DNA of 64,000 nucleotides from Lachnospiraceae bacterium (GTDB taxonomy: Bacteria; Bacillota; Clostridia; Lachnospirales; Lachnospiraceae). The notes beneath the pieces are model-generated. The model did not search any database. It was not told the origin of the DNA and saw only the letters and a list, made by a program, of their open reading frames with translations. Made by a program: the position numbers and the translations under genes. Positions within the stretch are counted from its first letter, which is position 1; every line of letters begins with the position of its first letter. The stretch lies in assembly GCA_017387565.1 (NCBI GenBank), contig JAFOEY010000019.1, forward strand, positions 1-64,000, read 5' to 3'. Shown piece after piece: positions 1 through 64,000 of this stretch.

Positions 1-150
1 AGTATGACTTTGGGACCCGCAAAACATGAGAAAGTAGCCCGATTAGGGCGGATTTCGATTGTTTACGGATTGCGAGAGCACAAAGTGCGTAGCAATCCGT
101 TGGTATCATGGGGGCAAAATACCTTTTGACCCCAACATCATGATATGATG
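1..150. repeat. REP/MITE-like interspersed repeat, family A, copy 1
   Basis: Non-coding repeat running off the left edge. It contains a small hairpin (GCCC gatta GGGC), then a hairpin of stem GGATTGC/GCAATCC with an inner GCAC AAA GTGC, then an imperfect GGGGgCAAAA...TTTTGACCCC palindrome, ending in CCAACATCATGATA. Related copies or fragments lie at 1141-1225, 15860-15877, 18768-18805, 27021-27120, 38145-38230, 52358-52381, 58081-58120, 59581-59600 and 60237-60313, in both orientations. No ORF runs through it. Confidence 0.8.
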
Positions 151-444
151 ATATGCTTGAAATAGCATAATTTGCTTTTGTTTACAATAAGGTATATGAT
201 GATGTGAGTGTTAAAAGCAATTTTTGCCACTTTATTGATGTATATCATTGCCTCTATTTGTGCAAGCGCATTGCAAATTATACTTTTGTCACTTACTTGA
301 TATGAAAATATTGCAAAAAGATTGAGTTTATACTTACAATACCTTGAATTTCACAAATTCATTCAGTATCATATAGCATATCGGCTGACTAAGGACCGAT
401 AAAAAGTCCGGAGAATACTTTAGTTTTTCAGGGAGGAAAAGGTT
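151..444 (+). promoter_or_regulatory. AT-rich leader with a possible promoter
   Basis: No gene is visible here. A possible sigma-A promoter has TTGCAA at 311-316 and TACAAT at 335-340 with an 18-bp spacer, and would serve the small Cys-rich gene at 445. Around 383-418 the leader has a short hairpin-like GGACCGAT/AAAAAGTCC stretch. The promoter is inferred from consensus only. Confidence 0.35.
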
Positions 445-621
445 ATGGCAGACAGTTGTGACACATGCGTCAATTACATATATGATGAAGATTATGAATG
501 TTATTGCTGTGACTGTGATCTGGATGAAGATGAAATGAGTAGGTTTTTAAGCGGCAATTACAAGGATTGTCCCTATTATCAGCTGGATGATGAATATCTG
601 ATTGTACGGCATCAGATGTAG
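445..621 (+). CDS. Small Cys- and acid-rich protein, DUF6472-like
   Basis: A 58-residue protein with seven cysteines arranged as CxxC (5, 8), a CxCCxC cluster (19, 21, 22, 24) and C42 in a CPYY motif, followed by YQLDDEY. This arrangement suggests a small metal- or redox-binding fold. It resembles the DUF6472 mini-proteins common in Lachnospiraceae, whose function is unknown. The start is set by GGGAGG at 431-436. The stop lies 11 nt before the next gene, so the two are probably co-transcribed. The gene is short enough to be missed by length filters. Confidence 0.75.
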   Translation: MADSCDTCVNYIYDEDYECYCCDCDLDEDEMSRFLSGNYKDCPYYQLDDEYLIVRHQM

Positions 622-632
622 AGGAGAAAAAA

Positions 633-1076
633 ATGATTCGAGCAATGACATTGGAAGATTATGAAAACGTCCACGCGTTATGGATGAAAATCAAGGGTTT
701 TGCGATTCGCAGCATTGATGATTCTAAAGAAGGTGTGGAGCGCTTTTTAAATAGAAATCCGGGCATCAGTGTGGTGGCGGAAGAAGACGGTAAGATTGTA
801 GGAGCAATTCTTTGCGGGCATGACGGCAGAAGAGGCTGTATGTATCATGTATGTGTAGATCCCGATTATCGCTTAAAGGGAATCGGGAAAAGTATGGTCG
901 TGTTTGCCATGGAAGCTCTGCGAAAAGAGAAAATCAACAAGGTTTCCCTGATTGCATTTACAAAAAATGATATTGGAAATGCATTTTGGAAAGAGATTGG
1001 CTGGACCGGTCGAAAAGATTTAAACTATTACGATTTTACATTAAATACAGCTAATATTGAGGCATTTAATCAATAG
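633..1076 (+). CDS. GNAT family N-acetyltransferase
   Basis: A 147-residue single-domain GNAT protein expected to transfer an acetyl group from acetyl-CoA to an amine. The acetyl-CoA pyrophosphate loop is seen as YRLKGIGKSM (R-x-x-G-x-G type) near residue 80, preceded by the beta-4 strand MYHVCVDP. The C-terminal half has the usual IGNAFWKEIGW segment. The ribosome binding site GAGGAG sits just before the ATG. It follows the Cys-rich mini-gene by 11 nt. The substrate cannot be told from sequence; proximity to argB suggests nothing firm, since a repeat element separates them. Confidence 0.85.
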   Translation: MIRAMTLEDYENVHALWMKIKGFAIRSIDDSKEGVERFLNRNPGISVVAEEDGKIVGAILCGHDGRRGCMYHVCVDPDYRLKGIGKSMVVFAMEALRKEKINKVSLIAFTKNDIGNAFWKEIGWTGRKDLNYYDFTLNTANIEAFNQ

Positions 1077-1140
1077 AAGCAGTTTATTTAGACAAAAGTC
1101 AGAAATCGTTCCTGTTACACAGAAGTGTAATATATGAAAA

Positions 1141-1225
1141 TAATTATGATGTTGGGGTCAAAAGGTGTTTTGCCCTATGATACCAATGGACTGCTACGCA
1201 CTTTGTGCTCTCCCTGGTATCATAA
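1141..1225. repeat. Family A repeat, copy 2, upstream of argB
   Basis: Inverted-orientation copy: ATGATGTTGGGGTCAAAAGG, then TTTTGCCC, then ATGATACCAATGGA, then the TGCTACGCACTTTGTGCTC hairpin arm, ending GGTATCAT. It happens to be an open frame fused to argB, so a naive start at 1134 would add about 44 repeat-encoded residues to ArgB. Confidence 0.8.
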
Positions 1226-1265
1226 TTGTAAAACGATAAAAAGACAGCAGAAAGAGGCAATTATC

Positions 1266-2198
1266 ATGGGACAAAGAGAAATGGAAAAAATCATGCAGAA
1301 AGCAGAGGTTTTAATTGAGGCATTACCTTATATTCAGAGATTTAACCGAAAAATCATTGTGGTTAAATATGGCGGAAGTGCCATGAGTGATGAGGAATTA
1401 CAAAAAAATGTCATCAAAGATGTTACCTTGCTGAAACTTGTCGGATTTAAACCGATTATTGTGCATGGTGGTGGAAAAGCCATTAGTAAATGGGTTGGAA
1501 AAGTCGGAAAAGAGGCTGAGTTTATCAACGGGCTTCGTGTAACAGATGCAGAGACCATGGAAATTGCGGAAATGGTTCTTTCCCGTGTGAATAAAAGTCT
1601 GGTTACCATGGTTCAGGAACTGGGTGTGAAGGCTGTGGGAATCAGTGGAAAAGATGGTGGTTTATTAAAGGTTGAAAAAAAATATTCCGACGGAAAGGAT
1701 ATTGGTTACGTTGGCAATATCAAGGAAGTAGACAGTAAGATTTTATATGATCTTTTAGATAATGATTTCCTCCCCATCGTAGCTCCGATCGGATTGGATG
1801 ATAATTATGAGACCTACAATATCAATGCTGATGATGCCGCCTGTGCTATCGCAAAAGCCGTAGGCGCAGATAAACTGGTATTCTTAACGGATATCGAAGG
1901 TCTATATCGTGACATTAATGATAAGAGTACGTTTATTTCCCGACTGACCGCATCGGAAGCGGATGAGTTGATTGACAGCGGTGTAATCGGAGGCGGAATG
2001 CTGCCGAAGTTAAATAACTGTACTTCTGCAATTAAATGTGGCGTATCACGGGTTCATATCTTAGACGGAAGAGTTCCGCATTGCCTGCTTTTGGAAATCT
2101 TTACCAAACAAGGTATCGGAACAGCTATTTTATCGGATGATGATAATCTTGCCAAAGGGATTCAGCGCGATAAGTTCTGCCCGGAGCATGGACTGTAA
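1266..2198 (+). CDS. argB: Acetylglutamate kinase
   Basis: Phosphorylates N-acetyl-L-glutamate with ATP, the second step of arginine/ornithine synthesis, in the cytoplasm. The 310-residue amino-acid-kinase fold shows the N-terminal VVKYGGSAM phosphate-binding segment, the [11 protein letters not shown] acetylglutamate loop, [12 protein letters not shown], and the C-terminal [10 protein letters not shown] motif. Length is normal for ArgB once the start is placed at 1266 (AGAGG upstream) or 1281. The longer in-frame start at 1134 lies within a repeat and is rejected. argD follows after 150 nt; argC and argJ are not in the window. Confidence 0.95.
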
Positions 2199-2348
2199 AT
2201 TATATTGATGCGTTATGGAAACAAATGATAAATGATCGGCGTTAGTGTTGACCGAAGATAATGAAGTAAACGGAAGAAGTTATTATAGTAATTTAGAAAT
2301 CATTGCACTAAAATACGTATAAGGACTGTGACGTGAGGAGATAATACA

Positions 2349-3539
2349 ATGAGTGAAAAAATGCAGGCTTACATAGAGGAAGCGGAAAGTGCACTTTTGC
2401 ATACATACAATCGTTATCAGATTGTTTTAGATCATGGAAAAGATGTTCATTTATATGATATGGATGGAAAGGAATATCTGGATTTTGTGTCCGGTATTGC
2501 TGTTTTTGCGCTTGGTTACGGCAACGAAGAATATAATCAGGCATTGAAAGATCAGATCGATAAAGTGATTCATACTTCCAATTATTATTACAATGCACCG
2601 GCCATTGAGGCTGCTAAAAAGATGAAAGAGGTATCCGGACTTGACCGTGTTTTCTTTACCAATTCCGGCGCGGAAGCAATCGAGGGTGCAATCAAAGCGG
2701 CAAGAAAATATGCCTTTTTAAAAGATGGAAAGACGGATCATGAAATCATTGCCATGAATCATTCCTTTCACGGTCGTACCATGGGAGCTTTGTCTGTCAC
2801 AGGAAATCCGCATTATCGAGAAGCTTTTGAGCCCATGATCGGAAATATCCGGTTTGCGGATTTTAATGATCTGGAAAGTGTAAAAGCACAGATTACGGAT
2901 AAGACCTGTGCAATCATTTTTGAAACTGTTCAGGGCGAGGGAGGAATCTATCCGGTAGAAGAAGAATTTTTGAAGGGCGTTCGTGATATCTGTGATGAAA
3001 AAGATATTTTATTGATATTGGATGAAATCCAGTGCGGCATGGGACGAACCGGATATATGTATGCATGGCAGAAATATGGTGTGAAACCGGATATTATGAC
3101 GACGGCAAAGGCACTTGGCTGTGGCGTTCCCGTGGGTGCGTTTTTATTAAATGAAAAAGTCGGGCAGGCATCGCTTACTGCAGGAGACCACGGTACCACA
3201 TATGGAGGAAATCCACTGGCGTGTGCAGCCATCTGTAAAGTTTTTGAGTTATTTGAGAAACAGAATGTGCTTGAAAATGTCAGAGAAGTATCCGCGTATC
3301 TGGAAGAAAAACTGGATGAAGTGGCAGCAGGTTGTGAAGATATCGAAACCCGCAGAGGAAGCGGTCTGATGCAGGGACTTGTGTTTAAAAAGCCGGTAGG
3401 AGATATTATTACAAAGGCACTCGAGCGTGGACTGATTTTGATTAATGCGGGAACCAATATCATTCGGTTTGTACCGCCTCTTGTTATTAACAAGAATCAT
3501 GTAGATGAAATGATTGCAATATTGAAAACATGTTTATGA
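2349..3539 (+). CDS. argD: Acetylornithine aminotransferase
   Basis: A PLP-dependent class III aminotransferase (396 residues) that converts N-acetylglutamate semialdehyde to N-acetylornithine. Visible motifs are FTNSGAEAIEGAIK (phosphate binding), SFHGRTMGALS, the LILDEIQCGMGRTG Asp-containing strand, and the PLP lysine in TTAKALGCGVPVGAF. The ribosome binding site GAGGAG is 10 nt before the ATG. Together with argB it forms part of an arginine gene pair. Closely related ornithine or succinyl-diaminopimelate transaminases are possible alternatives, but context favours argD. Confidence 0.93.
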   Translation: MSEKMQAYIEEAESALLHTYNRYQIVLDHGKDVHLYDMDGKEYLDFVSGIAVFALGYGNEEYNQALKDQIDKVIHTSNYYYNAPAIEAAKKMKEVSGLDRVFFTNSGAEAIEGAIKAARKYAFLKDGKTDHEIIAMNHSFHGRTMGALSVTGNPHYREAFEPMIGNIRFADFNDLESVKAQITDKTCAIIFETVQGEGGIYPVEEEFLKGVRDICDEKDILLILDEIQCGMGRTGYMYAWQKYGVKPDIMTTAKALGCGVPVGAFLLNEKVGQASLTAGDHGTTYGGNPLACAAICKVFELFEKQNVLENVREVSAYLEEKLDEVAAGCEDIETRRGSGLMQGLVFKKPVGDIITKALERGLILINAGTNIIRFVPPLVINKNHVDEMIAILKTCL

Positions 3540-3746
3540 TTGTAAAGATATTCGGATTGAGAGAGCATAAAGTGTGAAGTTGTCCGTTGAAATATCGTTG
3601 GGATGCTTTCATGATAAAAATATTTTTGTGATATAATGCTTTCATGATAAAAATGTTTTGTGATATAAATGTGTTCATTTAAAAAGTAAATTTGTGATTG
3701 AAAACGATATATCACTTGAAAAAGAAAAATAGAACTGGGAAAAGCT
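3540..3746 (+). promoter_or_regulatory. Duplicated promoter-like segment before the solute-binding protein gene
   Basis: Contains a degenerate family A fragment (about 3550-3600) and a tandem duplication of a 32-33 bp unit at 3604-3636 and 3637-3668. Each unit holds TTTTGTGATATAA, an extended -10-like TGATATAA(T/A). No ORF is supported. Confidence 0.5.
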
Positions 3747-5189
3747 ATGACAAAAAGAATTTATTCCGTTCTGCTGGTTATACTCATGACAGTGTTTACG
3801 GCAGTGACCGGATATGTTAACCAGGATGCAGGACCTGTAGTTGTTGTGGATGAAGGCCTGTTTCATAAAAAAGAGAATATTGAAATCTGGTATACGGATG
3901 AGGCTTTGGGAGACTATCTGGCAAGAGCGGCATTGCAGTATTATGAAGACGAGGGTGTGAGAGTTGTTCCGACTTATGTTTCCGGTGTCCAATATCTTGA
4001 GCAGATCAATGATGCACAGATTCGCGGGGAAAATGCTCCGGATTTGTATATTGTCAGTAACGACATGTTGCAAAAGGCATATCTGTCCGGTATGGCAGCT
4101 CCTATTATGGATGAGCAGGGACTGGTAAATGAGCAGCACTTTTCAAAGGCAGCATTGTCTGCTGTCACGTATCAGGATAAGCTTTTAGGTTATCCATTGT
4201 ATTTTGAAACGTCATTATTTATTTATAATGAGACCTATCTACATGATATGGCTGTTGCAACCATTGAAGCAGAAAGAAATGCCGCTGAAGGTGAAGCAGC
4301 ACAGGAAATGGCTGATGCTGCACAGTCTGCACAGGAGTTGGAGATGTTGGCAACAGCTGATACGACATCTGACACAACGGTGCAAGTTGAGCTTTCGGAA
4401 GATGAAATTCTGAATAAAGAAATGGAACTGGTACCGGTTTCGATTGATCGAATCTTATCTTTTGCGGAATCCTATGATGCACCGGAAAATGTTGAGGCTG
4501 TCTTTAAATGGGATGTGTCAGATATTTTTTATAATTACTTTATTGTAGGAGACAGTATCTGTATCGGTGGTGAAAACGGAGATGATTTAAATCAGATTGA
4601 TATTTACAATCAGGCCGCGGCTGATTGCTTAACGCGTTACCAGGAATTGAATCAGTTCTTTTCTATCGACAGCGCTTCGGTTTCCTATGAAGAAGTATTA
4701 CAGGATTTTATTGATGGAAAGATTGTATTTACGGTTGCAACTACGGATGCCATTAACCGGTTGAAGCAGGCAAAGGAAAAGGGCGAATTTCAATATGAGT
4801 ATGCCATTACTGCGATACCTCAGGTAAGTGATACCCTTGCATCCAGAAGCCTTTCGGTAACAGATGCGATTGTTATCAACGGATATAGCGAATCGGAAGA
4901 AGCTGCTAACCGTTTTGCTTCTTATCTGATTGCAAATCAGGGTGAAGATTTTTATACACTGACAGATAAAATTCCTGCGAAAACAGATATTGTGTACGAG
5001 AATACTGCAATTTATGCGGCTTTGGATGAATATGCCATATCCATTCCCATGCCAAAGATGATGCGTACTTCCAGTTTCTGGGCACAGCTTGAAATTGCTT
5101 TTACCAAGATCTGGGATGGAGAAGATGTGAATACTGTTTTGTTTAATCTGGATCAGACGGTTAAGAACCAGATTGCCGGGACAGAGTAA
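3747..5189 (+). CDS. Orphan extracellular solute-binding-like protein
   Basis: A 480-residue exported protein with an N-terminal hydrophobic segment (about residues 5-22) and a periplasmic-binding-protein-like body (IEIWYTDEALGDYLARA near the start; APDLYIVSNDML; ASYLIANQGEDF near the end). This pattern resembles family 1 ABC solute-binding proteins. There is no lipobox cysteine, so it is probably released or membrane-anchored by its N-terminus. Residues about 170-225 form an Ala/Glu/Thr-rich insert. No permease or ATPase genes are adjacent, so a transport role is uncertain; a sensing or wall-related role is possible. The start follows a weak GGGAAAAGC-type ribosome binding site. Confidence 0.6.
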   Translation: MTKRIYSVLLVILMTVFTAVTGYVNQDAGPVVVVDEGLFHKKENIEIWYTDEALGDYLARAALQYYEDEGVRVVPTYVSGVQYLEQINDAQIRGENAPDLYIVSNDMLQKAYLSGMAAPIMDEQGLVNEQHFSKAALSAVTYQDKLLGYPLYFETSLFIYNETYLHDMAVATIEAERNAAEGEAAQEMADAAQSAQELEMLATADTTSDTTVQVELSEDEILNKEMELVPVSIDRILSFAESYDAPENVEAVFKWDVSDIFYNYFIVGDSICIGGENGDDLNQIDIYNQAAADCLTRYQELNQFFSIDSASVSYEEVLQDFIDGKIVFTVATTDAINRLKQAKEKGEFQYEYAITAIPQVSDTLASRSLSVTDAIVINGYSESEEAANRFASYLIANQGEDFYTLTDKIPAKTDIVYENTAIYAALDEYAISIPMPKMMRTSSFWAQLEIAFTKIWDGEDVNTVLFNLDQTVKNQIAGTE

Positions 5190-5242
5190 GCAAAGACTTA
5201 TTTATGAATAAATAAAGCCGGGCAAGGAAAAACTAACCATAT

Positions 5243-5261
5243 GGACTGCTATCTGCAGTCC
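5243..5261 (+). other. Perfect 7-bp hairpin in the leader of the DMT gene
   Basis: GGACTGC TATCT GCAGTCC lies just upstream of the AAAGGAG ribosome binding site of the gene at 5285. No T-run follows, so it is not a simple terminator. It may affect translation or mRNA stability, which is inference. Confidence 0.5.
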
Positions 5262-5284
5262 GGAAGATGAAAGGAGAGTTTTTC

Positions 5285-5722
5285 ATGCTTGGTTTTTTTA
5301 TTGCTATTATATCGGGAGCCCTGATGGGAATACAGGGCGTGTTTAACACGGGAGTAACTAAAGCATCCTCAGTTTGGAGTGCCAGTGCATTTGTCCAGTT
5401 TAGTGCATTGCTTGTCTGCCTTTTTGTCTGGGCTCTTACTGACAGAACCAATTTGTTAAATGTATTTCATGTAGATTCCAAGTATATGCTTTTGGGTGGA
5501 GCAATTGGAGCTTTTATCACGTATACGGTTGTGGTAAGTGTTAGCAAACTCGGTCCTGCAAAAGCGGCTATGTTTATTGTCATTGCGCAGTTAATCGTTG
5601 CTTATTTAATCGAATTGCTGGGATTGTTTGGCATAACAAAGCAGCCTATATCGATGAAAAAAGTGTTGGGAATGCTGATTGCCATTATCGGAATTGTCAT
5701 TTTTAAGTGGGAAAGTGCATAA
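5285..5722 (+). CDS. DMT-type small membrane protein (DUF606/YdcZ-like)
   Basis: A 145-residue hydrophobic protein with about five transmembrane helices, beginning MLGFFIAIISGALMG and containing GVFNTGVTKASSVWSA and LGPAKAAMFIVIAQL. It resembles the DUF606/YdcZ half-size members of the drug/metabolite transporter superfamily, which often act as pairs; here only one copy is seen. The start at 5285 is preferred because AAAGGAG lies immediately upstream, while the ATG at 5267 precedes that site. The substrate is unknown. Confidence 0.75.
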   Translation: MLGFFIAIISGALMGIQGVFNTGVTKASSVWSASAFVQFSALLVCLFVWALTDRTNLLNVFHVDSKYMLLGGAIGAFITYTVVVSVSKLGPAKAAMFIVIAQLIVAYLIELLGLFGITKQPISMKKVLGMLIAIIGIVIFKWESA

Positions 5723-5872
5723 AATGTTGTGATTTGAATAAATGAACGATGTGTTTTTGGCATTTTGTAACAATTCTGTAAAAACTATCTTGTAAAGTTC
5801 AAATCTTTGGAATAAAATATAAGACACGATTAGCATAGAAGGACCTTCTGTTGAAAAATAGGAGGTATGTTA

Positions 5873-6556
5873 ATGAAAAAACGATTATGTATTCTATTGT
5901 GTTATCCATGTACGGCAATTCTGTTATCTGTCATTATTCTTATTCTTTCCGGGTGTTCTACTCAAAAGGACTATGTTTTATCGGATGATGATAGCGAATA
6001 TGTGCTTTTGTCAGAAGAGAATTCGGATCGTAAAAAGGATTTCCAAAATGATTCTGATAAGGAAACGGAGCAAATTGCGAATGAAACAAATGTCGAACAG
6101 GATGCGGACGATGAGGATTATCTGATTTATGTTGATATCTGTGGAGCCGTAAACAATCCGGGAGTATATTCTTTTCATGAAGGAGCACGCGTCTTTGAGG
6201 TGATTACGGCTGCGGGAGGATTGACGGATAATGCGTGTTTAGAATCTGTCAATCGTGCAGAGAGTGTTTCCGACGGGCAAAAGCTATATATTCAAAATGA
6301 AATCGAATGGGAACAGCAGAAAAAGAATGGCGCATTGCAGACGAATACAGAAACGGATGACGGACTGGTTAATTTAAATGATGCATCCGAAAGTGAATTA
6401 TGTACACTTCCCGGCATAGGCGCTACAAGGGCGCAGGCGATTATTGCTTATCGGGAAGAACAGGGTGGTTTTGCAACCATTGAGGAGATACAAAATGTTT
6501 CCGGAATAAAAAGCGGAACATATGAAAAAATAAAGAACCTGATTAAGGTAAAATAG
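5873..6556 (+). CDS. comEA: ComEA-type competence lipoprotein
   Basis: A DNA-uptake receptor at the outer face of the membrane. The N-terminus has a lipobox ending LSGC (Cys at about residue 28), a charged linker, a SLBB-type domain (IYVDICGAVNNPGVYSF...LYI, about 83-140) and a C-terminal helix-hairpin-helix pair (VNLNDASESELCTLPGIGATRAQAI shortened here; second hairpin IQNVSGIKSGTYEKIK) that binds DNA. Length 227 fits the family. AGGAGG at 5860-5865 selects ATG 5873 over 5867. comEC lies 3.2 kb downstream, separated by a two-component system and a GerM protein. Confidence 0.9.
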   Translation: MKKRLCILLCYPCTAILLSVIILILSGCSTQKDYVLSDDDSEYVLLSEENSDRKKDFQNDSDKETEQIANETNVEQDADDEDYLIYVDICGAVNNPGVYSFHEGARVFEVITAAGGLTDNACLESVNRAESVSDGQKLYIQNEIEWEQQKKNGALQTNTETDDGLVNLNDASESELCTLPGIGATRAQAIIAYREEQGGFATIEEIQNVSGIKSGTYEKIKNLIKVK

Positions 6557-6605
6557 GTAATCCGGGTTTTACGATTCCCAATAAGTCCGGGTGAATGGAG
6601 TTAAT

Positions 6606-7295
6606 ATGTCAAAAAAAGTATTGGTTGTAGATGATGAGAAATTAATTGTAAAAGGAATTCGTTTCAGTTTAGAACAGGATGGAATGGAAGTTACTTGTGC
6701 TTACGATGGAGAAGAGGCACTGACATTGGCAAAAGCCGAAAAATTCGATATCATTCTTTTGGATGTCATGTTGCCCGGACTGACCGGTTTTGAGGTTTGT
6801 CAGCAGATTCGTGATTTTTCCAATGTTCCGATCATTATGCTGACGGCAAAGGGTGATGATATGGATAAGATTCTGGGACTGGAATATGGTGCGGATGATT
6901 ATATTACAAAACCTTTTAATATTTTAGAGGTGAAGGCGCGTATCAAAGCAATTATGCGACGCTCCGGCTCTGCTTCCAAAGAGAAAAAGCCGGAAGATGC
7001 AATTTTGGAAAGAGGCGATATCAAAATTGACAGAGAAAGCCGCCGTGTATATATTGAGGGACGTGAGATTAATCTTACTGCCAAAGAATTTGACGTTTTG
7101 GAACTTCTGATGATGAATCCAAATAAAGTATACAGTCGGGAAAAATTATTGACTCTTGTGTGGGGAGAAGACTATCCCGGAGATGTCAGAACTGTGGATG
7201 TACATATCAGACGATTACGTGAAAAGACCGAAGAAAACCCCAGTGAACCCAAATACGTTCATACCAAATGGGGTGTGGGATATTATTTCAAATAA
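6606..7295 (+). CDS. OmpR/PhoB-family response regulator
   Basis: A 229-residue transcription factor with a receiver domain (KVLVVDDEK; phospho-acceptor Asp53 in ILLDVMLPG; Lys in DDYITKPF) and a winged-helix DNA-binding domain (LTAKEFDVLELLM...VDVHIRRLREK). The start at 6606 follows GAATGGAG; an upstream in-frame GTG at 6591 overlaps that site. The partner histidine kinase begins 12 nt after the stop, so the pair forms an operon with the GerM and comEC genes downstream. The regulon is unknown. It resembles WalR/PhoP-type regulators, but identity cannot be fixed. Confidence 0.92.
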   Translation: MSKKVLVVDDEKLIVKGIRFSLEQDGMEVTCAYDGEEALTLAKAEKFDIILLDVMLPGLTGFEVCQQIRDFSNVPIIMLTAKGDDMDKILGLEYGADDYITKPFNILEVKARIKAIMRRSGSASKEKKPEDAILERGDIKIDRESRRVYIEGREINLTAKEFDVLELLMMNPNKVYSREKLLTLVWGEDYPGDVRTVDVHIRRLREKTEENPSEPKYVHTKWGVGYYFK

Positions 7296-7307
7296 CAGGA
7301 TAAAAAC

Positions 7308-8807
7308 TTGAAAACAACATTACTATCATTATTTCAAAAAATCATATCTCGTCTGCATTTTGTAAAAAGTCTGCGTTTCCGTATCTTTATGATTATCATT
7401 GTGGTTGGTTATGTTCCAACCTTAATGATGCGATACGGAATTTTGCAGAATTATGAAAATCGTGCAGTCTCGCTACGTATTGCTGAGGTTGAAAATCAGG
7501 CAATGATTCTTGCCAATCACTTAGCGGTTAATAACTATTTACAAAACCCCAATTCTGATACCATAAATGCCGAACTGTTGCAGTTATCCGCATTATACGA
7601 TGGAAGGGTTCTTGTGATTGACCAGAATTTTATCGCTGTAAAAGATACCTATGGAATCAGCGAAGGAAAAACGATTATTTCGGAAGAAGTCATTCTGTGT
7701 TTTAAAGGCAAAAATTCCAATCATTATGACAGTCATAATCGTTATATTGAGATTACAACTCCCATTACATTAACAGCAGAGGTTGGTAATGAAACGGGTA
7801 TCGGTAAAATTGCGGAAACGGAAAATCAGACCATTGGTGTGATGTTAATCAGTGTTTCAACGGACAATATTAATACCAACATTCAGGTTCTGGATGAAAA
7901 AGCCCGTACTTTACAATTATTAATGATGCTTCTTATGATTTGCCTTTCCTGGTTTGCATCAAAGCTTCTGATGAAACCTTTTGATAAGGTGACTTCTGCA
8001 ATTGGTGAGGTAAAGGACGGATTTGAAAGCGAGATATCAGATGTTCCGGATTATGTTGAGACAGAGCATATTATTCAAGCGTTCAATGAAGTATTAAAAC
8101 GAATGAAGGTTTTGGATGAGTCAAGACAGGAATTTGTTTCCAATGTGTCACATGAATTAAAGACACCGCTTACTTCCATGAAAGTACTGGCAGATTCTTT
8201 AAATGCCCAGGAAAATGTTCCGGTGGAGCTGTATCAGGAATTTATGCTGGATATTGCGGATGAAATCGACAGGGAAAACAAAATTATCAATGACTTACTT
8301 TCTTTGGTAAAAATGGATAAAACCTCATCAGATCTAAATGTGGAATCGATTGATATCAATCAAATGATTGAATTGATTTTAAAACGCCTAAAGCCGATTG
8401 CTGATCAGAAAGATATTGATCTGATTTATGAAAGTGTCAGGGAAGTTAACGCGGAAGTGGATGAAGTAAAACTCACGCTTGCGATTTCCAATCTTGTGGA
8501 AAACGGAATTAAATATAATAAAGAACACGGCTATGTGAAGGTAAGGCTGGATGCCGATCATCAGTTTTTTACCATCGAGGTGGAAGATAACGGAATCGGT
8601 ATTCCACAAGAGGCTATTGAACATATTTTTGAGAGATTTTACCGTGTTGATAAGTCACACTCCAGAAAAATCGGTGGCACCGGACTTGGTCTTGCAATTA
8701 CCAGAAATGCCATTCTAATGCACAGGGGAGCTATCAAAGTGGAGAGTACGCCGGAAAACGGAACGACATTTTCGGTAAAAATTCCGCTGACTTATGTGAC
8801 CAAATAA
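7308..8807 (+). CDS. Membrane sensor histidine kinase
   Basis: A 499-residue kinase with TM1 at about residues 24-40, an extracytoplasmic sensor region to about 200, TM2 at about 200-220, a HAMP segment, a HisKA dimerization domain with His282 in NVSHELKTPLTS, and a HATPase domain with the N box (ISNLVENGIKYN), DNGIGIP and GGTGLGLAI. It phosphorylates the regulator encoded just upstream. The start is a TTG at 7308 behind AGGATAAA; no better in-frame ATG precedes the first TM. The kinase and HATPase motifs are intact. Confidence 0.92.
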   Translation: MKTTLLSLFQKIISRLHFVKSLRFRIFMIIIVVGYVPTLMMRYGILQNYENRAVSLRIAEVENQAMILANHLAVNNYLQNPNSDTINAELLQLSALYDGRVLVIDQNFIAVKDTYGISEGKTIISEEVILCFKGKNSNHYDSHNRYIEITTPITLTAEVGNETGIGKIAETENQTIGVMLISVSTDNINTNIQVLDEKARTLQLLMMLLMICLSWFASKLLMKPFDKVTSAIGEVKDGFESEISDVPDYVETEHIIQAFNEVLKRMKVLDESRQEFVSNVSHELKTPLTSMKVLADSLNAQENVPVELYQEFMLDIADEIDRENKIINDLLSLVKMDKTSSDLNVESIDINQMIELILKRLKPIADQKDIDLIYESVREVNAEVDEVKLTLAISNLVENGIKYNKEHGYVKVRLDADHQFFTIEVEDNGIGIPQEAIEHIFERFYRVDKSHSRKIGGTGLGLAITRNAILMHRGAIKVESTPENGTTFSVKIPLTYVTK

Positions 8808-8855
8808 TGCACTTTTGATTGTATTTTATTTGCCATGTTTGTAAAGGATATTTAT

Positions 8856-9785
8856 ATGAACAGAATGAAATGGGCTGCACTACTTTTTTTGATGATGATT
8901 TTAGCAGGCTGCAGCAGTCAGAAACAAAGTATATCAAAAGAATATTTGATTTATACGGTTGATAAAGATGAGAATAAAGTTGACAGTTATTCCATTGATG
9001 TGGATGAGACCGAGACAAAGGAAGTTTTGCAGGTTTTATTTAGGGAACTGCAGAAAAATCCGGAAAGTGCGGCCACTAAAAGTGCCATTCCGGAAGGTGT
9101 TGAAATCATAGGGTTTTCTTTACATGAGGATCAGCTGACTTTGGATTTCAATATAAATTACCGGGATATGAATCCGGTTTTGGAAGTGTTGTCGCGTGCG
9201 GCGATAGTCCGGACACTTTGTCAGGTTGAAGGAATTCGTTTTGTCTCCTTTAAAATCGAAGGTGAGCCGTATACAAATTCCAACGGATATTTAGTCGGAC
9301 TGATGTCACAAGATCAGTTTGTAGATAATGCAGGGGACGAAATCAATTCTATGGAAAAAGCAGATCTGACCTTATATTTTGCAGATGAATCCGGAAACTA
9401 CCTGCAACCTAAAACCGTAGAATGTATTTATAACAGTAATATTTCGCTGGATAAGCTGGTTGTCGAACGATTAATCGCAGGACCGGAAGACGGGGACAGT
9501 GTGGAAAACGGTTTTGCAACCATAGGTAGTGACACACAGATTTTGAGTGTTACGACACAGGATGGGGTATGCTATGTTAATTTAAATGGGGGATTTTTGG
9601 TTCGACGTGGAAATGTGACACCGGAGGTTGCCGTGTATTCGATTGTCAATTCTTTGACTGAACTGCCGGGCGTGAATCGTGTGCAGATCTCAATCGAAGG
9701 AAACAGTGATTTGAATTACATGGAGAAAATCTCACTGTTACAACCTTTTGAAAAAAACATGGAGATTATAGATAATGCACAGTAA
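8856..9785 (+). CDS. GerM-domain lipoprotein
   Basis: A 309-residue exported lipoprotein: the signal peptide ends in a LAGC lipobox (Cys at about 18) followed by two GerMN-type repeats (about residues 50-160, with LTLDFNINYRDMN; and about 175-295, with LTLYFADESGNYL and CYVNLNGGF). GerMN domains occur in sporulation and germination proteins such as GerM. The ATG at 8856 is preferred (AAAGGA upstream) over 8835. It sits between the histidine kinase and comEC, with only 8 nt to comEC, so co-transcription is likely. It may serve the sensor kinase as an envelope partner, which is inference. Confidence 0.85.
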   Translation: MNRMKWAALLFLMMILAGCSSQKQSISKEYLIYTVDKDENKVDSYSIDVDETETKEVLQVLFRELQKNPESAATKSAIPEGVEIIGFSLHEDQLTLDFNINYRDMNPVLEVLSRAAIVRTLCQVEGIRFVSFKIEGEPYTNSNGYLVGLMSQDQFVDNAGDEINSMEKADLTLYFADESGNYLQPKTVECIYNSNISLDKLVVERLIAGPEDGDSVENGFATIGSDTQILSVTTQDGVCYVNLNGGFLVRRGNVTPEVAVYSIVNSLTELPGVNRVQISIEGNSDLNYMEKISLLQPFEKNMEIIDNAQ

Positions 9786-9793
9786 GGAGGTTT

Positions 9794-12454
9794 ATGAGAA
9801 GACCACTATGTCTACTCTGCCTGATTTATGTGTTTTTAATCATGCTATGCATGACATTCTTGTTGCAGAAACCGGAAGAAGGACTGAATAATAATCAGAA
9901 TATCCGGTTTTGCGGCAAGATTTATAACATAGGAGTAAAAAATAATCATACGGTTATATATCTGAAAAACTCACAGGAAAATGTTTCTGTGATCTGTTAT
10001 TTATCTGAGGATCTGGAAAACACATCTCAATATGATTCTGAAAATACATCTAAAAATCCGCTTGAAAACTCATCAAATTGTCTGTCAAAAAATACATCTG
10101 GTCATTTGTCGGGAAATAAATCTGATTATGTGTCAGAAAGAACATCAGATCTTTTTTCGGAAAAAATATCTGATTATTTTCCAGAAGGCACATCAGATTG
10201 TCTGTCAGAATATACATCAGATAATTCAATCGGAAATAAATTAAAAATTGGAAACACGGTGGTTGTACAGGGAAAAGTACGTCAATTTGAATCTGCCACA
10301 AATGATGGACAGTTTGATATGAAAGAATACTATGCCATTATGGGAATAGACTTTTCCATGACAGGGTGCAGCTATGAAATCGTATCAGAAACTTATTGGC
10401 CGGTTCGGCATGGACTGTATGCAATTAAAACCAACCTGTCAAACGTTTTAGATGTTTCCATGTCCAAAGAAGATGCAGGGGTGTTAAAAGCCATGCTGTT
10501 TGGTGATAAAACCGGAATGGATGAAGAGATAAAGGAGCTTTACCAAAGAAATGGAATTGCTCATATTATCGCGGTATCGGGACTGCACATCACACTTTGG
10601 GGAATGGGATTGTGCCGGTTATTAAGAAAGATAGGCATTCCGTTACCCGTCGCTAACTCCGTTTCGTTTTTGTTTGTTGCCATGTATGGTTTATTGACCG
10701 GTTCACAGGCATCAGCAGTTCGAAGTATTATCATGTTTTCCTTATTTCTGTTTTCAGAGATTGTCCATAGGACATACGATTTGATGACAGCAATGTCATT
10801 ATCGGCCGCCATTCTTTTGTTTTGGAATCCGCTTTATGCATTTTATAGTGGATTTTTGCTTTCGTTTAGCGCTGTTGCAGGAATAGCATTTGTTCTTCCT
10901 TTTATCGTCGGTTTATCGAAACCGCAAAAGCTGATTGATGCCATGGTACTTAAAAACGTTACAACAGTTGAAAAAATAATCAAAAAAATAAAAAAGTTTA
11001 TTGTATCTTCTTTTCATGTGAGTCTCAGTGTTCTTTTATCCACACTTCCGATTCAAATTTATTTCTTTTATACGATTTCCATTTATTCTTTGATTTTAAA
11101 TATATTGATAACACCTTTTGTTGGAATTTTGATGGTTGTGGGAATGGCCGGAGCTGTAATTGGTGTCATTATGCCCGGTATGGGAAAAGGTATTTTATGG
11201 TTTTGTCATCTGATTTTAAGCGGATATGAGAAACTATGTCTGCTTTTTGATGAATTACCTTTTGCTCATCCTGTGATTGCAAAACCGGAAATTTATAAAA
11301 TGATAATCTATTACTGCGTACTATTTCTTCTTTGTTTGTGCAGTAGCGATTGTGGAAAGGGGTGGATTAAAAAAGGGAAAAAACGATTGACAAAATCAAT
11401 TCCGAAATACGGCAGAAGGATCGTTGTGAATATAGAAAAGTACCGCGTATTTTTGGCTGTTTTGCTTCTTTTGCTGAATTCCCTTCTGCTATGTATTCAT
11501 ACTGTAAAAGATACAATGCTGACCATGCTGGATGTTGGGCAGGGAGACTGCTTTGTCTTAGAGGAAAAAGGTGGCCTATGCATGTTGATTGACGGTGGCA
11601 GCAGTTCGGTTTCAGAAGTTGGGAAATACAGGATTTCCCCTTTTTTAAGAAGTCATGGTATTCAGACTGTGGATTTTGTATTTCTGACACATGCTGATAA
11701 AGATCATACGAACGGTGTTTTGGAACTGTTAGAGAATCAAAAGTGCAACCGGATTCTCATCCGCTACCTTGTGCTTACGGATTATGCAAAGGAAAATGAA
11801 GCATATCAAACGATTTTATCAGCTGCACAAAAATCAGGGACGCAGGTGTTGTATTTTTCAGAGGGAGATCATATCGAGGGGAATGATTTTATGCTGACAT
11901 GTTTGTATCCGGGGAAAGTGAGTGGTGAAGTAAAAGATAATAATGTTGGAACAAATGGAAACCAGGATAAAGATGGGAATGGTGGGACAAATGGAAAACA
12001 GAGCGAAGATGTGAATGGTGAGACAAATAGTAATTCGGGAAAGGATATTAGCAAAACAATATCAATAATAAATCCGGATGAAAATGACCGTTCTATGGTT
12101 TTGCTTTTGGAGTGTCAAAAACAGAAACTATTGTTCATGGGGGATTTGACAGCCACATATGAAAATGAAATTATGGAATCGCCTTATTTAAAAAATAGTA
12201 GCATTAGCCTGTTAAAACTTGGACATCATGGCTCGCGCTTTTCCTCTTCAGAGGTATTTTTGGAAGCCTTTATACCAAAGATTGGCCTTGTTTCAGCCGG
12301 TACAGATAATTCTTATGGACATCCTCATAGTGAAACCTTAAAGAGGCTTGCAAAAATAGGAACTATTGTATATCGCACTGATGAATTGGGTGCAACAAAG
12401 ATATGTTTGAAAGAAGGGAAAACAGAAATAATTGGATACAAGAAGGGGGATTAG
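9794..12454 (+). CDS. comEC: ComEC/Rec2 DNA uptake channel
   Basis: An 886-residue polytopic membrane protein that carries single-stranded DNA across the membrane. It has an N-terminal DUF4131/OB region, a competence domain with many TM helices (IAHIIAVSGLHITLWG) and a C-terminal metallo-beta-lactamase-like domain (DVGQGDCFVL, LTHADKDHTNG, LGHHGSR). GGAGG precedes the ATG. Two hydrophilic inserts are unusual: residues 78-143 are eight 8-residue repeats of the type SDYxSExT, and a Gly/Asn/Asp-rich loop near residues 710-755 interrupts the MBL domain. A hairpin array starts right after the stop. Confidence 0.93.
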   Translation: MRRPLCLLCLIYVFLIMLCMTFLLQKPEEGLNNNQNIRFCGKIYNIGVKNNHTVIYLKNSQENVSVICYLSEDLENTSQYDSENTSKNPLENSSNCLSKNTSGHLSGNKSDYVSERTSDLFSEKISDYFPEGTSDCLSEYTSDNSIGNKLKIGNTVVVQGKVRQFESATNDGQFDMKEYYAIMGIDFSMTGCSYEIVSETYWPVRHGLYAIKTNLSNVLDVSMSKEDAGVLKAMLFGDKTGMDEEIKELYQRNGIAHIIAVSGLHITLWGMGLCRLLRKIGIPLPVANSVSFLFVAMYGLLTGSQASAVRSIIMFSLFLFSEIVHRTYDLMTAMSLSAAILLFWNPLYAFYSGFLLSFSAVAGIAFVLPFIVGLSKPQKLIDAMVLKNVTTVEKIIKKIKKFIVSSFHVSLSVLLSTLPIQIYFFYTISIYSLILNILITPFVGILMVVGMAGAVIGVIMPGMGKGILWFCHLILSGYEKLCLLFDELPFAHPVIAKPEIYKMIIYYCVLFLLCLCSSDCGKGWIKKGKKRLTKSIPKYGRRIVVNIEKYRVFLAVLLLLLNSLLLCIHTVKDTMLTMLDVGQGDCFVLEEKGGLCMLIDGGSSSVSEVGKYRISPFLRSHGIQTVDFVFLTHADKDHTNGVLELLENQKCNRILIRYLVLTDYAKENEAYQTILSAAQKSGTQVLYFSEGDHIEGNDFMLTCLYPGKVSGEVKDNNVGTNGNQDKDGNGGTNGKQSEDVNGETNSNSGKDISKTISIINPDENDRSMVLLLECQKQKLLFMGDLTATYENEIMESPYLKNSSISLLKLGHHGSRFSSSEVFLEAFIPKIGLVSAGTDNSYGHPHSETLKRLAKIGTIVYRTDELGATKICLKEGKTEIIGYKKGD
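10025..10222 (+). repeat. In-frame 24-bp tandem repeats inside comEC
   Basis: Eight degenerate 24-bp units encode 8-residue repeats (for example SDYVSERT, SDLFSEKI, SDYFPEGT, SDCLSEYT). They lie in the N-terminal extracytoplasmic or OB-like region. Units differ at many positions, so the expansion is old or drifting quickly. Confidence 0.75.
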
Positions 12455-12481
12455 ATGATGTTGTATCCCGGGCTGGGTTTT

Positions 12482-12913
12482 GTAGGCGGGGCAAGGGAGC
12501 AGGCAAGCAAGAGAGTATACCCCGCTGAAGAAAATCGGCGGGGTAGGGAAATCAGCAAGCAAGAGAGTATACCCCGCCGAAGGAAAAAGGCGGGGCAAGG
12601 GAGCAGGCAAGCAAGAGAGTATACCCCGCTGAAGAAAATCGGCGGGGTAGGGAAATCAGCAAGCAAGAGAGTATACCCCGCTGAAGAAAATCGGCGGGGT
12701 AGGGAAATCAGCAAGCAAGAGAGTATACCCCGCTGAAGAAAATCGGCGGGGTAAGGAAACCAGCAAGCCAGAGAAAATACCCCGCCGAAGAAAACTGGCG
12801 GGGCAAGGGAGCAGGCAAGCCAGAGAAAATACCCCGCCGAAGGAAACTGGCGGGGCAAGGGAGCAGGCAAGCCAGAGAATATACCCCGCCGAAGAAAACA
12901 GGCAGGAAAAGGG
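12482..12913. repeat. 52-bp-period hairpin array C1 (eight units)
   Basis: Eight units begin with TACCCCGC at 12518, 12571, 12622, 12674, 12726, 12778, 12830 and 12882 (periods 53, 51, then 52), preceded by a half unit. Each has a 24-bp palindrome CCCCGC(C/T)...GCGGGG and a 28-bp linker such as AGGGAAATCAGCAAGCAAG. Linkers are nearly constant, so this is not a CRISPR array. Minus-strand ORFs across it are artefacts of a stop-free unit. Array C2 at 52430 shares the period and core. Confidence 0.9.
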
Positions 12914-12964
12914 AGAGATATCACTTAGAAAACAGATTATAAAGTTAAGAAAAGGAGAACAGCT

Positions 12965-13753
12965 ATGAGTATTGGTTATAATGATGTAAAAGAGAGAAAA
13001 GAGGAGATCGAAAGGGAACTTACAAAAATTTATGGTTTTGAGAAGAAATATCCTAAGGGAGAATTGCTGTGTGCAAGGAATGATAGTCGATATAAGTGGT
13101 ATTTGAAAGAGCAGGGTAAAACATCGTATCTTCCTAAAAATAAGAGAGAACTTGCAGAAATGCTGGCAACAAAAAAGTATTTTCATTACAGGAAGGAGGA
13201 GTTGGAATGTGAACTTTCAGCTTGTAACTCTTATCTTAACAAAATGACATCCAGGAAAGATAAATCAGAGCAATTACTTCAACATCCGGAGTATAGTAAA
13301 CTGATTGCAAAATACTTTATTCCTATAAAGGAAAGTCTTATGGAATGGCAAAACACTGATTATGAACGATGTGATAAACATGAGGAAGCATTTATCATAA
13401 AAGGCACACAGGGGAAAATGCTACGCTCTAAGTCAGAGGCCATCATTGACAGATTACTATATCAAAATAGGATTCCATTTCATTATGAAGAAAAGCTTGT
13501 TCTAAACGGTATTATATTGTATCCGGATTTTGTGATAAGGCATCCCATAACCGGTGAATACTATTATTGGGAACATTTTGGGATGATGGATGATGCAGAG
13601 TACATTAATCATGCATGCCGGAAAATAAAACTATACTGTGAAAACGGAATTCTTCCATCTATTAATCTGATAACTACTTTTGAGACCAAAGAACACCCGT
13701 TGAGTATTGAGAAAGTGGAGGAAATTATACAGGAATACTTTGGTTTATTATAA
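12965..13753 (+). CDS. Putative PD-(D/E)XK-like nuclease-fold protein
   Basis: A 262-residue protein not assigned to a named family. The N-terminal half (1-150) is charged and helical, possibly coiled coil. The C-terminal half has RSKSEAIIDRLLYQN, then YEEKLVLNG, then LYPDFVI and YYYWEHFGMMD. The spacing of E, PD and E-x(H) recalls PD-(D/E)XK endonuclease folds, but the final lysine is not at the usual place. The start follows AAGGAG. It lies 50 bp past array C1 and before an XRE regulator, in a region of accessory character. A role in DNA processing is a hypothesis. Confidence 0.55.
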   Translation: MSIGYNDVKERKEEIERELTKIYGFEKKYPKGELLCARNDSRYKWYLKEQGKTSYLPKNKRELAEMLATKKYFHYRKEELECELSACNSYLNKMTSRKDKSEQLLQHPEYSKLIAKYFIPIKESLMEWQNTDYERCDKHEEAFIIKGTQGKMLRSKSEAIIDRLLYQNRIPFHYEEKLVLNGIILYPDFVIRHPITGEYYYWEHFGMMDDAEYINHACRKIKLYCENGILPSINLITTFETKEHPLSIEKVEEIIQEYFGLL

Positions 13754-13942
13754 ATCATTTTAAAGTTGCTTGGTATAATGATAGATATTATTTGGGTGAC
13801 CATCGCTGCTATATCTTTTTTATTTACCACCAGTTATAAAAATTAAACAATATTTAACAACAGCTCAATTGTCCGACGCCAATATTCCTGTTATGATTTA
13901 GGTACAAAAGCTTTTGAAAAATAATCTGGAGGTTTAAAGTTC

Positions 13943-15010
13943 ATGAAAATTGCACAAGTGATTAGAAAATATAGAAAAGAAGCAGGATTGACACAGGAAG
14001 AGATGGCAAAGAGGCTCGGGGTAACAACTCCGGCGGTAAATAAGTGGGAAAACGGGAACTCATATCCGGACATTGAATTACTGGCACCGATTGCAAGGCT
14101 GTTACACATCTCGCTTGATACATTGCTATCATTCAAGGAAGATCTAACATCTTCTGAAATTGATGAGATTATCCAAAAGATGGATAGTATGTTTAATGAG
14201 GAAGGATTTGAAAAAGTATATGAGTGGGCAACGGAAAAGATAAAAGAATACCCAAACTGCAATATGCTTATATGGCAGATGGCAGTTATACTGGATGCAA
14301 GAAGATTAGCAGAAGCTAACCTTGATTCTGAAAAGTACGATGAACAAATTAATACATGGTATGAGATTGCATTGCGTGATGAGAGTGAAGAAATAAAACG
14401 CCATGCTGCGGATTCTTTATTTGGTTTTTATTTAAGAAAAAAGGATTATGCGAAAGCAGAGGAATATCTGCAGTATTTTTCAGAGAATGATCCTATGAAA
14501 AAAACAAATCAGGCAAGATTATATAAGGAGCAGGGAGATATAGAGAATGCTTTTAAAACTTCTGAAAATCTCTTATTTACGGAGTATCAGACATTGAATT
14601 GTACATTTATCTCTATGATGGTTATGGCAATTGAAGAAGGAGATATTCAGACAGCTCGTTATCTTGCAGAAAAAGTCGGTGCGCTTGCCGGTATTTTTGA
14701 AATGGGAAAATATCACGAATATGCAGCAATGCTTGATGTTGTTTGTGCAGAAAAAAATGTGGAAGAAACATATCATATCGTGGAGCAGTTGTTAAATAGC
14801 GTAGACACGCTTCATGATTTTCAAACATCAAAATTATATCAGCATATGACATTCCGTAAGCCGGAACCTTTAGTTTTGGAATGTTTAAAAGAAAAACTAT
14901 GGAATGGCTTCCGCGATGAAAAAGCTTATGAATATATGAAAGGAAATGAAGCATGGGAGAAGCTGATTTATTCCAAAGATATAGATGTTTCAAACAGTAC
15001 CATTGATTAA
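13943..15010 (+). CDS. XRE-family regulator with helical C-terminal domain
   Basis: A 355-residue protein with an N-terminal HTH_3 domain (residues 5-60: AGLTQEEMAKRLGVTTPAV, WENGNSYPDIELL) and a long alpha-helical region with TPR-like pairs (LRKKDYAKAEEYLQYF, KEQGDIENAF). This layout is common in Clostridia for cytosolic regulators of unknown signal. GGAGG precedes the ATG. An upstream spacer holds a TATAAT at about 13778. A perfect 13-bp stem and a strong terminator follow. No partner gene is obvious. Confidence 0.85.
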   Translation: MKIAQVIRKYRKEAGLTQEEMAKRLGVTTPAVNKWENGNSYPDIELLAPIARLLHISLDTLLSFKEDLTSSEIDEIIQKMDSMFNEEGFEKVYEWATEKIKEYPNCNMLIWQMAVILDARRLAEANLDSEKYDEQINTWYEIALRDESEEIKRHAADSLFGFYLRKKDYAKAEEYLQYFSENDPMKKTNQARLYKEQGDIENAFKTSENLLFTEYQTLNCTFISMMVMAIEEGDIQTARYLAEKVGALAGIFEMGKYHEYAAMLDVVCAEKNVEETYHIVEQLLNSVDTLHDFQTSKLYQHMTFRKPEPLVLECLKEKLWNGFRDEKAYEYMKGNEAWEKLIYSKDIDVSNSTID

Positions 15011-15035
15011 AACAAGATAATGCAAAGATGTCGAT

Positions 15036-15070
15036 GAAAGATTATTCTATATTTATGAGAATAATCTTTC
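15036..15070. other. Perfect 13-bp hairpin after the XRE gene
   Basis: GAAAGATTATTCT (15036-15048) pairs perfectly with AGAATAATCTTTC (15058-15070) around a 9-nt loop. There is no T-run. It may be an operator or an mRNA-stabilizing stem. Confidence 0.6.
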
Positions 15071-15102
15071 AATACAAGCGGTAGCTCACAAAGTATTATA
15101 AA

Positions 15103-15159
15103 ATGACCGGTTTCAAAACTTGGACTTCGTCTTCAACAGTTGAAACCGGTCATATTTTT
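15103..15159 (+). terminator. Rho-independent terminator of the XRE gene
   Basis: A 13-bp perfect stem ATGACCGGTTTCA/TGAAACCGGTCAT with a 25-nt loop is followed by ATTTTTG. Confidence 0.85.
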
Positions 15160-15251
15160 GTTCGCTTATGTCGATAAGAAAGACACAAAACCACGTAAAA
15201 GCCGGCAAATATATATTGGGAGCACAAATCTGAAAAGGTAATTATATTTAT

Positions 15252-15297
15252 AAATTGGATAGGAGGAAATAAACAAATTGGATAGGAGGAAATAAAT
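15252..15297. repeat. Tandem 23-bp repeat with AGGAGG and no ORF
   Basis: Two copies of AAATTGGATAGGAGGAAATA(AA) lie head to tail. Each carries a full ribosome-binding-like AGGAGG, but neither is followed by a start codon with an open frame. This is probably a slippage duplication of a leader remnant. Confidence 0.6.
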
Positions 15298-15302
15298 ATA
15301 CA

Positions 15303-15353
15303 TTGACAAACATCTATGTATGACATATACTACGAATAGACCGTCATCTATGT
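15303..15353 (+). promoter_or_regulatory. Promoter and probable ArsR operator of the ars cluster
   Basis: TTGACA at 15303-15308 and TATACT at 15326-15331 have a 17-bp spacer. CATCTATGT occurs twice, at 15311-15319 in the spacer and at 15345-15353 before the ribosome binding site. Repressor binding there would block transcription. The operator role is inferred. Confidence 0.75.
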
Positions 15354-15365
15354 GAAGGAGTGAAA

Positions 15366-15680
15366 ATGGTGACAAGAGAAGAAGTTGCAAATATTTGCAA
15401 AGCAATGTCAGATTCGAACAGGCTTAGAATCATAGAAATGCTTACACAGGGTGAAAAGTGTGGATGCAGCCTTTTGGAAGAATTGCAAGTGACGCAGCCC
15501 ACACTGTCTCATCATATGAAGGTGCTTTCAGATTGTGGTCTGGTAAGTTCGTATAAGGACGGAAAGTGGCAGCATTATTCGATTAACTGTGAAAAGTTTA
15601 AGGAGTATAAGGATTATATTACTAAAATTACCTGTTGTGGAAATACTTCAAAAGATTGTAATTCCGAAAAATGTTGTTGA
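15366..15680 (+). CDS. arsR: ArsR/SmtB-family metalloid-responsive repressor
   Basis: A 104-residue winged-helix repressor. The recognition region reads LQVTQPTLSHHMKVLSDCGLV, preceded by EKCGCSLLEEL, whose CxC matches the As(III)/Sb(III)-binding alpha-3 motif of ArsR proteins. The C-terminus adds a Cys-rich tail (CCGN...CNSEKCC) that could be a second metal site. AAGGAG at 15355-15360 sets the ATG at 15366. It heads the permease/thioredoxin/arsC group and likely represses it together with itself through the upstream direct repeats. Confidence 0.92.
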   Translation: MVTREEVANICKAMSDSNRLRIIEMLTQGEKCGCSLLEELQVTQPTLSHHMKVLSDCGLVSSYKDGKWQHYSINCEKFKEYKDYITKITCCGNTSKDCNSEKCC

Positions 15681-16008
15681 AAATTACCCATTCTGTGAGT
15701 GAAATTGCAATATTTCTCAAGAATACAATTATAATATAATAAAGAAAAATGCCGGTGCGTGCTGTACCGGCAAAAAATATAAATAATATATAGATAATTA
15801 TCTATATGGATGATCACAACGTAGAAGGTCGCATATGATGATTGCTAAATTATATTTAATGATGTTGGGGCATGAAGTTATATTTTTATGTAATCATGAA
15901 TCGTAAGAGTTTTTGCACCTGATATCATATGTTTATAAAATGAAGCTTATATGTAAAAATTGAGAAAATATAGAGTGGTATTTTTAAGAAAGTATACGAG
16001 GATGAAAT
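15681..16008. other. Spacer with hairpin and repeat remnant
   Basis: No gene is seen. GCCGGT...ACCGGC (about 15752-15771) is flanked by A-runs on the right and T-rich sequence on the complementary strand, so it could terminate minus-strand transcripts. A short family A fragment (ATGATGTTGGGGCATGA) lies at 15860-15877. Confidence 0.45.
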
Positions 16009-17004
16009 ATGTGGACATTTATACAGGATCAGATTTTGGGTATGAAATGGTTAAGTGTTTTAATCGGAAATATATTGAATGATATAGGATTAGATGTATC
16101 AGGAAAAATCAGTGGCACAATTCAATTTTTTATTTATGATGTCATAAAAATTGTGATTTTACTATGTACATTGATATTTTTCATTAGCTATATTCAAAGT
16201 TTTTTCCCGCCGGAGAGAACAAAGAAGATACTCGGAAGATTTCATGGAATTGGAGCGAATATGATAGCAGCATTACTTGGAACGGTAACACCATTTTGTT
16301 CCTGCTCATCCATTCCGCTTTTCATTGGATTTACGAGCGCAGGACTTCCACTGGGAGTTACCTTTTCCTTTCTGATTTCTTCTCCGATGGTTGACTTAGG
16401 TTCTCTTGTGCTGTTGATGAGTATTTTTGGTGCAAAGGTGGCAGTTGTATATGTTGTCCTTGGCCTTGTGATTGCAGTAGCTGGAGGAACATTGATTGAA
16501 AAACTGCATCTTGAAAACGAGGTGGAGGAATTTATCAGAAATGCAAAACAGATTGATATTCCGCAAGAAGAACTTACAGTAAAAGATCGTTTAAAATATT
16601 CTGCGGAGCAGGTGGCAGGAACATTAAAAAAGGTATTTCCGTATATTTTGGTTGGTGTTGGTATCGGAGCTTTTATTCACAACTGGATTCCGGAAGATTT
16701 GATTGTGCGGTTTTTGGGAAATGGAAATCCGTTCGGTGTCATCATTGCAACCATTGCAGGCGTGCCTATGTATGCAGATATCTTTGGATGTATTCCGATT
16801 GCAGAAGCACTTTTGGCAAAGGGAGCAAGGCTTGGCGTTGTTCTGTCTTTCATGATGGGGGTAACAACACTTAGCCTGCCATCTATGATTATGCTGAAAA
16901 AAGCCATTAAACCAAAGCTGTTAGGTATTTTTATAGCAATCTGTACGGTTGGAATTATCATTGTCGGATATTTCTTTAATGCAATACAGTATTTGCTGGT
17001 GTAG
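16009..17004 (+). CDS. Permease of the DUF318/ArsP type
   Basis: A 331-residue polytopic membrane protein (about eight helices in two halves). The first half has TPFCSCSSIPLFIGF with the CxC motif typical of the COG0701 permease family, followed by SAGLPLGVTFSFLISSP; the second half repeats the theme with AGVPMYADIFGCIPIAEAL. Members include ArsP exporters of trivalent organoarsenicals. Location between arsR and arsC supports metalloid export. No ArsB or Acr3 pump is present in the cluster, so this protein may be its exporter. Confidence 0.8.
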   Translation: MWTFIQDQILGMKWLSVLIGNILNDIGLDVSGKISGTIQFFIYDVIKIVILLCTLIFFISYIQSFFPPERTKKILGRFHGIGANMIAALLGTVTPFCSCSSIPLFIGFTSAGLPLGVTFSFLISSPMVDLGSLVLLMSIFGAKVAVVYVVLGLVIAVAGGTLIEKLHLENEVEEFIRNAKQIDIPQEELTVKDRLKYSAEQVAGTLKKVFPYILVGVGIGAFIHNWIPEDLIVRFLGNGNPFGVIIATIAGVPMYADIFGCIPIAEALLAKGARLGVVLSFMMGVTTLSLPSMIMLKKAIKPKLLGIFIAICTVGIIIVGYFFNAIQYLLV

Positions 17005-17083
17005 TGTGGTATGCCCGAGGAAGCGATTTCTCCGGAAATAATACGTCCCGGGGCATACCAGAGAAGCGAGAAAGGAAGATAAG
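17005..17083 (+). other. Hairpin after the permease gene
   Basis: GGTATGCCC (17009-17017) pairs with GGGCATACC (about 17051-17059) around a long loop. No T-run follows, so it may be a processing or stabilizing stem between cistrons. Confidence 0.5.
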
Positions 17084-17143
17084 TTTGAAAGTATTAGTAG
17101 TAATTGACATGCAGAATGATTTTTTGACAGTATGTGAAATATA
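17084..17143 (+). pseudogene. Nicotinamidase/isochorismatase N-terminal remnant
   Basis: A TTG-initiated 19-codon frame behind a good AAGGAAGAT ribosome binding site encodes KVLVVIDMQNDFLTV and then stops. The text matches the N-terminus of cysteine hydrolases such as PncA (VVIDMQNDF with the catalytic Asp). The remaining 150 or more residues are absent; the next gene starts 25 nt later. This is a deletion relic inside the ars cluster. Confidence 0.7.
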
Positions 17144-17168
17144 AATTTTTAAAAAGGAGACTATGATT

Positions 17169-17561
17169 ATGGGATTATTTGGATTTGGCAAGAAAACAGA
17201 AAAAGTAATATCTTCAGAAAAAACTGCAGATGAACCTGTATGTGGATGTGACGGACCTATCAGTGAGGACAAAACTTATGTTGTAGAAGAAGGTTGCTGT
17301 GCATGTGGTGGAAAAGGATGTAATATTAAGGTCCTGGGTGCCGGATGTAAAGCCTGCCACGAGCAATACGAAAATGTGAAGAAAGCAGTAGCAGATATGA
17401 ATTTGGAAGCAGAAATCATGTATATCACAGACATGCCAATCGTCATGAGTTATGGTGTTATGAGCATGCCTGCTATTGTTGTGAATGAGCAGGTGGTATC
17501 AATGGGAAAAGTACTAAAAGCTGCCCAGGTGGTGGAACTTTTAAAAAAGCTTGGCTGCTAA
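17169..17561 (+). CDS. Thioredoxin-like redox protein with Cys-rich N-terminus
   Basis: About 130 residues: a Cys-rich N-terminal extension (CGCDG, then GCCACGGKGC) followed by a small thioredoxin domain of the redox-active disulfide protein 2 type (IKVLGAGCKACHEQY with CxxC; cis-Pro in VMSMPAIVVNE). It is probably a dedicated reductant or metal shuttle for the neighbouring ArsC or permease. Start: AAGGAG at 17154-17159 favours the ATG at 17169; an ATG at 17163 is in frame. The gene lies 25 nt after the nicotinamidase remnant. Confidence 0.82.
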   Translation: MGLFGFGKKTEKVISSEKTADEPVCGCDGPISEDKTYVVEEGCCACGGKGCNIKVLGAGCKACHEQYENVKKAVADMNLEAEIMYITDMPIVMSYGVMSMPAIVVNEQVVSMGKVLKAAQVVELLKKLGC

Positions 17562-17624
17562 AAGGAAAGTATTTATGTTGGCACTCTGTTGGTTTGCTGA
17601 TAAAACAAAGGGATGGTTTCAATA

Positions 17625-18023
17625 ATGAAAAAGAAGAAAGTAGCATTTATCTGTGTTCATAATTCATGTAGAAGTCAGATTGCGGAAGCGCTTGGTAAAC
17701 TTTTGGCAGGAAATGTATTTGAGAGTTATTCTGCCGGAACAGAAGTAAAGCCTCAGATTAATCAGGATGCAGTCCGTATCATGAAAGAAATATATGGAAT
17801 TGATATGAAAAAGAATGGACAACACAGCAAATTGATAAGTGAGATTCCCGAGCCGGATATTGCGATTTCAATGGGATGTGATGTTGGATGTCCTTTTATT
17901 GGAAGGGCATTTGATGATAATTGGGGGTTGCAAGATCCAACAGGGCAGGATGATGAAACGTTTAAAATGGTAATAAAAGAGATAGAAGCAGATATTCGCG
18001 AGTTGATGAAGCGAATGACATGA
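17625..18023 (+). CDS. arsC: Arsenate reductase, LMW-phosphatase type
   Basis: A 132-residue protein that reduces arsenate to arsenite using a Cys relay. The P-loop CVHNSCRSQ (Cys10, Cys15, Arg16) matches low-molecular-weight phosphatase-type ArsC. Further cysteines lie in MGCDVGCP (85 and 89) and the general acid Asp in WGLQDPTG (about 104). The relay spacing is shorter than in Bacillus ArsC. The thioredoxin-like gene upstream is a plausible electron donor. The start at 17625 is preferred over 17613. Arsenite produced would be exported by the permease, if that handles inorganic arsenic. Confidence 0.9.
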   Translation: MKKKKVAFICVHNSCRSQIAEALGKLLAGNVFESYSAGTEVKPQINQDAVRIMKEIYGIDMKKNGQHSKLISEIPEPDIAISMGCDVGCPFIGRAFDDNWGLQDPTGQDDETFKMVIKEIEADIRELMKRMT

Positions 18024-18195
18024 AAGATTTGCAGGATAAGTAGAGCCGGTGTGATTAATCCGATTAAGTAAGAGCAAATGAATGAAATCAGATGCATGAG
18101 AAATCATTAGATATTTTGCAGAAAATAACCCTGTAAAAAAACTTTTTTTTATAAAAATTATCCTTTGAATCAAAAAGAAAATATTTGTTATAATA

Positions 18196-18249
18196 ATATG
18201 AAACGAGTAGCAGCAATTGCGTAAATCCAGTTGTCGCCACTCGTTTATT
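18196..18249 (+). ncRNA. Small structured leader RNA, copy A (before CarD-like gene)
   Basis: The stem AACGAGT/ACTCGTT encloses GTAGC, GCGTAAATCCAG and TCGCC, followed by TTTATTTGC. Copy B at 18828-18888 has the same inner words but a different, compensated outer stem. CTGG at about 18263 downstream could pair with loop CCAG. It lies 40 nt before the CarD-like start. A regulatory RNA is inferred. Confidence 0.5.
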
Positions 18250-18285
18250 TGCTATATTGGGGCTGGCATGAGAAAGGAGGGGCAA

Positions 18286-18801
18286 ATGTACAGTGAAGGA
18301 GAATATGTAATTTACGGAATGAATGGTGTGTGCCGTGTTAATGGAATTACCACTCTGGATTTTGATGATGTTCCAAAAGATCTGGAATATTATGTTTTGT
18401 TTTCTGAAAACAATGGTGGAAAGATTTATGTTCCTGTGGACATTGGCGAATCCAATATGAGAAGAGTGATTACAAAGGCAGAGGCAGAAGAACTGATCGC
18501 AAAGATGCCGCTTATTGAACCAATCATTGTTAATAACGAGAAATTAGCGGAAGAAACCTATAAGAAATGTTTTCGCTGTTTTGATTGCACTGAATGGATA
18601 AAGTTGATTAAATATATATATCACAGAAAGCAACAGCGTCTATCAAGCGGAAAAAAGATTACGGCCACGGATGAAAAGTATATGCATATGGCCGAAGATG
18701 CGTTATATTCAGAACTTGGAATTGCTCTTGATATACCGAAGGAACAGGTTTTAGATTACATATTAAAGATGTTGGGATCAAAAAGTATTTTGACCCCATG
18801 A
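18286..18801 (+). CDS. CarD-like transcriptional regulator
   Basis: A 171-residue protein with a CarD/TRCF-interaction domain at the N-terminus (YSEGEYVIYGMNGVCRVNGI; YYVLFSENNGGKIYVPV), the fold that contacts RNA polymerase beta, and a helical C-terminal half. AAAGGAGG 5 nt before the ATG sets the start; the longer frame from 18217 runs into the RNA element. The last ten residues (MLGSKSILTP) and the stop codon are encoded by a family A repeat fragment, so the original C-terminus has probably been replaced. Confidence 0.85.
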   Translation: MYSEGEYVIYGMNGVCRVNGITTLDFDDVPKDLEYYVLFSENNGGKIYVPVDIGESNMRRVITKAEAEELIAKMPLIEPIIVNNEKLAEETYKKCFRCFDCTEWIKLIKYIYHRKQQRLSSGKKITATDEKYMHMAEDALYSELGIALDIPKEQVLDYILKMLGSKSILTP

Positions 18802-18805
18802 TATT
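18768..18805. repeat. Family A repeat fragment at the 3' end of the CarD-like gene
   Basis: ATGTTGGGATCAAAAAG then TATTTTGACCCCATGATAT is an imperfect palindrome matching the terminal hairpin of family A. It overlaps the last codons and the stop codon of the preceding gene and may act as an mRNA-end hairpin. Confidence 0.75.
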
Positions 18806-18827
18806 TGTGGAATGCAATAAAGATAAC

Positions 18828-18888
18828 TAAAAGTGTGTAGCCCATATGGCGTAAGTCCAGCTTGCGCCCCGCCACACACTTTTTTTGC
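18828..18888 (+). ncRNA. Small structured leader RNA, copy B (before MATE gene)
   Basis: The stem AGTGTGT/ACACACT encloses GTAGCCC, GGCG/CGCC and the loop TAAGTCCAGCTTG, followed directly by TTTTTTT, as in an intrinsic terminator. Inner words match copy A. MATE genes in Clostridia can be controlled by riboswitches (guanidine-IV class is known upstream of such genes); whether this belongs to that class is not established here. Confidence 0.55.
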
Positions 18889-19070
18889 TATGGCGACGAG
18901 GAAAATGCAATGTGCTTGCACAATTGCATTTGACGACCGCTAATCAGCGATAAAACAAGCGTAGCGGTTTTATCGGGGTTATGGCGACGAGGAAAATGCA
19001 ATGTGCTTGCACAATTGCATTTGACGACCGCTAATCAGTGATAAAACAAGTAGAATGGTTTCACAGGGGT
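18889..19070 (+). repeat. Tandem 91-bp duplication before the MATE gene
   Basis: Units start at 18889 and 18980 with TATGGCGACGAGG. Each contains the near-perfect hairpin AAATGCAA...TTGCATTT with an inner GTGC TT GCAC. In unit 1 CGATAAAAC also pairs with GTTTTATCG; in unit 2 this pairing is lost. It fills the spacer up to the MATE ribosome binding site. Confidence 0.85.
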
Positions 19071-19117
19071 AATGCAATAGGGGTTATATAAAAAATAAGA
19101 AATGGAGTATTTTAGAA

Positions 19118-20533
19118 ATGAAAGAAATGGATTTGGGAACCGGAATAATAGGAAGTCTTGTAAAAAAATTTTCGGTCCCGTGTGTCATTAGTATGGTTGT
19201 TGCTGCACTTTATAATATTGTAGACCAGATATTTATCGGTTGGAGTGTAGCCGGAGCTTATGGAAACGCGGCTACCAATATTGTTTATCCGTTTACCGTA
19301 TTTGCGCTTGGTCTGGCACTTTTAGTAGGAGATGGTGCCGCAGCCGGATTTAGTATTGCATTGGGAAAGGGCGATAAAAAACAGGCTGATAAAAATGTGG
19401 GCAATGGATTCGTCGCATTATTAATCATTTCGGTTGTGTTATGTGCGATTGCATTTTTGTTCCGTGTAAAGATTTTAAGTCTTTTTGGAGGTAATCCGGA
19501 AGAGGTTGAATGTTATACTTATGCTACCGATTATTACAAAATAATATCTGCGGGGATCCCTTTTTATATGATTGGGCAGGGGCTGAATGGTTCGATTAGA
19601 GCTGATGGTTCACCTAAATACGCGATGGCATCAACGCTGGCAGGAGCTATCACGAATCTGATCTTAGATCCCATCTTTATTTTTGGTCTTGATATGGGAG
19701 TAAAAGGTGCCGCGATTGCAACGGTCATAGGACAGGTACTTACATTTGCAATGAGTATTTATTATCTGACAAAATCAAAGAACTTTGTTATCAATAAAGA
19801 GGCGCTTAAAATTGAAGGACGCACATTAGGAAGAATTGTTTCTGTGGGAATGGCCTCTTTGATAGTGCAGCTTTCTATTGTCGTAATCATAGCTGTGAAT
19901 AATAATCTGTTAACAAAATATGGATATGAGACTATAGCAAGTACCGGAAATGCCTATGGCGCGGTAATCCCCTTGGCGGTTGTAGGTATTGTCATGAAGG
20001 TTTTTGGAATTGTAATATCAATTGTCATCGGTATCAGTCTTGGAGGACAACCGATTATTGGATTTAACATGGGTGCCGGAAATATTGACAGAGTAAAAGA
20101 GACCATTCAGATGATTATAAAGCTTGTGCTTTTGGTTGGTACAGTGGCTTTTTTGATTTTCGAAATCGCTCCCGGTGCGGTAATTTCTTTGTTTGGAAGT
20201 CATAATACGGAAGAATATATGGAATATGCAAGATTGTGTATCCGAATTTTCCTTGGAGGAATTATTCTGACGTGTTATATTAAATCTGCAGCAATTATTT
20301 TGCAGTCTATGGGAAATAGTGTGAAATCAACGATATTGGCATTGCTCAGGGATGTAATTGTATTTGTACCGGCATCTATTATAATTGCAATGATTTCAAA
20401 AAGTATTGTTACCATGCTCTGGGCAGCTGTTATCTCGGATCTTGTCGCAGCAGTTGTTGGATTTATTTTTGTTTCAACAGAAATTCACAAACTGGAAAAG
20501 ATTTTGGCGGCAAAAAATTGTGGGAATTATTGA
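19118..20533 (+). CDS. MATE-family multidrug efflux transporter
   Basis: A 471-residue polytopic protein with about twelve helices in two related halves. N-terminal features include LVKKFSVPCVISMVVAAL, ALYNIVDQIFIG and GDGAAAGFSIALGKG; the second half has GISLGGQPIIGFNMGAG. These are hallmarks of the DinF/MepA branch, which exports cationic drugs by Na+ or H+ antiport. TGGAG precedes the ATG. The 316-nt spacer upstream is unusually structured (RNA copy B and two 91-bp units), pointing to leader-based control. Confidence 0.92.
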   Translation: MKEMDLGTGIIGSLVKKFSVPCVISMVVAALYNIVDQIFIGWSVAGAYGNAATNIVYPFTVFALGLALLVGDGAAAGFSIALGKGDKKQADKNVGNGFVALLIISVVLCAIAFLFRVKILSLFGGNPEEVECYTYATDYYKIISAGIPFYMIGQGLNGSIRADGSPKYAMASTLAGAITNLILDPIFIFGLDMGVKGAAIATVIGQVLTFAMSIYYLTKSKNFVINKEALKIEGRTLGRIVSVGMASLIVQLSIVVIIAVNNNLLTKYGYETIASTGNAYGAVIPLAVVGIVMKVFGIVISIVIGISLGGQPIIGFNMGAGNIDRVKETIQMIIKLVLLVGTVAFLIFEIAPGAVISLFGSHNTEEYMEYARLCIRIFLGGIILTCYIKSAAIILQSMGNSVKSTILALLRDVIVFVPASIIIAMISKSIVTMLWAAVISDLVAAVVGFIFVSTEIHKLEKILAAKNCGNY

Positions 20534-20651
20534 AGATTTTGTTCATCATAGAACTACTCCTATGGATGAGACAATTTGCGAGTGATATTGTCATTTAGAT
20601 ATTCCGTAAGAAGTGATAGTAATCAAAAATATAAAGGAGACAAAAACATAA

Positions 20652-21662
20652 ATGAAAGCAGCTTTATATCAGGGGATTCATAATATCGAAATAGCAGATT
20701 TGCCGGATTATGAATGTGAAGATAATGCTATTATTTTAAAAAATATTTATTCCAGCATATGTGGAACGGATGTTGCAGTATATCAGCACGGAACCGGTCT
20801 GGGGCATCGGATTACGGTCGGTGGCGAATTCGGACACGAAACGGTTTGCAGAGTTTCGGCAGTCGGTAGGAATGTAACAGATGTGAAAGTCGGAGAAAGG
20901 GTTTATCCTTATCCGCTTTTTGTAACCGGAGATAAGAAAAGAGCAGGAACAATCGGTGGCTTTTCCGAATATATTTATTGCCCGAAACCGGCATGGGGAA
21001 ATTCCATATATCATGTGGATGAGAGTATTTCCGATAAGGCAGCGGCATTGATAGAGCCGTTTACCGTTGGGTGCAGGGCGGCAAGAAGAGCTCTGCCGGG
21101 AAAAGGTCAGAAAGGGATCGTATTTGGTGCCGGAACGATTGGTATATCTGCAGCAATTGCGTTAAAATATTTTGGATGTGAACAGGTTGTTATCTGTGAT
21201 TTTTCGGATTTCAGACTAAATATCTGCAAAGAACTCGGATTTGATACATACAACAATAAATCAGATCCGGAATTATCCGGACTGACGGAGATAGTCGGAA
21301 AGAGTATGGGTGTGAACGGGAATGCGGTTGATTGTGATATCTGGATTGATGCAGCCGGTGCCGATGCAGTTCTGACCGCATATGAAAAATATGGGAAATA
21401 CAACAGTAAAATGGTGCTGGTTGCGGTAGGAAACAATAAACGGGAAATAGATATCCTTGGGCTGACTTTTGGTCAGAAGTCCATAACCGGCAGCGGTGGA
21501 TATACGCCTGAGGATGTTGAAGATGTACTGAATATTATGAAATCAGGAAAATGGGACATCGAGAAGCTGATTACCCATGAATATCCATTGGATGATTTGG
21601 CAACAGCCATCGAAAAGGCATCCGATGTTGAAAATGCATTGAATGTAATAATACATTTCTGA
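20652..21662 (+). CDS. Zinc-dependent alcohol dehydrogenase (MDR family)
   Basis: A 336-residue medium-chain dehydrogenase. The N-terminal GroES-like domain has the catalytic zinc ligands in SSICGTDVAVY (Cys37) and GGEFGHE (His-Glu pair), but the usual four-Cys structural zinc loop is not evident. The Rossmann domain has VFGAGTIGISAAIALK, followed by VVICDFSDFRLN, so NAD(H) use is likely. The substrate may be a sugar alcohol or threonine-like compound; it cannot be fixed. AAAGGAG lies upstream. A terminator-like hairpin follows the stop. Confidence 0.85.
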   Translation: MKAALYQGIHNIEIADLPDYECEDNAIILKNIYSSICGTDVAVYQHGTGLGHRITVGGEFGHETVCRVSAVGRNVTDVKVGERVYPYPLFVTGDKKRAGTIGGFSEYIYCPKPAWGNSIYHVDESISDKAAALIEPFTVGCRAARRALPGKGQKGIVFGAGTIGISAAIALKYFGCEQVVICDFSDFRLNICKELGFDTYNNKSDPELSGLTEIVGKSMGVNGNAVDCDIWIDAAGADAVLTAYEKYGKYNSKMVLVAVGNNKREIDILGLTFGQKSITGSGGYTPEDVEDVLNIMKSGKWDIEKLITHEYPLDDLATAIEKASDVENALNVIIHF

Positions 21663-21670
21663 TTTCAGAG

Positions 21671-21714
21671 GGGATAGAGAGGACGAAGTTCTCACTATCC
21701 CTTTGCTCTTTTGT
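21671..21714 (+). terminator. Terminator after the dehydrogenase gene
   Basis: GGGATAGaGAG pairs with CTCaCTATCCC around a short loop, then TTTGCTCTTTTG. Confidence 0.7.
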
Positions 21715-22064
21715 TCACATTTTTCACCACTTTTATTTGTACTGATTTTCACACTTCTTTTTTAACATGGTCTGTTTTCAAACTGTTCTTTATCATACTG
21801 TCTTTTTCACGTCATTTTTCTTTCAACGGTCATACCCTATACTGTCTTTTGCAACTCTTGTGTTTTCTCGGTAATACATGTTAAAATGATAAATATGTGT
21901 GTAATTGGATATGCAATGGATGGCATATTCAGAAGTGGCAGTTCAGAATCTCCGTCTCATGCCTGATATGAATAGTATTGAGACGGTTTGCCGGATCTGA
22001 CATGAAAAAATATAGAATTGGTCCATGACGTATAAAAACAAAAGATAATTTAAGGAGGATGAAC
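21715..22064 (+). promoter_or_regulatory. Pyrimidine-rich spacer and trpB leader
   Basis: No gene is seen. The first 150 nt are strongly pyrimidine-rich on the plus strand, with repeated ACTG(T)CTTTT words. Nearer trpB, CCGTCTCA (about 21952-21959) pairs with TGAGACGG (about 21979-21986). No T-box consensus is present. A -10-like TAAAATGATAAAT lies near 21883. Confidence 0.4.
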
Positions 22065-23435
22065 ATGAGCAAAGAAATACCTTACAAAATCTATTTAGAA
22101 GAGCATGAGATGCCCAAACAATGGTACAACGTACGGGCTGATATGAAAAACAAACCGGCTCCGCTTTTAAATCCGGGCACAAAACAGCCGATGACATTAG
22201 AAGAATTGGAGCATGTTTTTTGTACCGAGTTAGCGAAACAGGAACTGGATGATACGACACCGTACATTGATATTCCTCAGGAAATCCAGGATTTCTATAA
22301 AATGTATCGTCCTTCTCCGTTAGTCAGAGCTTACTGTCTGGAGAAAAAACTTGGAACACCTGCTAAAATTTATTATAAATTTGAGGGAAACAATACCAGT
22401 GGAAGCCACAAATTAAATTCGGCAATTGCCCAAGCTTATTATGCAAAGAAGCAGGGCCTGAAAGGTGTCACGACAGAGACCGGAGCTGGTCAGTGGGGAA
22501 CGGCACTTTCCATGGCATGTTCTTATTTTGATCTGGATTGTAAGGTATATATGGTAAAGTGCTCCTATGAACAAAAGCCGTTCCGCCGTGAGGTAATGCG
22601 TACATACGGTGCCAGTGTAACACCTTCTCCTTCTATGGAAACGGAAGTCGGAAAGAAAATCCTTTTGGAACATCCCGGCACAACAGGAAGTCTTGGATGC
22701 GCTATCTCTGAAGCGGTAGAAGCAGCAACTACAACAGAAGGATATCGTTATGTATTGGGAAGCGTGTTGTCACAGGTTCTTTTACATCAGACTGTCATTG
22801 GTTTAGAGACCAAAATTGCAATGGATAAATATGACATTAAACCGGATATTATCATCGGATGTGCCGGCGGCGGTTCCAATCTCGGTGGTTTGATTTCACC
22901 CTTTGTAGGCGAAAAACTCCGTGGAGAAAATGATTATCAGATTATTGCAGTTGAACCGGCATCCTGTCCAAGTCTTACCAGAGGAAAATATGCATATGAT
23001 TTCTGCGATACCGGAAAAGTTTGTCCGTTAGCAAAAATGTACACGCTCGGAAGCGGCTTTATCCCTTCTGCAAATCATGCGGGCGGTCTTCGCTACCATG
23101 GTATGAGCTCCGTGCTTTCGCAGTTGTATGATGACGGATATATGGAGGCGCGTTCTGTAGAGCAGACCGCTGTATTTGCAGCTGCTGAGCAGTTCGCAAG
23201 AGTTGAAGGAATTCTTCCCGCACCGGAAAGCAGTCATGCCATTAAAGTTGCGATTGATGAAGCGTTGAAATGCAAAGAGACAGGCGAGGAAAAAACCATT
23301 CTGTTCGGTCTTACCGGAACCGGTTATTTTGACATGTATGCGTATGAAAGTTTCCATAATGGTACCATGTCCGATTACATCCCGACAGATGAGGATTTAA
23401 AGCCTGGTTTTGATTCACTGCCAAAGATGGACTAA
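22065..23435 (+). CDS. trpB: TrpB2-type tryptophan synthase beta-like protein
   Basis: A 456-residue PLP enzyme that joins indole (or a related nucleophile) to serine-derived aminoacrylate. The PLP lysine is in GSHKLNSAIAQAYYAK, with ETGAGQWGTALS and the phosphate-binding GCAGGGSNLGG loop. Length and the N-terminal extension (KIYLEEHEMPKQWYN) match the TrpB2 subfamily, which works without a tightly bound TrpA. No other trp gene is nearby, so indole salvage is a reasonable role. AAGGAGG at 22052-22058 favours the ATG at 22065. Confidence 0.92.
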   Translation: MSKEIPYKIYLEEHEMPKQWYNVRADMKNKPAPLLNPGTKQPMTLEELEHVFCTELAKQELDDTTPYIDIPQEIQDFYKMYRPSPLVRAYCLEKKLGTPAKIYYKFEGNNTSGSHKLNSAIAQAYYAKKQGLKGVTTETGAGQWGTALSMACSYFDLDCKVYMVKCSYEQKPFRREVMRTYGASVTPSPSMETEVGKKILLEHPGTTGSLGCAISEAVEAATTTEGYRYVLGSVLSQVLLHQTVIGLETKIAMDKYDIKPDIIIGCAGGGSNLGGLISPFVGEKLRGENDYQIIAVEPASCPSLTRGKYAYDFCDTGKVCPLAKMYTLGSGFIPSANHAGGLRYHGMSSVLSQLYDDGYMEARSVEQTAVFAAAEQFARVEGILPAPESSHAIKVAIDEALKCKETGEEKTILFGLTGTGYFDMYAYESFHNGTMSDYIPTDEDLKPGFDSLPKMD

Positions 23436-23562
23436 AAATGTGAATGAAATGAATTTATTTTTGGATTTGCGTTATGTAAATTTCTGCTTTTTTCAAAAAT
23501 GTAATTTTTATGAAAACTTTCTGAAAAGTGGCAGATTTTTATTGATTTTGTCAGCTTGTTAG

Positions 23563-23568
23563 TATAAT
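23563..23568 (+). promoter_or_regulatory. pckA -10 box
   Basis: TATAAT at 23563-23568 (TTAGTATAAT) with a poor -35 region upstream. Transcription should start near 23575, after the in-frame ATG at 23570, which rules out that longer pckA start. Confidence 0.6.
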
Positions 23569-23641
23569 ATTGAATAGGAAAAATAAAACCAAATATATGC
23601 CGAAAGGCAATAAATATGAAAGAAATGAGGTAAAAAGAAAG

Positions 23642-25252
23642 ATGGCAATCGATTTAACAAAGTATGGCATCACCGGAACAACAGAAGTTGTTTACAACCC
23701 TTCTTACGAAGTATTATTCGAAGAAGAGACCAAAGAAGGCCTTGAAGGTTATGAAGTTGGTCAGAACACAGAACTTGACACCGTTAATGTTATGACCGGT
23801 GTGTTCACAGGACGTTCTCCTAAAGATAAATATATCGTTATGGATGAAAACTCAAAAGACACTGTATGGTGGACATCTGATGAGTACAAAAACGATAACC
23901 ATCCTATGTCAGAAGATACATGGGCAGTAGTTAAAGATTTAGCTAAAAAAGAACTTTCCAACAAGAGATTATTTGTTGTAGATGCATTCTGTGGCGCTAA
24001 CGCTGATACCAGAATGGCAGTTCGTTTCATCGTTGAGGTTGCTTGGCAGGCTCACTTCGTAAAGAACATGTTCATCGTTCCTACAGATGAAGAATTAAAG
24101 ACATTCGAACCTGACTTCGTAGTTTACAATGCTTCTAAAGCAAAAGTTGAAAATTACAAAGAATTAGGTCTTAACTCAGAAACTTGTGTAGCATTCAATA
24201 TCTCAAGTCGTGAGCAGGTTATCATCAATACATGGTACGGTGGTGAAATGAAGAAAGGTATGTTCTCTATGATGAACTACTACTTACCTTTAAAAGGTAT
24301 CGCTTCAATGCACTGCTCAGCTAACTGCGATATGGAAGGTAAACATACAGCAATCTTCTTTGGTCTTTCAGGAACAGGTAAGACAACCTTATCTACAGAT
24401 CCTAAGAGATTATTAATCGGTGATGATGAGCACGGTTGGGATGACAACGGTGTATTCAACTTCGAAGGTGGTTGCTACGCAAAAGTTATCGGTCTTGATA
24501 AAGAATCAGAACCCGATATCTACAACGCTATCAAGAGAAATGCTTTATTAGAAAACGTTACTGTTGCAGCTGATGGCAAAATCGACTTTGATGATAAGAG
24601 CGTTACAGAAAACACACGTGTTTCTTATCCGATCAGCCACATTGAAAAAATCGCTTCAACCGTAAACGGAGTATCTGCAGGTCCTGCAGCTGATAACGTA
24701 ATCTTCTTATCAGCAGATGCATTTGGTGTATTACCTCCTGTATCAATCTTAACTCCTGAACAGACACAGTACTACTTCTTATCAGGTTTCACAGCTAAAT
24801 TAGCCGGTACAGAGCGTGGTATTACAGAGCCTACACCTACATTCTCAGCATGTTTTGGACAGGCATTCTTAGAGTTACATCCTACAAAATACGGTGAAGA
24901 ACTCGTTAAGAAAATGAATGCTAACGGAGCAAAAGCATACCTTGTAAATACAGGATGGAATGGTACTGGCAAACGTATCACAATCAAAGATACACGTGGT
25001 ATCATCGATGCTATCTTAAACGGTGACATCAAGACAGCTCCTACAAAGACTATCCCGATGTTCAACTTCGAAGTTCCTACAGAACTTCCTGGTGTTGATC
25101 CTGCAATCTTAGATCCTCGTGACACATACGCTGATCCTTCTGAATGGGAAACAAAAGCAAAAGATCTTGCTGAAAGATTCCAGAAGAACTTCGTTAAGTA
25201 CACAACTAACGAAGCTGGTAAAGCATTAGTTGCAGCTGGTCCTCAGTTATAA
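23642..25252 (+). CDS. pckA: Phosphoenolpyruvate carboxykinase (ATP)
   Basis: Interconverts oxaloacetate and PEP with ATP/ADP; in fermenting gut anaerobes it often runs toward oxaloacetate. The 536-residue protein has [14 protein letters not shown], the kinase-1 P-loop [11 protein letters not shown], metal-binding [12 protein letters not shown] and the adenine-site segment after [13 protein letters not shown] precedes the ATG at 23642. Codon choice is more biased (uniform TTA, TTC, GTT, GCT use) than in neighbours, which suggests very high expression. A strong terminator follows. Confidence 0.97.
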
Positions 25253-25285
25253 TTTGTGATTTGCTCACAATAAATTGTACTTTTT

Positions 25286-25320
25286 ACGCCCTGAAGAGAT
25301 TTCTCTTCGGGGCGTTTTTA
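25286..25320 (+). terminator. pckA terminator
   Basis: A 13-bp stem (ACGCCCTGAAGAG with CTCTTCGGGGCGT, one T-G wobble) is followed by TTTTTA. Confidence 0.92.
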
Positions 25321-25457
25321 GCTAGTCGACAATTATCCATAATTTGAAATTTCAAAACAGGGGAATCTGTGGTTCTATCTTTTATTGCAAATTAATCTGC
25401 AAAAGGGTAAAATTATAAGTGCAGACGATATCGGTGTGAGAGGAATAATTTGTATTT

Positions 25458-26447
25458 ATGAAGCGGATCAATGAAGATATCAAAACAGGAAATTTCAAAC
25501 AGATGTATCTTTTGTGCGGGGAAGAAGATTATTTGAGAAATCAGTACCGCAACCGTTTAAAGGATGCCCTTTTAAATGGTGGAGATACCATGAATCTTTC
25601 AATATATGAAGGGAAAGATATTAATCAGGCACAGATTATTGATAAGGCGGAAGAGGTGCCTTTTTTTGCTGACCGCCGCGTTATCATCATTGAAAACAGC
25701 GGATTGTTTAAGAATGCCGGAGCCGATCAGCTTGCAGATTATATGAAAGAATGCTTTGAGACGACCTATTTTATTTTTAATGAAAAGGAAGTTGACAAGC
25801 GGAATAAATTATATAAGGCGGTAAAGGATCATGGATATGTGGGAGAATTTCAGGAACAGGATGAAACCACATTAAGCCGCTGGGTCGTCAGTCTGGTGAA
25901 AAAAGAAAATATGGAAATCGACCCCATGGCGGTTGCTACATTGTTATATAAAACCGGATCTGAAATGGAAAACATTCATTCCGAGCTGGAAAAGTGCATC
26001 TGCTATTGTATAAAAAAAGGTAAAATTACCGTGCAGGATGTGGAAACGATTTGTACGGAACGTATTGCAAACAGGATTTTTGATATGATCAATTATCTGG
26101 CAACAGGCAGGCAGGAAAAGGCTCTGCATTTATATTACGATCTGCTTTCCTTAAAAGAGCCGCCGATGCGCATTTTGGCTTTGATTGCGAGACAGTTCAA
26201 TCTGTTATTGCAGACAAAGACTTTGCGTGAAAAAGGTTATGATAAGAGTACCATTGCACAGAAAATGGGAGTTGCTCCTTTTGTTGCAGGAAAGTGTATG
26301 GAACAGGCTGCCCGTTTTAAAAAGGAAGTCTTACGGGCAGCAGTTGATGACTGTGTCCGGGCAGATGAGGATATCAAGACCGGAAAGGTTTCAGATATTA
26401 TGAGTGTTGAGTTGTTAATGATTAAATACTGCAATGCTGCCAAATAA
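25458..26447 (+). CDS. holA: DNA polymerase III delta subunit
   Basis: The clamp-loader subunit that opens the beta sliding clamp; cytoplasmic. The 329-residue protein has the AAA+-like layout of HolA: MYLLCGEEDYLRNQYRNRL at the N-terminus, VPFFADRRVIIIENSGLF, and the C-terminal collar helices (RILALIARQFNLLLQTK). P-loop residues are degenerate, as is usual for delta. In many Firmicutes holA directly follows comEC; here 13 kb separates them. The small zinc-ribbon gene follows after 18 nt. Confidence 0.93.
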   Translation: MKRINEDIKTGNFKQMYLLCGEEDYLRNQYRNRLKDALLNGGDTMNLSIYEGKDINQAQIIDKAEEVPFFADRRVIIIENSGLFKNAGADQLADYMKECFETTYFIFNEKEVDKRNKLYKAVKDHGYVGEFQEQDETTLSRWVVSLVKKENMEIDPMAVATLLYKTGSEMENIHSELEKCICYCIKKGKITVQDVETICTERIANRIFDMINYLATGRQEKALHLYYDLLSLKEPPMRILALIARQFNLLLQTKTLREKGYDKSTIAQKMGVAPFVAGKCMEQAARFKKEVLRAAVDDCVRADEDIKTGKVSDIMSVELLMIKYCNAAK

Positions 26448-26465
26448 AGAAAGGGGATATATTTT

Positions 26466-27020
26466 ATGAGTTTTTTTATATTTTATATTTTTTTGGTCAT
26501 TATTATTATTACAATCAGCAAAGCAAATAAAGTAAACAAAAATAAAAATTATGATAAGCAGTATCAGGAACTGCAAAGACGATATGATCAGAAAAGGGCA
26601 AGTCAGGTTCAAACCATATCTGCCCAGCCACCACGGGAGACGGTGCCGCCAAGGCAGGAAGTAAAACAGCCAAGTAGTGGAGTAAAGCAACCAGGACAGG
26701 TAGTACAACAACCGGGGAATGAAACAAAACAACCGGGACAGGGAACAAAATCCACGGTTCAAAAAACATCCACAACCGATTATCTGCAAAAAAAAGCAAG
26801 AATGGATCAGATAGAGCATGCAAAGGAAAAGCGGGAAGAGATGAAGCGTGTTAACCAGAAGTATGGTGGAAATGAAGTTGGTGGAAGATATCTGTTGGGC
26901 GATCCCATTCCCCATGGTATGAAGATTAAATACTGTCCATATTGCGGAGCGGAAAATCTGGTTCAGGATCATTATTATAGCGGGAAGGACTGTTATTTCT
27001 GCAGGACGGAATTGAAATAA
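26466..27020 (+). CDS. Membrane-anchored protein with C-terminal zinc ribbon
   Basis: A 184-residue protein of unknown function. An N-terminal TM helix (residues 2-18, FFIFYIFLVIIIITI) is followed by a charged helix, a low-complexity Pro/Gln/Gly region (about 58-100, with repeated KQPGQ units), a second charged helix, and a C-terminal zinc ribbon with YCPYCGAE and CYFCRTEL. AAAGGGG precedes the ATG. It probably shares a transcript with holA. A family A repeat starts at the stop codon. Confidence 0.7.
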   Translation: MSFFIFYIFLVIIIITISKANKVNKNKNYDKQYQELQRRYDQKRASQVQTISAQPPRETVPPRQEVKQPSSGVKQPGQVVQQPGNETKQPGQGTKSTVQKTSTTDYLQKKARMDQIEHAKEKREEMKRVNQKYGGNEVGGRYLLGDPIPHGMKIKYCPYCGAENLVQDHYYSGKDCYFCRTELK

Positions 27021-27120
27021 TATGATACCGGGGGCAAAGAAAGTAGCCCGATTAGGGCGGATTTCGAATGTTTTAGGATTGTGAGAGTACAAAGTGCGTA
27101 GCAATCCTTGGTATCATGGA
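27021..27120. repeat. Family A repeat, copy 3
   Basis: TATGATACCGGGGGCAAAG, then GTAGCCCGATTAGGGCGG, then the GGATTGTGAGAGTAC/AAAGTGCGTAGCAATCC hairpin, ending GGTATCATGG. Same orientation as copy 1 at the left edge, and shares its GCCC gatta GGGC hairpin. It fills the spacer between the zinc-ribbon gene and yqeY. Confidence 0.85.
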
Positions 27121-27202
27121 AAAATAACTATTGATGATTTCAGTATCATAATACGAAAATAATAAGGATTAACCTTAATATAATAGAAAGAAGGAATAAA
27201 CA

Positions 27203-27649
27203 ATGAGTAAAATTGATGAAATCAGGGCAGAAATGGTAAAAGCCATGAAGGAAAAAGATAAAGAAAGAAAAGATTCTTTATCCATGTTATTAAGTGCATT
27301 AAAAAATAAGGCCATTGATAAAAGAGAAGACCTGACGGAAGATGAAGAAAATGAAGTAATCAAAAAAGAAATCCGCCAGACCAAAGAAACTATGGAATCC
27401 GCACCGGCTGACAGAACCGATATCAAAGACCAGTGTGCAAAGAGACTTGCCGTATATCAGGAATTTGTGCCGGCAGATCTTACTGAAGATGCAATCAAAG
27501 AAATTATTCAGGGTGTATTAAATGATCTCGGAATTGAGAAAGCAACCCCCAAGGATAAAGGTAAAATCATGAAAGAGTTAATGCCCAAAGTAAAAGGAAA
27601 AGCCGAAGGTTCGGTTGTAAATAAACTAGTCGGAGAATTTATGGCATAA
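27203..27649 (+). CDS. GatB/YqeY domain protein
   Basis: A 148-residue helical YqeY-family protein (KIDEIRAEMVKAMKEKDKER; DRTDIKDQCAKRLAVYQEFVP; the C-terminal GKIMKELMPKVKGKAEGS). The domain is shared with the tRNA-binding tail of GatB and is thought to act in tRNA amidation or binding, though the free-standing form is not well defined. AAAGAAGGA precedes the ATG. A strong hairpin terminator follows that overlaps the next gene's ribosome binding site. Confidence 0.88.
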   Translation: MSKIDEIRAEMVKAMKEKDKERKDSLSMLLSALKNKAIDKREDLTEDEENEVIKKEIRQTKETMESAPADRTDIKDQCAKRLAVYQEFVPADLTEDAIKEIIQGVLNDLGIEKATPKDKGKIMKELMPKVKGKAEGSVVNKLVGEFMA

Positions 27650-27683
27650 AGCAGTTTTTAAGCGAAATACAAGTCCCAATTAA

Positions 27684-27767
27684 CGTACACCCCTCCCGTT
27701 AAACTAAAACCAGTTCAAAAGTTTGTGAAAGATTTTCATTGGTTTTCGTTTAATGGGAGGTTTTTTT
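27684..27767 (+). terminator. Terminator whose 3' arm is the next gene's ribosome binding site
   Basis: CCTCCCgTTAAACtAAAACCA (5' arm, about 27691-27711) pairs with TGGTTTTcGTTTAAtGGGAGG (about 27740-27760), followed by TTTTTTT and then the ATG at 27768. The GGGAGG ending the hairpin is the only good Shine-Dalgarno for the next gene, so the structure would both terminate read-through and mask translation. Confidence 0.8.
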
Positions 27768-28181
27768 ATGGAGAAATTACATTTTGGCATGACAACAAAA
27801 AGTCGTAATCTGATGAGAAAGAATATCGGCTTTATTATAATCACTTTTTTACTTATGATGATTATCCTGACCTGTTTTTCCATGAATGTTTACAGTCAGT
27901 CTATGGAAAATAAAATTATGGCTGATAAGGAACAGACAGATTTGTTGGAAAAAGCTTATTTAAAAGAGATGAAACATATTCTCAGTCACTATGGATGTGA
28001 AAATGCCGGTGTTACCATGACAAAGGTATATGGAGAAGATGTCAATTCATATGAAGTTGCCATTCATCATTCCAATCTTCGTTTTCTGGATGATACAGGT
28101 AAAGCACAACTTCTTATGCAGTTACAAAATCTGGTAAAGGATTTTCCTTGTGCAGTCTTTGTTTTTCATTTAACAGACTAG
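27768..28181 (+). CDS. Small single-pass membrane protein of unknown function
   Basis: A 137-residue protein with a positively charged N-terminus (TTKSRNLMRKN), one TM helix at about residues 22-44 (GFIIITFLLMMIILTCF) and an extracytoplasmic domain of about 90 residues ending CAVFVFHLTD. I do not recognise the family. GGGAGG at 27755-27760 gives ATG 27768; the ATG at 27753 lies upstream of that site and is rejected. Expression is probably controlled by the hairpin that contains the ribosome binding site. Confidence 0.65.
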   Translation: MEKLHFGMTTKSRNLMRKNIGFIIITFLLMMIILTCFSMNVYSQSMENKIMADKEQTDLLEKAYLKEMKHILSHYGCENAGVTMTKVYGEDVNSYEVAIHHSNLRFLDDTGKAQLLMQLQNLVKDFPCAVFVFHLTD

Positions 28182-28292
28182 TTAATGAAAAATGGTAATT
28201 CATGTCAATTGTTTTTGCAATTAAAGGAATGACAGTAAAGCGCTTTGCGATTATAATAGTAAATATAGATCCGATGAAAAGGAGCATGATTT

Positions 28293-29024
28293 ATGAGAGA
28301 TAATCCGAAGCCGTTTGAGGTATACAGACATTTTAAAGGAAATAATTATCAGATTTTAGCCGTTGCAAAGGATTCTGAGGACGGACATTTGATTGTTGTT
28401 TATCAGGCATTGTATGGATCATATGAGGTCTATGCCAGAGATTTGACACAATTTATGAGCCCGGTCGACCACATAAAGTATCCCGATGTGACAGCACAAT
28501 ATCGCTTTGCCCGGATAGAATCGATTTCTGAAACAGGAAATAACGTTGGATTTATTGTTGATGACAGTGCGCCATCAGATAGAGTGGGAGCTGAAAAAAA
28601 CAACGGAGTAATAGCCAAAGCAGCAGATGGAAATGATAGCGAAACGAATGTTGATACAGTAAGTGGAAATGATTGCGAAGCTACAGATAAGACAATAAAG
28701 GTAATAAGTGGAACAGCAATTGAACCGATAAGTGAAAGTAACATCGAAGAAGCAGGAGAAGCAATAGGCATATATAACAGCGAACAGGAAGTTTCATCTT
28801 ATCAGATGGATCCCATGGTAGAAGCTTTTCTGGATGCTGACACATATGAAGAAAAAATTAATATTTTGGCGGGATTGAAGAATCGTATAACGGATGAAAT
28901 GCTTCAGATTATGGCAGTGACCATGGATATCGAGTTGAATTCCGATAATACGCAGGATCGATATAGGGAATTGATGAATTGTCTTTCCATAAAAGAAAAA
29001 TTCGAAGTGGAAAGGCGATTTTAA
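28293..29024 (+). CDS. DUF1653-domain protein with acidic linker
   Basis: A 243-residue protein. The N-terminal DUF1653 domain (about residues 5-75) has VYRHFKGNNYQILAVAKDSED, VVYQALYG and YARDLTQFMS. A Ser/Asn/Asp/Glu-rich linker (about 92-170) with repeated GND and ISG words follows, then a helical C-terminal segment (EAFLDADTYEEKINILAGL; LSIKEKFEVERRF) present in longer Lachnospiraceae members. The function of DUF1653 is unknown. AAAGGAG precedes the ATG. The 5'-nucleotidase gene follows after 32 nt. Confidence 0.82.
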   Translation: MRDNPKPFEVYRHFKGNNYQILAVAKDSEDGHLIVVYQALYGSYEVYARDLTQFMSPVDHIKYPDVTAQYRFARIESISETGNNVGFIVDDSAPSDRVGAEKNNGVIAKAADGNDSETNVDTVSGNDCEATDKTIKVISGTAIEPISESNIEEAGEAIGIYNSEQEVSSYQMDPMVEAFLDADTYEEKINILAGLKNRITDEMLQIMAVTMDIELNSDNTQDRYRELMNCLSIKEKFEVERRF

Positions 29025-29056
29025 AAGAAGACCGCCAATTAAGAGGAGGCGGTTTT

Positions 29057-29965
29057 ATGGCATACAATTTAGATGACAAACTGGTAGTAGGGGTTAGCAC
29101 CAGAGCATTATTTGATTTGACGAAGGAAAGTCAGATTTATGAAACGCAGGGAGTGGATGCTTTCTGTAAATATCAGACAGAGCATGAGGATGAGATTTTA
29201 GCTCCGGGTCCCGGTTTTATGCTGATTCGGGCATTGCTAAATTTAAATAAGCTCCCCGGGCAGGAAAATCGGGTAGAAGTCATTATTATGTCCAAAAACA
29301 GTGCGGATACTTCATTAAGAATTTTCCATTCCATTGAACATTATGGATTGCCGATTACCAGGGCGGTTTTGTCAAGCGGAATGCCATTGGCACCATATTT
29401 ATCTGCATTCCATACAGATTTATTCCTGTCTCACAACGAGGATGATGTGCGCAGTGCACTTGCCGATGGTATTGCCGCCGGTATTATTGTGGATGATGGG
29501 TTAAAGACTTATAGCACGGATGAAAAGATTGAGCAGATTCGGATTGCTTTTGACGGTGATGCCGTATTGTTTGGGGCAGATTCAGAAAAAATATTTCGAG
29601 AGAAAGGGCTGGAAGCCTTTTCTGAAAATGAAAGGGCAAATGCAAAGAATCCGCTGAAAGCAGGTCCTTTTGCCAGATTTCTGCAGATTTTATCCTCGAT
29701 TCAGCAGGAGTTTCCGGCAGATCAGGCTCCTATTCGTACCGCGCTTGTCACATCCAGATGCGCTCCGGCGCATGAGCGGGTCATTCGTACATTGAGAGCA
29801 TGGAACGTCAGAATAGACGAAGCCTTTTTTCTGGGTGGTGTCAGCAAAAGCGAAGTCTTAAAGGCTTTTGGAGCCCATATTTTCTTCGATGATCAGGAAG
29901 TGCATACTCTTCCGGCGTCCGAAGTGGTTCCTGCGGCAAGAGTTCCTTTTGGTGATGACCCATAA
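29057..29965 (+). CDS. 5'-nucleotidase (cytosolic NT5C1-like)
   Basis: A 302-residue enzyme expected to remove phosphate from nucleoside 5'-monophosphates in the cytoplasm. Text typical of the NT5C1/PF06189 family is VVGVSTRALFDL, GPGFMLIRALLNLN, AFDGDAVLFGADSE (Asp-x-Asp type nucleophile segment), TALVTSRCAPAHERVI and GAHIFFDDQEVH. The start at 29057 follows GAGGAGG; the frame opens earlier at 28979, inside the preceding gene, and is rejected. Confidence 0.88.
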   Translation: MAYNLDDKLVVGVSTRALFDLTKESQIYETQGVDAFCKYQTEHEDEILAPGPGFMLIRALLNLNKLPGQENRVEVIIMSKNSADTSLRIFHSIEHYGLPITRAVLSSGMPLAPYLSAFHTDLFLSHNEDDVRSALADGIAAGIIVDDGLKTYSTDEKIEQIRIAFDGDAVLFGADSEKIFREKGLEAFSENERANAKNPLKAGPFARFLQILSSIQQEFPADQAPIRTALVTSRCAPAHERVIRTLRAWNVRIDEAFFLGGVSKSEVLKAFGAHIFFDDQEVHTLPASEVVPAARVPFGDDP

Positions 29966-30223
29966 AAATGACATATTAAGATGACTGCAATTGTTTCTTT
30001 ATATGAAAGACTCTCTCTGGACGTGAATGTGGTAATTAATCAAAAATCGTATGTTGTTAAATCATGTATCTGGATATTACTACATAATAGCAGTGATAAA
30101 TAATCATTTCAGAGATAATTAAAATCAGAAACAAGAAACTATATTTAGTTGAATGTAATAAAAAGAAAAACAAAAAAATTAAAAATAAAAACAAAAAATA
30201 GAAACAAAAATAGCAACATAAAA

Positions 30224-31369
30224 ATGAAAAGCATTGAACAGGATATTATCACACCATTATTAAAATGGTACGACCAGAACAAGAGAATATTACCGTGGCG
30301 GGGCAGCAGGGATCCCTATAAAATCTGGGTTTCTGAAATTATGCTTCAGCAGACACGGGTAGAAGCCGTCAAGCCGTATTTTGAACGATTTATGGCGGAA
30401 CTACCGGATGTTCATAAGTTAGCAAGCGCTAAAGAGGAGCGTCTTTTAAAGTTGTGGGAAGGTCTTGGTTATTATAATCGTGTACGCAATATGCAAAAAG
30501 CAGCCATCCGGATTGAAGAACAATATCATGGAGAGTTTCCCAAAACTTATGATGAAATTATCCAATTATCCGGGATAGGCAGTTATACGGCGGGTGCCAT
30601 TGTATCCATAGCGTTTCATGAACCGGTTCCGGCAGTGGACGGAAATGTTCTCCGTATTATTTCAAGACTGATTTTGTACGAAGAAGATATTCTGAGTCAG
30701 AAGGCTAAAAATGAAGTGCGGGATATGTTGCTTCCGTTTATGAATGCGCAGGGGCGCAGCGGGGATATCAATCAGGCATTGATGGAGCTTGGAGCAACCA
30801 TATGTGTACCCAACGGTGCACCTCACTGCGAGGACTGTCCATGGGAGAAAATGTGTCAGGCTCATCAAAAAGATGTATGGCAGGAGTATCCCAAAAAGGC
30901 GGCCAAAAAGTCTCGCCGGATTGAAAAAAAGACAGTTTTGATTATCGGAGACGGAGAGCATATTTTACTACATAAACGACCGGCAAAAGGACTGTTGGCT
31001 TCTATGTATGAGCTCCCCAACTATGAAGGAGAATTATCGGAAAAAGAAGCTGTATCAGCCGTCCGGGCGCTTGGAATGGCACCGTTACGTATCCAGAAAA
31101 CCAGGAAGGCAAAACATATCTTTTCCCACATTGAATGGGAGATGAGCGGATATCGTCTTCTGGTAGAACCTGTGGAATACCTGAAGGATAACACAGAGTA
31201 TGATAATAACAGCCGGAATGGACAGAATGAAAATGACAAATGGTCGGAAGGTTATTTTTGGGTAACCAAAGAAAAAACGGAAAAAGACTATGCAATTCCA
31301 TCGGCTTTTTCCGCTTTTACAGAATACTTTGATATGAAACCCGGTATCGGGAAGAAAATTCATAAGTGA
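30224..31369 (+). CDS. mutY: A/G-specific adenine DNA glycosylase
   Basis: Removes adenine mispaired with 8-oxoguanine. The 381-residue protein has LPWRGSRDPYKIWVSEIMLQ (catalytic Glu38), the helix-hairpin-helix LSGIGSYTAGAI, catalytic Asp139 in VPAVDGNVLR, the iron-sulfur cysteines C194, C202, C205 and C211, and a C-terminal NUDIX-like domain (KTVLIIGDGEHILLHKRP; HIFSHIEW). The ATG at 30224 has no clear Shine-Dalgarno; the sequence before it is nearly pure A-rich and the earlier TTG frame encodes a Lys/Asn tract. The gene converges on the ABC-F gene. Confidence 0.94.
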   Translation: MKSIEQDIITPLLKWYDQNKRILPWRGSRDPYKIWVSEIMLQQTRVEAVKPYFERFMAELPDVHKLASAKEERLLKLWEGLGYYNRVRNMQKAAIRIEEQYHGEFPKTYDEIIQLSGIGSYTAGAIVSIAFHEPVPAVDGNVLRIISRLILYEEDILSQKAKNEVRDMLLPFMNAQGRSGDINQALMELGATICVPNGAPHCEDCPWEKMCQAHQKDVWQEYPKKAAKKSRRIEKKTVLIIGDGEHILLHKRPAKGLLASMYELPNYEGELSEKEAVSAVRALGMAPLRIQKTRKAKHIFSHIEWEMSGYRLLVEPVEYLKDNTEYDNNSRNGQNENDKWSEGYFWVTKEKTEKDYAIPSAFSAFTEYFDMKPGIGKKIHK

Positions 31370-31387
31370 TTTCCAAAGAAATACTCA

Positions 31388-32944
31388 CTATGATAAAGTT
31401 GAATATTCTTCCAGATTCCAGATTTTATATACCAGACCGTCATAAAAATCCGGTTCATGACATACCAACAGGATGGAGCCCTTATATGAAGTGAGGGCTC
31501 TTTTTAATTCTTCCTTTGCATCGACATCCAAGTGGTTTGTAGGCTCATCCAATAAGAGAACATTGGTTTCTTTATTAAGCAGTTTGCATAGTCTTACTTT
31601 TGCCTGTTCACCACCGGATAGTACTTTGACCTTGCTTTCGATGTGCTTGGTGGTCAGACCACATTTAGCCAAAGCACTTCGCACTTCATATTGTGTAAAA
31701 CCGGGGAATGTTTCCCATATTTCTTCGATACAGGAATTGTTTCCGGGATTTACTTCCTGTTCAAAGTAACCGGGATACAGATAGTCTCCAAGTTGTGCTG
31801 AGCCGGATAAAGAAGGAATTAGTCCCAATACACTCTTTAAAAATGTTGTTTTTCCAATTCCATTGGTTCCGATGATTGCAATTTTTTCACCACGCTCCAT
31901 GCGTAGGTTGATGGGCTTGGAAAGAGGAGCCATCTTGTCATATCCGATAACTAAATCCGTGGTCTCAAAGATAGTCTTGCCCGGTGTTCTGGCTTCTTTA
32001 AAATAAAACTCCGGTTTTGGCTTTTCATAATCCAATTCTATAATATCCATTTTATCCAGTTTTTTCTGACGCGACATGGCCATGTTTCTTGTAGCAACAC
32101 GCGCCTTATTTCTGGCTACAAAATCCTTTAGCTCTTTAATTTCCTGCTGTTGCTTTTTGTATGCAGCCTCTTTCTGGCTTTTCTTTACGGCATATACTTC
32201 CATAAATTTATCATAGTCCCCCACATAGCGGTCCAAAGCACAATTCTCCATGTGATAAATTATGTTAACCACTGAATTTAAGAACGGGATATCATGGGAA
32301 ATCAGGATAAAAGCATTTTCGTATTCCTGTAAATACCGCTTTAACCATTCAATATGATGAGCATCCAGATAGTTGGTGGGCTCGTCCAGCAATAATATTT
32401 CCGGCTTTTCTAAAAGCAACTTTGCCAGTAATACTTTGGTTCTTTGACCGCCGCTAAGCTCCGAAACATCTTTATCAAGACCAAGTGGCAGCAAATCAAA
32501 AGCTCTGGCTACTTCCTCAACCTTGGCATCTATGACATAGAAATCATGGCTGTCTAATAGGTCCTGCAGTAAACCCATTTCTTCCAACAGTTCATTCATG
32601 GTATTTTCATCAATATCACCGGACATCTGGTCGCAGATTTCTGTAATTCGCGCTTCCATATCGAAAAGTCTGGCAAAAGCACTTTTTAATACATCGCCTA
32701 TAGTCATGCCTTTTTCTAAGACGGTATGCTGATCTAAATAACCGATTTTCGCATTTTTTGCCCAGACCACTTTTCCTTCATCAGGTGTCAGTGAGCCGGT
32801 AATAATATTCATAAAAGTAGATTTGCCTTCGCCGTTAGCACCGACTAATCCGATATGCTCGCCTTTTAATAATTTAAAAGACACGTTATCAAAAATGGCA
32901 CGGTCTCCGAAACCGTGGCTTAAATTTGTTACTTCAAGTATCAT
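31388..32944 (-). CDS. ABC-F family ATPase
   Basis: A 518-residue soluble protein with two ABC ATPase cassettes and no membrane segment. Walker A motifs are GANGEGKST and GTNGIGKTT; signatures are LSGGQRTKVLLA and LSGGEQAKVRLC; Walker B are LLLDEPTNYLD and LLLDEPTNHLD. The linker between cassettes is the charged P-site tRNA-interaction helix pair typical of ABC-F translation factors. It may rescue stalled ribosomes or give antibiotic protection; the subfamily (YbiT/YdiF-like) cannot be fixed. It converges with mutY, 18 nt apart, and a giant hairpin element lies upstream. Confidence 0.92.
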   Translation of the reverse strand: MILEVTNLSHGFGDRAIFDNVSFKLLKGEHIGLVGANGEGKSTFMNIITGSLTPDEGKVVWAKNAKIGYLDQHTVLEKGMTIGDVLKSAFARLFDMEARITEICDQMSGDIDENTMNELLEEMGLLQDLLDSHDFYVIDAKVEEVARAFDLLPLGLDKDVSELSGGQRTKVLLAKLLLEKPEILLLDEPTNYLDAHHIEWLKRYLQEYENAFILISHDIPFLNSVVNIIYHMENCALDRYVGDYDKFMEVYAVKKSQKEAAYKKQQQEIKELKDFVARNKARVATRNMAMSRQKKLDKMDIIELDYEKPKPEFYFKEARTPGKTIFETTDLVIGYDKMAPLSKPINLRMERGEKIAIIGTNGIGKTTFLKSVLGLIPSLSGSAQLGDYLYPGYFEQEVNPGNNSCIEEIWETFPGFTQYEVRSALAKCGLTTKHIESKVKVLSGGEQAKVRLCKLLNKETNVLLLDEPTNHLDVDAKEELKRALTSYKGSILLVCHEPDFYDGLVYKIWNLEEYSTLS

Positions 32945-32978
32945 AGGGAGATTCTCCTTTTGGGGCTGTTGATTTTAC

Positions 32979-33206
32979 TTTGTAAGAAAATGATATCTTC
33001 CCTGCCTATACGTCCGTTGTCCGTTTTATCTAAATAATCCGAGAAAAGTTTAGGTGAACTGACGCACACGGTGCAAAATCGGCATCCTGCCTCGATGCAC
33101 CTTTCGCGACATCCATGTCGCGAGGCGCTGATAGCTGAATTGGATTATTAAGATAAACCGGACAACTACCATTAAATAGGCAGGGAAGATACCATTTTCT
33201 CACAAA
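32979..33206. repeat. Giant hairpin element, family B, copy 1
   Basis: A 228-bp inverted element. Arms at 32979-33040 and 33142-33206 match closely over about 62 bp (for example TCTTCCCTGCCTAT on the left and ATAGGCAGGGAAGA on the right; GTTGTCCG and CGGACAAC). The head 33041-33141 has GGTGCA...TGCACC enclosing GGCA TCC TGCC, then CGCGACATCCATGTCGCG, then GCTGATAGC. No ORF. It lies between two minus-strand genes. Copies are at 35708, 55480 and 55833. Confidence 0.92.
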
Positions 33207-33278
33207 CCGTTATAATTATAAAGGAAGTGTATATAATAAGCAAATAATCGTTTTGTCTATTCGCTACCGGATCGTACC

Positions 33279-34679
33279 TCAAACTATGTTTTTGATTACT
33301 TCTGAAAGTTTTTCCATTGCTTTTGGAAGTTGTGTTTGAGATATTGAGCTAAATCCGAGCAAAAGCTGATTCTGAGGACAGAGGGTTTTATCGGCCCAAA
33401 ATAACTCTGTAGGATATATTCGTATTTTATTTTGCGCAAAACGCTCTATCAGTTCTGCCTGAGTCAGCTTTGTTTGTATAGAAATGACAAAGTGCAATCC
33501 GGCATCTTCTCCAATCAAAATCGCATTTCCCTTCAAAGTGTTATTGACATAGTTTCTGATGTAATCATGTTTCTTTCGATAGTGTGTCCTCATGATATTG
33601 ATATGGCGCTGATATTCGCCGATTTCAATATATTCAGCAAGTGTAAACTGAAGAAGTGCGGGGACAGTACAGTTTGCATACAGATATTTCTCCTTGTAAG
33701 CAAGTAAAAGGTGTTCCGGAAGTACAATATAGGCAATCCGCAGATCGGGGGAAAGCGACTTTGAAAATGTTCCGAGGTATATGGTGCGATTATCGGAATC
33801 GATGGATTGCAGGGATGGAATGGGACGATTATGGTAACGTAGTTCGCTGTCATAGTCATCTTCTATAATGTATCCGTCATTTTTCCTTGCCCATTCTAAA
33901 AGCTGTAATCGTTTAGATATGGAAAGCACACTTCCCAATGGAAACTGATGGGAGGGTGTAATGCACAGCAAGGTATGAAAAAGACTTTGAACTACACGAA
34001 CAGAAATCCCGTCTGCCTCTACGGGTATTGGTGTTATTTGAAAATGCTTCTGTTCCATTACTTGTCGGGTACCGCTATAACCGGGCTCTTCCATGGCGAA
34101 TTTCCAATTTGCATCGGAAAACAGACTTGCTATGATGTGCATGGACTGTTGATGACCGCTTGTAAATATAATCTGCTCAGCGGAACATTTTACACCTCGT
34201 GACTGATATAGATATTTAGAAAGGATTTGGCGCAGATTGAAAAAGCCCTGTGGATCTTCGTAAACCACATTTTTTTGGCACACAAGTTTTTCATAAGCGT
34301 TCAGCAGACATTTTCTCCACGCTTTGGAATTGTAACAGTTATAATCCAAATCGCCGTAGGTAAACATGTAATCATAGGATGACTTTGATTGTTCCATTAC
34401 AGGCAGGGTGATATCGGCTTTCGGAGAAACAGGTTTAAAGGTAGAAAGATTTTCAACATAATATCCTGAGCCGGCAATGGATTTGATATAACCTTCGACC
34501 TCTAACTGTTGATATGCTTCTATCACCGTATTCCTGCCTAATTTATATTCAAAAGACAGTTCACGTGTAGAGGGCAGGCGCAATCCGGCAGAAATTTTTC
34601 CTGAAAGAATCTGCTGCTTAAGCTGTTCGTATAATTGCTTGTACAAAGGGATATTGCTACTTTTGTCTAAGATAAACAT
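33279..34679 (-). CDS. MocR/PdxR-type GntR regulator with aminotransferase domain
   Basis: A 466-residue fusion of a GntR winged-helix domain (residues about 5-70: IPLYKQLYEQLKQQILSG, LPSTRELSFEYKLGRNTV) and a class I aminotransferase-like PLP domain (about 110-460: FTSGHQQSMHI, EDDYDSELRY, PLP lysine in GTFSKSLSPDLR). MocR proteins sense PLP or amino compounds and often control a divergent gene. Start: AAAGGA upstream favours Met at 34679 over 34703. The divergently read arylamine N-acetyltransferase gene is the obvious candidate target. Confidence 0.9.
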   Translation of the reverse strand: MFILDKSSNIPLYKQLYEQLKQQILSGKISAGLRLPSTRELSFEYKLGRNTVIEAYQQLEVEGYIKSIAGSGYYVENLSTFKPVSPKADITLPVMEQSKSSYDYMFTYGDLDYNCYNSKAWRKCLLNAYEKLVCQKNVVYEDPQGFFNLRQILSKYLYQSRGVKCSAEQIIFTSGHQQSMHIIASLFSDANWKFAMEEPGYSGTRQVMEQKHFQITPIPVEADGISVRVVQSLFHTLLCITPSHQFPLGSVLSISKRLQLLEWARKNDGYIIEDDYDSELRYHNRPIPSLQSIDSDNRTIYLGTFSKSLSPDLRIAYIVLPEHLLLAYKEKYLYANCTVPALLQFTLAEYIEIGEYQRHINIMRTHYRKKHDYIRNYVNNTLKGNAILIGEDAGLHFVISIQTKLTQAELIERFAQNKIRIYPTELFWADKTLCPQNQLLLGFSSISQTQLPKAMEKLSEVIKNIV

Positions 34680-34708
34680 ACAATCTGTCCTTTCCTGCTT
34701 CATAAATA

Positions 34709-34765
34709 AATTGGTTCCATGAAATTTGGCAAAATTGGAGCTTATTTACAAACCAATCTGATGAT
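34709..34765. promoter_or_regulatory. Divergent control region, likely MocR operator
   Basis: Between the MocR-type gene and nat, ATTGGTTCC and AATTGGAGC form a direct repeat, and ATTGGTT also pairs with AACCAAT further on. Such spaced repeats are typical of MocR operators. Assignment is inferred from position and pattern. Confidence 0.55.
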
Positions 34766-34825
34766 ATTATAAAAAAGAATTTGAATCCAATGCAAGAAAA
34801 AACGAAAATGTAGGAGACTGGTAAG

Positions 34826-35668
34826 ATGTTGAACGAGATACAGGTAAAACAATATTTACAGCGTATTGAATATAATAACGAGCTTTTTGCAGATTTAGCT
34901 ACTCTAATTGGATTACAATGGGCGCATATGACACATATTCCCTATGAAAATCTTGATATACTGTCAGGTATTCCGTTGTCCTTGAAGACAGAAGATTTAT
35001 TCCGTAAAATTGTGACAGAAAAACGAGGGGGATATTGTTTTGAATTGCAGGGATTGTATGGAGAACTTTTAAAAAGCTGTGGGTTTGATGTTGTGCAATA
35101 TGCTGCAAGATTCATGGATGAAGAAGGAATTGTACAAATGAGACGACATCGGATTTTGGTTGTCCGGATTGGCGATGAACGTTATCTTACTGATGTAGGC
35201 GTAAGGAGTGAATCACCAAGAATACCACTTAAGCTGGTATGCGATGAGCTCCAGACAGATAATATATGTGAGTACAAGTTTCAAAGAGATCCTTTTTATG
35301 GATGGGTGCTTTATCAGAAGGAACGGGGAAAGCAGTGGAAAACGATATACGGGTTTACAGAGGAGCCGCAGATAGATGATGATTTTGTTATGCCATCTTT
35401 TTACTGCGAGAAACACCCGGACTCTACATTTAATAAATTTATGAAAATATCCATTTTTAGAGGGGAAAGCAATTTTACACTGGTAAACGGTATATTTCGG
35501 GAATACCGAAATGCAAAAGTGCATATAAAGAAAGAACTTACAAACAATGCAGAAACAAGTGAAATTTTAAAAAAATATTTTGGCTTAAATCTATATTCCC
35601 ATAACACAACAAATAGCGAAAGTGATTTCGAAAGTGCAGTAAAGAATGAAAGCGTAGCAAATAACTGA
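34826..35668 (+). CDS. nat: Arylamine N-acetyltransferase
   Basis: A 280-residue cytoplasmic enzyme that transfers acetyl from acetyl-CoA to arylamines or hydrazines. The Cys-His-Asp triad is visible: Cys71 in RGGYCFELQG, His108 in MRRHRIL and Asp123 in YLTDVG. The N-terminal helical part has IPYENLDIL. The C-terminal residues are a Ser/Asn-rich tail. The ribosome binding site is TAGGAGAC. In gut anaerobes such enzymes can modify drugs such as 5-aminosalicylate; the natural substrate is unknown. The divergent MocR-type gene probably regulates it. Confidence 0.93.
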   Translation: MLNEIQVKQYLQRIEYNNELFADLATLIGLQWAHMTHIPYENLDILSGIPLSLKTEDLFRKIVTEKRGGYCFELQGLYGELLKSCGFDVVQYAARFMDEEGIVQMRRHRILVVRIGDERYLTDVGVRSESPRIPLKLVCDELQTDNICEYKFQRDPFYGWVLYQKERGKQWKTIYGFTEEPQIDDDFVMPSFYCEKHPDSTFNKFMKISIFRGESNFTLVNGIFREYRNAKVHIKKELTNNAETSEILKKYFGLNLYSHNTTNSESDFESAVKNESVANN

Positions 35669-35707
35669 TACACTTGTCTTGTACCTCACTATTTCTTTCA
35701 ATACCCA

Positions 35708-35934
35708 GTTGAATGTAAATCGTATTCTTGAATGTTTATTGTGAAGATGTATTAGCTCATCTTAATATTTTGTTCAGTTTCAGCAATGAGCAGCAAGGAT
35801 GCTGCGAAAGGTGCACGTTGGACATGGATGTCCGGGTGCACCGGTGCGTCCGGTTATAATAATTATATTACAAAATATTTAGATGAACTTATACATCGCA
35901 ACCTAAACATGAAAGAATACGATTTACATCCAAC
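35708..35934. repeat. Giant hairpin element, family B, copy 2
   Basis: A 227-bp inverted element, head in opposite orientation to copy 1. Arms 35708-35773 and 35870-35934 are about 85 percent complementary (GTAAATCGTATTCTT on the left, AAGAATACGATTTAC on the right). The head has GCAGCAAGGATGCTGC, then GGTGCAC...GTGCACC enclosing GGACATGGATGTCC, then GGTGCGTCCGG. It ends 27 bp before the -35 box of the aspS T-box. Confidence 0.92.
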
Positions 35935-35960
35935 GTCCGTAACAAGCAGATAATCGGTCG

Positions 35961-35989
35961 TTGACTTTTTTTAGGAGAGTTTATATAAT
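35961..35989 (+). promoter_or_regulatory. aspS promoter
   Basis: TTGACT (35961-35966) and TATAAT (35984-35989) have a 17-bp spacer; the T-box leader starts just downstream. Confidence 0.85.
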
Positions 35990-35994
35990 ATCAT

Positions 35995-36200
35995 CAAATG
36001 GCAATGACGAAGACGAGTAACATAGTTTATCGTTCCCAGCGAGTGAGGGATGGTGAGAGCCTCGCAAAGTGAATCTGTGTGAATAACAACTTCAACAGCC
36101 AGGACAATTGGATTTGAGTGACTGTTTTCAGTAATTCAGGTGGCACCGCGGACTGTATGTTCGTCCTGAGACAAGCAATGTTTCAGAACGGACTTTTTTT
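35995..36200 (+). ncRNA. T-box riboswitch upstream of aspS
   Basis: The T-box sequence AGGTGGCACCGCGG at 36138-36151 is the diagnostic element. It is followed by a terminator (GTTCGTCCTGAGAC paired with GTTTCAGAACGGAC, then TTTTTTT) at 36159-36198. Upstream is a stem I-like region with GACGAGTAAC and GGTGAGAGCC. The RNA would read uncharged tRNA and switch on aspS. The specifier codon is not resolved; AAC near 36092 and GAC near 36105 are candidates. Confidence 0.92.
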
Positions 36201-36248
36201 ATGCGCTCCGTTCAAAACAGAATTCGTTTTTATAAGGAGGAGACAAAA

Positions 36249-37994
36249 ATGTCAAACATTTATCGTGACCGTACGATGAATCAAATCACAGAAGCTGATG
36301 TGAACAGCACATTAAAAATCGCCGGATGGGTAGAAAATATCCGTGACCATGGCGGTGTGTCATTTATTGATTTAAGAGATATGTACGGTGTTATGCAGGT
36401 AGTCATGAGAGATACCTCTTTGCTTGATGGAATCAACAAAGAAGATTGTATCAGTGTAGAGGGTCTGGTTGAACATCGTGATGAAGAAACCTACAATCCC
36501 AAAATCCCGACAGGAACCATTGAATTAGAGGCTCATAAGGTTGAGATTTTAGGAAAGGTATATAAACAGCTTCCGTTTGAAGTGCAGACTTCAAAAGAAA
36601 TTCGCGAAGATCTCAGATTGAAATATCGTTATCTGGATTTGAGAAATAAGAAAGTAAAAGATAATATCATTTTCCGTTCTGAGGTTATCAGCTTTTTACG
36701 TCAGAAGATGACAGAGATGGGATTTATGGAAATTCAGACCCCCATTCTTTGTGCATCATCACCGGAAGGCGCGCGTGACTATATTGTTCCTTCCCGTAAA
36801 TACAAAGGAAAATTTTATGCATTGCCGCAGGCACCGCAGCAGTACAAACAGCTTTTAATGGTATCCGGCTTTGATAAATATTTCCAGATTGCTCCCTGTT
36901 TCAGAGATGAGGATGCGAGAGCCGACCGTTCACCCGGCGAGTTCTATCAGTTGGATTTTGAAATGAGCTTTGCAACACAGGAAGATGTATTCCGCGCAGG
37001 AGAAGAAATTCTTACAGCAACCTTTGAAAAATTTGCTCCCGAAGGTGCAGCAGTAACTGCAGCTCCTTATCCGGTTATCAGCTACAAAGAGGCAATGCTA
37101 AAATACGGAACCGACAAACCGGATCTTAGAAATCCGCTTGAAATCGTGGATGTAACAGATTTCTTCCAGAGATGTACATTTAAGCCGTTCCATAAAAAAA
37201 CAGTACGTGCCATCAATGTTCATGCAAAGCTTTCCAAAGGTCAGCATGAGAAATTATTAAAGTATGCACAGTCCATCGGAATGGGCGGACTTGGTTATCT
37301 GGAAGTGTTAGATGATATGTCCTATAAGGGACCGATTGATAAATTTATTCCGGATGATATGAAAACAGAAATTGCAGAGCTTGCAGGTCTTGCAGCAGGA
37401 GATACCATTTTCTTTATTGCAGATAAAGAAGCAAAAGCTGCCAACTATGCAGGCCAGCTTCGTACGGAAATTGCAAACAGACTGGATTTACTTGAGAAGA
37501 ATGCATTCCGTTTCTGCTTTATCAATGACTTCCCTATGTATGAATACGATGAAGAAGAAAAGAAGATTATCTTTACCCATAATCCATTCTCTATGCCGCA
37601 GGGCGGTCTGGATGCATTAAACAATATGGATCCTTTGGAGATTTTGGCTTACCAGTACGATATTGTATGTAACGGTGTGGAACTTTCTTCCGGTGCGGTT
37701 CGTAACCACAATCTGGACATTATGGTGAAGGCATTTGAAATCGCCGGATATACCGAAGATGATTTGAAACAGAAATTCGGTGCATTATACAATGCATTCC
37801 AGTTTGGTGCTCCTCCGCATGCCGGAATGGCACCCGGTGTTGACCGTATGATTATGCTTCTTAAAAATGAAGAGAACATCCGTGAGGTTATTGCTTTCCC
37901 GATGAACGGCAATGCGCAGGATCTGATGTGCGGTGCTCCCGGTGAGGTCACTGAGCAGCAGCTTAGAGAGGTTCATATTAAGGTCAGAGATTAG
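36249..37994 (+). CDS. aspS: Aspartyl-tRNA synthetase
   Basis: Class II synthetase (581 residues) that charges tRNA-Asp, and tRNA-Asn if non-discriminating. It has an N-terminal OB anticodon-binding domain (LKIAGWVENIRDHGGVSFIDLRD shortened; RDMYGVMQVV), motif 2 FRDEDARADRSPGEF, a bacterial insertion domain of about 280-420, and motif 3 GMAPGVDRMIML. AAGGAGG precedes the ATG at 36249; the frame opens at 36201 in the T-box terminator and is not used. Controlled by the T-box upstream. Confidence 0.97.
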   Translation: MSNIYRDRTMNQITEADVNSTLKIAGWVENIRDHGGVSFIDLRDMYGVMQVVMRDTSLLDGINKEDCISVEGLVEHRDEETYNPKIPTGTIELEAHKVEILGKVYKQLPFEVQTSKEIREDLRLKYRYLDLRNKKVKDNIIFRSEVISFLRQKMTEMGFMEIQTPILCASSPEGARDYIVPSRKYKGKFYALPQAPQQYKQLLMVSGFDKYFQIAPCFRDEDARADRSPGEFYQLDFEMSFATQEDVFRAGEEILTATFEKFAPEGAAVTAAPYPVISYKEAMLKYGTDKPDLRNPLEIVDVTDFFQRCTFKPFHKKTVRAINVHAKLSKGQHEKLLKYAQSIGMGGLGYLEVLDDMSYKGPIDKFIPDDMKTEIAELAGLAAGDTIFFIADKEAKAANYAGQLRTEIANRLDLLEKNAFRFCFINDFPMYEYDEEEKKIIFTHNPFSMPQGGLDALNNMDPLEILAYQYDIVCNGVELSSGAVRNHNLDIMVKAFEIAGYTEDDLKQKFGALYNAFQFGAPPHAGMAPGVDRMIMLLKNEENIREVIAFPMNGNAQDLMCGAPGEVTEQQLREVHIKVRD

Positions 37995-38058
37995 TTTAAG
38001 ATACTGTGGGAGAAAAGAGTATTTTTTTCTTGCCTGTTGATGAATGGACAGTATAGCA

Positions 38059-38114
38059 TTAAAGAACATTTTCGATTTGGATAATTTTGTGTCGAAAGTG
38101 TTCTTTTTTGTTGG
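38059..38114 (+). terminator. aspS terminator
   Basis: AAAGAACAtTTTCGA pairs with TCGAAAgTGTTCTTT around a 15-nt loop and runs into TTTTTTG. Confidence 0.85.
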
Positions 38115-38144
38115 TAGAAATAATTATCTATGGTATGATAATAA

Positions 38145-38230
38145 ATGATATCAGGATTGCGAGAGCACAAAATGCGTAGCAATCTGTTGGTATCATGGGA
38201 GCAAAATCCTTTTTGACCCAACATCATAAT
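38145..38230. repeat. Family A repeat, copy 4
   Basis: ATGATATCAGGATTGCGAGA, GCACAAAATGCGTAGCAATC, then TGGTATCATGGGAGCAAAAT and TTTTTGACCCAACATCATAA. Both hairpins of the family are present. It lies in the spacer between aspS and the zinc-ribbon gene; the rest of that spacer (38231-38328) shows no further feature than AT-rich leader and GGAGG before 38329. Confidence 0.85.
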
Positions 38231-38328
38231 ATTCAAAGAAATGATAATATTAAGATGTAAGTATTTAAAATACTGGGAAATATTTTTTACATTGTATATG
38301 ATTTCTATACGTAAAAGGAGGAACAAAC

Positions 38329-39621
38329 ATGACAGAACAGGTTACAGAGTACATTTGTCCGGCTTGTGGAGGACCGATGAAATTTGATCCGGAAAGCGGA
38401 AAAGTAAAGTGCGAATACTGTGCTTCCCTTTATACAATTGAGGAAGCAAAAAAGTATTTTGAAGAAAAAAACAAGGCGGTTGCAAATGCACCTGTCATTT
38501 CAGAGGATGAGAGTTACTGGACAGACGGCGATGAAACCATGAAAGCATACAAGTGCAATTCCTGTGGTGCGGAAATGGTGTGTGAAGAAACTACCGCAGC
38601 AACCAGTTGTCCGTATTGCGGAAATCCTGCGGTTATGCCACAGAAGTTTAAGGGAATGTTACGTCCTAAATATGTCATTCCTTTTAAAGTTGACAAGAGT
38701 GAAGTCAAGGAAAAACTGGAAAAATATTATAAAGGGAAAGTACTGTTACCCGGAACTTTTAAAGGACATAATCATATTGATGAAATCAAAGGAATCTATG
38801 TTCCGTTTTGGTTGTATTCCGGAACTGTGGAAGCGGATATGCATTTTGATGCTGAACAGATTAGTGAGAAAAAAACGTCCACAGAAAAAATTACAACAAC
38901 CAAGCATTATGAGGTACATAGAAAAGGTACTGCGAAATATGTTAATATTCCGACTGATGCATCTTCAGCAATGCCGGATGATTTAATGGATTCCATTGAA
39001 CCGTATGATTATAAGGAAATGACAAAATTCGAGATGGAATATCTGCCCGGCTATCTGGCTGATAAATATGATGTGTCAAAAGAAGATTCCATTGAGCGCG
39101 CACGAAAAAGAGCAGAAAATACAACGGCAAGCGAGATTAAGAAAACCGTTGACGGTTATGATAAAGTTGAAGAAAGAACGTTATTAAGACGTGTCAGATA
39201 TTCCGGAGAAAAGCAGGAATATGCAATGTTACCTGTTTGGTTATTAACAACGAACTGGAATAATCAAAACTTTTTTTTTGCCGTAAACGGACAGACCGGA
39301 AAGATGACCGGTAATCTTCCGATTGACCGGATGAAACAGATTTTGTGGATTTTGTGTTCATTTATTCTTTCCTTTGGAATTTTAGAGCTGATTGTAAAAG
39401 CTACTGCTTTTAAGCCTTTGATGATGATTGGAGTTTTTTCCGTAATTGTAGCTTTTATTGTGAATATCATCCTAAGAATGACTATGAAGCCTGTGAGAGC
39501 AGGAAGTGAAGCCATGAATTATGTACAGAATGACAAGAAACCGGTTCAGCTTTCCGTAAAACAGGATAACTATATTAGAACTACAGAAAAACGTGAAAAG
39601 ATAGAGCCGAACAAAAACTAA
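38329..39621 (+). CDS. Double zinc-ribbon membrane protein
   Basis: A 430-residue protein of unknown function. The N-terminus has a TFIIB-type zinc ribbon (CPACGGPM, then CEYCAS) and a second one (CNSCGAEM, then CPYCGNP). The middle (about 115-310) is a conserved soluble domain with YVIPFKVDKSEVKEKLE and GIYVPFWLYSGTV. Two TM helices follow at about 335-385 and a charged tail to the end. Such proteins are widespread in Lachnospiraceae, often near TPM- or SPFH-domain membrane genes; a flotillin lies 4.4 kb downstream. AAAGGAGG precedes the ATG. Confidence 0.72.
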   Translation: MTEQVTEYICPACGGPMKFDPESGKVKCEYCASLYTIEEAKKYFEEKNKAVANAPVISEDESYWTDGDETMKAYKCNSCGAEMVCEETTAATSCPYCGNPAVMPQKFKGMLRPKYVIPFKVDKSEVKEKLEKYYKGKVLLPGTFKGHNHIDEIKGIYVPFWLYSGTVEADMHFDAEQISEKKTSTEKITTTKHYEVHRKGTAKYVNIPTDASSAMPDDLMDSIEPYDYKEMTKFEMEYLPGYLADKYDVSKEDSIERARKRAENTTASEIKKTVDGYDKVEERTLLRRVRYSGEKQEYAMLPVWLLTTNWNNQNFFFAVNGQTGKMTGNLPIDRMKQILWILCSFILSFGILELIVKATAFKPLMMIGVFSVIVAFIVNIILRMTMKPVRAGSEAMNYVQNDKKPVQLSVKQDNYIRTTEKREKIEPNKN

Positions 39622-39788
39622 TAAAGAAAAACGCATTGAGAATGAGATTCAAAAGACGAAATTTGAAGGTGAAATAGAAAATAAAAAACAAATAAAATCA
39701 AATAAAAATGAAACTGGCTGGACATACTATAGTCAGATATTACAAAGGAATAGGAAGTGCTTGATTATATTTGTATGGGAGAACAACT

Positions 39789-40361
39789 ATGAAAAGTATG
39801 AAAAAAAGTATTATGTCAATAATAATGAGCGTCATTATGGTACTGGGACTGACCGGCTGTCAAACTTCAAAGGGAACTTCCGTAGCCGATGACGTGGACA
39901 AAGCTTATCCCGATGCAGTTTCTGTTTTGCAAAAAGGCTGGAATCAGATTCCGGAACAGTTTCCGGCTAGTGGCGGTAGCTTTGAAAATGCGGTGGATAA
40001 TGCACCCGGAAAAGTAGATATCACAAATACAGATGCCTTAACTTATACTTTCCTCGTGCCGGAAGAAGTTCAAAAAGATATAACTGATGCTGCGTCCATT
40101 ATGCACATGATGAATGCTAATACATTTACTGCTGTGGCATTGCATTTGAATGAAATGAGTACCGAGGACGCTGCCACACAAATCAAGGAAGGATTTTTGA
40201 ACAATCAGTTTATGTGCGGTTTCCCGGATAAGATTAAGATTGTGTCCATGGGTAATTATGTCGTATATGCCTATGGAAAAACAGATAACGTGGATAACTT
40301 TATGAAAGGAATTGAAAATCTGGAACATGCAACTGTTGTAGCAGACGAAATATATCAATAA
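39789..40361 (+). CDS. DUF4358-type lipoprotein
   Basis: A 190-residue exported lipoprotein. The signal peptide ends in LGLTGC (Cys at about 22), followed by a small alpha/beta domain (VDITNTDALTYTFLVPEE; KIKIVSMGNYVVYAYGK) that fits DUF4358. In Clostridia this domain commonly accompanies MBOAT and DHHW genes, as here. The ATG at 39789 follows GGGAGA; the earlier TTG at 39771 lies upstream of that site. The MBOAT gene starts 19 nt after the stop, so the three genes form one operon. Confidence 0.8.
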   Translation: MKSMKKSIMSIIMSVIMVLGLTGCQTSKGTSVADDVDKAYPDAVSVLQKGWNQIPEQFPASGGSFENAVDNAPGKVDITNTDALTYTFLVPEEVQKDITDAASIMHMMNANTFTAVALHLNEMSTEDAATQIKEGFLNNQFMCGFPDKIKIVSMGNYVVYAYGKTDNVDNFMKGIENLEHATVVADEIYQ

Positions 40362-40380
40362 AAAGGGAAAAATAAGGCAT

Positions 40381-41781
40381 ATGCTTTTTTCGAGTATTAC
40401 TTTTTTATTCTATTTTTTACCCATCTTCCTGCTGCTGTATTATTTGATTCCGAGTCGGTTTCAGAATGTTGTTCTGTTACTGGGAAGTCTTTTCTTTTAT
40501 GCATGGGGAGAACCACGGTATATACTTTTGATGCTTTTCATGATATGTGCAGGATATTTTTGCGGCATATGGATTGAGACAAGAAAAAATCATAAGGCAA
40601 AAAAATCAGTCACAGCTTTGTCTGTGACTTTTTGTCTTGTGATTTTGGGATACTTTAAATATATGGATTTTTTTCTGGATACATTAAATCGGGTGTTCGG
40701 GCTTTCTTTGGGGCTTTGGCATATTGCTTTACCAATCGGTATCAGTTTCTATACATTTCAAATTCTCAGTTATCTGCTGGATATTTATTATGGAAAAATA
40801 AAAGCACAGAGGAATATCTTGGCGTTGGCAACGTATATTGCCATGTTTCCCCAGCTGATTGCGGGGCCGATTGTCCGATATCAGGATATCGAAATGCAGT
40901 TGCAAAAAAGAACGATTTCTGTTTCAAATATTTCTTGTGGAATCAGAAGATTTATAATTGGTTTAGGAAAAAAAGTTATTTTTGCCAATACTCTCGGAGA
41001 AATCGGAGCAAAATATGGGGCTGCAGAGGACAAGACCGTTTTATTTGTCTGGTTCTATGCGATAGCAGTGACGTTACAGACTTATTTTGATTTTTCCGGT
41101 TATAGTGATATGGCAATTGGACTGGGGAAAATGTTAGGCTTTGATTTTCCCGAAAACTTTGAACATCCGCTTGATGCTAAGAGTGTGACACAGTTCTGGA
41201 GGCAGTGGCATATGACTTTAGGACATTTTTTCAGGGATTATCTTTATATTCCTCTTGGTGGAAACCGGGTATCGTTTGTCAAATGGGTTAGAAACATTCT
41301 GATTGTGTGGATGGCAACCGGACTATGGCATGGTGCGGATTGGACTTTTGTCGTCTGGGGGTTGTTTTTTGCTATCTTTTTGATGTTGGAAAAACTGGTG
41401 TTGAAACAATATCTGGAAAAGGCGCATGTTTTTAGCCATTTCTACCTTTGGATTTTACTGACTGTAAGTTTTGTGATCTTTCATGCCTCCGGTTTATCCG
41501 AGGCCATGCAGACAATTCGATATATGACGGGATTTGGAGGAATGCCTATATTGTCTGCCGAAAGCCTCTTTTATTTCAGAGACTATTTCCTGCTTGTACT
41601 GTTGGGAATCGTAGGTGCCACGTCTTTTCCTTTGCGATTCGTTTCGCATCTGAAACGGAACGCGGGGGGCAGAAAAGTTGTGAATGTATTGGAACCTTTA
41701 TTTCTGATTGCCTGTTTACTGATTTCGGTTTCATTTCTGATTAACGGTTCGTTTAATCCGTTTTTATATTTCAGATTTTGA
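40381..41781 (+). CDS. MBOAT O-acyltransferase (AlgI-like)
   Basis: A 466-residue polytopic membrane enzyme expected to pass acyl (often acetyl) groups across the membrane to a cell-surface polymer. Family motifs are FYAWGEPRYILLM, LPIGISFYTFQILSYL, FPQLIAGPIVRY, TQFWRQWHMTLGHFFRDY and the catalytic His in GLWHGADWTFV. It is preceded by a DUF4358 lipoprotein and followed by a DHHW protein, the usual AlgI/AlgJ pairing that completes acyl transfer outside. The polymer substrate (polysaccharide, teichoic acid or peptidoglycan) is not known. Confidence 0.93.
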   Translation: MLFSSITFLFYFLPIFLLLYYLIPSRFQNVVLLLGSLFFYAWGEPRYILLMLFMICAGYFCGIWIETRKNHKAKKSVTALSVTFCLVILGYFKYMDFFLDTLNRVFGLSLGLWHIALPIGISFYTFQILSYLLDIYYGKIKAQRNILALATYIAMFPQLIAGPIVRYQDIEMQLQKRTISVSNISCGIRRFIIGLGKKVIFANTLGEIGAKYGAAEDKTVLFVWFYAIAVTLQTYFDFSGYSDMAIGLGKMLGFDFPENFEHPLDAKSVTQFWRQWHMTLGHFFRDYLYIPLGGNRVSFVKWVRNILIVWMATGLWHGADWTFVVWGLFFAIFLMLEKLVLKQYLEKAHVFSHFYLWILLTVSFVIFHASGLSEAMQTIRYMTGFGGMPILSAESLFYFRDYFLLVLLGIVGATSFPLRFVSHLKRNAGGRKVVNVLEPLFLIACLLISVSFLINGSFNPFLYFRF

Positions 41782-41895
41782 TTTTTGTTAAAATGTGGAA
41801 CACAATTTCGGATAAATGTTGATATGATTTTTAAATTGTCATTTTTTAGTTCATGCGTGATTTTATTTTTAAATGCATCAATCGGAGTGAATGTT

Positions 41896-43053
41896 ATGGT
41901 TGAAAATATGGTAAAGATGAATGAGACCAACACAACGGAAAAATGGAGAGATTATTGCAATGTCATTTTATTTGGCATGGTACTGGTTGGATTTCTCATC
42001 ATAGGCCTGCTAAGTCCGGATAAAGAAATATCGGATACGGAAAGGAGGCTTTTGCATTCTTTTCCGGAACTAAATATGCATACTATTTTTGCGGATAAAG
42101 GACAGGATTCATTCATGGATGGATTTGAAGAGTATGCTGTGGATCAGTTTCCGTACAGGGAGGCATTTCGTACTGCCCATTCTGCGTTTTCTTTATATGG
42201 TATCGGGAGAAAAGAAATAAACGATATTTATTATGCAGAAGGTCATATTTTAAAGACTTTCATGAGCATTCATCCCGATTCGGTTTCACGCTCTCTTGAT
42301 CGGATGCAGTATATTAAAAAGCGTTATCTGCAGGATAATCAAGTGTTTTTTGCGATGATACCGGACAAAAATTATTATCTGGAAAAACAGACAGAAGTGC
42401 CCTATCTGGATTATGAAAAACTGAAAAAACTCTTTCGGGAACAAACAGATGAATATGCTGAATTTATTGATTTGAGAGCAGAGCTTTCACTGAATGACTA
42501 TTATAAAACCGATACCCATTGGAGACAGGAGAGACTGGAACAGACGGCAGAAAAAATAATGTTAGCAATGGGTAATCAATTTGATTTTCAATTTCGCGAG
42601 GAATTTGTGACGGATCGTTTTAAGGGGGTATATTATGGGCAGGGCTCATTGCCGGTCAAGCAGGATACACTTTCCTGTTTGACTGCCGATTATATGGAGG
42701 ATTGTATTGTCACATGCTATGACAGTGGAAAAGCGGAATTGTTTTCTCTTTATGATTTTACAAAGGCAGAAGGAATGGATTCCTATGAGATTTTTCTGTC
42801 CGGTCCGCGGGCTTTGATGACAATTGATAATTCATCTGCGACATCTGATAAAGAATTAATTCTGTTTCGTGATTCTTTTGGCAGCAGTATTGCACCTTTA
42901 TTTGCCGGATGTTATAAAAAAATAACGTTGATTGATATCCGCTATATCAGTCCGTCTATCCTTGACCGGTTCGTGAATTTTGAAAATGCGGATGTTTTAT
43001 TTTTATACAGTGCGCAGGTATTAAATAACAGCGAAGGACAATTTCTTGATTAA
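41896..43053 (+). CDS. DHHW-family extracytoplasmic O-acyltransferase partner
   Basis: A 385-residue membrane-anchored SGNH-like protein. A TM helix lies at about residues 22-42, then SDTERRLLHSFPEL, the signature-like YYKTDTHWRQE (DTHW) and the later LFRDSFGSSIAP (Ser block). These are features of the AlgJ/AlgX-like DHHW family that acts with MBOAT proteins. GGAGTGA before the ATG at 41896 supports that start; the frame is open from 41785, where the ORF begins at TTG with an implausible extension. It ends the operon. Confidence 0.87.
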   Translation: MVENMVKMNETNTTEKWRDYCNVILFGMVLVGFLIIGLLSPDKEISDTERRLLHSFPELNMHTIFADKGQDSFMDGFEEYAVDQFPYREAFRTAHSAFSLYGIGRKEINDIYYAEGHILKTFMSIHPDSVSRSLDRMQYIKKRYLQDNQVFFAMIPDKNYYLEKQTEVPYLDYEKLKKLFREQTDEYAEFIDLRAELSLNDYYKTDTHWRQERLEQTAEKIMLAMGNQFDFQFREEFVTDRFKGVYYGQGSLPVKQDTLSCLTADYMEDCIVTCYDSGKAELFSLYDFTKAEGMDSYEIFLSGPRALMTIDNSSATSDKELILFRDSFGSSIAPLFAGCYKKITLIDIRYISPSILDRFVNFENADVLFLYSAQVLNNSEGQFLD

Positions 43054-43226
43054 TCTGTTGATTTTTTATTTTTCGGATTTATATGACCGGAGAATTATGT
43101 TTTCGAAAAATTAAAGTTTTTTTTAGAAAAAGGTTACAATTTATTTTTTTGAAATATGTTACAATAAAATATGATATCAGAGTCAAAAAAGGGCTCTCAC
43201 AGTATAATAAAAGAAAGGATGATTGC

Positions 43227-43688
43227 ATGACAGAAACCAAGAAACAGGAAGACATTTTACAGTCAGGAAGAACATTATTAAAACTTCGTTCTACCATGGA
43301 AGCCTCTCATTTGAAAAACGTTTTCAAGGATATGTCTTTTATGGACTACGAATTGTTGAATTTACTGGTGGCACGATTAAATCTGCATACGGCTGATAAA
43401 ATTTATTTATCAGAAGTAAGCAAGGAATTGGACATTCCGATGCAGCGTGTTTCCGCAATGGTAAAAAATTTGCAGGGAAAGGGCTTTGTATACTGGACGC
43501 ATGATAAGTCCGGTACCTATATTAAACTTTCGGAATTAGGGAAAGAAACCATGGAATCCCAGCAACAGACGTTATTAAAATTCTTTTCTTCAGTTGTTAA
43601 CCGCATAGGAATGGATGAATTTAAGCGCATACTCGAAAAGATGGAAGAGTTAGAGGAAGTCATGATTGAAGAATCGATGAACATATAG
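43227..43688 (+). CDS. MarR-family regulator
   Basis: A 153-residue winged-helix protein. The HTH lies in LSEVSKELDIPMQRVSAMVKN, the wing in FVYWTHDKSGTYIKLSELG, and helices at both ends form the dimer interface. AAAGGATGA precedes the ATG at 43227. A TTACAATAAAATATGAT stretch upstream looks like a promoter. The position between the O-acylation operon and the flotillin gene does not reveal its target. A terminator follows. Confidence 0.85.
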   Translation: MTETKKQEDILQSGRTLLKLRSTMEASHLKNVFKDMSFMDYELLNLLVARLNLHTADKIYLSEVSKELDIPMQRVSAMVKNLQGKGFVYWTHDKSGTYIKLSELGKETMESQQQTLLKFFSSVVNRIGMDEFKRILEKMEELEEVMIEESMNI

Positions 43689-44057
43689 ATAAAAATGTAA
43701 ATCAATGTATTAATTGAATCAATAGTATCAGTGAAGATAGATTTTCATAGCATCAGTGAAAACAAGTTTTCATATACATGAAAATAAATCAATTTATAAA
43801 TGTACAAACTTATGAAAAGACTATGGGTATAAGTTTATAAAGGTTATTTGGAAAAATCCGGATAACCTTTTTTTAATGCATTTTGAAAATGATAAGTTCT
43901 TTAGAGTAGGCAAACACGTAAATTCAAACGGATATTTGAGTACGATTGACAAAATAAACCGAATTATTTTGCACTTTTATCAATATAATTTAGAAGCTCA
44001 TTTCGATATAATTAACTCAACAGTAAACACTGACACACAAAAGAGAGGAGAAGGGTT
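43689..44057 (+). terminator. Spacer with terminator of the MarR gene
   Basis: AAAGGTTAT pairs with ATAACCTTT around TTGGAAAAATCCGG at about 43839-43874, followed by TTTTTTTAAT. Before it the words TTTTCAT and CATCAGTGAA repeat. After it is an AT-rich leader and the GAGGAGAAGGG site of the flotillin gene. An ORF at 43876 overlapping the flotillin start is judged spurious. Confidence 0.75.
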
Positions 44058-45659
44058 ATGTCAGAACAATTTATTTCTATTTTGGGAATTATCATTCCTA
44101 TCGTTGTTGTTATTTTTTTAGTACTTTTTTTGTTAGCTACAGGTTATGTAAAAGCCAGCCCGGATACCGCATATATTATTTCGGGTCTTAGAAAACAACC
44201 GAAGGTACTGATTGGTAAAGCCGGAATCAAGATTCCGTTTTTTGAAAAGAAAGATGAATTAAATCTTCAGTTGATTCCGATTGATGTAAAAACATCAAGT
44301 GCAGTTCCGACCGCGGATTATATCAATATCAAAGTGGACGCGGCTGTCAATGTTAAAATCAGTGACAATGAAGATCGACTTGCTTTGGCAGCACAGAACT
44401 TCTTAAATAAAACCACGGAATACATCGCTCAGGTTGCCAGAGAAGTACTCGAAGGTAATATGCGTGAGATTGTCGGAAAAATGAATTTGGAAGAAATGGT
44501 TTCCGATCGTCAGAAATTCGCGAATTTGGTAAAAGAAAATGCCGAACCCGATTTGGCTGCCATGGGTCTTGATATTGTCAGTTTCAACGTTCAGAACTTT
44601 GTGGACGGAAACGGTGTAATTGAAAATCTGGGTGTTGATAACATTGTTAAAATCCAGAAAAATGCTGCCATTTCCAGAGCGGAAAGTGAAAAGGAAATTG
44701 CAAAAGCCCAGGCTTTAGCAAAAAAAGAAGCAAATGATGCACAGGTACAAAGTGAGTTGGAAATTGCCAATGCAAAGGCAAGAGCACAGAAAGAAAAAGC
44801 TGTTGTTCAGGCTGATGCAGACAGAGAATCCAAAGAGGCACAGATCAATGCTGACACCATGATTGCCCAAAAAGAAAATGATCTGGCAATTAAGAAAGCT
44901 GAGTTGCAAAAAGATGCGGATACCAAAAAGGCGATTGCAGATGCCGCATATCAAATCCAGCAGGAGACAGAAAGAAAAACAGTAGAAATAACGACTGCTG
45001 ATGCCAATTTGGCCAGACAGGAAAAGGCAATTACCTTAAAAGAAAAAGAGGTTGAGTTAACAGAGAGAACGCTGGAAGCAACCATTAAGAAACAGGCAGA
45101 GGCAGAAAAATATGCAAAGCAGCAGGCATCTGATGCAAAGCTTTATGAGATTCAGAGAGATTCAGAAGCGCAGTTATTTGAACGTCAGAAAAATGCAGAA
45201 GCAGAAAAGTTTGAAAGAGAAAAAGAGGCAGAAGCCATGAAGGCTACAGCCGAAGCTCAGAAATATGCAATGGAACAGGAAGCAGAAGGTATTCGGGCAA
45301 AAGGTCTTGCAGAAGCCGAAGCAATTCGTGCCAAAGCATTGGCTGAGGCCGAAGGTATTCAGAAGAAGGCAGAGGCTATGAAACAAATGGGCGAAGCTGC
45401 TATTTTGGAAATGTACTTCAATGCAATGCCTGAAATTGCCAAGAATGTTGCCGAACCTCTTTCTAAAGTTGATAAGATTACAATGTATGGAGATGGAAAT
45501 TCAGCAAAACTGATGAAAGACATTATGGGAACCATGACACAGGTAACAGATGGTTTGAAAGAATCCACAGGTGTAGATTTAGCATCTGTACTTGCCGGTT
45601 TTGTAGGCGGAAAGTTAGCAGATGTAAACAATAATACTGTGGAAAAAGAACAGTCATAA
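44058..45659 (+). CDS. Flotillin-like SPFH protein
   Basis: A 533-residue membrane-scaffold protein. The N-terminal hydrophobic hairpin (residues about 6-30) anchors it; the SPFH/PHB domain spans about 30-200 (YVKASPDTAYIISG, PTADYINIKVDAAV, EVLEGNMREIVGKMNLE). Residues about 200-460 are a long Ala/Glu/Lys-rich coiled coil with Glu-Ala repeats (AEAEKFEREKEAEAM), and the C-terminus is Gly/Met-rich. It resembles FloT/YuaG, which organizes functional membrane microdomains. No NfeD partner is adjacent. GAGGAGAAGGG precedes the ATG. Confidence 0.92.
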   Translation: MSEQFISILGIIIPIVVVIFLVLFLLATGYVKASPDTAYIISGLRKQPKVLIGKAGIKIPFFEKKDELNLQLIPIDVKTSSAVPTADYINIKVDAAVNVKISDNEDRLALAAQNFLNKTTEYIAQVAREVLEGNMREIVGKMNLEEMVSDRQKFANLVKENAEPDLAAMGLDIVSFNVQNFVDGNGVIENLGVDNIVKIQKNAAISRAESEKEIAKAQALAKKEANDAQVQSELEIANAKARAQKEKAVVQADADRESKEAQINADTMIAQKENDLAIKKAELQKDADTKKAIADAAYQIQQETERKTVEITTADANLARQEKAITLKEKEVELTERTLEATIKKQAEAEKYAKQQASDAKLYEIQRDSEAQLFERQKNAEAEKFEREKEAEAMKATAEAQKYAMEQEAEGIRAKGLAEAEAIRAKALAEAEGIQKKAEAMKQMGEAAILEMYFNAMPEIAKNVAEPLSKVDKITMYGDGNSAKLMKDIMGTMTQVTDGLKESTGVDLASVLAGFVGGKLADVNNNTVEKEQS

Positions 45660-45774
45660 CGTAAAAAACTCTCCTGATATATGCAATTGAAAGATTGCAA
45701 AAAAGAAGCCATTGTCGGGCGGATAAAACTGCTGGCAGTGGCTTTTGTTTGTCCGGTGCACAGTGAATGTTGGA

Positions 45775-46269
45775 TTATTCAAGAATATCGGCGCCTAATT
45801 TGCCGGCAGCGATAGTTTTGTCCAGCCAGAGCTGTAAGGCGCTTGCGCACATGGAAATGCTGTTTAACTGGTTTCGGATACGTTTGAAATCTTCGTACTC
45901 ATCTTCAGTGATCTCGCCGTCAACCGAAATGTCAACCATACGATCTTTTTCTTTGCTGATTGCGTTGAGACCGGATAACAGCTCTAAAACAATTTGGGAC
46001 AGATCTTTGGCTTTTACTTCCGGAATATATTTTTGCCCGATCGGACATTCGTGCGAACAAAAGTAGTTGCATAGTTCCGGCATTTTATAGGCATCCGCCA
46101 TGACCAGAATTTCATCCGGATGGGGAAGTGACTTTTCGCTTTCGATCTTTTCAATCCGATCCGGCGAAATGAATTCCATAAGTTCACTTGCTTTATCCCT
46201 TGTCAGATTTTGCTCCTCGCGAAAAATCTGATAAATATTTTTATTTTCTTTTGTGGATTTCTTGCCCAT
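45775..46269 (-). CDS. XRE-like helix-turn-helix protein with Cys motif
   Basis: A 164-residue protein with an XRE-type HTH (about 12-62: NIYQIFREEQNLTRDKASEL, RIEKIESEKSLPHPDEI), a short Cys segment (LCNYFCSHECPIGQ) that may bind a metal, and a helical C-terminal part (about 90-160). It converges with the flotillin gene and is divergent from pspC. The product type occurs widely in Lachnospiraceae; its function is unknown. Confidence 0.72.
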   Translation of the reverse strand: MGKKSTKENKNIYQIFREEQNLTRDKASELMEFISPDRIEKIESEKSLPHPDEILVMADAYKMPELCNYFCSHECPIGQKYIPEVKAKDLSQIVLELLSGLNAISKEKDRMVDISVDGEITEDEYEDFKRIRNQLNSISMCASALQLWLDKTIAAGKLGADILE

Positions 46270-46604
46270 GATAAGCCTCTTTCATGCATAATTGATACAA
46301 TTGAACCATTCTTATGCCATAATTTGCTAAATAAGAAAAATACGTTTGTATAATTTGCGATTTTTACTGTTTATATAATACTGGTATTATTATAGAATAG
46401 ATTTATCTGAAGGGGAATAAAAAAATAAAAATAGTGAAAACCAAAATCAGAAAGGTTGAAAACAAAATCAGAAATGGTTGAAAATAAAGTTGATCAAAGT
46501 TTTGAATAATAAAGATAATTTAGAAGCACAATCAAATTTTCAAATTATCATAGTGTTAATCATAATTAGAATTCAAAACAAAAAGCAGCGAAAGGATGAG
46601 AAAC
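46270..46604. promoter_or_regulatory. Divergent AT-rich control region
   Basis: No gene is seen. Two near-identical A-rich direct repeats (AAAATCAGAAAxGGTTGAAAA) lie at about 46443-46488. Possible -10 boxes TATAAT occur near 46350 and 46375 (TTTATATAATACTGG). It separates the minus-strand XRE-like gene from pspC. Confidence 0.4.
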
Positions 46605-46835
46605 ATGAATAAAAAATTATACAGAAGTAACACACAGAAAATGTTGACAGGCGTTTGCGGAGGGATTGCAGAATACTTTAATACGGATGTCAGCCTGGTT
46701 CGATTGATTACGTTGATACTTTGTGTGGCATTTGGACCGGGGATCCTGATTTATATTGCAGCAGCATTTATTATTCCGGATAGAGAAGATGGGGATGTAT
46801 ATGATGCGGATTATAGGGATTATGAAGGAAAATAA
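46605..46835 (+). CDS. PspC-domain membrane protein
   Basis: A 76-residue protein comprising one PspC domain: KLYRSNTQKMLTGVCGGIAEY followed by a hydrophobic helix (LITLILCVAFGPGILIYIAAAF) and an acidic tail (DREDGDVYDADYRDY). PspC proteins take part in envelope stress responses. The ATG at 46605 is preferred because AAAGGA lies 8 nt upstream; the ATG at 46596 overlaps that site. A two-component system follows, which would fit envelope-stress sensing, but this link is inferred from position. Confidence 0.85.
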   Translation: MNKKLYRSNTQKMLTGVCGGIAEYFNTDVSLVRLITLILCVAFGPGILIYIAAAFIIPDREDGDVYDADYRDYEGK

Positions 46836-46986
46836 AGATTTGGTTAAGCAGATAAGAGAATAATAAATATCTGATGATTGAAACAGATAACAGGATTGAT
46901 TTTAAACAAATCTTAACAATTTACGTTCTTGGAACTTAATATTTAATCGATTATGATAGATAATGTGATCACAATCGAAAACAAAA

Positions 46987-47032
46987 TAAAGATTTGACGG
47001 ACAAAGTTCTGCCAAATCTTGTTTTGGTTTTT
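46987..47032 (+). terminator. Terminator-like hairpin in the leader of the second response regulator
   Basis: AAGATTTG pairs with CAAATCTT around ACGGACAAAGTTCTGC, followed by GTTTTGGTTTTT. It could end the pspC transcript or attenuate the downstream operon. Confidence 0.6.
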
Positions 47033-47065
47033 GACCTTACCAATTGGAAAAGCGAGGATAAAGAC

Positions 47066-47779
47066 ATGTATTGTATTTTAGTGTGCGACGATGAAAAGGA
47101 TATTGTATCTGCATTGGAGATTTATTTGAAGGGTGAAGGATACGATGTTGCAGTTGCATATAACGGAGAGGAAGCGTTGGAACAGCTTAAGAAAAGAGAG
47201 ATACATCTGGTACTTTTGGATTATATGATGCCGGTTATGGATGGTATGAAGACGATTACCGAAATCCGGAAAAGGAGTAATGTGCCGGTTATATTTTTGA
47301 CGGCAAAAAGCGAGGATACCGATAAAATCGTTGGACTGAATATCGGAGCGGATGATTATGTGACCAAGCCTTTTAATCCGGTAGAATTGCTGGCGCGTGT
47401 AAAATCGCAATTGCGTCGTTATATGCAGCTTGGGTCGATTACCGGTGCGACTGCGGATGAGCAAAACGATATTCTGCGTGTGGGACCGTTGATGTTAAAT
47501 AATCTTTCCAAGGAAGCATTTTTAGATGGAGAACTTTTGACACTCACAAAAACCGAGTACGATATTTTAGAGCTGCTTATGCGTCATCCCGGACAGGTTT
47601 TTTCTCCCAGGGATATTTATACCAAGGTATGGGATGAAATCTCCATTGGCAATGAAAGTACCGTTGCAGTACATATCAGACATTTGCGTGAAAAAATTGA
47701 AATTGATCCTGCAAATCCCCGTTTTGTAAAAGTTGTATGGGGAAGAGGCTATAAGTTGGAAAACGGATGGCAGAAATAA
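47066..47779 (+). CDS. OmpR/PhoB-family response regulator
   Basis: A 237-residue regulator. The receiver domain has ILVCDDEKDIV, Asp52 in LVLLDYMMPVMDG and Lys in DDYVTKPFNP; the winged helix has LTKTEYDILELLMRHPG and STVAVHIRHLREKIE. The start at 47066 follows GAGGATA and begins at the receiver domain; the frame extends upstream to 46994 through a terminator-like hairpin, which makes the longer start unlikely. The kinase gene begins 14 nt after the stop. Regulon unknown; similar pairs in Firmicutes respond to envelope or antibiotic stress. Confidence 0.92.
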   Translation: MYCILVCDDEKDIVSALEIYLKGEGYDVAVAYNGEEALEQLKKREIHLVLLDYMMPVMDGMKTITEIRKRSNVPVIFLTAKSEDTDKIVGLNIGADDYVTKPFNPVELLARVKSQLRRYMQLGSITGATADEQNDILRVGPLMLNNLSKEAFLDGELLTLTKTEYDILELLMRHPGQVFSPRDIYTKVWDEISIGNESTVAVHIRHLREKIEIDPANPRFVKVVWGRGYKLENGWQK

Positions 47780-47793
47780 GGAGATTGTTAAGC

Positions 47794-50142
47794 ATGGAAG
47801 AAACAACCAATCGTCAGGAAGAAATGGAACAAAACGAAAAGACCGTTTCCGAAGAAACGGATGATACAAAAGATGCGGAAGTAAGTAATACAGAAACAAG
47901 AGATACAGAAACAAGAGATACAGAAACAAGAGATACAGAAACAAGAGATACAGAAACAAAAGATGCTGAAAAAAATAAGGTTGCTAAAATGAGTATAAAA
48001 GAAAAAAATATAGGGAAAAAAGTGACAGAAACAACGGAAATAAACAGAGAAAAGAAAAGTAAAATAAAAAAAGAAACCAAAGATAACAATGAGGATAAAT
48101 CTGCAAAAGAGAAAAAAAGAATTTTAAAAAAACAAACCAAAGTCATGCTTGTTCTGTCTGTTATCAGTCTGATTTTGACCATTGTTTTGGGTGTTGCGAT
48201 ATCATTTATGGCTGATAGCGGTGTGATTGGCAGCTATGGGCGAGAAGTGATGTTAGAAAAGCAGAACGAACTGTTGCTGGATAGGTATTCTATCTGGGCA
48301 CTTTCAGATGCTGACCGCAATTACAATATGGATTCGATTAAAAAAACTAATTTGCATTTAGGTGTAATTGTTAGTAAAGAGCCGAATATTGAGACGGCTG
48401 ATATGGCAGATTTAGATAATTATACGGTTCAAAACTTTGATGATAAGTTTGACATTAATCAGACCCATATTTTTCAGACGTATATTGACAAAGGAACCAG
48501 CTTTGGCTATGACATGAGCAATATTTGGGGCTATGCGCGTATTTGGCATGACTGGGAAGAAACGGTTTCTTATGAGGAAATACCGCTTCAGGCATTTTAT
48601 TATGACTGGATGACCAATAAGTTGTATATAGAAGCAGGTGATTGTCTATATCAGTATGACGGAATATATGGGGTATCCGGTGAGGATGAATTAACCTATG
48701 ATTCGACACAAGGGCTGATGCCTTATATGAACAGTAAAACGCATGATGAATGGAATGAGCCTTATTTACTGGTTGAGTTGCCGGATTATATGTATCAGAT
48801 CCAGTTGGGAGAGATTCAGATTATCGATGATTTTGAATTGAATGAAAAAGAAGTCTCTAAGCATAGTATTACCAATATTGATGCGGGCTGTATATCTGTT
48901 CGAAAGAGTGAACAGATTGACAACGAAAAAACATATTACTATGTGGTTACTTATCTGAACGATCCGCTGGTTTCAAATGGAGAAACACTGTGGAATAACA
49001 AAGACCTGTTTATACAGATGGATGTTGTCTATAATTTCCTGTATAACTGGAAATATGTATTGATTGCGTTATTTGCAATTTCAGTGACCGTACTGTGCAT
49101 ATGTGCATGCTACTGGTGTGTTCGTGTGTTTATTTTTGTATGGCATATGTTCGGACGTATTCTTCTTATGTGGAAACTGGCACTGATTTTGATTGCCGGC
49201 TTCTGGATGCTGATGGTTTTAGTGCTTTCCGGAGACGGAGGTGCGGCGCTGTTGATGTTGTTTTATACATTTGTTTTCTGTCCGTTCATTCTTTATATCG
49301 GTTGGGAATACCGCAAACAGGCAAAGGCGTGCTCTGATTTAGCAAAGGGTAACGTTGATGCAAAAGTAGACACGAAGCATATGATCTGGGATCTGAAAAC
49401 ACAGGGAGAGAATATCAATGCAATTGCTGACAGTATAAATCTCGCAGTGGAAGAGCGGATGAAGTCCGAGCGCATGAAAGCGGAGTTGATTACCAATGTT
49501 TCCCATGATATCAAAACGCCTCTGACCTCTATTATCAATTATGTTGATTTACTAAGTAAGGAAGAAATAGAAAGCGAAAAAGCAAAGGAATATATCGAGG
49601 TGTTGAGCCGTCAGTCCGATAAACTTAAAAGGCTGATTGTGGATTTGATTGAGGCGTCCAAAGCCTCAACCGGCAATCTGGAAATCCACGCAGAAGAAAT
49701 TGATGTACGCATGGCACTTTTGCAGGTAACCGGAGAGTATGAAGAAAAACTGCAGCAGGCAGGCGTGGAGCTTTTGCTTCATATACCGGAAGAAGGAATC
49801 ATGATTCAGGCAGACGGAAGATATCTGTTCCGGATCTTTGACAATCTGATGACAAATATCAAAAAGTATTCCCTGAATCATACCAGAGCTTACATTGATT
49901 TAAAAACCGAGAGACAGGATGTCCTGATTATCTTTAAAAACATATCCAAGGATGTATTAAATGTCAGCGGAGAAGAATTTACCGAACGATTTTACCGGGG
50001 AGATGCATCCCGCAATACGGAAGGAAACGGTCTTGGACTGGCAATTGTAAAGAGCCTTGTTGAACTGATGAACGGAAGTATTCGCGTTATCGTGGATGGT
50101 GATCTGTTTAAGGTGGAAATTCGATTTCCGAAACTGAGCTGA
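47794..50142 (+). CDS. Large membrane histidine kinase with repetitive N-terminal tail
   Basis: A 782-residue kinase. Residues 1-115 are a highly charged cytoplasmic tail containing five DTETR/K repeats (about 33-56). TM1 is at about 119-141, followed by an extracytoplasmic region to about 410, then about three TM helices (410-500), a HAMP-like linker, HisKA with His571 in NVSHDIKTPLTS and a HATPase domain (FDNLMTNIKKY; GNGLGLAIVKS). The D-x-G-x-G box is degenerate (the region reads LIIFKNISKDVLN), as in some cell-envelope kinases. It pairs with the regulator upstream. AAGGAG precedes the ATG. Confidence 0.9.
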   Translation: MEETTNRQEEMEQNEKTVSEETDDTKDAEVSNTETRDTETRDTETRDTETRDTETKDAEKNKVAKMSIKEKNIGKKVTETTEINREKKSKIKKETKDNNEDKSAKEKKRILKKQTKVMLVLSVISLILTIVLGVAISFMADSGVIGSYGREVMLEKQNELLLDRYSIWALSDADRNYNMDSIKKTNLHLGVIVSKEPNIETADMADLDNYTVQNFDDKFDINQTHIFQTYIDKGTSFGYDMSNIWGYARIWHDWEETVSYEEIPLQAFYYDWMTNKLYIEAGDCLYQYDGIYGVSGEDELTYDSTQGLMPYMNSKTHDEWNEPYLLVELPDYMYQIQLGEIQIIDDFELNEKEVSKHSITNIDAGCISVRKSEQIDNEKTYYYVVTYLNDPLVSNGETLWNNKDLFIQMDVVYNFLYNWKYVLIALFAISVTVLCICACYWCVRVFIFVWHMFGRILLMWKLALILIAGFWMLMVLVLSGDGGAALLMLFYTFVFCPFILYIGWEYRKQAKACSDLAKGNVDAKVDTKHMIWDLKTQGENINAIADSINLAVEERMKSERMKAELITNVSHDIKTPLTSIINYVDLLSKEEIESEKAKEYIEVLSRQSDKLKRLIVDLIEASKASTGNLEIHAEEIDVRMALLQVTGEYEEKLQQAGVELLLHIPEEGIMIQADGRYLFRIFDNLMTNIKKYSLNHTRAYIDLKTERQDVLIIFKNISKDVLNVSGEEFTERFYRGDASRNTEGNGLGLAIVKSLVELMNGSIRVIVDGDLFKVEIRFPKLS
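47889..47963 (+). repeat. Five 15-bp in-frame repeats in the kinase gene
   Basis: The unit ATACAGAAACAAGAG occurs at 47889, 47904, 47919, 47934 and 47949; the last copy has one substitution. Four copies are identical, so the tract is a recent slippage product that adds or removes five residues per unit. Confidence 0.9.
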
Positions 50143-50376
50143 TTGTCTAAGAATGATATTTATCAAAACGGAATTGATTTTTTGGAATTGATTTATTTTA
50201 TCAAAATAGAATTGATTTCCCAAAATGATTATTCTGAATTGAGATACTGAAAGAATGTAGTAAATTTTGTGAAAATTTCATAATAAAAATGTTCGTAACA
50301 TGGTAGTTTGCATGCTATACTGAAACTGTATCAATAATCGAAAACGATATGCTAAGACAGCGGAGTGGAGATTACT

Positions 50377-51015
50377 ATGAATAAAAGAGCGGATTTATAC
50401 GATGCAGATGAATTGTATTCTTTCATAGAAGGTGTTGCGACAGAACATGACATGAAACAGACCTTGATTGCACTGCCTCTTATGAAAGAACTTCATAAGG
50501 GGCAGTTTCGTTCCGGAAAAGATAAAAAGCCATATATTGTTCATCCTATGATGGTTGCAAAACATGCCTGTGCATTGAATTTATTGGATGATGAACTGAT
50601 TGCGGCTATCTTATTGCATGATGTGATTGAGGATTGTCAGGTTACGATAGAAGAATTGAATGTAAATGACAATGTAAAAGAGATGGTTCTGCTGGTCAGC
50701 TTTTTTAAACGGCCGGAATTGACAAACGAAGAGGCAAAGGCACACTATTTTAAAAAGATAGCGGAACATAAAAAGGCTGCTCTGTTGAAGGTACTTGACC
50801 GGTGCAATAATGTCAGTACCATGGGAGAAACCTTTGAAGAAAAAAGGCTGCGCAATTATATTGCGGAAACGGAAAACCATATTTTCCCTTTAATTGATAT
50901 GCTTTTGCGCGAATGTCCGGAATACCGGGATGCGGCATTCCTTGTCCGTTATCAGATTGTCAGTATGTTAGAGACTATCAAACGTTTTTTGCCGGATATG
51001 GAAAGTATATGCTAA
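50377..51015 (+). CDS. HD-domain phosphohydrolase (RelA/SpoT-like)
   Basis: A 212-residue protein that resembles the hydrolase half of RelA/SpoT enzymes: HKGQFRSGKDKKPYIVHPMM, the metal-binding HD pair in ILLHDVIEDC, and the later LLKVLDRCNNVSTM. The synthetase and TGS/ACT domains are absent, so it may be a small alarmone hydrolase or an HD nucleotide phosphohydrolase. The ATG at 50377 follows GTGGAG; a GTG at 50365 is in frame but overlaps that site. No partner gene is evident. Confidence 0.85.
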   Translation: MNKRADLYDADELYSFIEGVATEHDMKQTLIALPLMKELHKGQFRSGKDKKPYIVHPMMVAKHACALNLLDDELIAAILLHDVIEDCQVTIEELNVNDNVKEMVLLVSFFKRPELTNEEAKAHYFKKIAEHKKAALLKVLDRCNNVSTMGETFEEKRLRNYIAETENHIFPLIDMLLRECPEYRDAAFLVRYQIVSMLETIKRFLPDMESIC

Positions 51016-51153
51016 CTTTTTTAATCGGATGAAAGACAATGCAGCGTTTTACATTCTTGTCCGGTTCAGATGATAGATAATGTATCGATTTTGCATTCTT
51101 GTCCGGTTTAAATGATAGATAATAGATAATGCATCTCTTTTGCGATATTGTAA

Positions 51154-52245
51154 TCAAATGAAAGATAACATATTTTTTTTGCAATTTAGTTGAATTTGGT
51201 TTAATTCACCGGCATATTCCCCGTCAACATGAACCGTCATGGCATCTTTTGTATGTATGGTAAGGCTTTCTGTTTTAAAAAAATGAACACAACGTGAATG
51301 GATATGCTTTCCGAAAAAAGCCATAGGCAACAAATAAAATGCCCGTAATGGATGCAGATTAGAAACTACCATGACATCAAACAGTCCGTCATTTCCATCT
51401 GCCATGGGAGCCATTTTAATTCCACCGCCTTCATAAGGCTGAATCATCGTGACAATAAATAATACTTTTTCAAAATGATGGCAGCTCTGATCGGCGAGTG
51501 TAATGTCACAGGAGGTTTGTCTGGCTGATAAAATCTGCTTGACTGCGATTGTAACATAGGAGAGTTTTCCCAAATGAAAACGGTTTAATAAATCTTTGAT
51601 GACAGAGTTGTTTGTTTCTTTGCATACGGCTGCATCCAGGCCGATACCGCAACTGACAGCAAACGCTCTTTTTTTCTTTGCCGGGGATGTTTCATCTGTT
51701 AATAGCCCCAGATCTGTATGCTTATCTTTGGTTATATCAATATTGTTATCGGTATCTTTGTCTGTATTTTTGTTTATACCTTTTTTTATGTCTTTATTTA
51801 TGTCTTTATTTATGCTAATGTCAGTGTAACTAACGATGCCACTGCTTGTTTTTGTTTCCGTATCCATAATCTTATTTTTTGTTAGCCAAACCCGGTAATG
51901 CTTTACAAATTCAATCGGATCAGGAGAAACTTCGAGTGCTCTGGCGAGATCGTTGCTGGAACCTGTCGGAAGATAGGCAATGGCAACATCTGTTCTTGGA
52001 TAAAGTGCGTTGACGGTTTCATTGACTGTTCCGTCACCGCCGAGAACTGCGATTACAGGATTTTTGGTTTTATCTCGGTCAATTCTTTCGAGAATTGTTT
52101 TGACACATTTGCCGGCACCGGATTTTTTTTCGGTAAAAAACACTTCATATACAATATGATTTTTGTTAAATTCATTTTTCAGCAACTCAAAGCGTTTTCT
52201 TCCAAGACCTGATTTTGAGGCCGGATTGACAATAATATATAGCAT
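51154..52245 (-). CDS. Diacylglycerol kinase-family lipid kinase
   Basis: A 363-residue DagK/YegS-type kinase that phosphorylates a lipid alcohol such as diacylglycerol with ATP at the membrane surface. Motifs: YIIVNPASKSGLGRKRFE, LGGDGTVNETVNAL and LPTGSSNDLARAL; a C-terminal beta-sandwich ends the protein. An Asp/Lys/Asn-rich insert with repeated NKDI/NKNTD units (about residues 145-180) is not typical. The start at 52245 follows AGAGAGGAAAA; the open frame further upstream is encoded by 18-bp repeats and a family A fragment and is rejected. Confidence 0.9.
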   Translation of the reverse strand: MLYIIVNPASKSGLGRKRFELLKNEFNKNHIVYEVFFTEKKSGAGKCVKTILERIDRDKTKNPVIAVLGGDGTVNETVNALYPRTDVAIAYLPTGSSNDLARALEVSPDPIEFVKHYRVWLTKNKIMDTETKTSSGIVSYTDISINKDINKDIKKGINKNTDKDTDNNIDITKDKHTDLGLLTDETSPAKKKRAFAVSCGIGLDAAVCKETNNSVIKDLLNRFHLGKLSYVTIAVKQILSARQTSCDITLADQSCHHFEKVLFIVTMIQPYEGGGIKMAPMADGNDGLFDVMVVSNLHPLRAFYLLPMAFFGKHIHSRCVHFFKTESLTIHTKDAMTVHVDGEYAGELNQIQLNCKKNMLSFI

Positions 52246-52263
52246 AAAGTTTTCCTCTCTGTC

Positions 52264-52310
52264 TTTTGTATAATTTATAAGTTTTGTATAATTTATAAGT
52301 TTTGTATAAG
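52264..52310. repeat. 18-bp tandem repeat upstream of the lipid kinase gene
   Basis: TTTTGTATAATTTATAAG occurs at 52264-52281 and 52282-52299, and a partial copy at 52300-52310. The units carry -10-like TATAAT words on the plus strand and lie in the promoter region of the minus-strand kinase gene. Confidence 0.85.
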
Positions 52311-52357
52311 AATTCAGTAAGTGAGTGTGTTTATGACTATATTTATCATAACATTTT

Positions 52358-52381
52358 ATGATACTGGGGTCAAAAGATTGC
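52358..52381. repeat. Family A fragment next to array C2
   Basis: ATGATACTGGGGTCAAAAGA matches one end of family A; the second half of the palindrome is missing. Confidence 0.6.
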
Positions 52382-52429
52382 ATTTTTCATGTTTTGAAGA
52401 TTGTTGTGGGACAAAAATGAATTGAATTT

Positions 52430-52915
52430 GCCAGTCGTACCCCGCTGGCAGATTTCTGCAGGGTAAAAATGAATTGAATTTGCCAGTCGTACCCCGCTGG
52501 CAGATTTCTGCAGGGTAAAAATGAATTGAATTTGCCAGACATACCCCGCTGATAGATTTCTGAGAGGCAAAAAAGAGTTGAATTTGCCAGACATACCCCG
52601 CTGGCAGATTTCTGAGGGGCAAAAATGAATTGAATTTGCCAGACATACCCCGCTGGCAGATTTCTGCGGGGCAAAAATGAGTTGAATTTGCCAGACATAC
52701 CCCGCTGACAGATTTCTGCGGGGTAAAAAAGAGTTGAATTTGCCAGACATACCCCGCTGGCAGATTTCTGAGGGGCAAAAAAGAGTTGAATTTGCCAGAC
52801 ATACCCCGCTGGCAGATTTCTGCGGGGCAAAAAAGAGTTGAATTTGCCAGTCGTACCCCTCTGGCAGATTTCTGCGGGGTAAAAAGAGTTGATTTAGCCA
52901 GTCGTACCCCTCTGC
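52430..52915. repeat. 52-bp-period hairpin array C2 (ten units)
   Basis: TACCCC(G/T)C starts recur at 52438, 52490, 52542, 52594, 52646, 52698, 52750, 52802, 52854 and 52905, so eight successive intervals are exactly 52. Each unit has the 24-bp core CCCCGCTGGCAG...CTGCGGGG and a 28-bp linker such as CAAAAATGAATTGAATTTGC. Linkers are nearly constant, excluding a CRISPR array. All three minus-strand frames are open only because one stop-free unit repeats with period 1 modulo 3. The flanking 52931-53078 is AT-rich without a gene. Confidence 0.93.
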
Positions 52916-53078
52916 AAAAGCAAGATTCACAACAGAATGATCAATAAAAGAATAAAAACAAAAGCGAGATGGATAAAAGAGATACAGTAAAAAGTCTCTA
53001 AGAGATTAATAAATTGTCGGAATGTACATTTAGAACATTAAGAAATTCCCGCGAATGATAGACCGCCACCAAATTATA

Positions 53079-53087
53079 TGATATAAT
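53079..53087 (+). promoter_or_regulatory. glyA extended -10 promoter
   Basis: TGATATAAT is an extended -10 element (TGnTATAAT) about 86 bp upstream of glyA. No good -35 is seen. Confidence 0.6.
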
Positions 53088-53172
53088 TCATCTCAAATGC
53101 AAAAGAAAATGCGAAAGAATGAAACATGTTGATGTTTTATCAGTGCACAAAAAAGGAGCAGGAGGATTATAA

Positions 53173-54411
53173 ATGTATTCATTAGACGAAGTAAGAAATG
53201 TAGATCCCGAAATTGCACAGGCAATTGTGGACGAGCAGGAAAGACAGAACAGCCATATTGAATTAATTGCTTCCGAAAACTGGGTAAGTAAAGCAGTTAT
53301 GGCAGCAATGGGAAGCCCCCTTACCAATAAATATGCAGAAGGTTATCCCGGAAAAAGATATTACGGTGGATGTCAGTGTGTAGACGTTGTAGAAACTTTG
53401 GCGATTGAAAGAGCAAAAGAATTATTCGGTTGCGAATATGCCAATGTTCAGCCTCATTCAGGAGCACAGGCTAACTTAGCTGTTCAGTTTGCAATCTGCC
53501 AGCCCGGCGACACAATTATGGGTATGAATTTGGATCATGGCGGACATCTGACACATGGTTCACCGGCCAATATTTCTGGCTCTTATTTCAATATTGTTCC
53601 TTATGGCGTCAATGATGAAGGCTTTATTGATTATGATAAATTGAGAGAAATTGCATTGGAGTGCAAGCCGAAAATGATCATTGCGGGCGCTTCTGCTTAT
53701 GCACGTACCATTGATTTTAAGAAATTCCGTGAAATCGCCGATGAAGTTGGTGCAGTATTGATGGTAGATATGGCACATATTGCAGGTCTTGTGGCAGCAG
53801 GACTTCATCCTTCACCGATTCCTTATGCAGATGTTACAACCACAACAACACATAAGACATTAAGAGGTCCCAGAGGTGGTTTGATTTTATCCAGTGAAGA
53901 AGTTGCGAAGAAATACAATTTCAACAAAGCAGTATTTCCCGGTATTCAGGGTGGACCTTTGATGCATGTGATTGCTGCAAAGGCAGTCTGTTTTAAAGAG
54001 GCATTGAGTGATGAATTCAAAGCTTATCAGAAAGGCATTGCTGATAATGCACAGGCTCTTTGCAAAGGTCTTATGGACCGTGGAATTAAAATTGTTTCCG
54101 GTGGTACAGACAATCATCTGATGCTCATGAATCTTACTCCTTTTGATTTGACCGGTAAAGCTGTAGAGAAATTATTGGATGATGCCCATATCACAGCGAA
54201 TAAAAATACAATTCCCAATGATCCCAAATCTCCGTTTGTAACAAGCGGTATCCGTCTTGGAACACCGGCTGTTACTTCACGTGGTATGAATACCGAGGAT
54301 ATGGATCAGATCGCAGAAGCGATTGCGCTTGTTGTAAAAGGCGGCGAGGAAAAAGTTCCGGAAGCCAGAGCAATTGTACAGAAATTAACAGAGAAATATC
54401 CGTTAATTTAA
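53173..54411 (+). CDS. glyA: Serine hydroxymethyltransferase
   Basis: A PLP enzyme (412 residues) that interconverts serine and glycine and supplies one-carbon units on tetrahydrofolate. Visible: [45 protein letters not shown], the PLP lysine in [14 protein letters not shown], and [26 protein letters not shown] precedes the ATG. Length is normal. A terminator follows about 30 nt after the stop. Confidence 0.97.
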
Positions 54412-54442
54412 TGTTTTATTAAGATGTAATTTCATTTTATTT

Positions 54443-54482
54443 AAGAGACTGCCAGATGGATTGACAGTCTCTTTTTTTTTAT
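54443..54482 (+). terminator. glyA terminator
   Basis: AGAGACTG pairs with CAGTCTCT around CCAGATGGATTGA, followed by TTTTTTTT. Confidence 0.9.
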
Positions 54483-54489
54483 GGAAAAT

Positions 54490-54605
54490 AAGACTGTTAA
54501 ATGAAATACGATTCAGCCAAGAGAAAGCGAAAAAGACAGTTAAATGAAATATAATTCGACCAAGAAACGCCAAAAAAGACTGTTATATGAAAAACAATTT
54601 TAACA
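54490..54605. repeat. 43-bp tandem repeat, 2.7 copies
   Basis: AAGAC(T/A)GTTAAATGAAATA recurs at 54490, 54533 and 54576 with an exact 43-bp period; the last copy is partial and degenerate. It lies between the glyA terminator and the amidase gene. No ORF is supported. Confidence 0.75.
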
Positions 54606-54713
54606 ATGAAATTGCAAAATATTTATGCCGGAATAATTATTTCGGTGTAATTTTTCCATGTCAAATTATGATTATATGAAAAATGAAGTTGTTTAAATGG
54701 AGCATAACGAAAG

Positions 54714-55472
54714 ATGAGTAACCGCTTTACAGAAAGAAAACAATTGCAGAAAAGAAAACTACATCAAAGGATCGCATTTGCGGTTTTGCTAATTGGCTTT
54801 ATTATTCTGGTTGTATTAGGAATCGTCGGATTGGTTAAACTCATTCAGAAAACTTCCGTAGAGGAGACTATGGTAGCATCGGATGATGATATGCAGATGC
54901 TGATAGACTTAAAGGGAATGATGAATCAAAAAGAGCTGACCATTATTTTAGATGCCGGACATGGAGGAAACGATGTTGGTACCGGAGATGAAAGCTATTG
55001 GGAAAAGAATCTCAATATGGATATCGTTCGAAAAATGAAGGATATGCTTTCATACTGCGGAGTAAACGTATTGTTAACCAGAGACGGAGATGAAACGTTG
55101 GCATTAGATGAAAGATCGGCCTTTGCCAATGAACATGAAGAAGCAGATTATTTTGTCAGTGTACATTGTAACTACTGTGAAGATGATGCATCTGTCAGCG
55201 GATTGGAATGTTATTACTGGGAAGGAAGCGAACAAGGAAAAAACTATGCACAGTCAATCATTGATACGGTTGCTTTGGAAGATACAATCGCTGTCCGGGG
55301 AATTAAAACCGATAATTTCCATGTGCTGCGGGAAACAAAGATGCCGGCGGTTCTGATTGAAACAGGTTATCTTTCCAATGCAGAGGAAAAGAAAAATTTG
55401 TATGACGAAAACTATCAAAAGACGGTAGCACTGTTTTTGGTAAAAGGCATCATCAGCGGTGCGCTGGATTAA
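54714..55472 (+). CDS. N-acetylmuramoyl-L-alanine amidase (Amidase_3)
   Basis: A 252-residue cell-wall hydrolase anchored by an N-terminal TM helix (about residues 20-43). The zinc site is seen as His in ILDAGHGGNDVG, Glu in SYWEKNLNMDIV and His in FVSVHCNYCED, and the catalytic Glu in LIETGYLSNAEEK. The overall form resembles CwlD/LytC-type amidases acting in sporulation or cell separation. No clear Shine-Dalgarno lies at the usual spacing (AACGAAAG). The left arm of giant hairpin B3 starts 8 nt after the stop and may serve as its terminator-like structure. Confidence 0.92.
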   Translation: MSNRFTERKQLQKRKLHQRIAFAVLLIGFIILVVLGIVGLVKLIQKTSVEETMVASDDDMQMLIDLKGMMNQKELTIILDAGHGGNDVGTGDESYWEKNLNMDIVRKMKDMLSYCGVNVLLTRDGDETLALDERSAFANEHEEADYFVSVHCNYCEDDASVSGLECYYWEGSEQGKNYAQSIIDTVALEDTIAVRGIKTDNFHVLRETKMPAVLIETGYLSNAEEKKNLYDENYQKTVALFLVKGIISGALD

Positions 55473-55479
55473 GCTGGAC

Positions 55480-55706
55480 GTTGGTCGTGTATATATTTTG
55501 TGAGAGTTAAAGTTACGATGCTTATATTTGACTAAGTATTTTTATATTAGGTATTGATTACGGACGCATTGGTGCACCCGGACATCCATGTCCGACGTGC
55601 ACCTTTCGCAGCATCCATGCTGCGAATTGCTGAAATAGAATAAAAATACTAAGTCAAATAAAAGCATCTTCACAATAAACTCTCACAAAATATATACACA
55701 ACCAAC
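55480..55706. repeat. Giant hairpin element, family B, copy 3
   Basis: A 227-bp inverted element. Arms 55480-55545 and 55640-55706 are about 90 percent complementary (GTATATATTTTGTGAGAGTT on the left; AACTCTCACAAAATATATAC on the right). The head has GGACGCA, GGTGCAC...GTGCACC enclosing GGACATCCATGTCC, then GCAGCATCCATGCTGC, then GCTGAAA. Same orientation as copy 1. Confidence 0.93.
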
Positions 55707-55832
55707 TGTTCCTAATCGATCTATATTCTTATGTTTTGAGGATATCAAAAACATACTTTTGCTCAGGGTATCTTTAAATAATTCCATTTACTTTTCTCAA
55801 AGTTTAATATCTTGATTAAGACCTCTTCCACA

Positions 55833-56153
55833 GTATTTTCGTGGAATATGGCATGTTGTTTTAATTGCCGTTTCAATAAGCAGGAGAAATATTGTTTGTT
55901 TCTCGTGCAATTTGACGTTGTTGATTAGTTTATCTTAGTATTCCGAAAAGCAATCAGCACTTCGCGACATGGATGTCGCGAACGGTGCATTCGGACAGGA
56001 TGTCCGTTATGCACCATGTGCGTCCGTGTATAAAAATATATCCTCGGAATACTTAGATAAACTTATCAACGTTAGTCCTGCACGAAAACAAACGATATTT
56101 CTCCTGCATCTCACGGCAAAGAAACAGCAAATGCCATATCTAAAGAAAATTCC
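55833..56153. repeat. Giant hairpin element, family B, copy 4 (extended arms)
   Basis: The longest copy: arms of about 110 bp (55833-55945 and 56044-56153), with inner matches TTATCTTAGTATTCCGA/TCGGAATACTTAGATAA and GCAGGAGAAATATTGTTTGT/ACAAACGATATTTCTCCTGC. The head has CGCGACATGGATGTCGCG, then GGTGCAT...ATGCACC enclosing CGGACAGGATGTCCG, in opposite orientation to the neighbouring copy 3. A 66-codon ORF across it is an artefact. Together copies 3 and 4 fill the gap between the amidase and ACT genes. Confidence 0.92.
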
Positions 56154-56308
56154 CCAATTGTTCTTATAAAAATTCAACAGAAATGCTTGCCTGTATTTGT
56201 TTATTGTGCTAGAATATCTTTCGGTGACGAACAAGTGTCCATGAGAGAAAGACAAACGCAAAAATGTCCGTATGTGGAAGATTGGACGTTTATAGGAGGC
56301 GTTTATTT

Positions 56309-56752
56309 ATGGCTGAATTACCAAAATATTTTGTGGTCAGATCAAAAGCATTGCCTGAGGTATTGTTAAAAGTTGTGGAAGCAAAACGAATGCTGGAAAT
56401 GGGTAAGGCAGAATCGGTACAGGATGCGACGGAGGCGGTTGGGATTAGCCGCAGTTCTTTTTATAAATATAAAGAAGATATTTTTCCGTTTCATGAAAGT
56501 TCCGAAGGTACGACGTTTACCCTTACGGTTCAGATGGATGATGAACCGGGACTGTTATCGGATCTTTTGAAAGTGGTTGCCGGATACGGTGCCAATATTT
56601 TGACAATTCATCAGAGTATTCCGATTAACGGTGTGGCATCGGTAACCATCAGTATTACCATGCTGCAAAATAAGGACAGATTATCTGAGGTCGTTGAAGA
56701 GATGGAATCGCAAAAGGGTGTACACTACGTTAAAATGATAGCTAAGGAGTAA
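56309..56752 (+). CDS. ACT-domain protein, UPF0735/PheB-like
   Basis: A 147-residue protein with a short N-terminal HTH-like helix pair (KAESVQDATEAVGISRSSFYKYKE) and a C-terminal ACT domain (FTLTVQMDDEPGLLSDLLKV, ANILTIHQSIPINGVASVTI) that usually binds an amino acid. The family is often linked to hom or phe genes. The stop is 4 nt before the hom start, so it is co-transcribed and may sense threonine or another aspartate-family product. TAGGAGG precedes the ATG. Confidence 0.9.
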   Translation: MAELPKYFVVRSKALPEVLLKVVEAKRMLEMGKAESVQDATEAVGISRSSFYKYKEDIFPFHESSEGTTFTLTVQMDDEPGLLSDLLKVVAGYGANILTIHQSIPINGVASVTISITMLQNKDRLSEVVEEMESQKGVHYVKMIAKE

Positions 56753-56756
56753 AGAA

Positions 56757-57959
56757 ATGGCAAAAGTAGCAGTGTTAGGATATGGTACTGTAGGAAGTGG
56801 TATTGTAGAAGTAATCAAAACAAATCAGGAACTCATCAATCAAAGAGTGGGCGATGAGGTTGATGTAAAATATATTTTGGATTTAAGAGAATTTCCCGGA
56901 GATCCTTACGAAGATATGATTGTGCATGATGTTAATGTTATCATGGACGATCCGGAAGTTACAATTGTGTGTGAAGCAATGGGAGGAATTGGAGCTGCAT
57001 ATCAGTTTACAAAGACAGCTTTATCCAAAGGAAAGAGTGTTTGTACTTCCAACAAAGCACTTGTTGCAGAGTATGGACCGGAATTACTTGCACTTGCAAA
57101 GGAAAATCATTGCAGTTATTTATTTGAGGCAAGCTGTGGTGGAGGAATTCCGATTATCAGACCTTTACAGACCTGTCTTTTACAGGAACAGGTTGTTGCA
57201 TTAAAAGGTATTATCAATGGAACGACCAATTACATTTTGACAAAAATGGAACTGGAAGGCGCCGATTTTGAAACAGTATTAAAGGATGCGCAGGCTTTAG
57301 GATATGCAGAAGCAAATCCCGAAGCGGATATTGAAGGATATGATGTACAGCGTAAAATTGCAATCCTTTCTTCGTTAGCTTTTGGTAACACTGTTTTTTA
57401 TAAAGATGTTCCGACTGAGGGTATTACCAAGATTACCATTGATGATTTTAAATATATGAAACAGTTGAAAGCAACCATTAAACTTCTTGGAATGAGCAGA
57501 TATGAAGATGGTAAATATTTTGCCATGGTAGCACCTTTTGTATTGACAAAAGAGAGCCCTCTTTATAATGTCAGTGATGTTATGAATGCTATTTTAGTAA
57601 CCGGCAATACGCTTGGCGACAGTATGTTTTATGGAGCCGGTGCCGGAAAGTTGCCGACCGCAAGTGCTGTTGTTTCCGATGTGATTGAATGTGCAATGAA
57701 TCCCGGAAAGACAATCAAAGGAACCTGGAAACCGGAGAAACTGGAGTTGTCTGATCTTTCGGATGCCAAAAGACGCTTCTTTGTACGAATTGCAAATGCG
57801 AATGAAGAAGCTGTTAAGGTTGCATTCGGTCATGTACAGATACTGGAACCTGTTTGCGACGGTGAGGTTGCATTTGTTACAGATGTTATGACGGAACGCT
57901 CTTATAAGGATATTGCGTCAGCATTTGATGTTATTAATATGATTCGAATGGATTCATAG
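56757..57959 (+). CDS. hom: Homoserine dehydrogenase
   Basis: Reduces aspartate semialdehyde to homoserine with NAD(P)H. The 400-residue protein has the Rossmann motif VAVLGYGTVGSGIV, TSNKALVAEYGPEL, FEASCGGGIPII, GIINGTTNYILTKM and YAEANPEADIEGYDVQRK with the catalytic Lys/Asp region. The C-terminal part (about 340-400) is shorter than a full ACT domain; the separate ACT protein just upstream may compensate, which is inference. It leads toward threonine and methionine together with lysC, 281 nt downstream. Confidence 0.95.
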   Translation: MAKVAVLGYGTVGSGIVEVIKTNQELINQRVGDEVDVKYILDLREFPGDPYEDMIVHDVNVIMDDPEVTIVCEAMGGIGAAYQFTKTALSKGKSVCTSNKALVAEYGPELLALAKENHCSYLFEASCGGGIPIIRPLQTCLLQEQVVALKGIINGTTNYILTKMELEGADFETVLKDAQALGYAEANPEADIEGYDVQRKIAILSSLAFGNTVFYKDVPTEGITKITIDDFKYMKQLKATIKLLGMSRYEDGKYFAMVAPFVLTKESPLYNVSDVMNAILVTGNTLGDSMFYGAGAGKLPTASAVVSDVIECAMNPGKTIKGTWKPEKLELSDLSDAKRRFFVRIANANEEAVKVAFGHVQILEPVCDGEVAFVTDVMTERSYKDIASAFDVINMIRMDS

Positions 57960-58080
57960 TTTTTGGAGATCAATATTGTGATGTAAATTAAAAGTGTAAT
58001 TCGGATAAAAACGAATGATATGGTAACAGGAGTAAAACTTCTTTTGAACCAGCATTATTATATGGATTGGCATATATATT

Positions 58081-58120
58081 CATGGGGTTAAAATACCTTT
58101 TGACCCCAACATCATGATAT
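58081..58120. repeat. Family A fragment before lysC
   Basis: CATGGGGTTAAAATACCTTT then TGACCCCAACATCATGATAT is the terminal palindrome of family A. It lies in the hom-lysC spacer (57960-58240). The rest is AT-rich leader with AGGAGATTGG before lysC. Confidence 0.75.
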
Positions 58121-58240
58121 TAATTATTTATAAAGGCGTTTTTGGTGTTAACAGCCTTTTTGAATTTGAAAGATGCTATATTTTTTTATGGCATTTCGTA
58201 AACACCTAATTCTGTATACAGTTTATGAGGAGATTGGAAG

Positions 58241-59575
58241 ATGAAAAAAGTAGTAAAGTTCGGTGGTAGTTCATTGGCAAGTGCAGCGCAATTTAAAAAA
58301 GTCGGAGAAATCATTCATGCAGACGCTGACCGTAAATTTGTAGTGCCTTCTGCGCCGGGCAAACGTAATTCCAAAGATACGAAAGTTACGGACATGCTGT
58401 ATGCTACCTATGCGTATGCAGAAGCGGGCAATGACTTTTCAAAGGCACTTGCGCAAATTAAAAACCGCTATCAGGAGATTATTGACGGCTTATGTCTGAA
58501 TTTGTCTCTGGACAAAGAATTTGAGGAAATAGCAAGACAGTTTAAAAATAAGGCAGGCAGTGATTATGCGGCAAGCCGTGGTGAATATTTAAATGGTATT
58601 ATTATGGCAAATTATCTCGGATATGAATTTATCAATCCGGCTGAAGTTATTTTCTTTGATGAAAATGGTGAATTTATGGCCGATAAAACCGATGAGGTTT
58701 TGTCCCAGAGATTAAAAAATGTAGAAAGAGCTGTCATTCCCGGTTTCTTTGGTGCGAAAGAAGACGGAACTGTTAAGACTTTTTCAAGAGGTGGTTCTGA
58801 TATTACCGGTTCGATTGTGGCAAGAGCCGTAAAGGCAGATATTTATGAAAACTGGACAGACGTTTCCGGTTGTCTGATTGCAGACCCGCGTATCGTGGAC
58901 AATCCGAAACCCATCAACACGGTTACCTATCGCGAACTAAGAGAGTTGTCTTATATGGGTGCCAGTGTGCTACATGAAGATGCCATTTTCCCGGTTCGAA
59001 AAGCAGGTATTCCGATTAATATTAAAAATACCAATGCTCCCAAAGATCCCGGCACATGGATTGTGGAAAGCACCTGTCAGAAACCGCCTTATACCATTAC
59101 GGGTATTGCAGGCAAAAAAGGTTTCTGTGCCATAAATATTGAAAAAGATATGATGAACGGTGAAATCGGTTTTGGAAGAAAAGTATTACAGGTGTTTGAA
59201 GAAAACGGAATTTCATTTGAACACATGCCCTCCGGAATTGATACCATGACAATTATTGTGCATCAGTCTGAATTTATGGAAAAAGAGCAGAGAGTGCTTG
59301 CCGGAATTCATAAACTGGCAGAGCCGGATTCCATTGAAATGGAATCGGATCTGGCTCTGATTGCAGTAGTAGGTCGCGGAATGAAAGCAGCCAAAGGAAC
59401 AGCCAGCAGAATTTTTGCAACTCTGGCTCATTCCAATATCAATGTCAAGATGATTGATCAGGGTTCTTCTGAGTTAAACATTATCATTGGTGTAAAAGAG
59501 GCTGATTTTGAAACGGCCATCCGACAGATTTACAGTATTTTTGTTGATACAGAGCTTGAAAAAAATAAGAAATGA
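58241..59575 (+). CDS. lysC: Aspartate kinase
   Basis: Catalyses the first step of the lysine/threonine/methionine pathway, phosphorylating aspartate. The 444-residue protein has the N-terminal KVVKFGGSSLASA, SRGGSDITGSIVARA in the kinase domain, a second half with two ACT domains (IEKDMMNGEIGFGRKVL; LIAVVGRGMKAAKGTASRIF) and NVKMIDQGSSELNIIIGV. The kinase opens with FVVPSAPGKRNSKDTKVTD, a variant common in clostridial monofunctional enzymes. AGGAGATTGG precedes the ATG. A terminator follows about 70 nt after the stop. Feedback specificity is not predictable. Confidence 0.95.
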   Translation: MKKVVKFGGSSLASAAQFKKVGEIIHADADRKFVVPSAPGKRNSKDTKVTDMLYATYAYAEAGNDFSKALAQIKNRYQEIIDGLCLNLSLDKEFEEIARQFKNKAGSDYAASRGEYLNGIIMANYLGYEFINPAEVIFFDENGEFMADKTDEVLSQRLKNVERAVIPGFFGAKEDGTVKTFSRGGSDITGSIVARAVKADIYENWTDVSGCLIADPRIVDNPKPINTVTYRELRELSYMGASVLHEDAIFPVRKAGIPINIKNTNAPKDPGTWIVESTCQKPPYTITGIAGKKGFCAINIEKDMMNGEIGFGRKVLQVFEENGISFEHMPSGIDTMTIIVHQSEFMEKEQRVLAGIHKLAEPDSIEMESDLALIAVVGRGMKAAKGTASRIFATLAHSNINVKMIDQGSSELNIIIGVKEADFETAIRQIYSIFVDTELEKNKK

Positions 59576-59580
59576 GAAAA

Positions 59581-59600
59581 TGACCCGATTAGGGCGGATG
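59581..59600. repeat. Family A fragment after lysC
   Basis: TGACCCGATTAGGGCGGATG matches the small hairpin segment of copies 1 and 3. Confidence 0.55.
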
Positions 59601-59642
59601 GAACACAAATCCGAAAAGGAAATAATAAATAAAGAGTACGAA

Positions 59643-59676
59643 AAAAAGTTGCCCCAGGCTTTGTGGCAACTTTTTT
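59643..59676 (+). terminator. lysC terminator
   Basis: AAGTTGCC pairs with GGCAACTT around CCAGGCTTTGT; flanked by an A-run and TTTTTT, so it may act in both directions. Confidence 0.88.
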
Positions 59677-59908
59677 CATGTTTACAGCGATTTTGTTGGG
59701 GATATGGCGGTTGCGGCTTTTTACTGTTAATTGGCGGAGTTTCTATGTCGATAACGGTAGAAAATTCAAATTATATAATGTAATTTTGCGTTATAAGCAG
59801 AAAATTATATAAAAATGTGATAAAAAATGAAAAAACATAACGAAATATGTGCTATGAAAAGAAAACAATAGAAAAAATGAAAAAATTAAAGAAAATTAAA
59901 AAATAGTG

Positions 59909-59937
59909 TTGACAAAAGTCGGACAATTAAATATAAT
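59909..59937 (+). promoter_or_regulatory. Perfect consensus promoter of the putative ncRNA
   Basis: TTGACA (59909-59914) and TATAAT (59932-59937) with exactly 17 bp between. This is the strongest promoter match in the window. Confidence 0.9.
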
Positions 59938-59943
59938 AAACAC

Positions 59944-60217
59944 ATACACAAGATAAAACTTTCACATAGATATCCTAATGAAAGAGAGGTACGGTCCACC
60001 TAACTGATGAGATTACAGTTTAAAGGAACTAAAGACAAGATCTGAATTGAGTACATTGGATAAAAGAGCAAGATACAAAAGATAAAATTTTACTTGCTAC
60101 CGTGCAACGGCACAAAGAAGTGGATGGAAAGAGAAGAAGATCGGAAAGGAAGGCGGAATTTTGAAGCCTACATTATGAAACAGGTGCTGAGATTAAGATG
60201 ATCGGCACCTGTTTTTG
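59944..60217 (+). ncRNA. Putative abundant non-coding RNA of about 275 nt
   Basis: Lies between the perfect promoter and a strong terminator (60179-60217: ACAGGTGC/GCACCTGT, then TTTTTG). No ORF with a ribosome binding site is seen. Local stems include CTTTCA/TGAAAG (59961-59986), AACTG/CAGTT, AGCAAG/CTTGCT around an AT-rich loop, GTGC AACG GCAC, and a longer pairing GTACGGT with ACCGTGC plus GTCCAC with GTGGAT. It is not recognisable as tmRNA, RNase P or SRP RNA. 6S, raiA-type or a new RNA remain possible. The spacer 59680-59908 shows no supported gene. Confidence 0.65.
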
Positions 60218-60236
60218 TTATGCTCATTTTTATATT

Positions 60237-60313
60237 GATGATGTTGGGGGCAAAAGGTATTTTGAACCCATGATACCAACGGATTGCTACGAACTTTCTG
60301 CTCTCGCAATACT
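60237..60313. repeat. Family A repeat, copy 5
   Basis: GATGATGTTGGGGGCAAAAG, GTATTTTGAACCCATGATAC, then CAACGGATTGCTACGAACTT and TCTGCTCTCGCAATAC. Both hairpins are present, in the orientation of copy 2. It follows the terminator of the putative ncRNA. Confidence 0.85.
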
Positions 60314-60461
60314 AAAACATTTGTTTTGTGTAAAAAAATTTGTGTAAAAAAATTGCAAAATGCAGTTTACATAAATTACAATCCTGTGCTATCATGGAAA
60401 ATAATGGGATGATTAGAGATTCCGGTTGATATGATGACTACACAGTTTTGACAGGATGATT

Positions 60462-61025
60462 ATGGATATGGAATTATATAAGGGAAGACCGGCAGATGTT
60501 TCCAAAAGACTGGAAAAGGAAATTAAAGTATATGATTTGCTGGACGAGTTAGGGATTGAATTTGAAAGAACAGATCATGTAAAAGCAGATACGATGGAAG
60601 CCTGCAGAGAAATTGATAAGGTTTTAGATTGTTTTATTTGTAAAAATCTTTTTTTATGCAATCGCCAGAAAACAAAATTTTATCTTTTGATGATGGAAGG
60701 CGACAAAGTGTTTAAGACCAAGGATTTATCGTCTCAGATTAACAGTGCAAGGTTATCTTTTGCATCACCGGAGGCTATGGAGAAGTATTTGAATATCAGT
60801 CCGGGCTCGGTTTCTGTTATGGGCTTGATGAATGATACCGATAATAAAGTTCAACTCTTAGTAGACAGGCCTGTTGTGGAAAGCGAAATGCTTGGGTGTC
60901 ATCCGTGTGTTAATACTTCCAGTTTAAAAATGAAAACTGCAGATGTTTTTGAAAAATTTTTACCTGCGGTACATCATCAACCGATTATCGTGGATTTACC
61001 GGAATATCATGAGGAGGTAGTTTAA
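60462..61025 (+). CDS. YbaK/EbsC-type aminoacyl-tRNA deacylase
   Basis: A 187-residue member of the prolyl-tRNA synthetase associated domain family (ProXp/PrdX-like), which hydrolyses mischarged tRNAs in trans. Visible: VYDLLDELGIEFERTDH, FICKNLFLCNRQKTKFYLLMM, SPGSVSVMGLMND and the later CHPCVNTSSLKM. The ATG at 60462 follows AGGATGA; the ATG at 60456 lies inside that site. The stop is immediately followed by the next gene's GTG, so the two are translationally coupled. Confidence 0.88.
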   Translation: MDMELYKGRPADVSKRLEKEIKVYDLLDELGIEFERTDHVKADTMEACREIDKVLDCFICKNLFLCNRQKTKFYLLMMEGDKVFKTKDLSSQINSARLSFASPEAMEKYLNISPGSVSVMGLMNDTDNKVQLLVDRPVVESEMLGCHPCVNTSSLKMKTADVFEKFLPAVHHQPIIVDLPEYHEEVV

Positions 61026-62420
61026 GTGAAAATAGATAAATATAATTTATCAAAAGAAGAACTTCGAAAATATAACCGAAAAAAAGCGCAGAGACAGGCT
61101 TATATGCTGTTGTCCGGAGTTGTTCTGATAGTTTTGCTTTTGCTTGTGGGAATCGGCGTCGGAATTTACAATTTATGCAAACCAAGTAAAGTTCAGGAGC
61201 CTGAATTGACAGATAATACAGAGGTTGTTATTGAAACACCTGAGATTATTGAGGAAGAACCGGAACCGGTTGAAGAAAAGATAGAGACAGTTTCGGAAGA
61301 TGCGGTGGAAGCAGAACCGGAAGAGGAACCGGAAGAGTTAACGGAAGAACAAAAGCTGGCTGCTTTGGACGCAGTGGTTGATACATATATTGCGAATATG
61401 ACATTGGAACAGAAGGTTGCAGGGTTATTTTTTGTGACACCGGGGCAGATTGCAAATGACAATAGCATGACTGCAGTCGGAAGTAAGATGAATGAAATAT
61501 TAAATGAATATCCCGTTGGTGGTATTTTGCTGGATGAAAACAATATGGAAACTGAGAATCAGCTGAAAGATTTAGTATTTAATTTAAAGGCTTTTTCTAC
61601 CAATAATATTTTTGTCGGGATTCAGGAATATGGAGGACCGGAAAGTCCTTTTGTGAAATCAGGAATAACAGAAGCCGTAATCAGTGGACCGAAAGAAGTG
61701 GGAGATGGGAACGACAACAGTGGTGCGTATACTTCTGGAATTGCAATAGGAACCTTGTTAAATTCCTATGGGTTTGATACCGTTTTGGGTCCGGTTGCTG
61801 ATATTTCATATTCGGAAAAAGGATATACTTCTGATGCCTCGTTTGGCAGTGATCCCGAAGAAGTAAGAGGAATGGTCAGAAATGCGATTCATGGAGAAGT
61901 GGATCAGGGATTGCATGTATGTGTGCAGTTTTTCCCGGGCTATGGAGATGTTCTTTCCTCACCTTCCGGAACAAGACCGGTTTCTTCGCGTACTGCGGAA
62001 GAAATTGAGAAAAATGAATATCCTATATATAAAGATGCTATCAATGGTGGAGCAGACTTTGTTATGGTATCCCAGATTGCATATAAATCCATTACAACAG
62101 ATGTACCGGCATGTCTTTCATCAGCTGTGGTTACGGATATGTTGCGGAATGATTTGGGATATGATGGAATCATTATGACGGATTATATGAATACAAATTC
62201 TATGATTAAGCACTATAAGCATGCTGATGCTGCCGTTATGGCAATTGAAGCGGGCTGTGATATGATTGTTTCACCGGGAAATTTTCAGAAAGCATACAAT
62301 GGCATTCTGGACGCTGTAAACAGCGGAAGAATTTCAGAAGAGAGAATTAATGAGTCGATTCGCAGGATATATCGGGTGAAATATGAAAAAACCATTAACT
62401 ATAGCGAAATTCAGCAGTAG
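61026..62420 (+). CDS. Divergent family 3 glycoside hydrolase-like membrane protein
   Basis: A 464-residue protein with an N-terminal TM helix (about residues 26-50), a Glu/Pro-rich extracytoplasmic linker (about 57-108) and a GH3/NagZ-like barrel (about 118-455: NMTLEQKVAGLFFVTPG, GFDTVLGPVADISYS, GYDGIIMTDYMNTNSM with the likely nucleophile Asp). The usual KHFPGHGD segment is replaced by VQFFPGYGD, losing the Lys-His pair and a second His that bind sugar or act in catalysis. It may be inactive or of altered specificity. The GTG start follows GGAGGT and abuts the previous stop. Confidence 0.82.
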   Translation: MKIDKYNLSKEELRKYNRKKAQRQAYMLLSGVVLIVLLLLVGIGVGIYNLCKPSKVQEPELTDNTEVVIETPEIIEEEPEPVEEKIETVSEDAVEAEPEEEPEELTEEQKLAALDAVVDTYIANMTLEQKVAGLFFVTPGQIANDNSMTAVGSKMNEILNEYPVGGILLDENNMETENQLKDLVFNLKAFSTNNIFVGIQEYGGPESPFVKSGITEAVISGPKEVGDGNDNSGAYTSGIAIGTLLNSYGFDTVLGPVADISYSEKGYTSDASFGSDPEEVRGMVRNAIHGEVDQGLHVCVQFFPGYGDVLSSPSGTRPVSSRTAEEIEKNEYPIYKDAINGGADFVMVSQIAYKSITTDVPACLSSAVVTDMLRNDLGYDGIIMTDYMNTNSMIKHYKHADAAVMAIEAGCDMIVSPGNFQKAYNGILDAVNSGRISEERINESIRRIYRVKYEKTINYSEIQQ

Positions 62421-62508
62421 AGTTTTAATTGCATATTCTTAAGCGGGAATGGCTTATTTGTTTGAAAACATAATTGACACAAGAAGTCATTCTAATTAAT
62501 ATTATCTT

Positions 62509-63660
62509 ATGAGAAAAATGGAATTAATTGTTCCGTGCCATTTTGGTCTGGAAGCAGTTTTAAAAAAAGAAATAATTGATTTGGGCTACGACATTACCAA
62601 AGTAGAAGACGGACGTGTGACGTTTCTTGGTGATGAAGATGCTGTTTGCCGTGCTAACATTTTTTTGCGTACGGCAGAAAGGGTTTTGATTAAAATCGGA
62701 AGCTTTCATGCAGAGTCTTTTGATGAACTTTTTGAAAAAACAAAGGCTCTTCCCTGGGCTGAGTTTATTCCGGAAAATGGCAGATTCTGGGTGACAAAGG
62801 CTTCCAGTGTTAAATCAAAATTATTCAGTCCTTCTGATATTCAGTCCATTATGAAAAAGGCAATGGTCAAAAGCCTTCAGGAAACATACGGAATAAGCTG
62901 GTTTGAAGAAAGCGGAGAGAGTTTTCCGATTCGCGTTTTTATCTATAAAGATGAAGTGACGGTTTCATTGGATACGACAGGTGATTCGTTGCATAAAAGA
63001 GGATATCGCAAGTTGACTGCAAAAGCTCCGATAGCCGAAAATCTTGCGGCGGCATTGATTATGCTGACTCCGTGGCATAAAGACCGTATTTTGGTTGATC
63101 CGTTTTGTGGTAGCGGAACCTTTTTGATAGAGGCGGCACTCATGGCGGCTAATATTGCACCGGGAATGAATCGAAGCTTCAATGCATTTGAATGGAAGCA
63201 TCTGATTCCATCAAAGATGTGGTATGACTGTCTGGATGAGGCAAGAGAAGAAATTGATATGAATATCGAGACGGATCTGCAGGGCTATGACATTGATCCT
63301 GAGATGACGCGGATTGCCAGAGCCAATGCCAGACTGGCCGGAGTGGATAAACTAATTCATTTCCAGACCAGACCTTTATGTGAATTCAGTCATCCCAAGA
63401 AATATGGGTTTATAATTACAAATCCACCATATGGGGAGCGGCTTGAAGAAAAAAAGGATTTGCCAAAGCTATACAAAATGCTGGGGGAAAAATACCGTGA
63501 GCTTGAAACCTGGTCTATGTATCTGATTACATCTTATGAAGATGCGCAAAAGGATATCGGACAAAAGGCGGATAAAAACAGAAAATTGTATAATGGAATG
63601 TTAAAGACCTACTTTTATCAGTATTCAGGTCCGAAGCCTCCGCGGAGAGAACATTCATGA
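62509..63660 (+). CDS. THUMP-domain RNA methyltransferase (RlmL/TrmN family)
   Basis: A 383-residue SAM-dependent enzyme expected to modify rRNA or tRNA at N2 of guanine. It has an N-terminal ferredoxin-like/THUMP region (about 1-155: LIVPCHFGLEAVLKKEI), a Rossmann methyltransferase domain with DPFCGSGTFLIEAALMA (SAM binding) and the catalytic NPPYGERL. The form matches the short Firmicutes YpsC/RlmL type without the RlmK half. No strong Shine-Dalgarno is seen; ATG at 62518 is an alternative. Its stop overlaps the next start by ATGA. Confidence 0.92.
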   Translation: MRKMELIVPCHFGLEAVLKKEIIDLGYDITKVEDGRVTFLGDEDAVCRANIFLRTAERVLIKIGSFHAESFDELFEKTKALPWAEFIPENGRFWVTKASSVKSKLFSPSDIQSIMKKAMVKSLQETYGISWFEESGESFPIRVFIYKDEVTVSLDTTGDSLHKRGYRKLTAKAPIAENLAAALIMLTPWHKDRILVDPFCGSGTFLIEAALMAANIAPGMNRSFNAFEWKHLIPSKMWYDCLDEAREEIDMNIETDLQGYDIDPEMTRIARANARLAGVDKLIHFQTRPLCEFSHPKKYGFIITNPPYGERLEEKKDLPKLYKMLGEKYRELETWSMYLITSYEDAQKDIGQKADKNRKLYNGMLKTYFYQYSGPKPPRREHS

Positions 63661-64000
63661 CAGAAAAAGAAGAGAAAATCCTGATAGGTCTTTCTTTTGC
63701 GTTTCTTTTCACTGTGATTGCACTGAGTATCTTCACATGGAAAGTTCGTGCAAAAAACGAACGATATATATATCCCCAAAGCAATATTTTCACTCGTTCC
63801 TATCTGTTTCAGATAGAAGACGGTCTGATTGAGGGAGATATCGAAATGGCGAATGAGCTACATGCAGATGGGTTTGTGAAAATTGTTGTAAAAGAAGACG
63901 CTGTGGAATCGAATACGGAAAATGAGGATTATCCGACTGGCGGTATTGGGGCAGTTATTTTGTATAATAATGAATTTGTCATGCCCGATTATGACAGTTA
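63657..64000 (+). CDS. Membrane-anchored protein, cut by the right edge
   Basis: A partial reading frame of 114 codons continuing past the window. It starts in an ATGA overlap with the methyltransferase stop, with one TM helix at about residues 9-27 (IGLSFAFLFTVIALSIF) followed by a soluble extracytoplasmic part with LFQIEDGLIEGDIEMANEL and a GGIGAVILYNN segment. I do not recognise the family. Translational coupling indicates an operon with the methyltransferase gene. Confidence 0.65.
   Translation, partial: MTEKEEKILIGLSFAFLFTVIALSIFTWKVRAKNERYIYPQSNIFTRSYLFQIEDGLIEGDIEMANELHADGFVKIVVKEDAVESNTENEDYPTGGIGAVILYNNEFVMPDYDS

Follow-up and report, generated by a model that had tools for sequence, protein, structure and literature searches.

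The four long hairpin elements of the 64,000-nucleotide window (the whole stretch of Lachnospiraceae DNA that was analysed) almost certainly belonged to the TwoAYGGAY RNA family (RF01731). In an Rfam 15 scan, all four matched the full 168-position model with 84.6 to 108.3 bits, well over the gathering score of 43; the preliminary description of this DNA had known of no described family with such a form, a claim that the scan overturned. We read the elements, with a probability of about 0.55, as copies of a dispersed putative CsrA-docking RNA element whose stems would be renewed by template switching. The strongest result was a stem covariation nearly without wobble, the most useful one the link with CsrA together with a carrier genome lacking csrA, and the oddest one the divergent pairing of the copies.

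The window elements and their anatomy

All four hairpins were present where the preliminary description had placed them (Table 1), with the two-hairpin head that it had reported. The TCC loops of one strand read GGA on the other (in element 3, plus-strand TCC at 55585-55587 and 55614-55616), and two AYGGAY-type loops were read in each of the four copies. The swapped second stem was also recovered, with GCAGCA in elements 2 and 3 (type A) and CGCGACA in elements 1 and 4 (type B). The extents of elements 2 and 3 had been drawn too short and were widened because both end in a foot, CA-G...C-GTCC. Folding was strong, with z values of -9.6 to -16.1 for RNA folds relative to dinucleotide shuffles, none of which (0 of 100 to 200) folded as well, and the arms were 80 to 97% self-complementary by segment. 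The elements formed two divergent (minus, plus) pairs, each made of one type A and one type B copy, namely pair A (elements 1 and 2) and pair B (elements 3 and 4). The genes lying within pair A encoded, according to Pfam, a GntR plus aminotransferase regulator (minus strand), which we take to be MocR-like, and an Acetyltransf_2 N-acetyltransferase (plus strand).

Table 1. Positions of the TwoAYGGAY elements and related features in the window (G004 and G008, related genomes)
Feature	Positions	Strand	Rfam core or remark	Arm complementarity	Fold z
Element 1, type B TwoAYGGAY with outer arms	32979-33206	-	core 33009-33173, 84.6 bits	94% (outer arms)	-15.0
Two genes separating elements 1 and 2	33279-35668		Pfam and G004/G008 alignment
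Element 2, type A, from 5' foot CAG to 3' foot CGTCC	35706-35938	+	core 35739-35904, 97.7 bits	89-90%	-9.6
Element 3, type A, foot to foot (element of the original finding)	55476-55708	-	core 55510-55675, 108.3 bits	85-97%	-16.1
Conserved head of element 3	55562-55632	-	two GGA-loop hairpins between inner CAG and CGTCC
Spacer of divergent elements 3 and 4	55709-55832		no match to spacers of non-orthologous pairs
Element 4, type B, long outer arms	55833-56153	+	core 55913-56077, 99.4 bits	80-95% (segments)	-15.3

Clostridiales-1 RNAs (RF01699) were also found in the window, at 1-108 (cut by the window start) and 27023-27116. A T-box leader at 35995-36171 (74.3 bits, under the 93-bit gathering score; E 1.9e-16) started 57 bases past element 2 and preceded a class II (D/K/N) tRNA synthetase gene (36201-37994); a related genome, G001, carried a type-B-like element at this spot.

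The window elements ran about 30 to 80 bases past the RF01731 model on each side, as copy-specific arms. When 25 copies from genome G008 and 23 from genome G006 were aligned, the constant parts were a 5' CTTA opposite a 3' TTAG with one U.U mismatch in the arms, and CAG and CG at the base with the two GGA loops in the heads. Tandem G.A mismatches were widespread in the stems. Under one search rule, the foot at the base of the hairpin (C, bulged A, G-arm ... arm-C, GTCC) was found in 7 of 24 copies of the window's own genome (G000), 9 of 23 in G006, 4 of 6 in G016 and 1 of 14 in G002. Eleven 5' arms from the 23 G006 copies, picked by eye for clear arms, were used as queries: at E <= 0.001 they matched neither one another nor a third genomic place, and nine matched their own opposite arm. 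Capture of arms from elsewhere in the genome was rejected on this basis, the 11 arms matching their own loci only. In four of five genome groups, the strand immediately past the 3' end was poor in G and rich in C, which would agree with an unpaired tail there. Consensus scans displayed no enrichment of promoter-like sites (sigma-70, SigD) upstream of the elements or of T-runs, a T-run following the hairpin in 8.5% of 94 copies, and neither an own promoter nor a terminator could be made out.

In the table of a 2010 comparative-genomics study, the motif was entered as a probable RNA that is not cis-regulatory (PMC2864571), while Rfam now tags RF01731 as cis-reg. In the RMfam report, the loops of TwoAYGGAY matched CsrA sites, and the family was proposed to be an sRNA of Clostridia that binds CsrA (PMC4333381); two extra covarying pairs were given for the family with Rfam 15 (PMC11701678). 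The available parts of the publications found to name the family made no mention of divergent A/B pairing or of template switching.

Copy numbers, pairing and genomic places

The window's genome contained 24 RF01731 copies. Ten of 41 related genomes were carriers, with a range of 0 to 31 copies inside one genus, and the analyses of copies used 150 listed of the 163 matches from these 10 genomes. Among these 150, neighbours within 1 kb were divergent in 30 of 31 pairs (one tandem, none convergent), the pairs not being independent because sister genomes share loci. Within 3 kb, 32 pairs were divergent, one was tandem each way and one convergent; within 8 kb, there were 33 divergent, two and one tandem, and five convergent pairs, the pairing rule being weaker past 1 kb. 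In three sister genomes, the 21 A/B pairs within 3 kb represented 11 loci. Spacers of non-orthologous pairs had nothing in common, and the divergence of type A and that of type B were uncorrelated between pairs (Mantel r 0.08, p 0.31, 11 loci), for which reasons the pairs were rejected as mobile units.

Gene contexts were taken from plain ORFs, and 27 of 119 groups overlapped an ORF. The genes flanking 29 pairs were arranged >> (14), << (10) or >< (5) and never <> (0), so that no pair stood between divergent genes; around single copies, the same arrangements numbered 28, 24, 18 and 11 (<>). Orientation of the elements relative to adjoining genes varied. By alignment, the pair B site (55476-56153) was empty in G001 and G003; in G008, what looks like a deletion had removed element 3 together with part of element 4. 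In the sister genome G004, 228 bases separated the cores of pair A, and the two genes of G000 were not between the elements.

Several copies displayed particular arrangements. Another copy of the sister trio was halved, apparently by deletion. One G004 locus (L057, C14:18362-19127) contained three consecutive copies, two of which formed a tandem repeat; at that site, the sister genomes had either half a copy or the repeat in collapsed form. A third distinct element type was found in the window's genome (C44:48498-50145, L023 and L024) as a divergent pair 1.3 kb apart with cores 93% identical; in the stretch compared, synteny with G008 broke at the second copy. In two G016 pairs (C47:139778-140356 and C33:53805-54433), the heads of the pair members were 96% alike, as if homogenised within the pair, and the arms looked different.

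Evolution of stems and heads

The preliminary description had held that the complementarity within a copy needs structural selection or arm-to-arm conversion, and the data favored conversion in the stems together with selection in the heads. On RNAalifold consensus structures, the ratio of one-sided to two-sided pair-preserving changes was 2:103 in the G008 copies (25 of 29 listed) and 1:183 in the G006 copies (23 of 24), that is 3 one-sided against 286 two-sided changes summed, and two-sided changes occurred at 22 of 32 and 29 of 35 predicted pairs, respectively. The same procedure applied to controls from related genomes gave 95:115 for 6S RNA (26 of 30 loci) and 32:122 for T-box leaders (22 of 30 loci), all these counts treating sequences as independent although they are not. 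Taken alone, the many two-sided stem changes are here no proof of RNA selection.

Arm alignments of the 150 listed of 163 copies contained 10590 Watson-Crick, 207 G.U and 270 A.C cells, with arms from G000 and G004 leaning to G.U over A.C and those from the other eight genomes leaning the opposite way. The heads contained 12 G.U and 12 A.C. Under a shared hairpin rule, heads displayed three of each (69 hairpins) and terminator-like hairpins of the same DNA 22 G.U against 8 A.C (76 hairpins). In 6S arms the G.U/A.C ratio was 1.6 to 2.1 fold, compared with 0.7 to 1.0 in TwoAYGGAY. A cruder finder restricted to Watson-Crick hairpins had obtained 15 G.U and 16 A.C in 25 T-box leaders, and 53 and 66 in the elements; it was replaced by the consensus-structure comparison because its T-box control showed no discrimination, and the lack of a G.U excess in that early control counts against the conversion argument.

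Orthologue comparisons (50 of 56 kept, six being below 0.83 identity) are not independent because three sister genomes share events. They contained 29 double changes preserving Watson-Crick pairing, 22 of which were transversion-type and several adjacent, while single changes in the sister trio yielded 58 G.U and 28 A.C, a pattern expected of RNA selection. The stem of element 3 read GTGAGAG/CTCTCAC in G000 and GTTCGAG/CTCGAAC in G004, and a paralogue (C37:191380) had a mixed, mismatched GTGAGAG/CTCGAAC; the simplest history would be that the ancestral stem was mismatched and that each sister then corrected it after a different arm. Judged from such sequences, DNA-level arm-to-arm conversion in the stems is likely, and one arm could be rewritten from the other by template switching during replication (quasipalindrome correction). 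Monttinen and Loytynoja argued that template switching can both create RNA hairpins and contribute to their upkeep (PMC8794818). We consider that the arms probably stay complementary mainly through this process, with selection keeping the loops, the feet and the fixed U.U mismatch. The persistence of U.U and tandem G.A mismatches counts against the conversion view, as pure conversion would erase them; because the fixed U.U and the widespread tandem G.A mismatches survive conversion, some structural selection acts as well.

Heads changed slowly. In three-way orthologue sets (7 of 12 trios kept, five being below 0.8), changes affected 10 of 414 head sites (18 of 517 including loop-labelled sites), 100 of 1188 arm sites and 632 of 4583 flank sites, the head being 4 to 6 times slower than the flanks. 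Among loop-labelled sites, 8 of 103 changed, a single one of them in a true-loop GGA (in G008); the other changes affected the free N positions, GGA lying outside loops or, in one case, the C of CA. Head against flank changes numbered 4 vs 130 in the csrA-less window genome and 3 vs 221 and 3 vs 281 in its sisters (small numbers). Both GGA hairpins were found in 101 of the 150 listed copies, one in 42 and none in 7. The 244 GGA hairpins, found by requiring GGA, mostly read CA(T/C/A)GGA (187), with 38 CAGGA without the N and 16 CCCGGA, and GGA was followed by TG, CG or AG in 240. As sequences, these loops fit the CsrA consensus (SELEX RUACARGGAUGU, ANGGA rule; PMC7652899, PMC3791407).

An ordinary structured RNA, shaped by RNA-level selection alone and with the paired changes as classical compensatory mutations, seems unlikely. 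It would account for the wide spread of two-sided changes over the predicted pairs (22 of 32 and 29 of 35), for the slow heads, for the retained tandem G.A and U.U motifs and for the G.U-rich single changes of the trio (58:28), but it fits poorly with a one-sided to two-sided ratio so unlike that of 6S RNA and T-box leaders, with double changes that are mainly transversions, and with heads balanced between G.U and A.C (12:12 and 3:3) where terminator-like hairpins are not (22:8).

That the elements are non-autonomous mobile DNA, i.e., MITE- or REPIN-like inverted pairs served by a hairpin-reading transposase and devoid of cellular role, is quite improbable: copy numbers of 0 to 31 in one genus, the empty pair B site in G001 and G003, the fixed REPIN-like inverted arrangement and the position of some copies less than 40 bases from a contig end would agree with it, whereas the unlike spacers, the uncorrelated A/B divergence, the slow heads, a median paralogue identity of 0.66 to 0.69 in five of seven genomes and the absence of target duplication at the sites inspected would not. 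Element 3 was without match in phage and plasmid records, and its carriage by either was rejected. By the preliminary description, identity with an already known MITE/REP family whose transposon partner is autonomous would speak against its view; the Y1 transposase (PF01797), the sole transposase searched, was absent from three of three carriers (G003, G004 and G008), which eliminated a RAYT partner there. An attC-like integron site was considered on box order and tentatively set aside. Bidirectional transcription terminators or 3'-end stabilisers are very doubtful, since a T-run follows only 8.5% of 94 copies and terminators need neither GGA loops nor a fixed mismatch, even if the lack of pairs between divergent genes (0 of 29, with 11 <> among singles counted as 28, 24, 18 and 11) and the G-poor strand past the 3' end in four of five genome groups would speak for such a role.

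CsrA, proposed role and known systems

Across 391 genomes of the class, CsrA was present in 30 of 36 RF01731-positive and 94 of 355 negative genomes (Fisher p 2.5e-11), the negatives including misses because no more than seven candidates per genome were scored, and 9 of the 36 positives being under the gathering score. With gathering-score matches only, the counts were 22 of 27 and 102 of 364 (p 4.6e-8). Three of the six carriers without CsrA were less than 90% complete. At the family level, by a hand count and with an estimated family number, CsrA occurred in 12 of 12 carrier families and in 25 of 74 others (p 1.2e-5). Within the window's family, the class sample displayed no association (CsrA in 5 of 6 carriers and 8 of 10 others), and the 41 relatives a weak trend (9 of 10 carriers and 19 of 31 others, p 0.13); the association lies between families. 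CsrA travels with motility, so lifestyle may explain the link. Both csrA and fliW were absent from the window's genome although it has 24 copies, and G007 lacked csrA, fliW and RF01731 elements altogether, so that, of nine genomes in the genus, two are without both genes. The 3.3-kb fliW-csrA stretch of G008 gave two weak 145-base matches only in G000.

CsrA binding of TwoAYGGAY is a hypothesis already in print and not new here. It is slightly better than an even bet that the heads are two adjacent putative CsrA-docking hairpins and that the copies together act as a sponge for CsrA or control the transcripts that contain them. On the RF01731 strand, the head would become exposed when transcription reads through from adjoining genes; because it comprises two adjacent predicted docking hairpins, each transcribed copy could bind a single CsrA dimer, and many copies could jointly buffer CsrA or each act on its own transcript. 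Several points count against this role: the window's genome has neither csrA nor fliW and keeps its copies, no promoter or T-run appears to belong to the element, orientation relative to adjoining genes is not fixed, and any one transcript presents GGA loops from just one of two divergent partners. More tentatively, CsrA in FliW-CsrA Clostridia may be buffered by a genome-wide hairpin array, with many divergent A/B pairs and stems renewed by template switching, and the array of a lineage without csrA and fliW might be a relic or belong to another partner. If stems are indeed renewed by template switching, the covariation of RF01731 here would reflect how the stems mutate more than selection on the RNA.

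TwoAYGGAY has been in print since 2010 with no known function, and it gains testable facts here: co-occurrence with CsrA that extends across families in the class, a carrier that naturally lacks csrA, and near-strict divergent pairing. A 2020 review described the joint action of FliW and sRNAs on CsrA as still to be determined in any species (PMC7652899), and genomes with TwoAYGGAY are candidates for it. The 3:286 ratio is also a warning: template switching can give rise to two-sided covariation, which is usually read as a mark of RNA structure. The ratio further suggests that the one-sided/two-sided ratio can separate template switching from RNA selection.

The window elements share the two AYGGAY-type loops of TwoAYGGAY RNA (RF01731, clan CL00106) and add copy-specific arms to its model, some copies ending in a CA-G/C-GTCC foot. 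They resemble the CsrA-sequestering sRNAs of CsrB/RsmZ type in having GGA in hairpin loops and more than one site per RNA. Those sRNAs come from few dedicated genes, whereas here many two-site copies are dispersed without recognisable promoter, in carriers that mostly bear CsrA and, in the window's genus, FliW too. REPIN/BIME elements, too, are scattered hairpins whose inverted arrangement is fixed, associated in the REPIN case with RAYT; the present elements differ in having no Y1 transposase in three carriers and in pairs that neither share spacers nor diverge together. In mode of change, there is a likeness with the RNA hairpins maintained by template switching, where multi-base compensatory changes were attributed to copying between the stem sides; the cases described there concern rRNA and microRNA (PMC8794818), and the present one a dispersed, multi-copy bacterial element.
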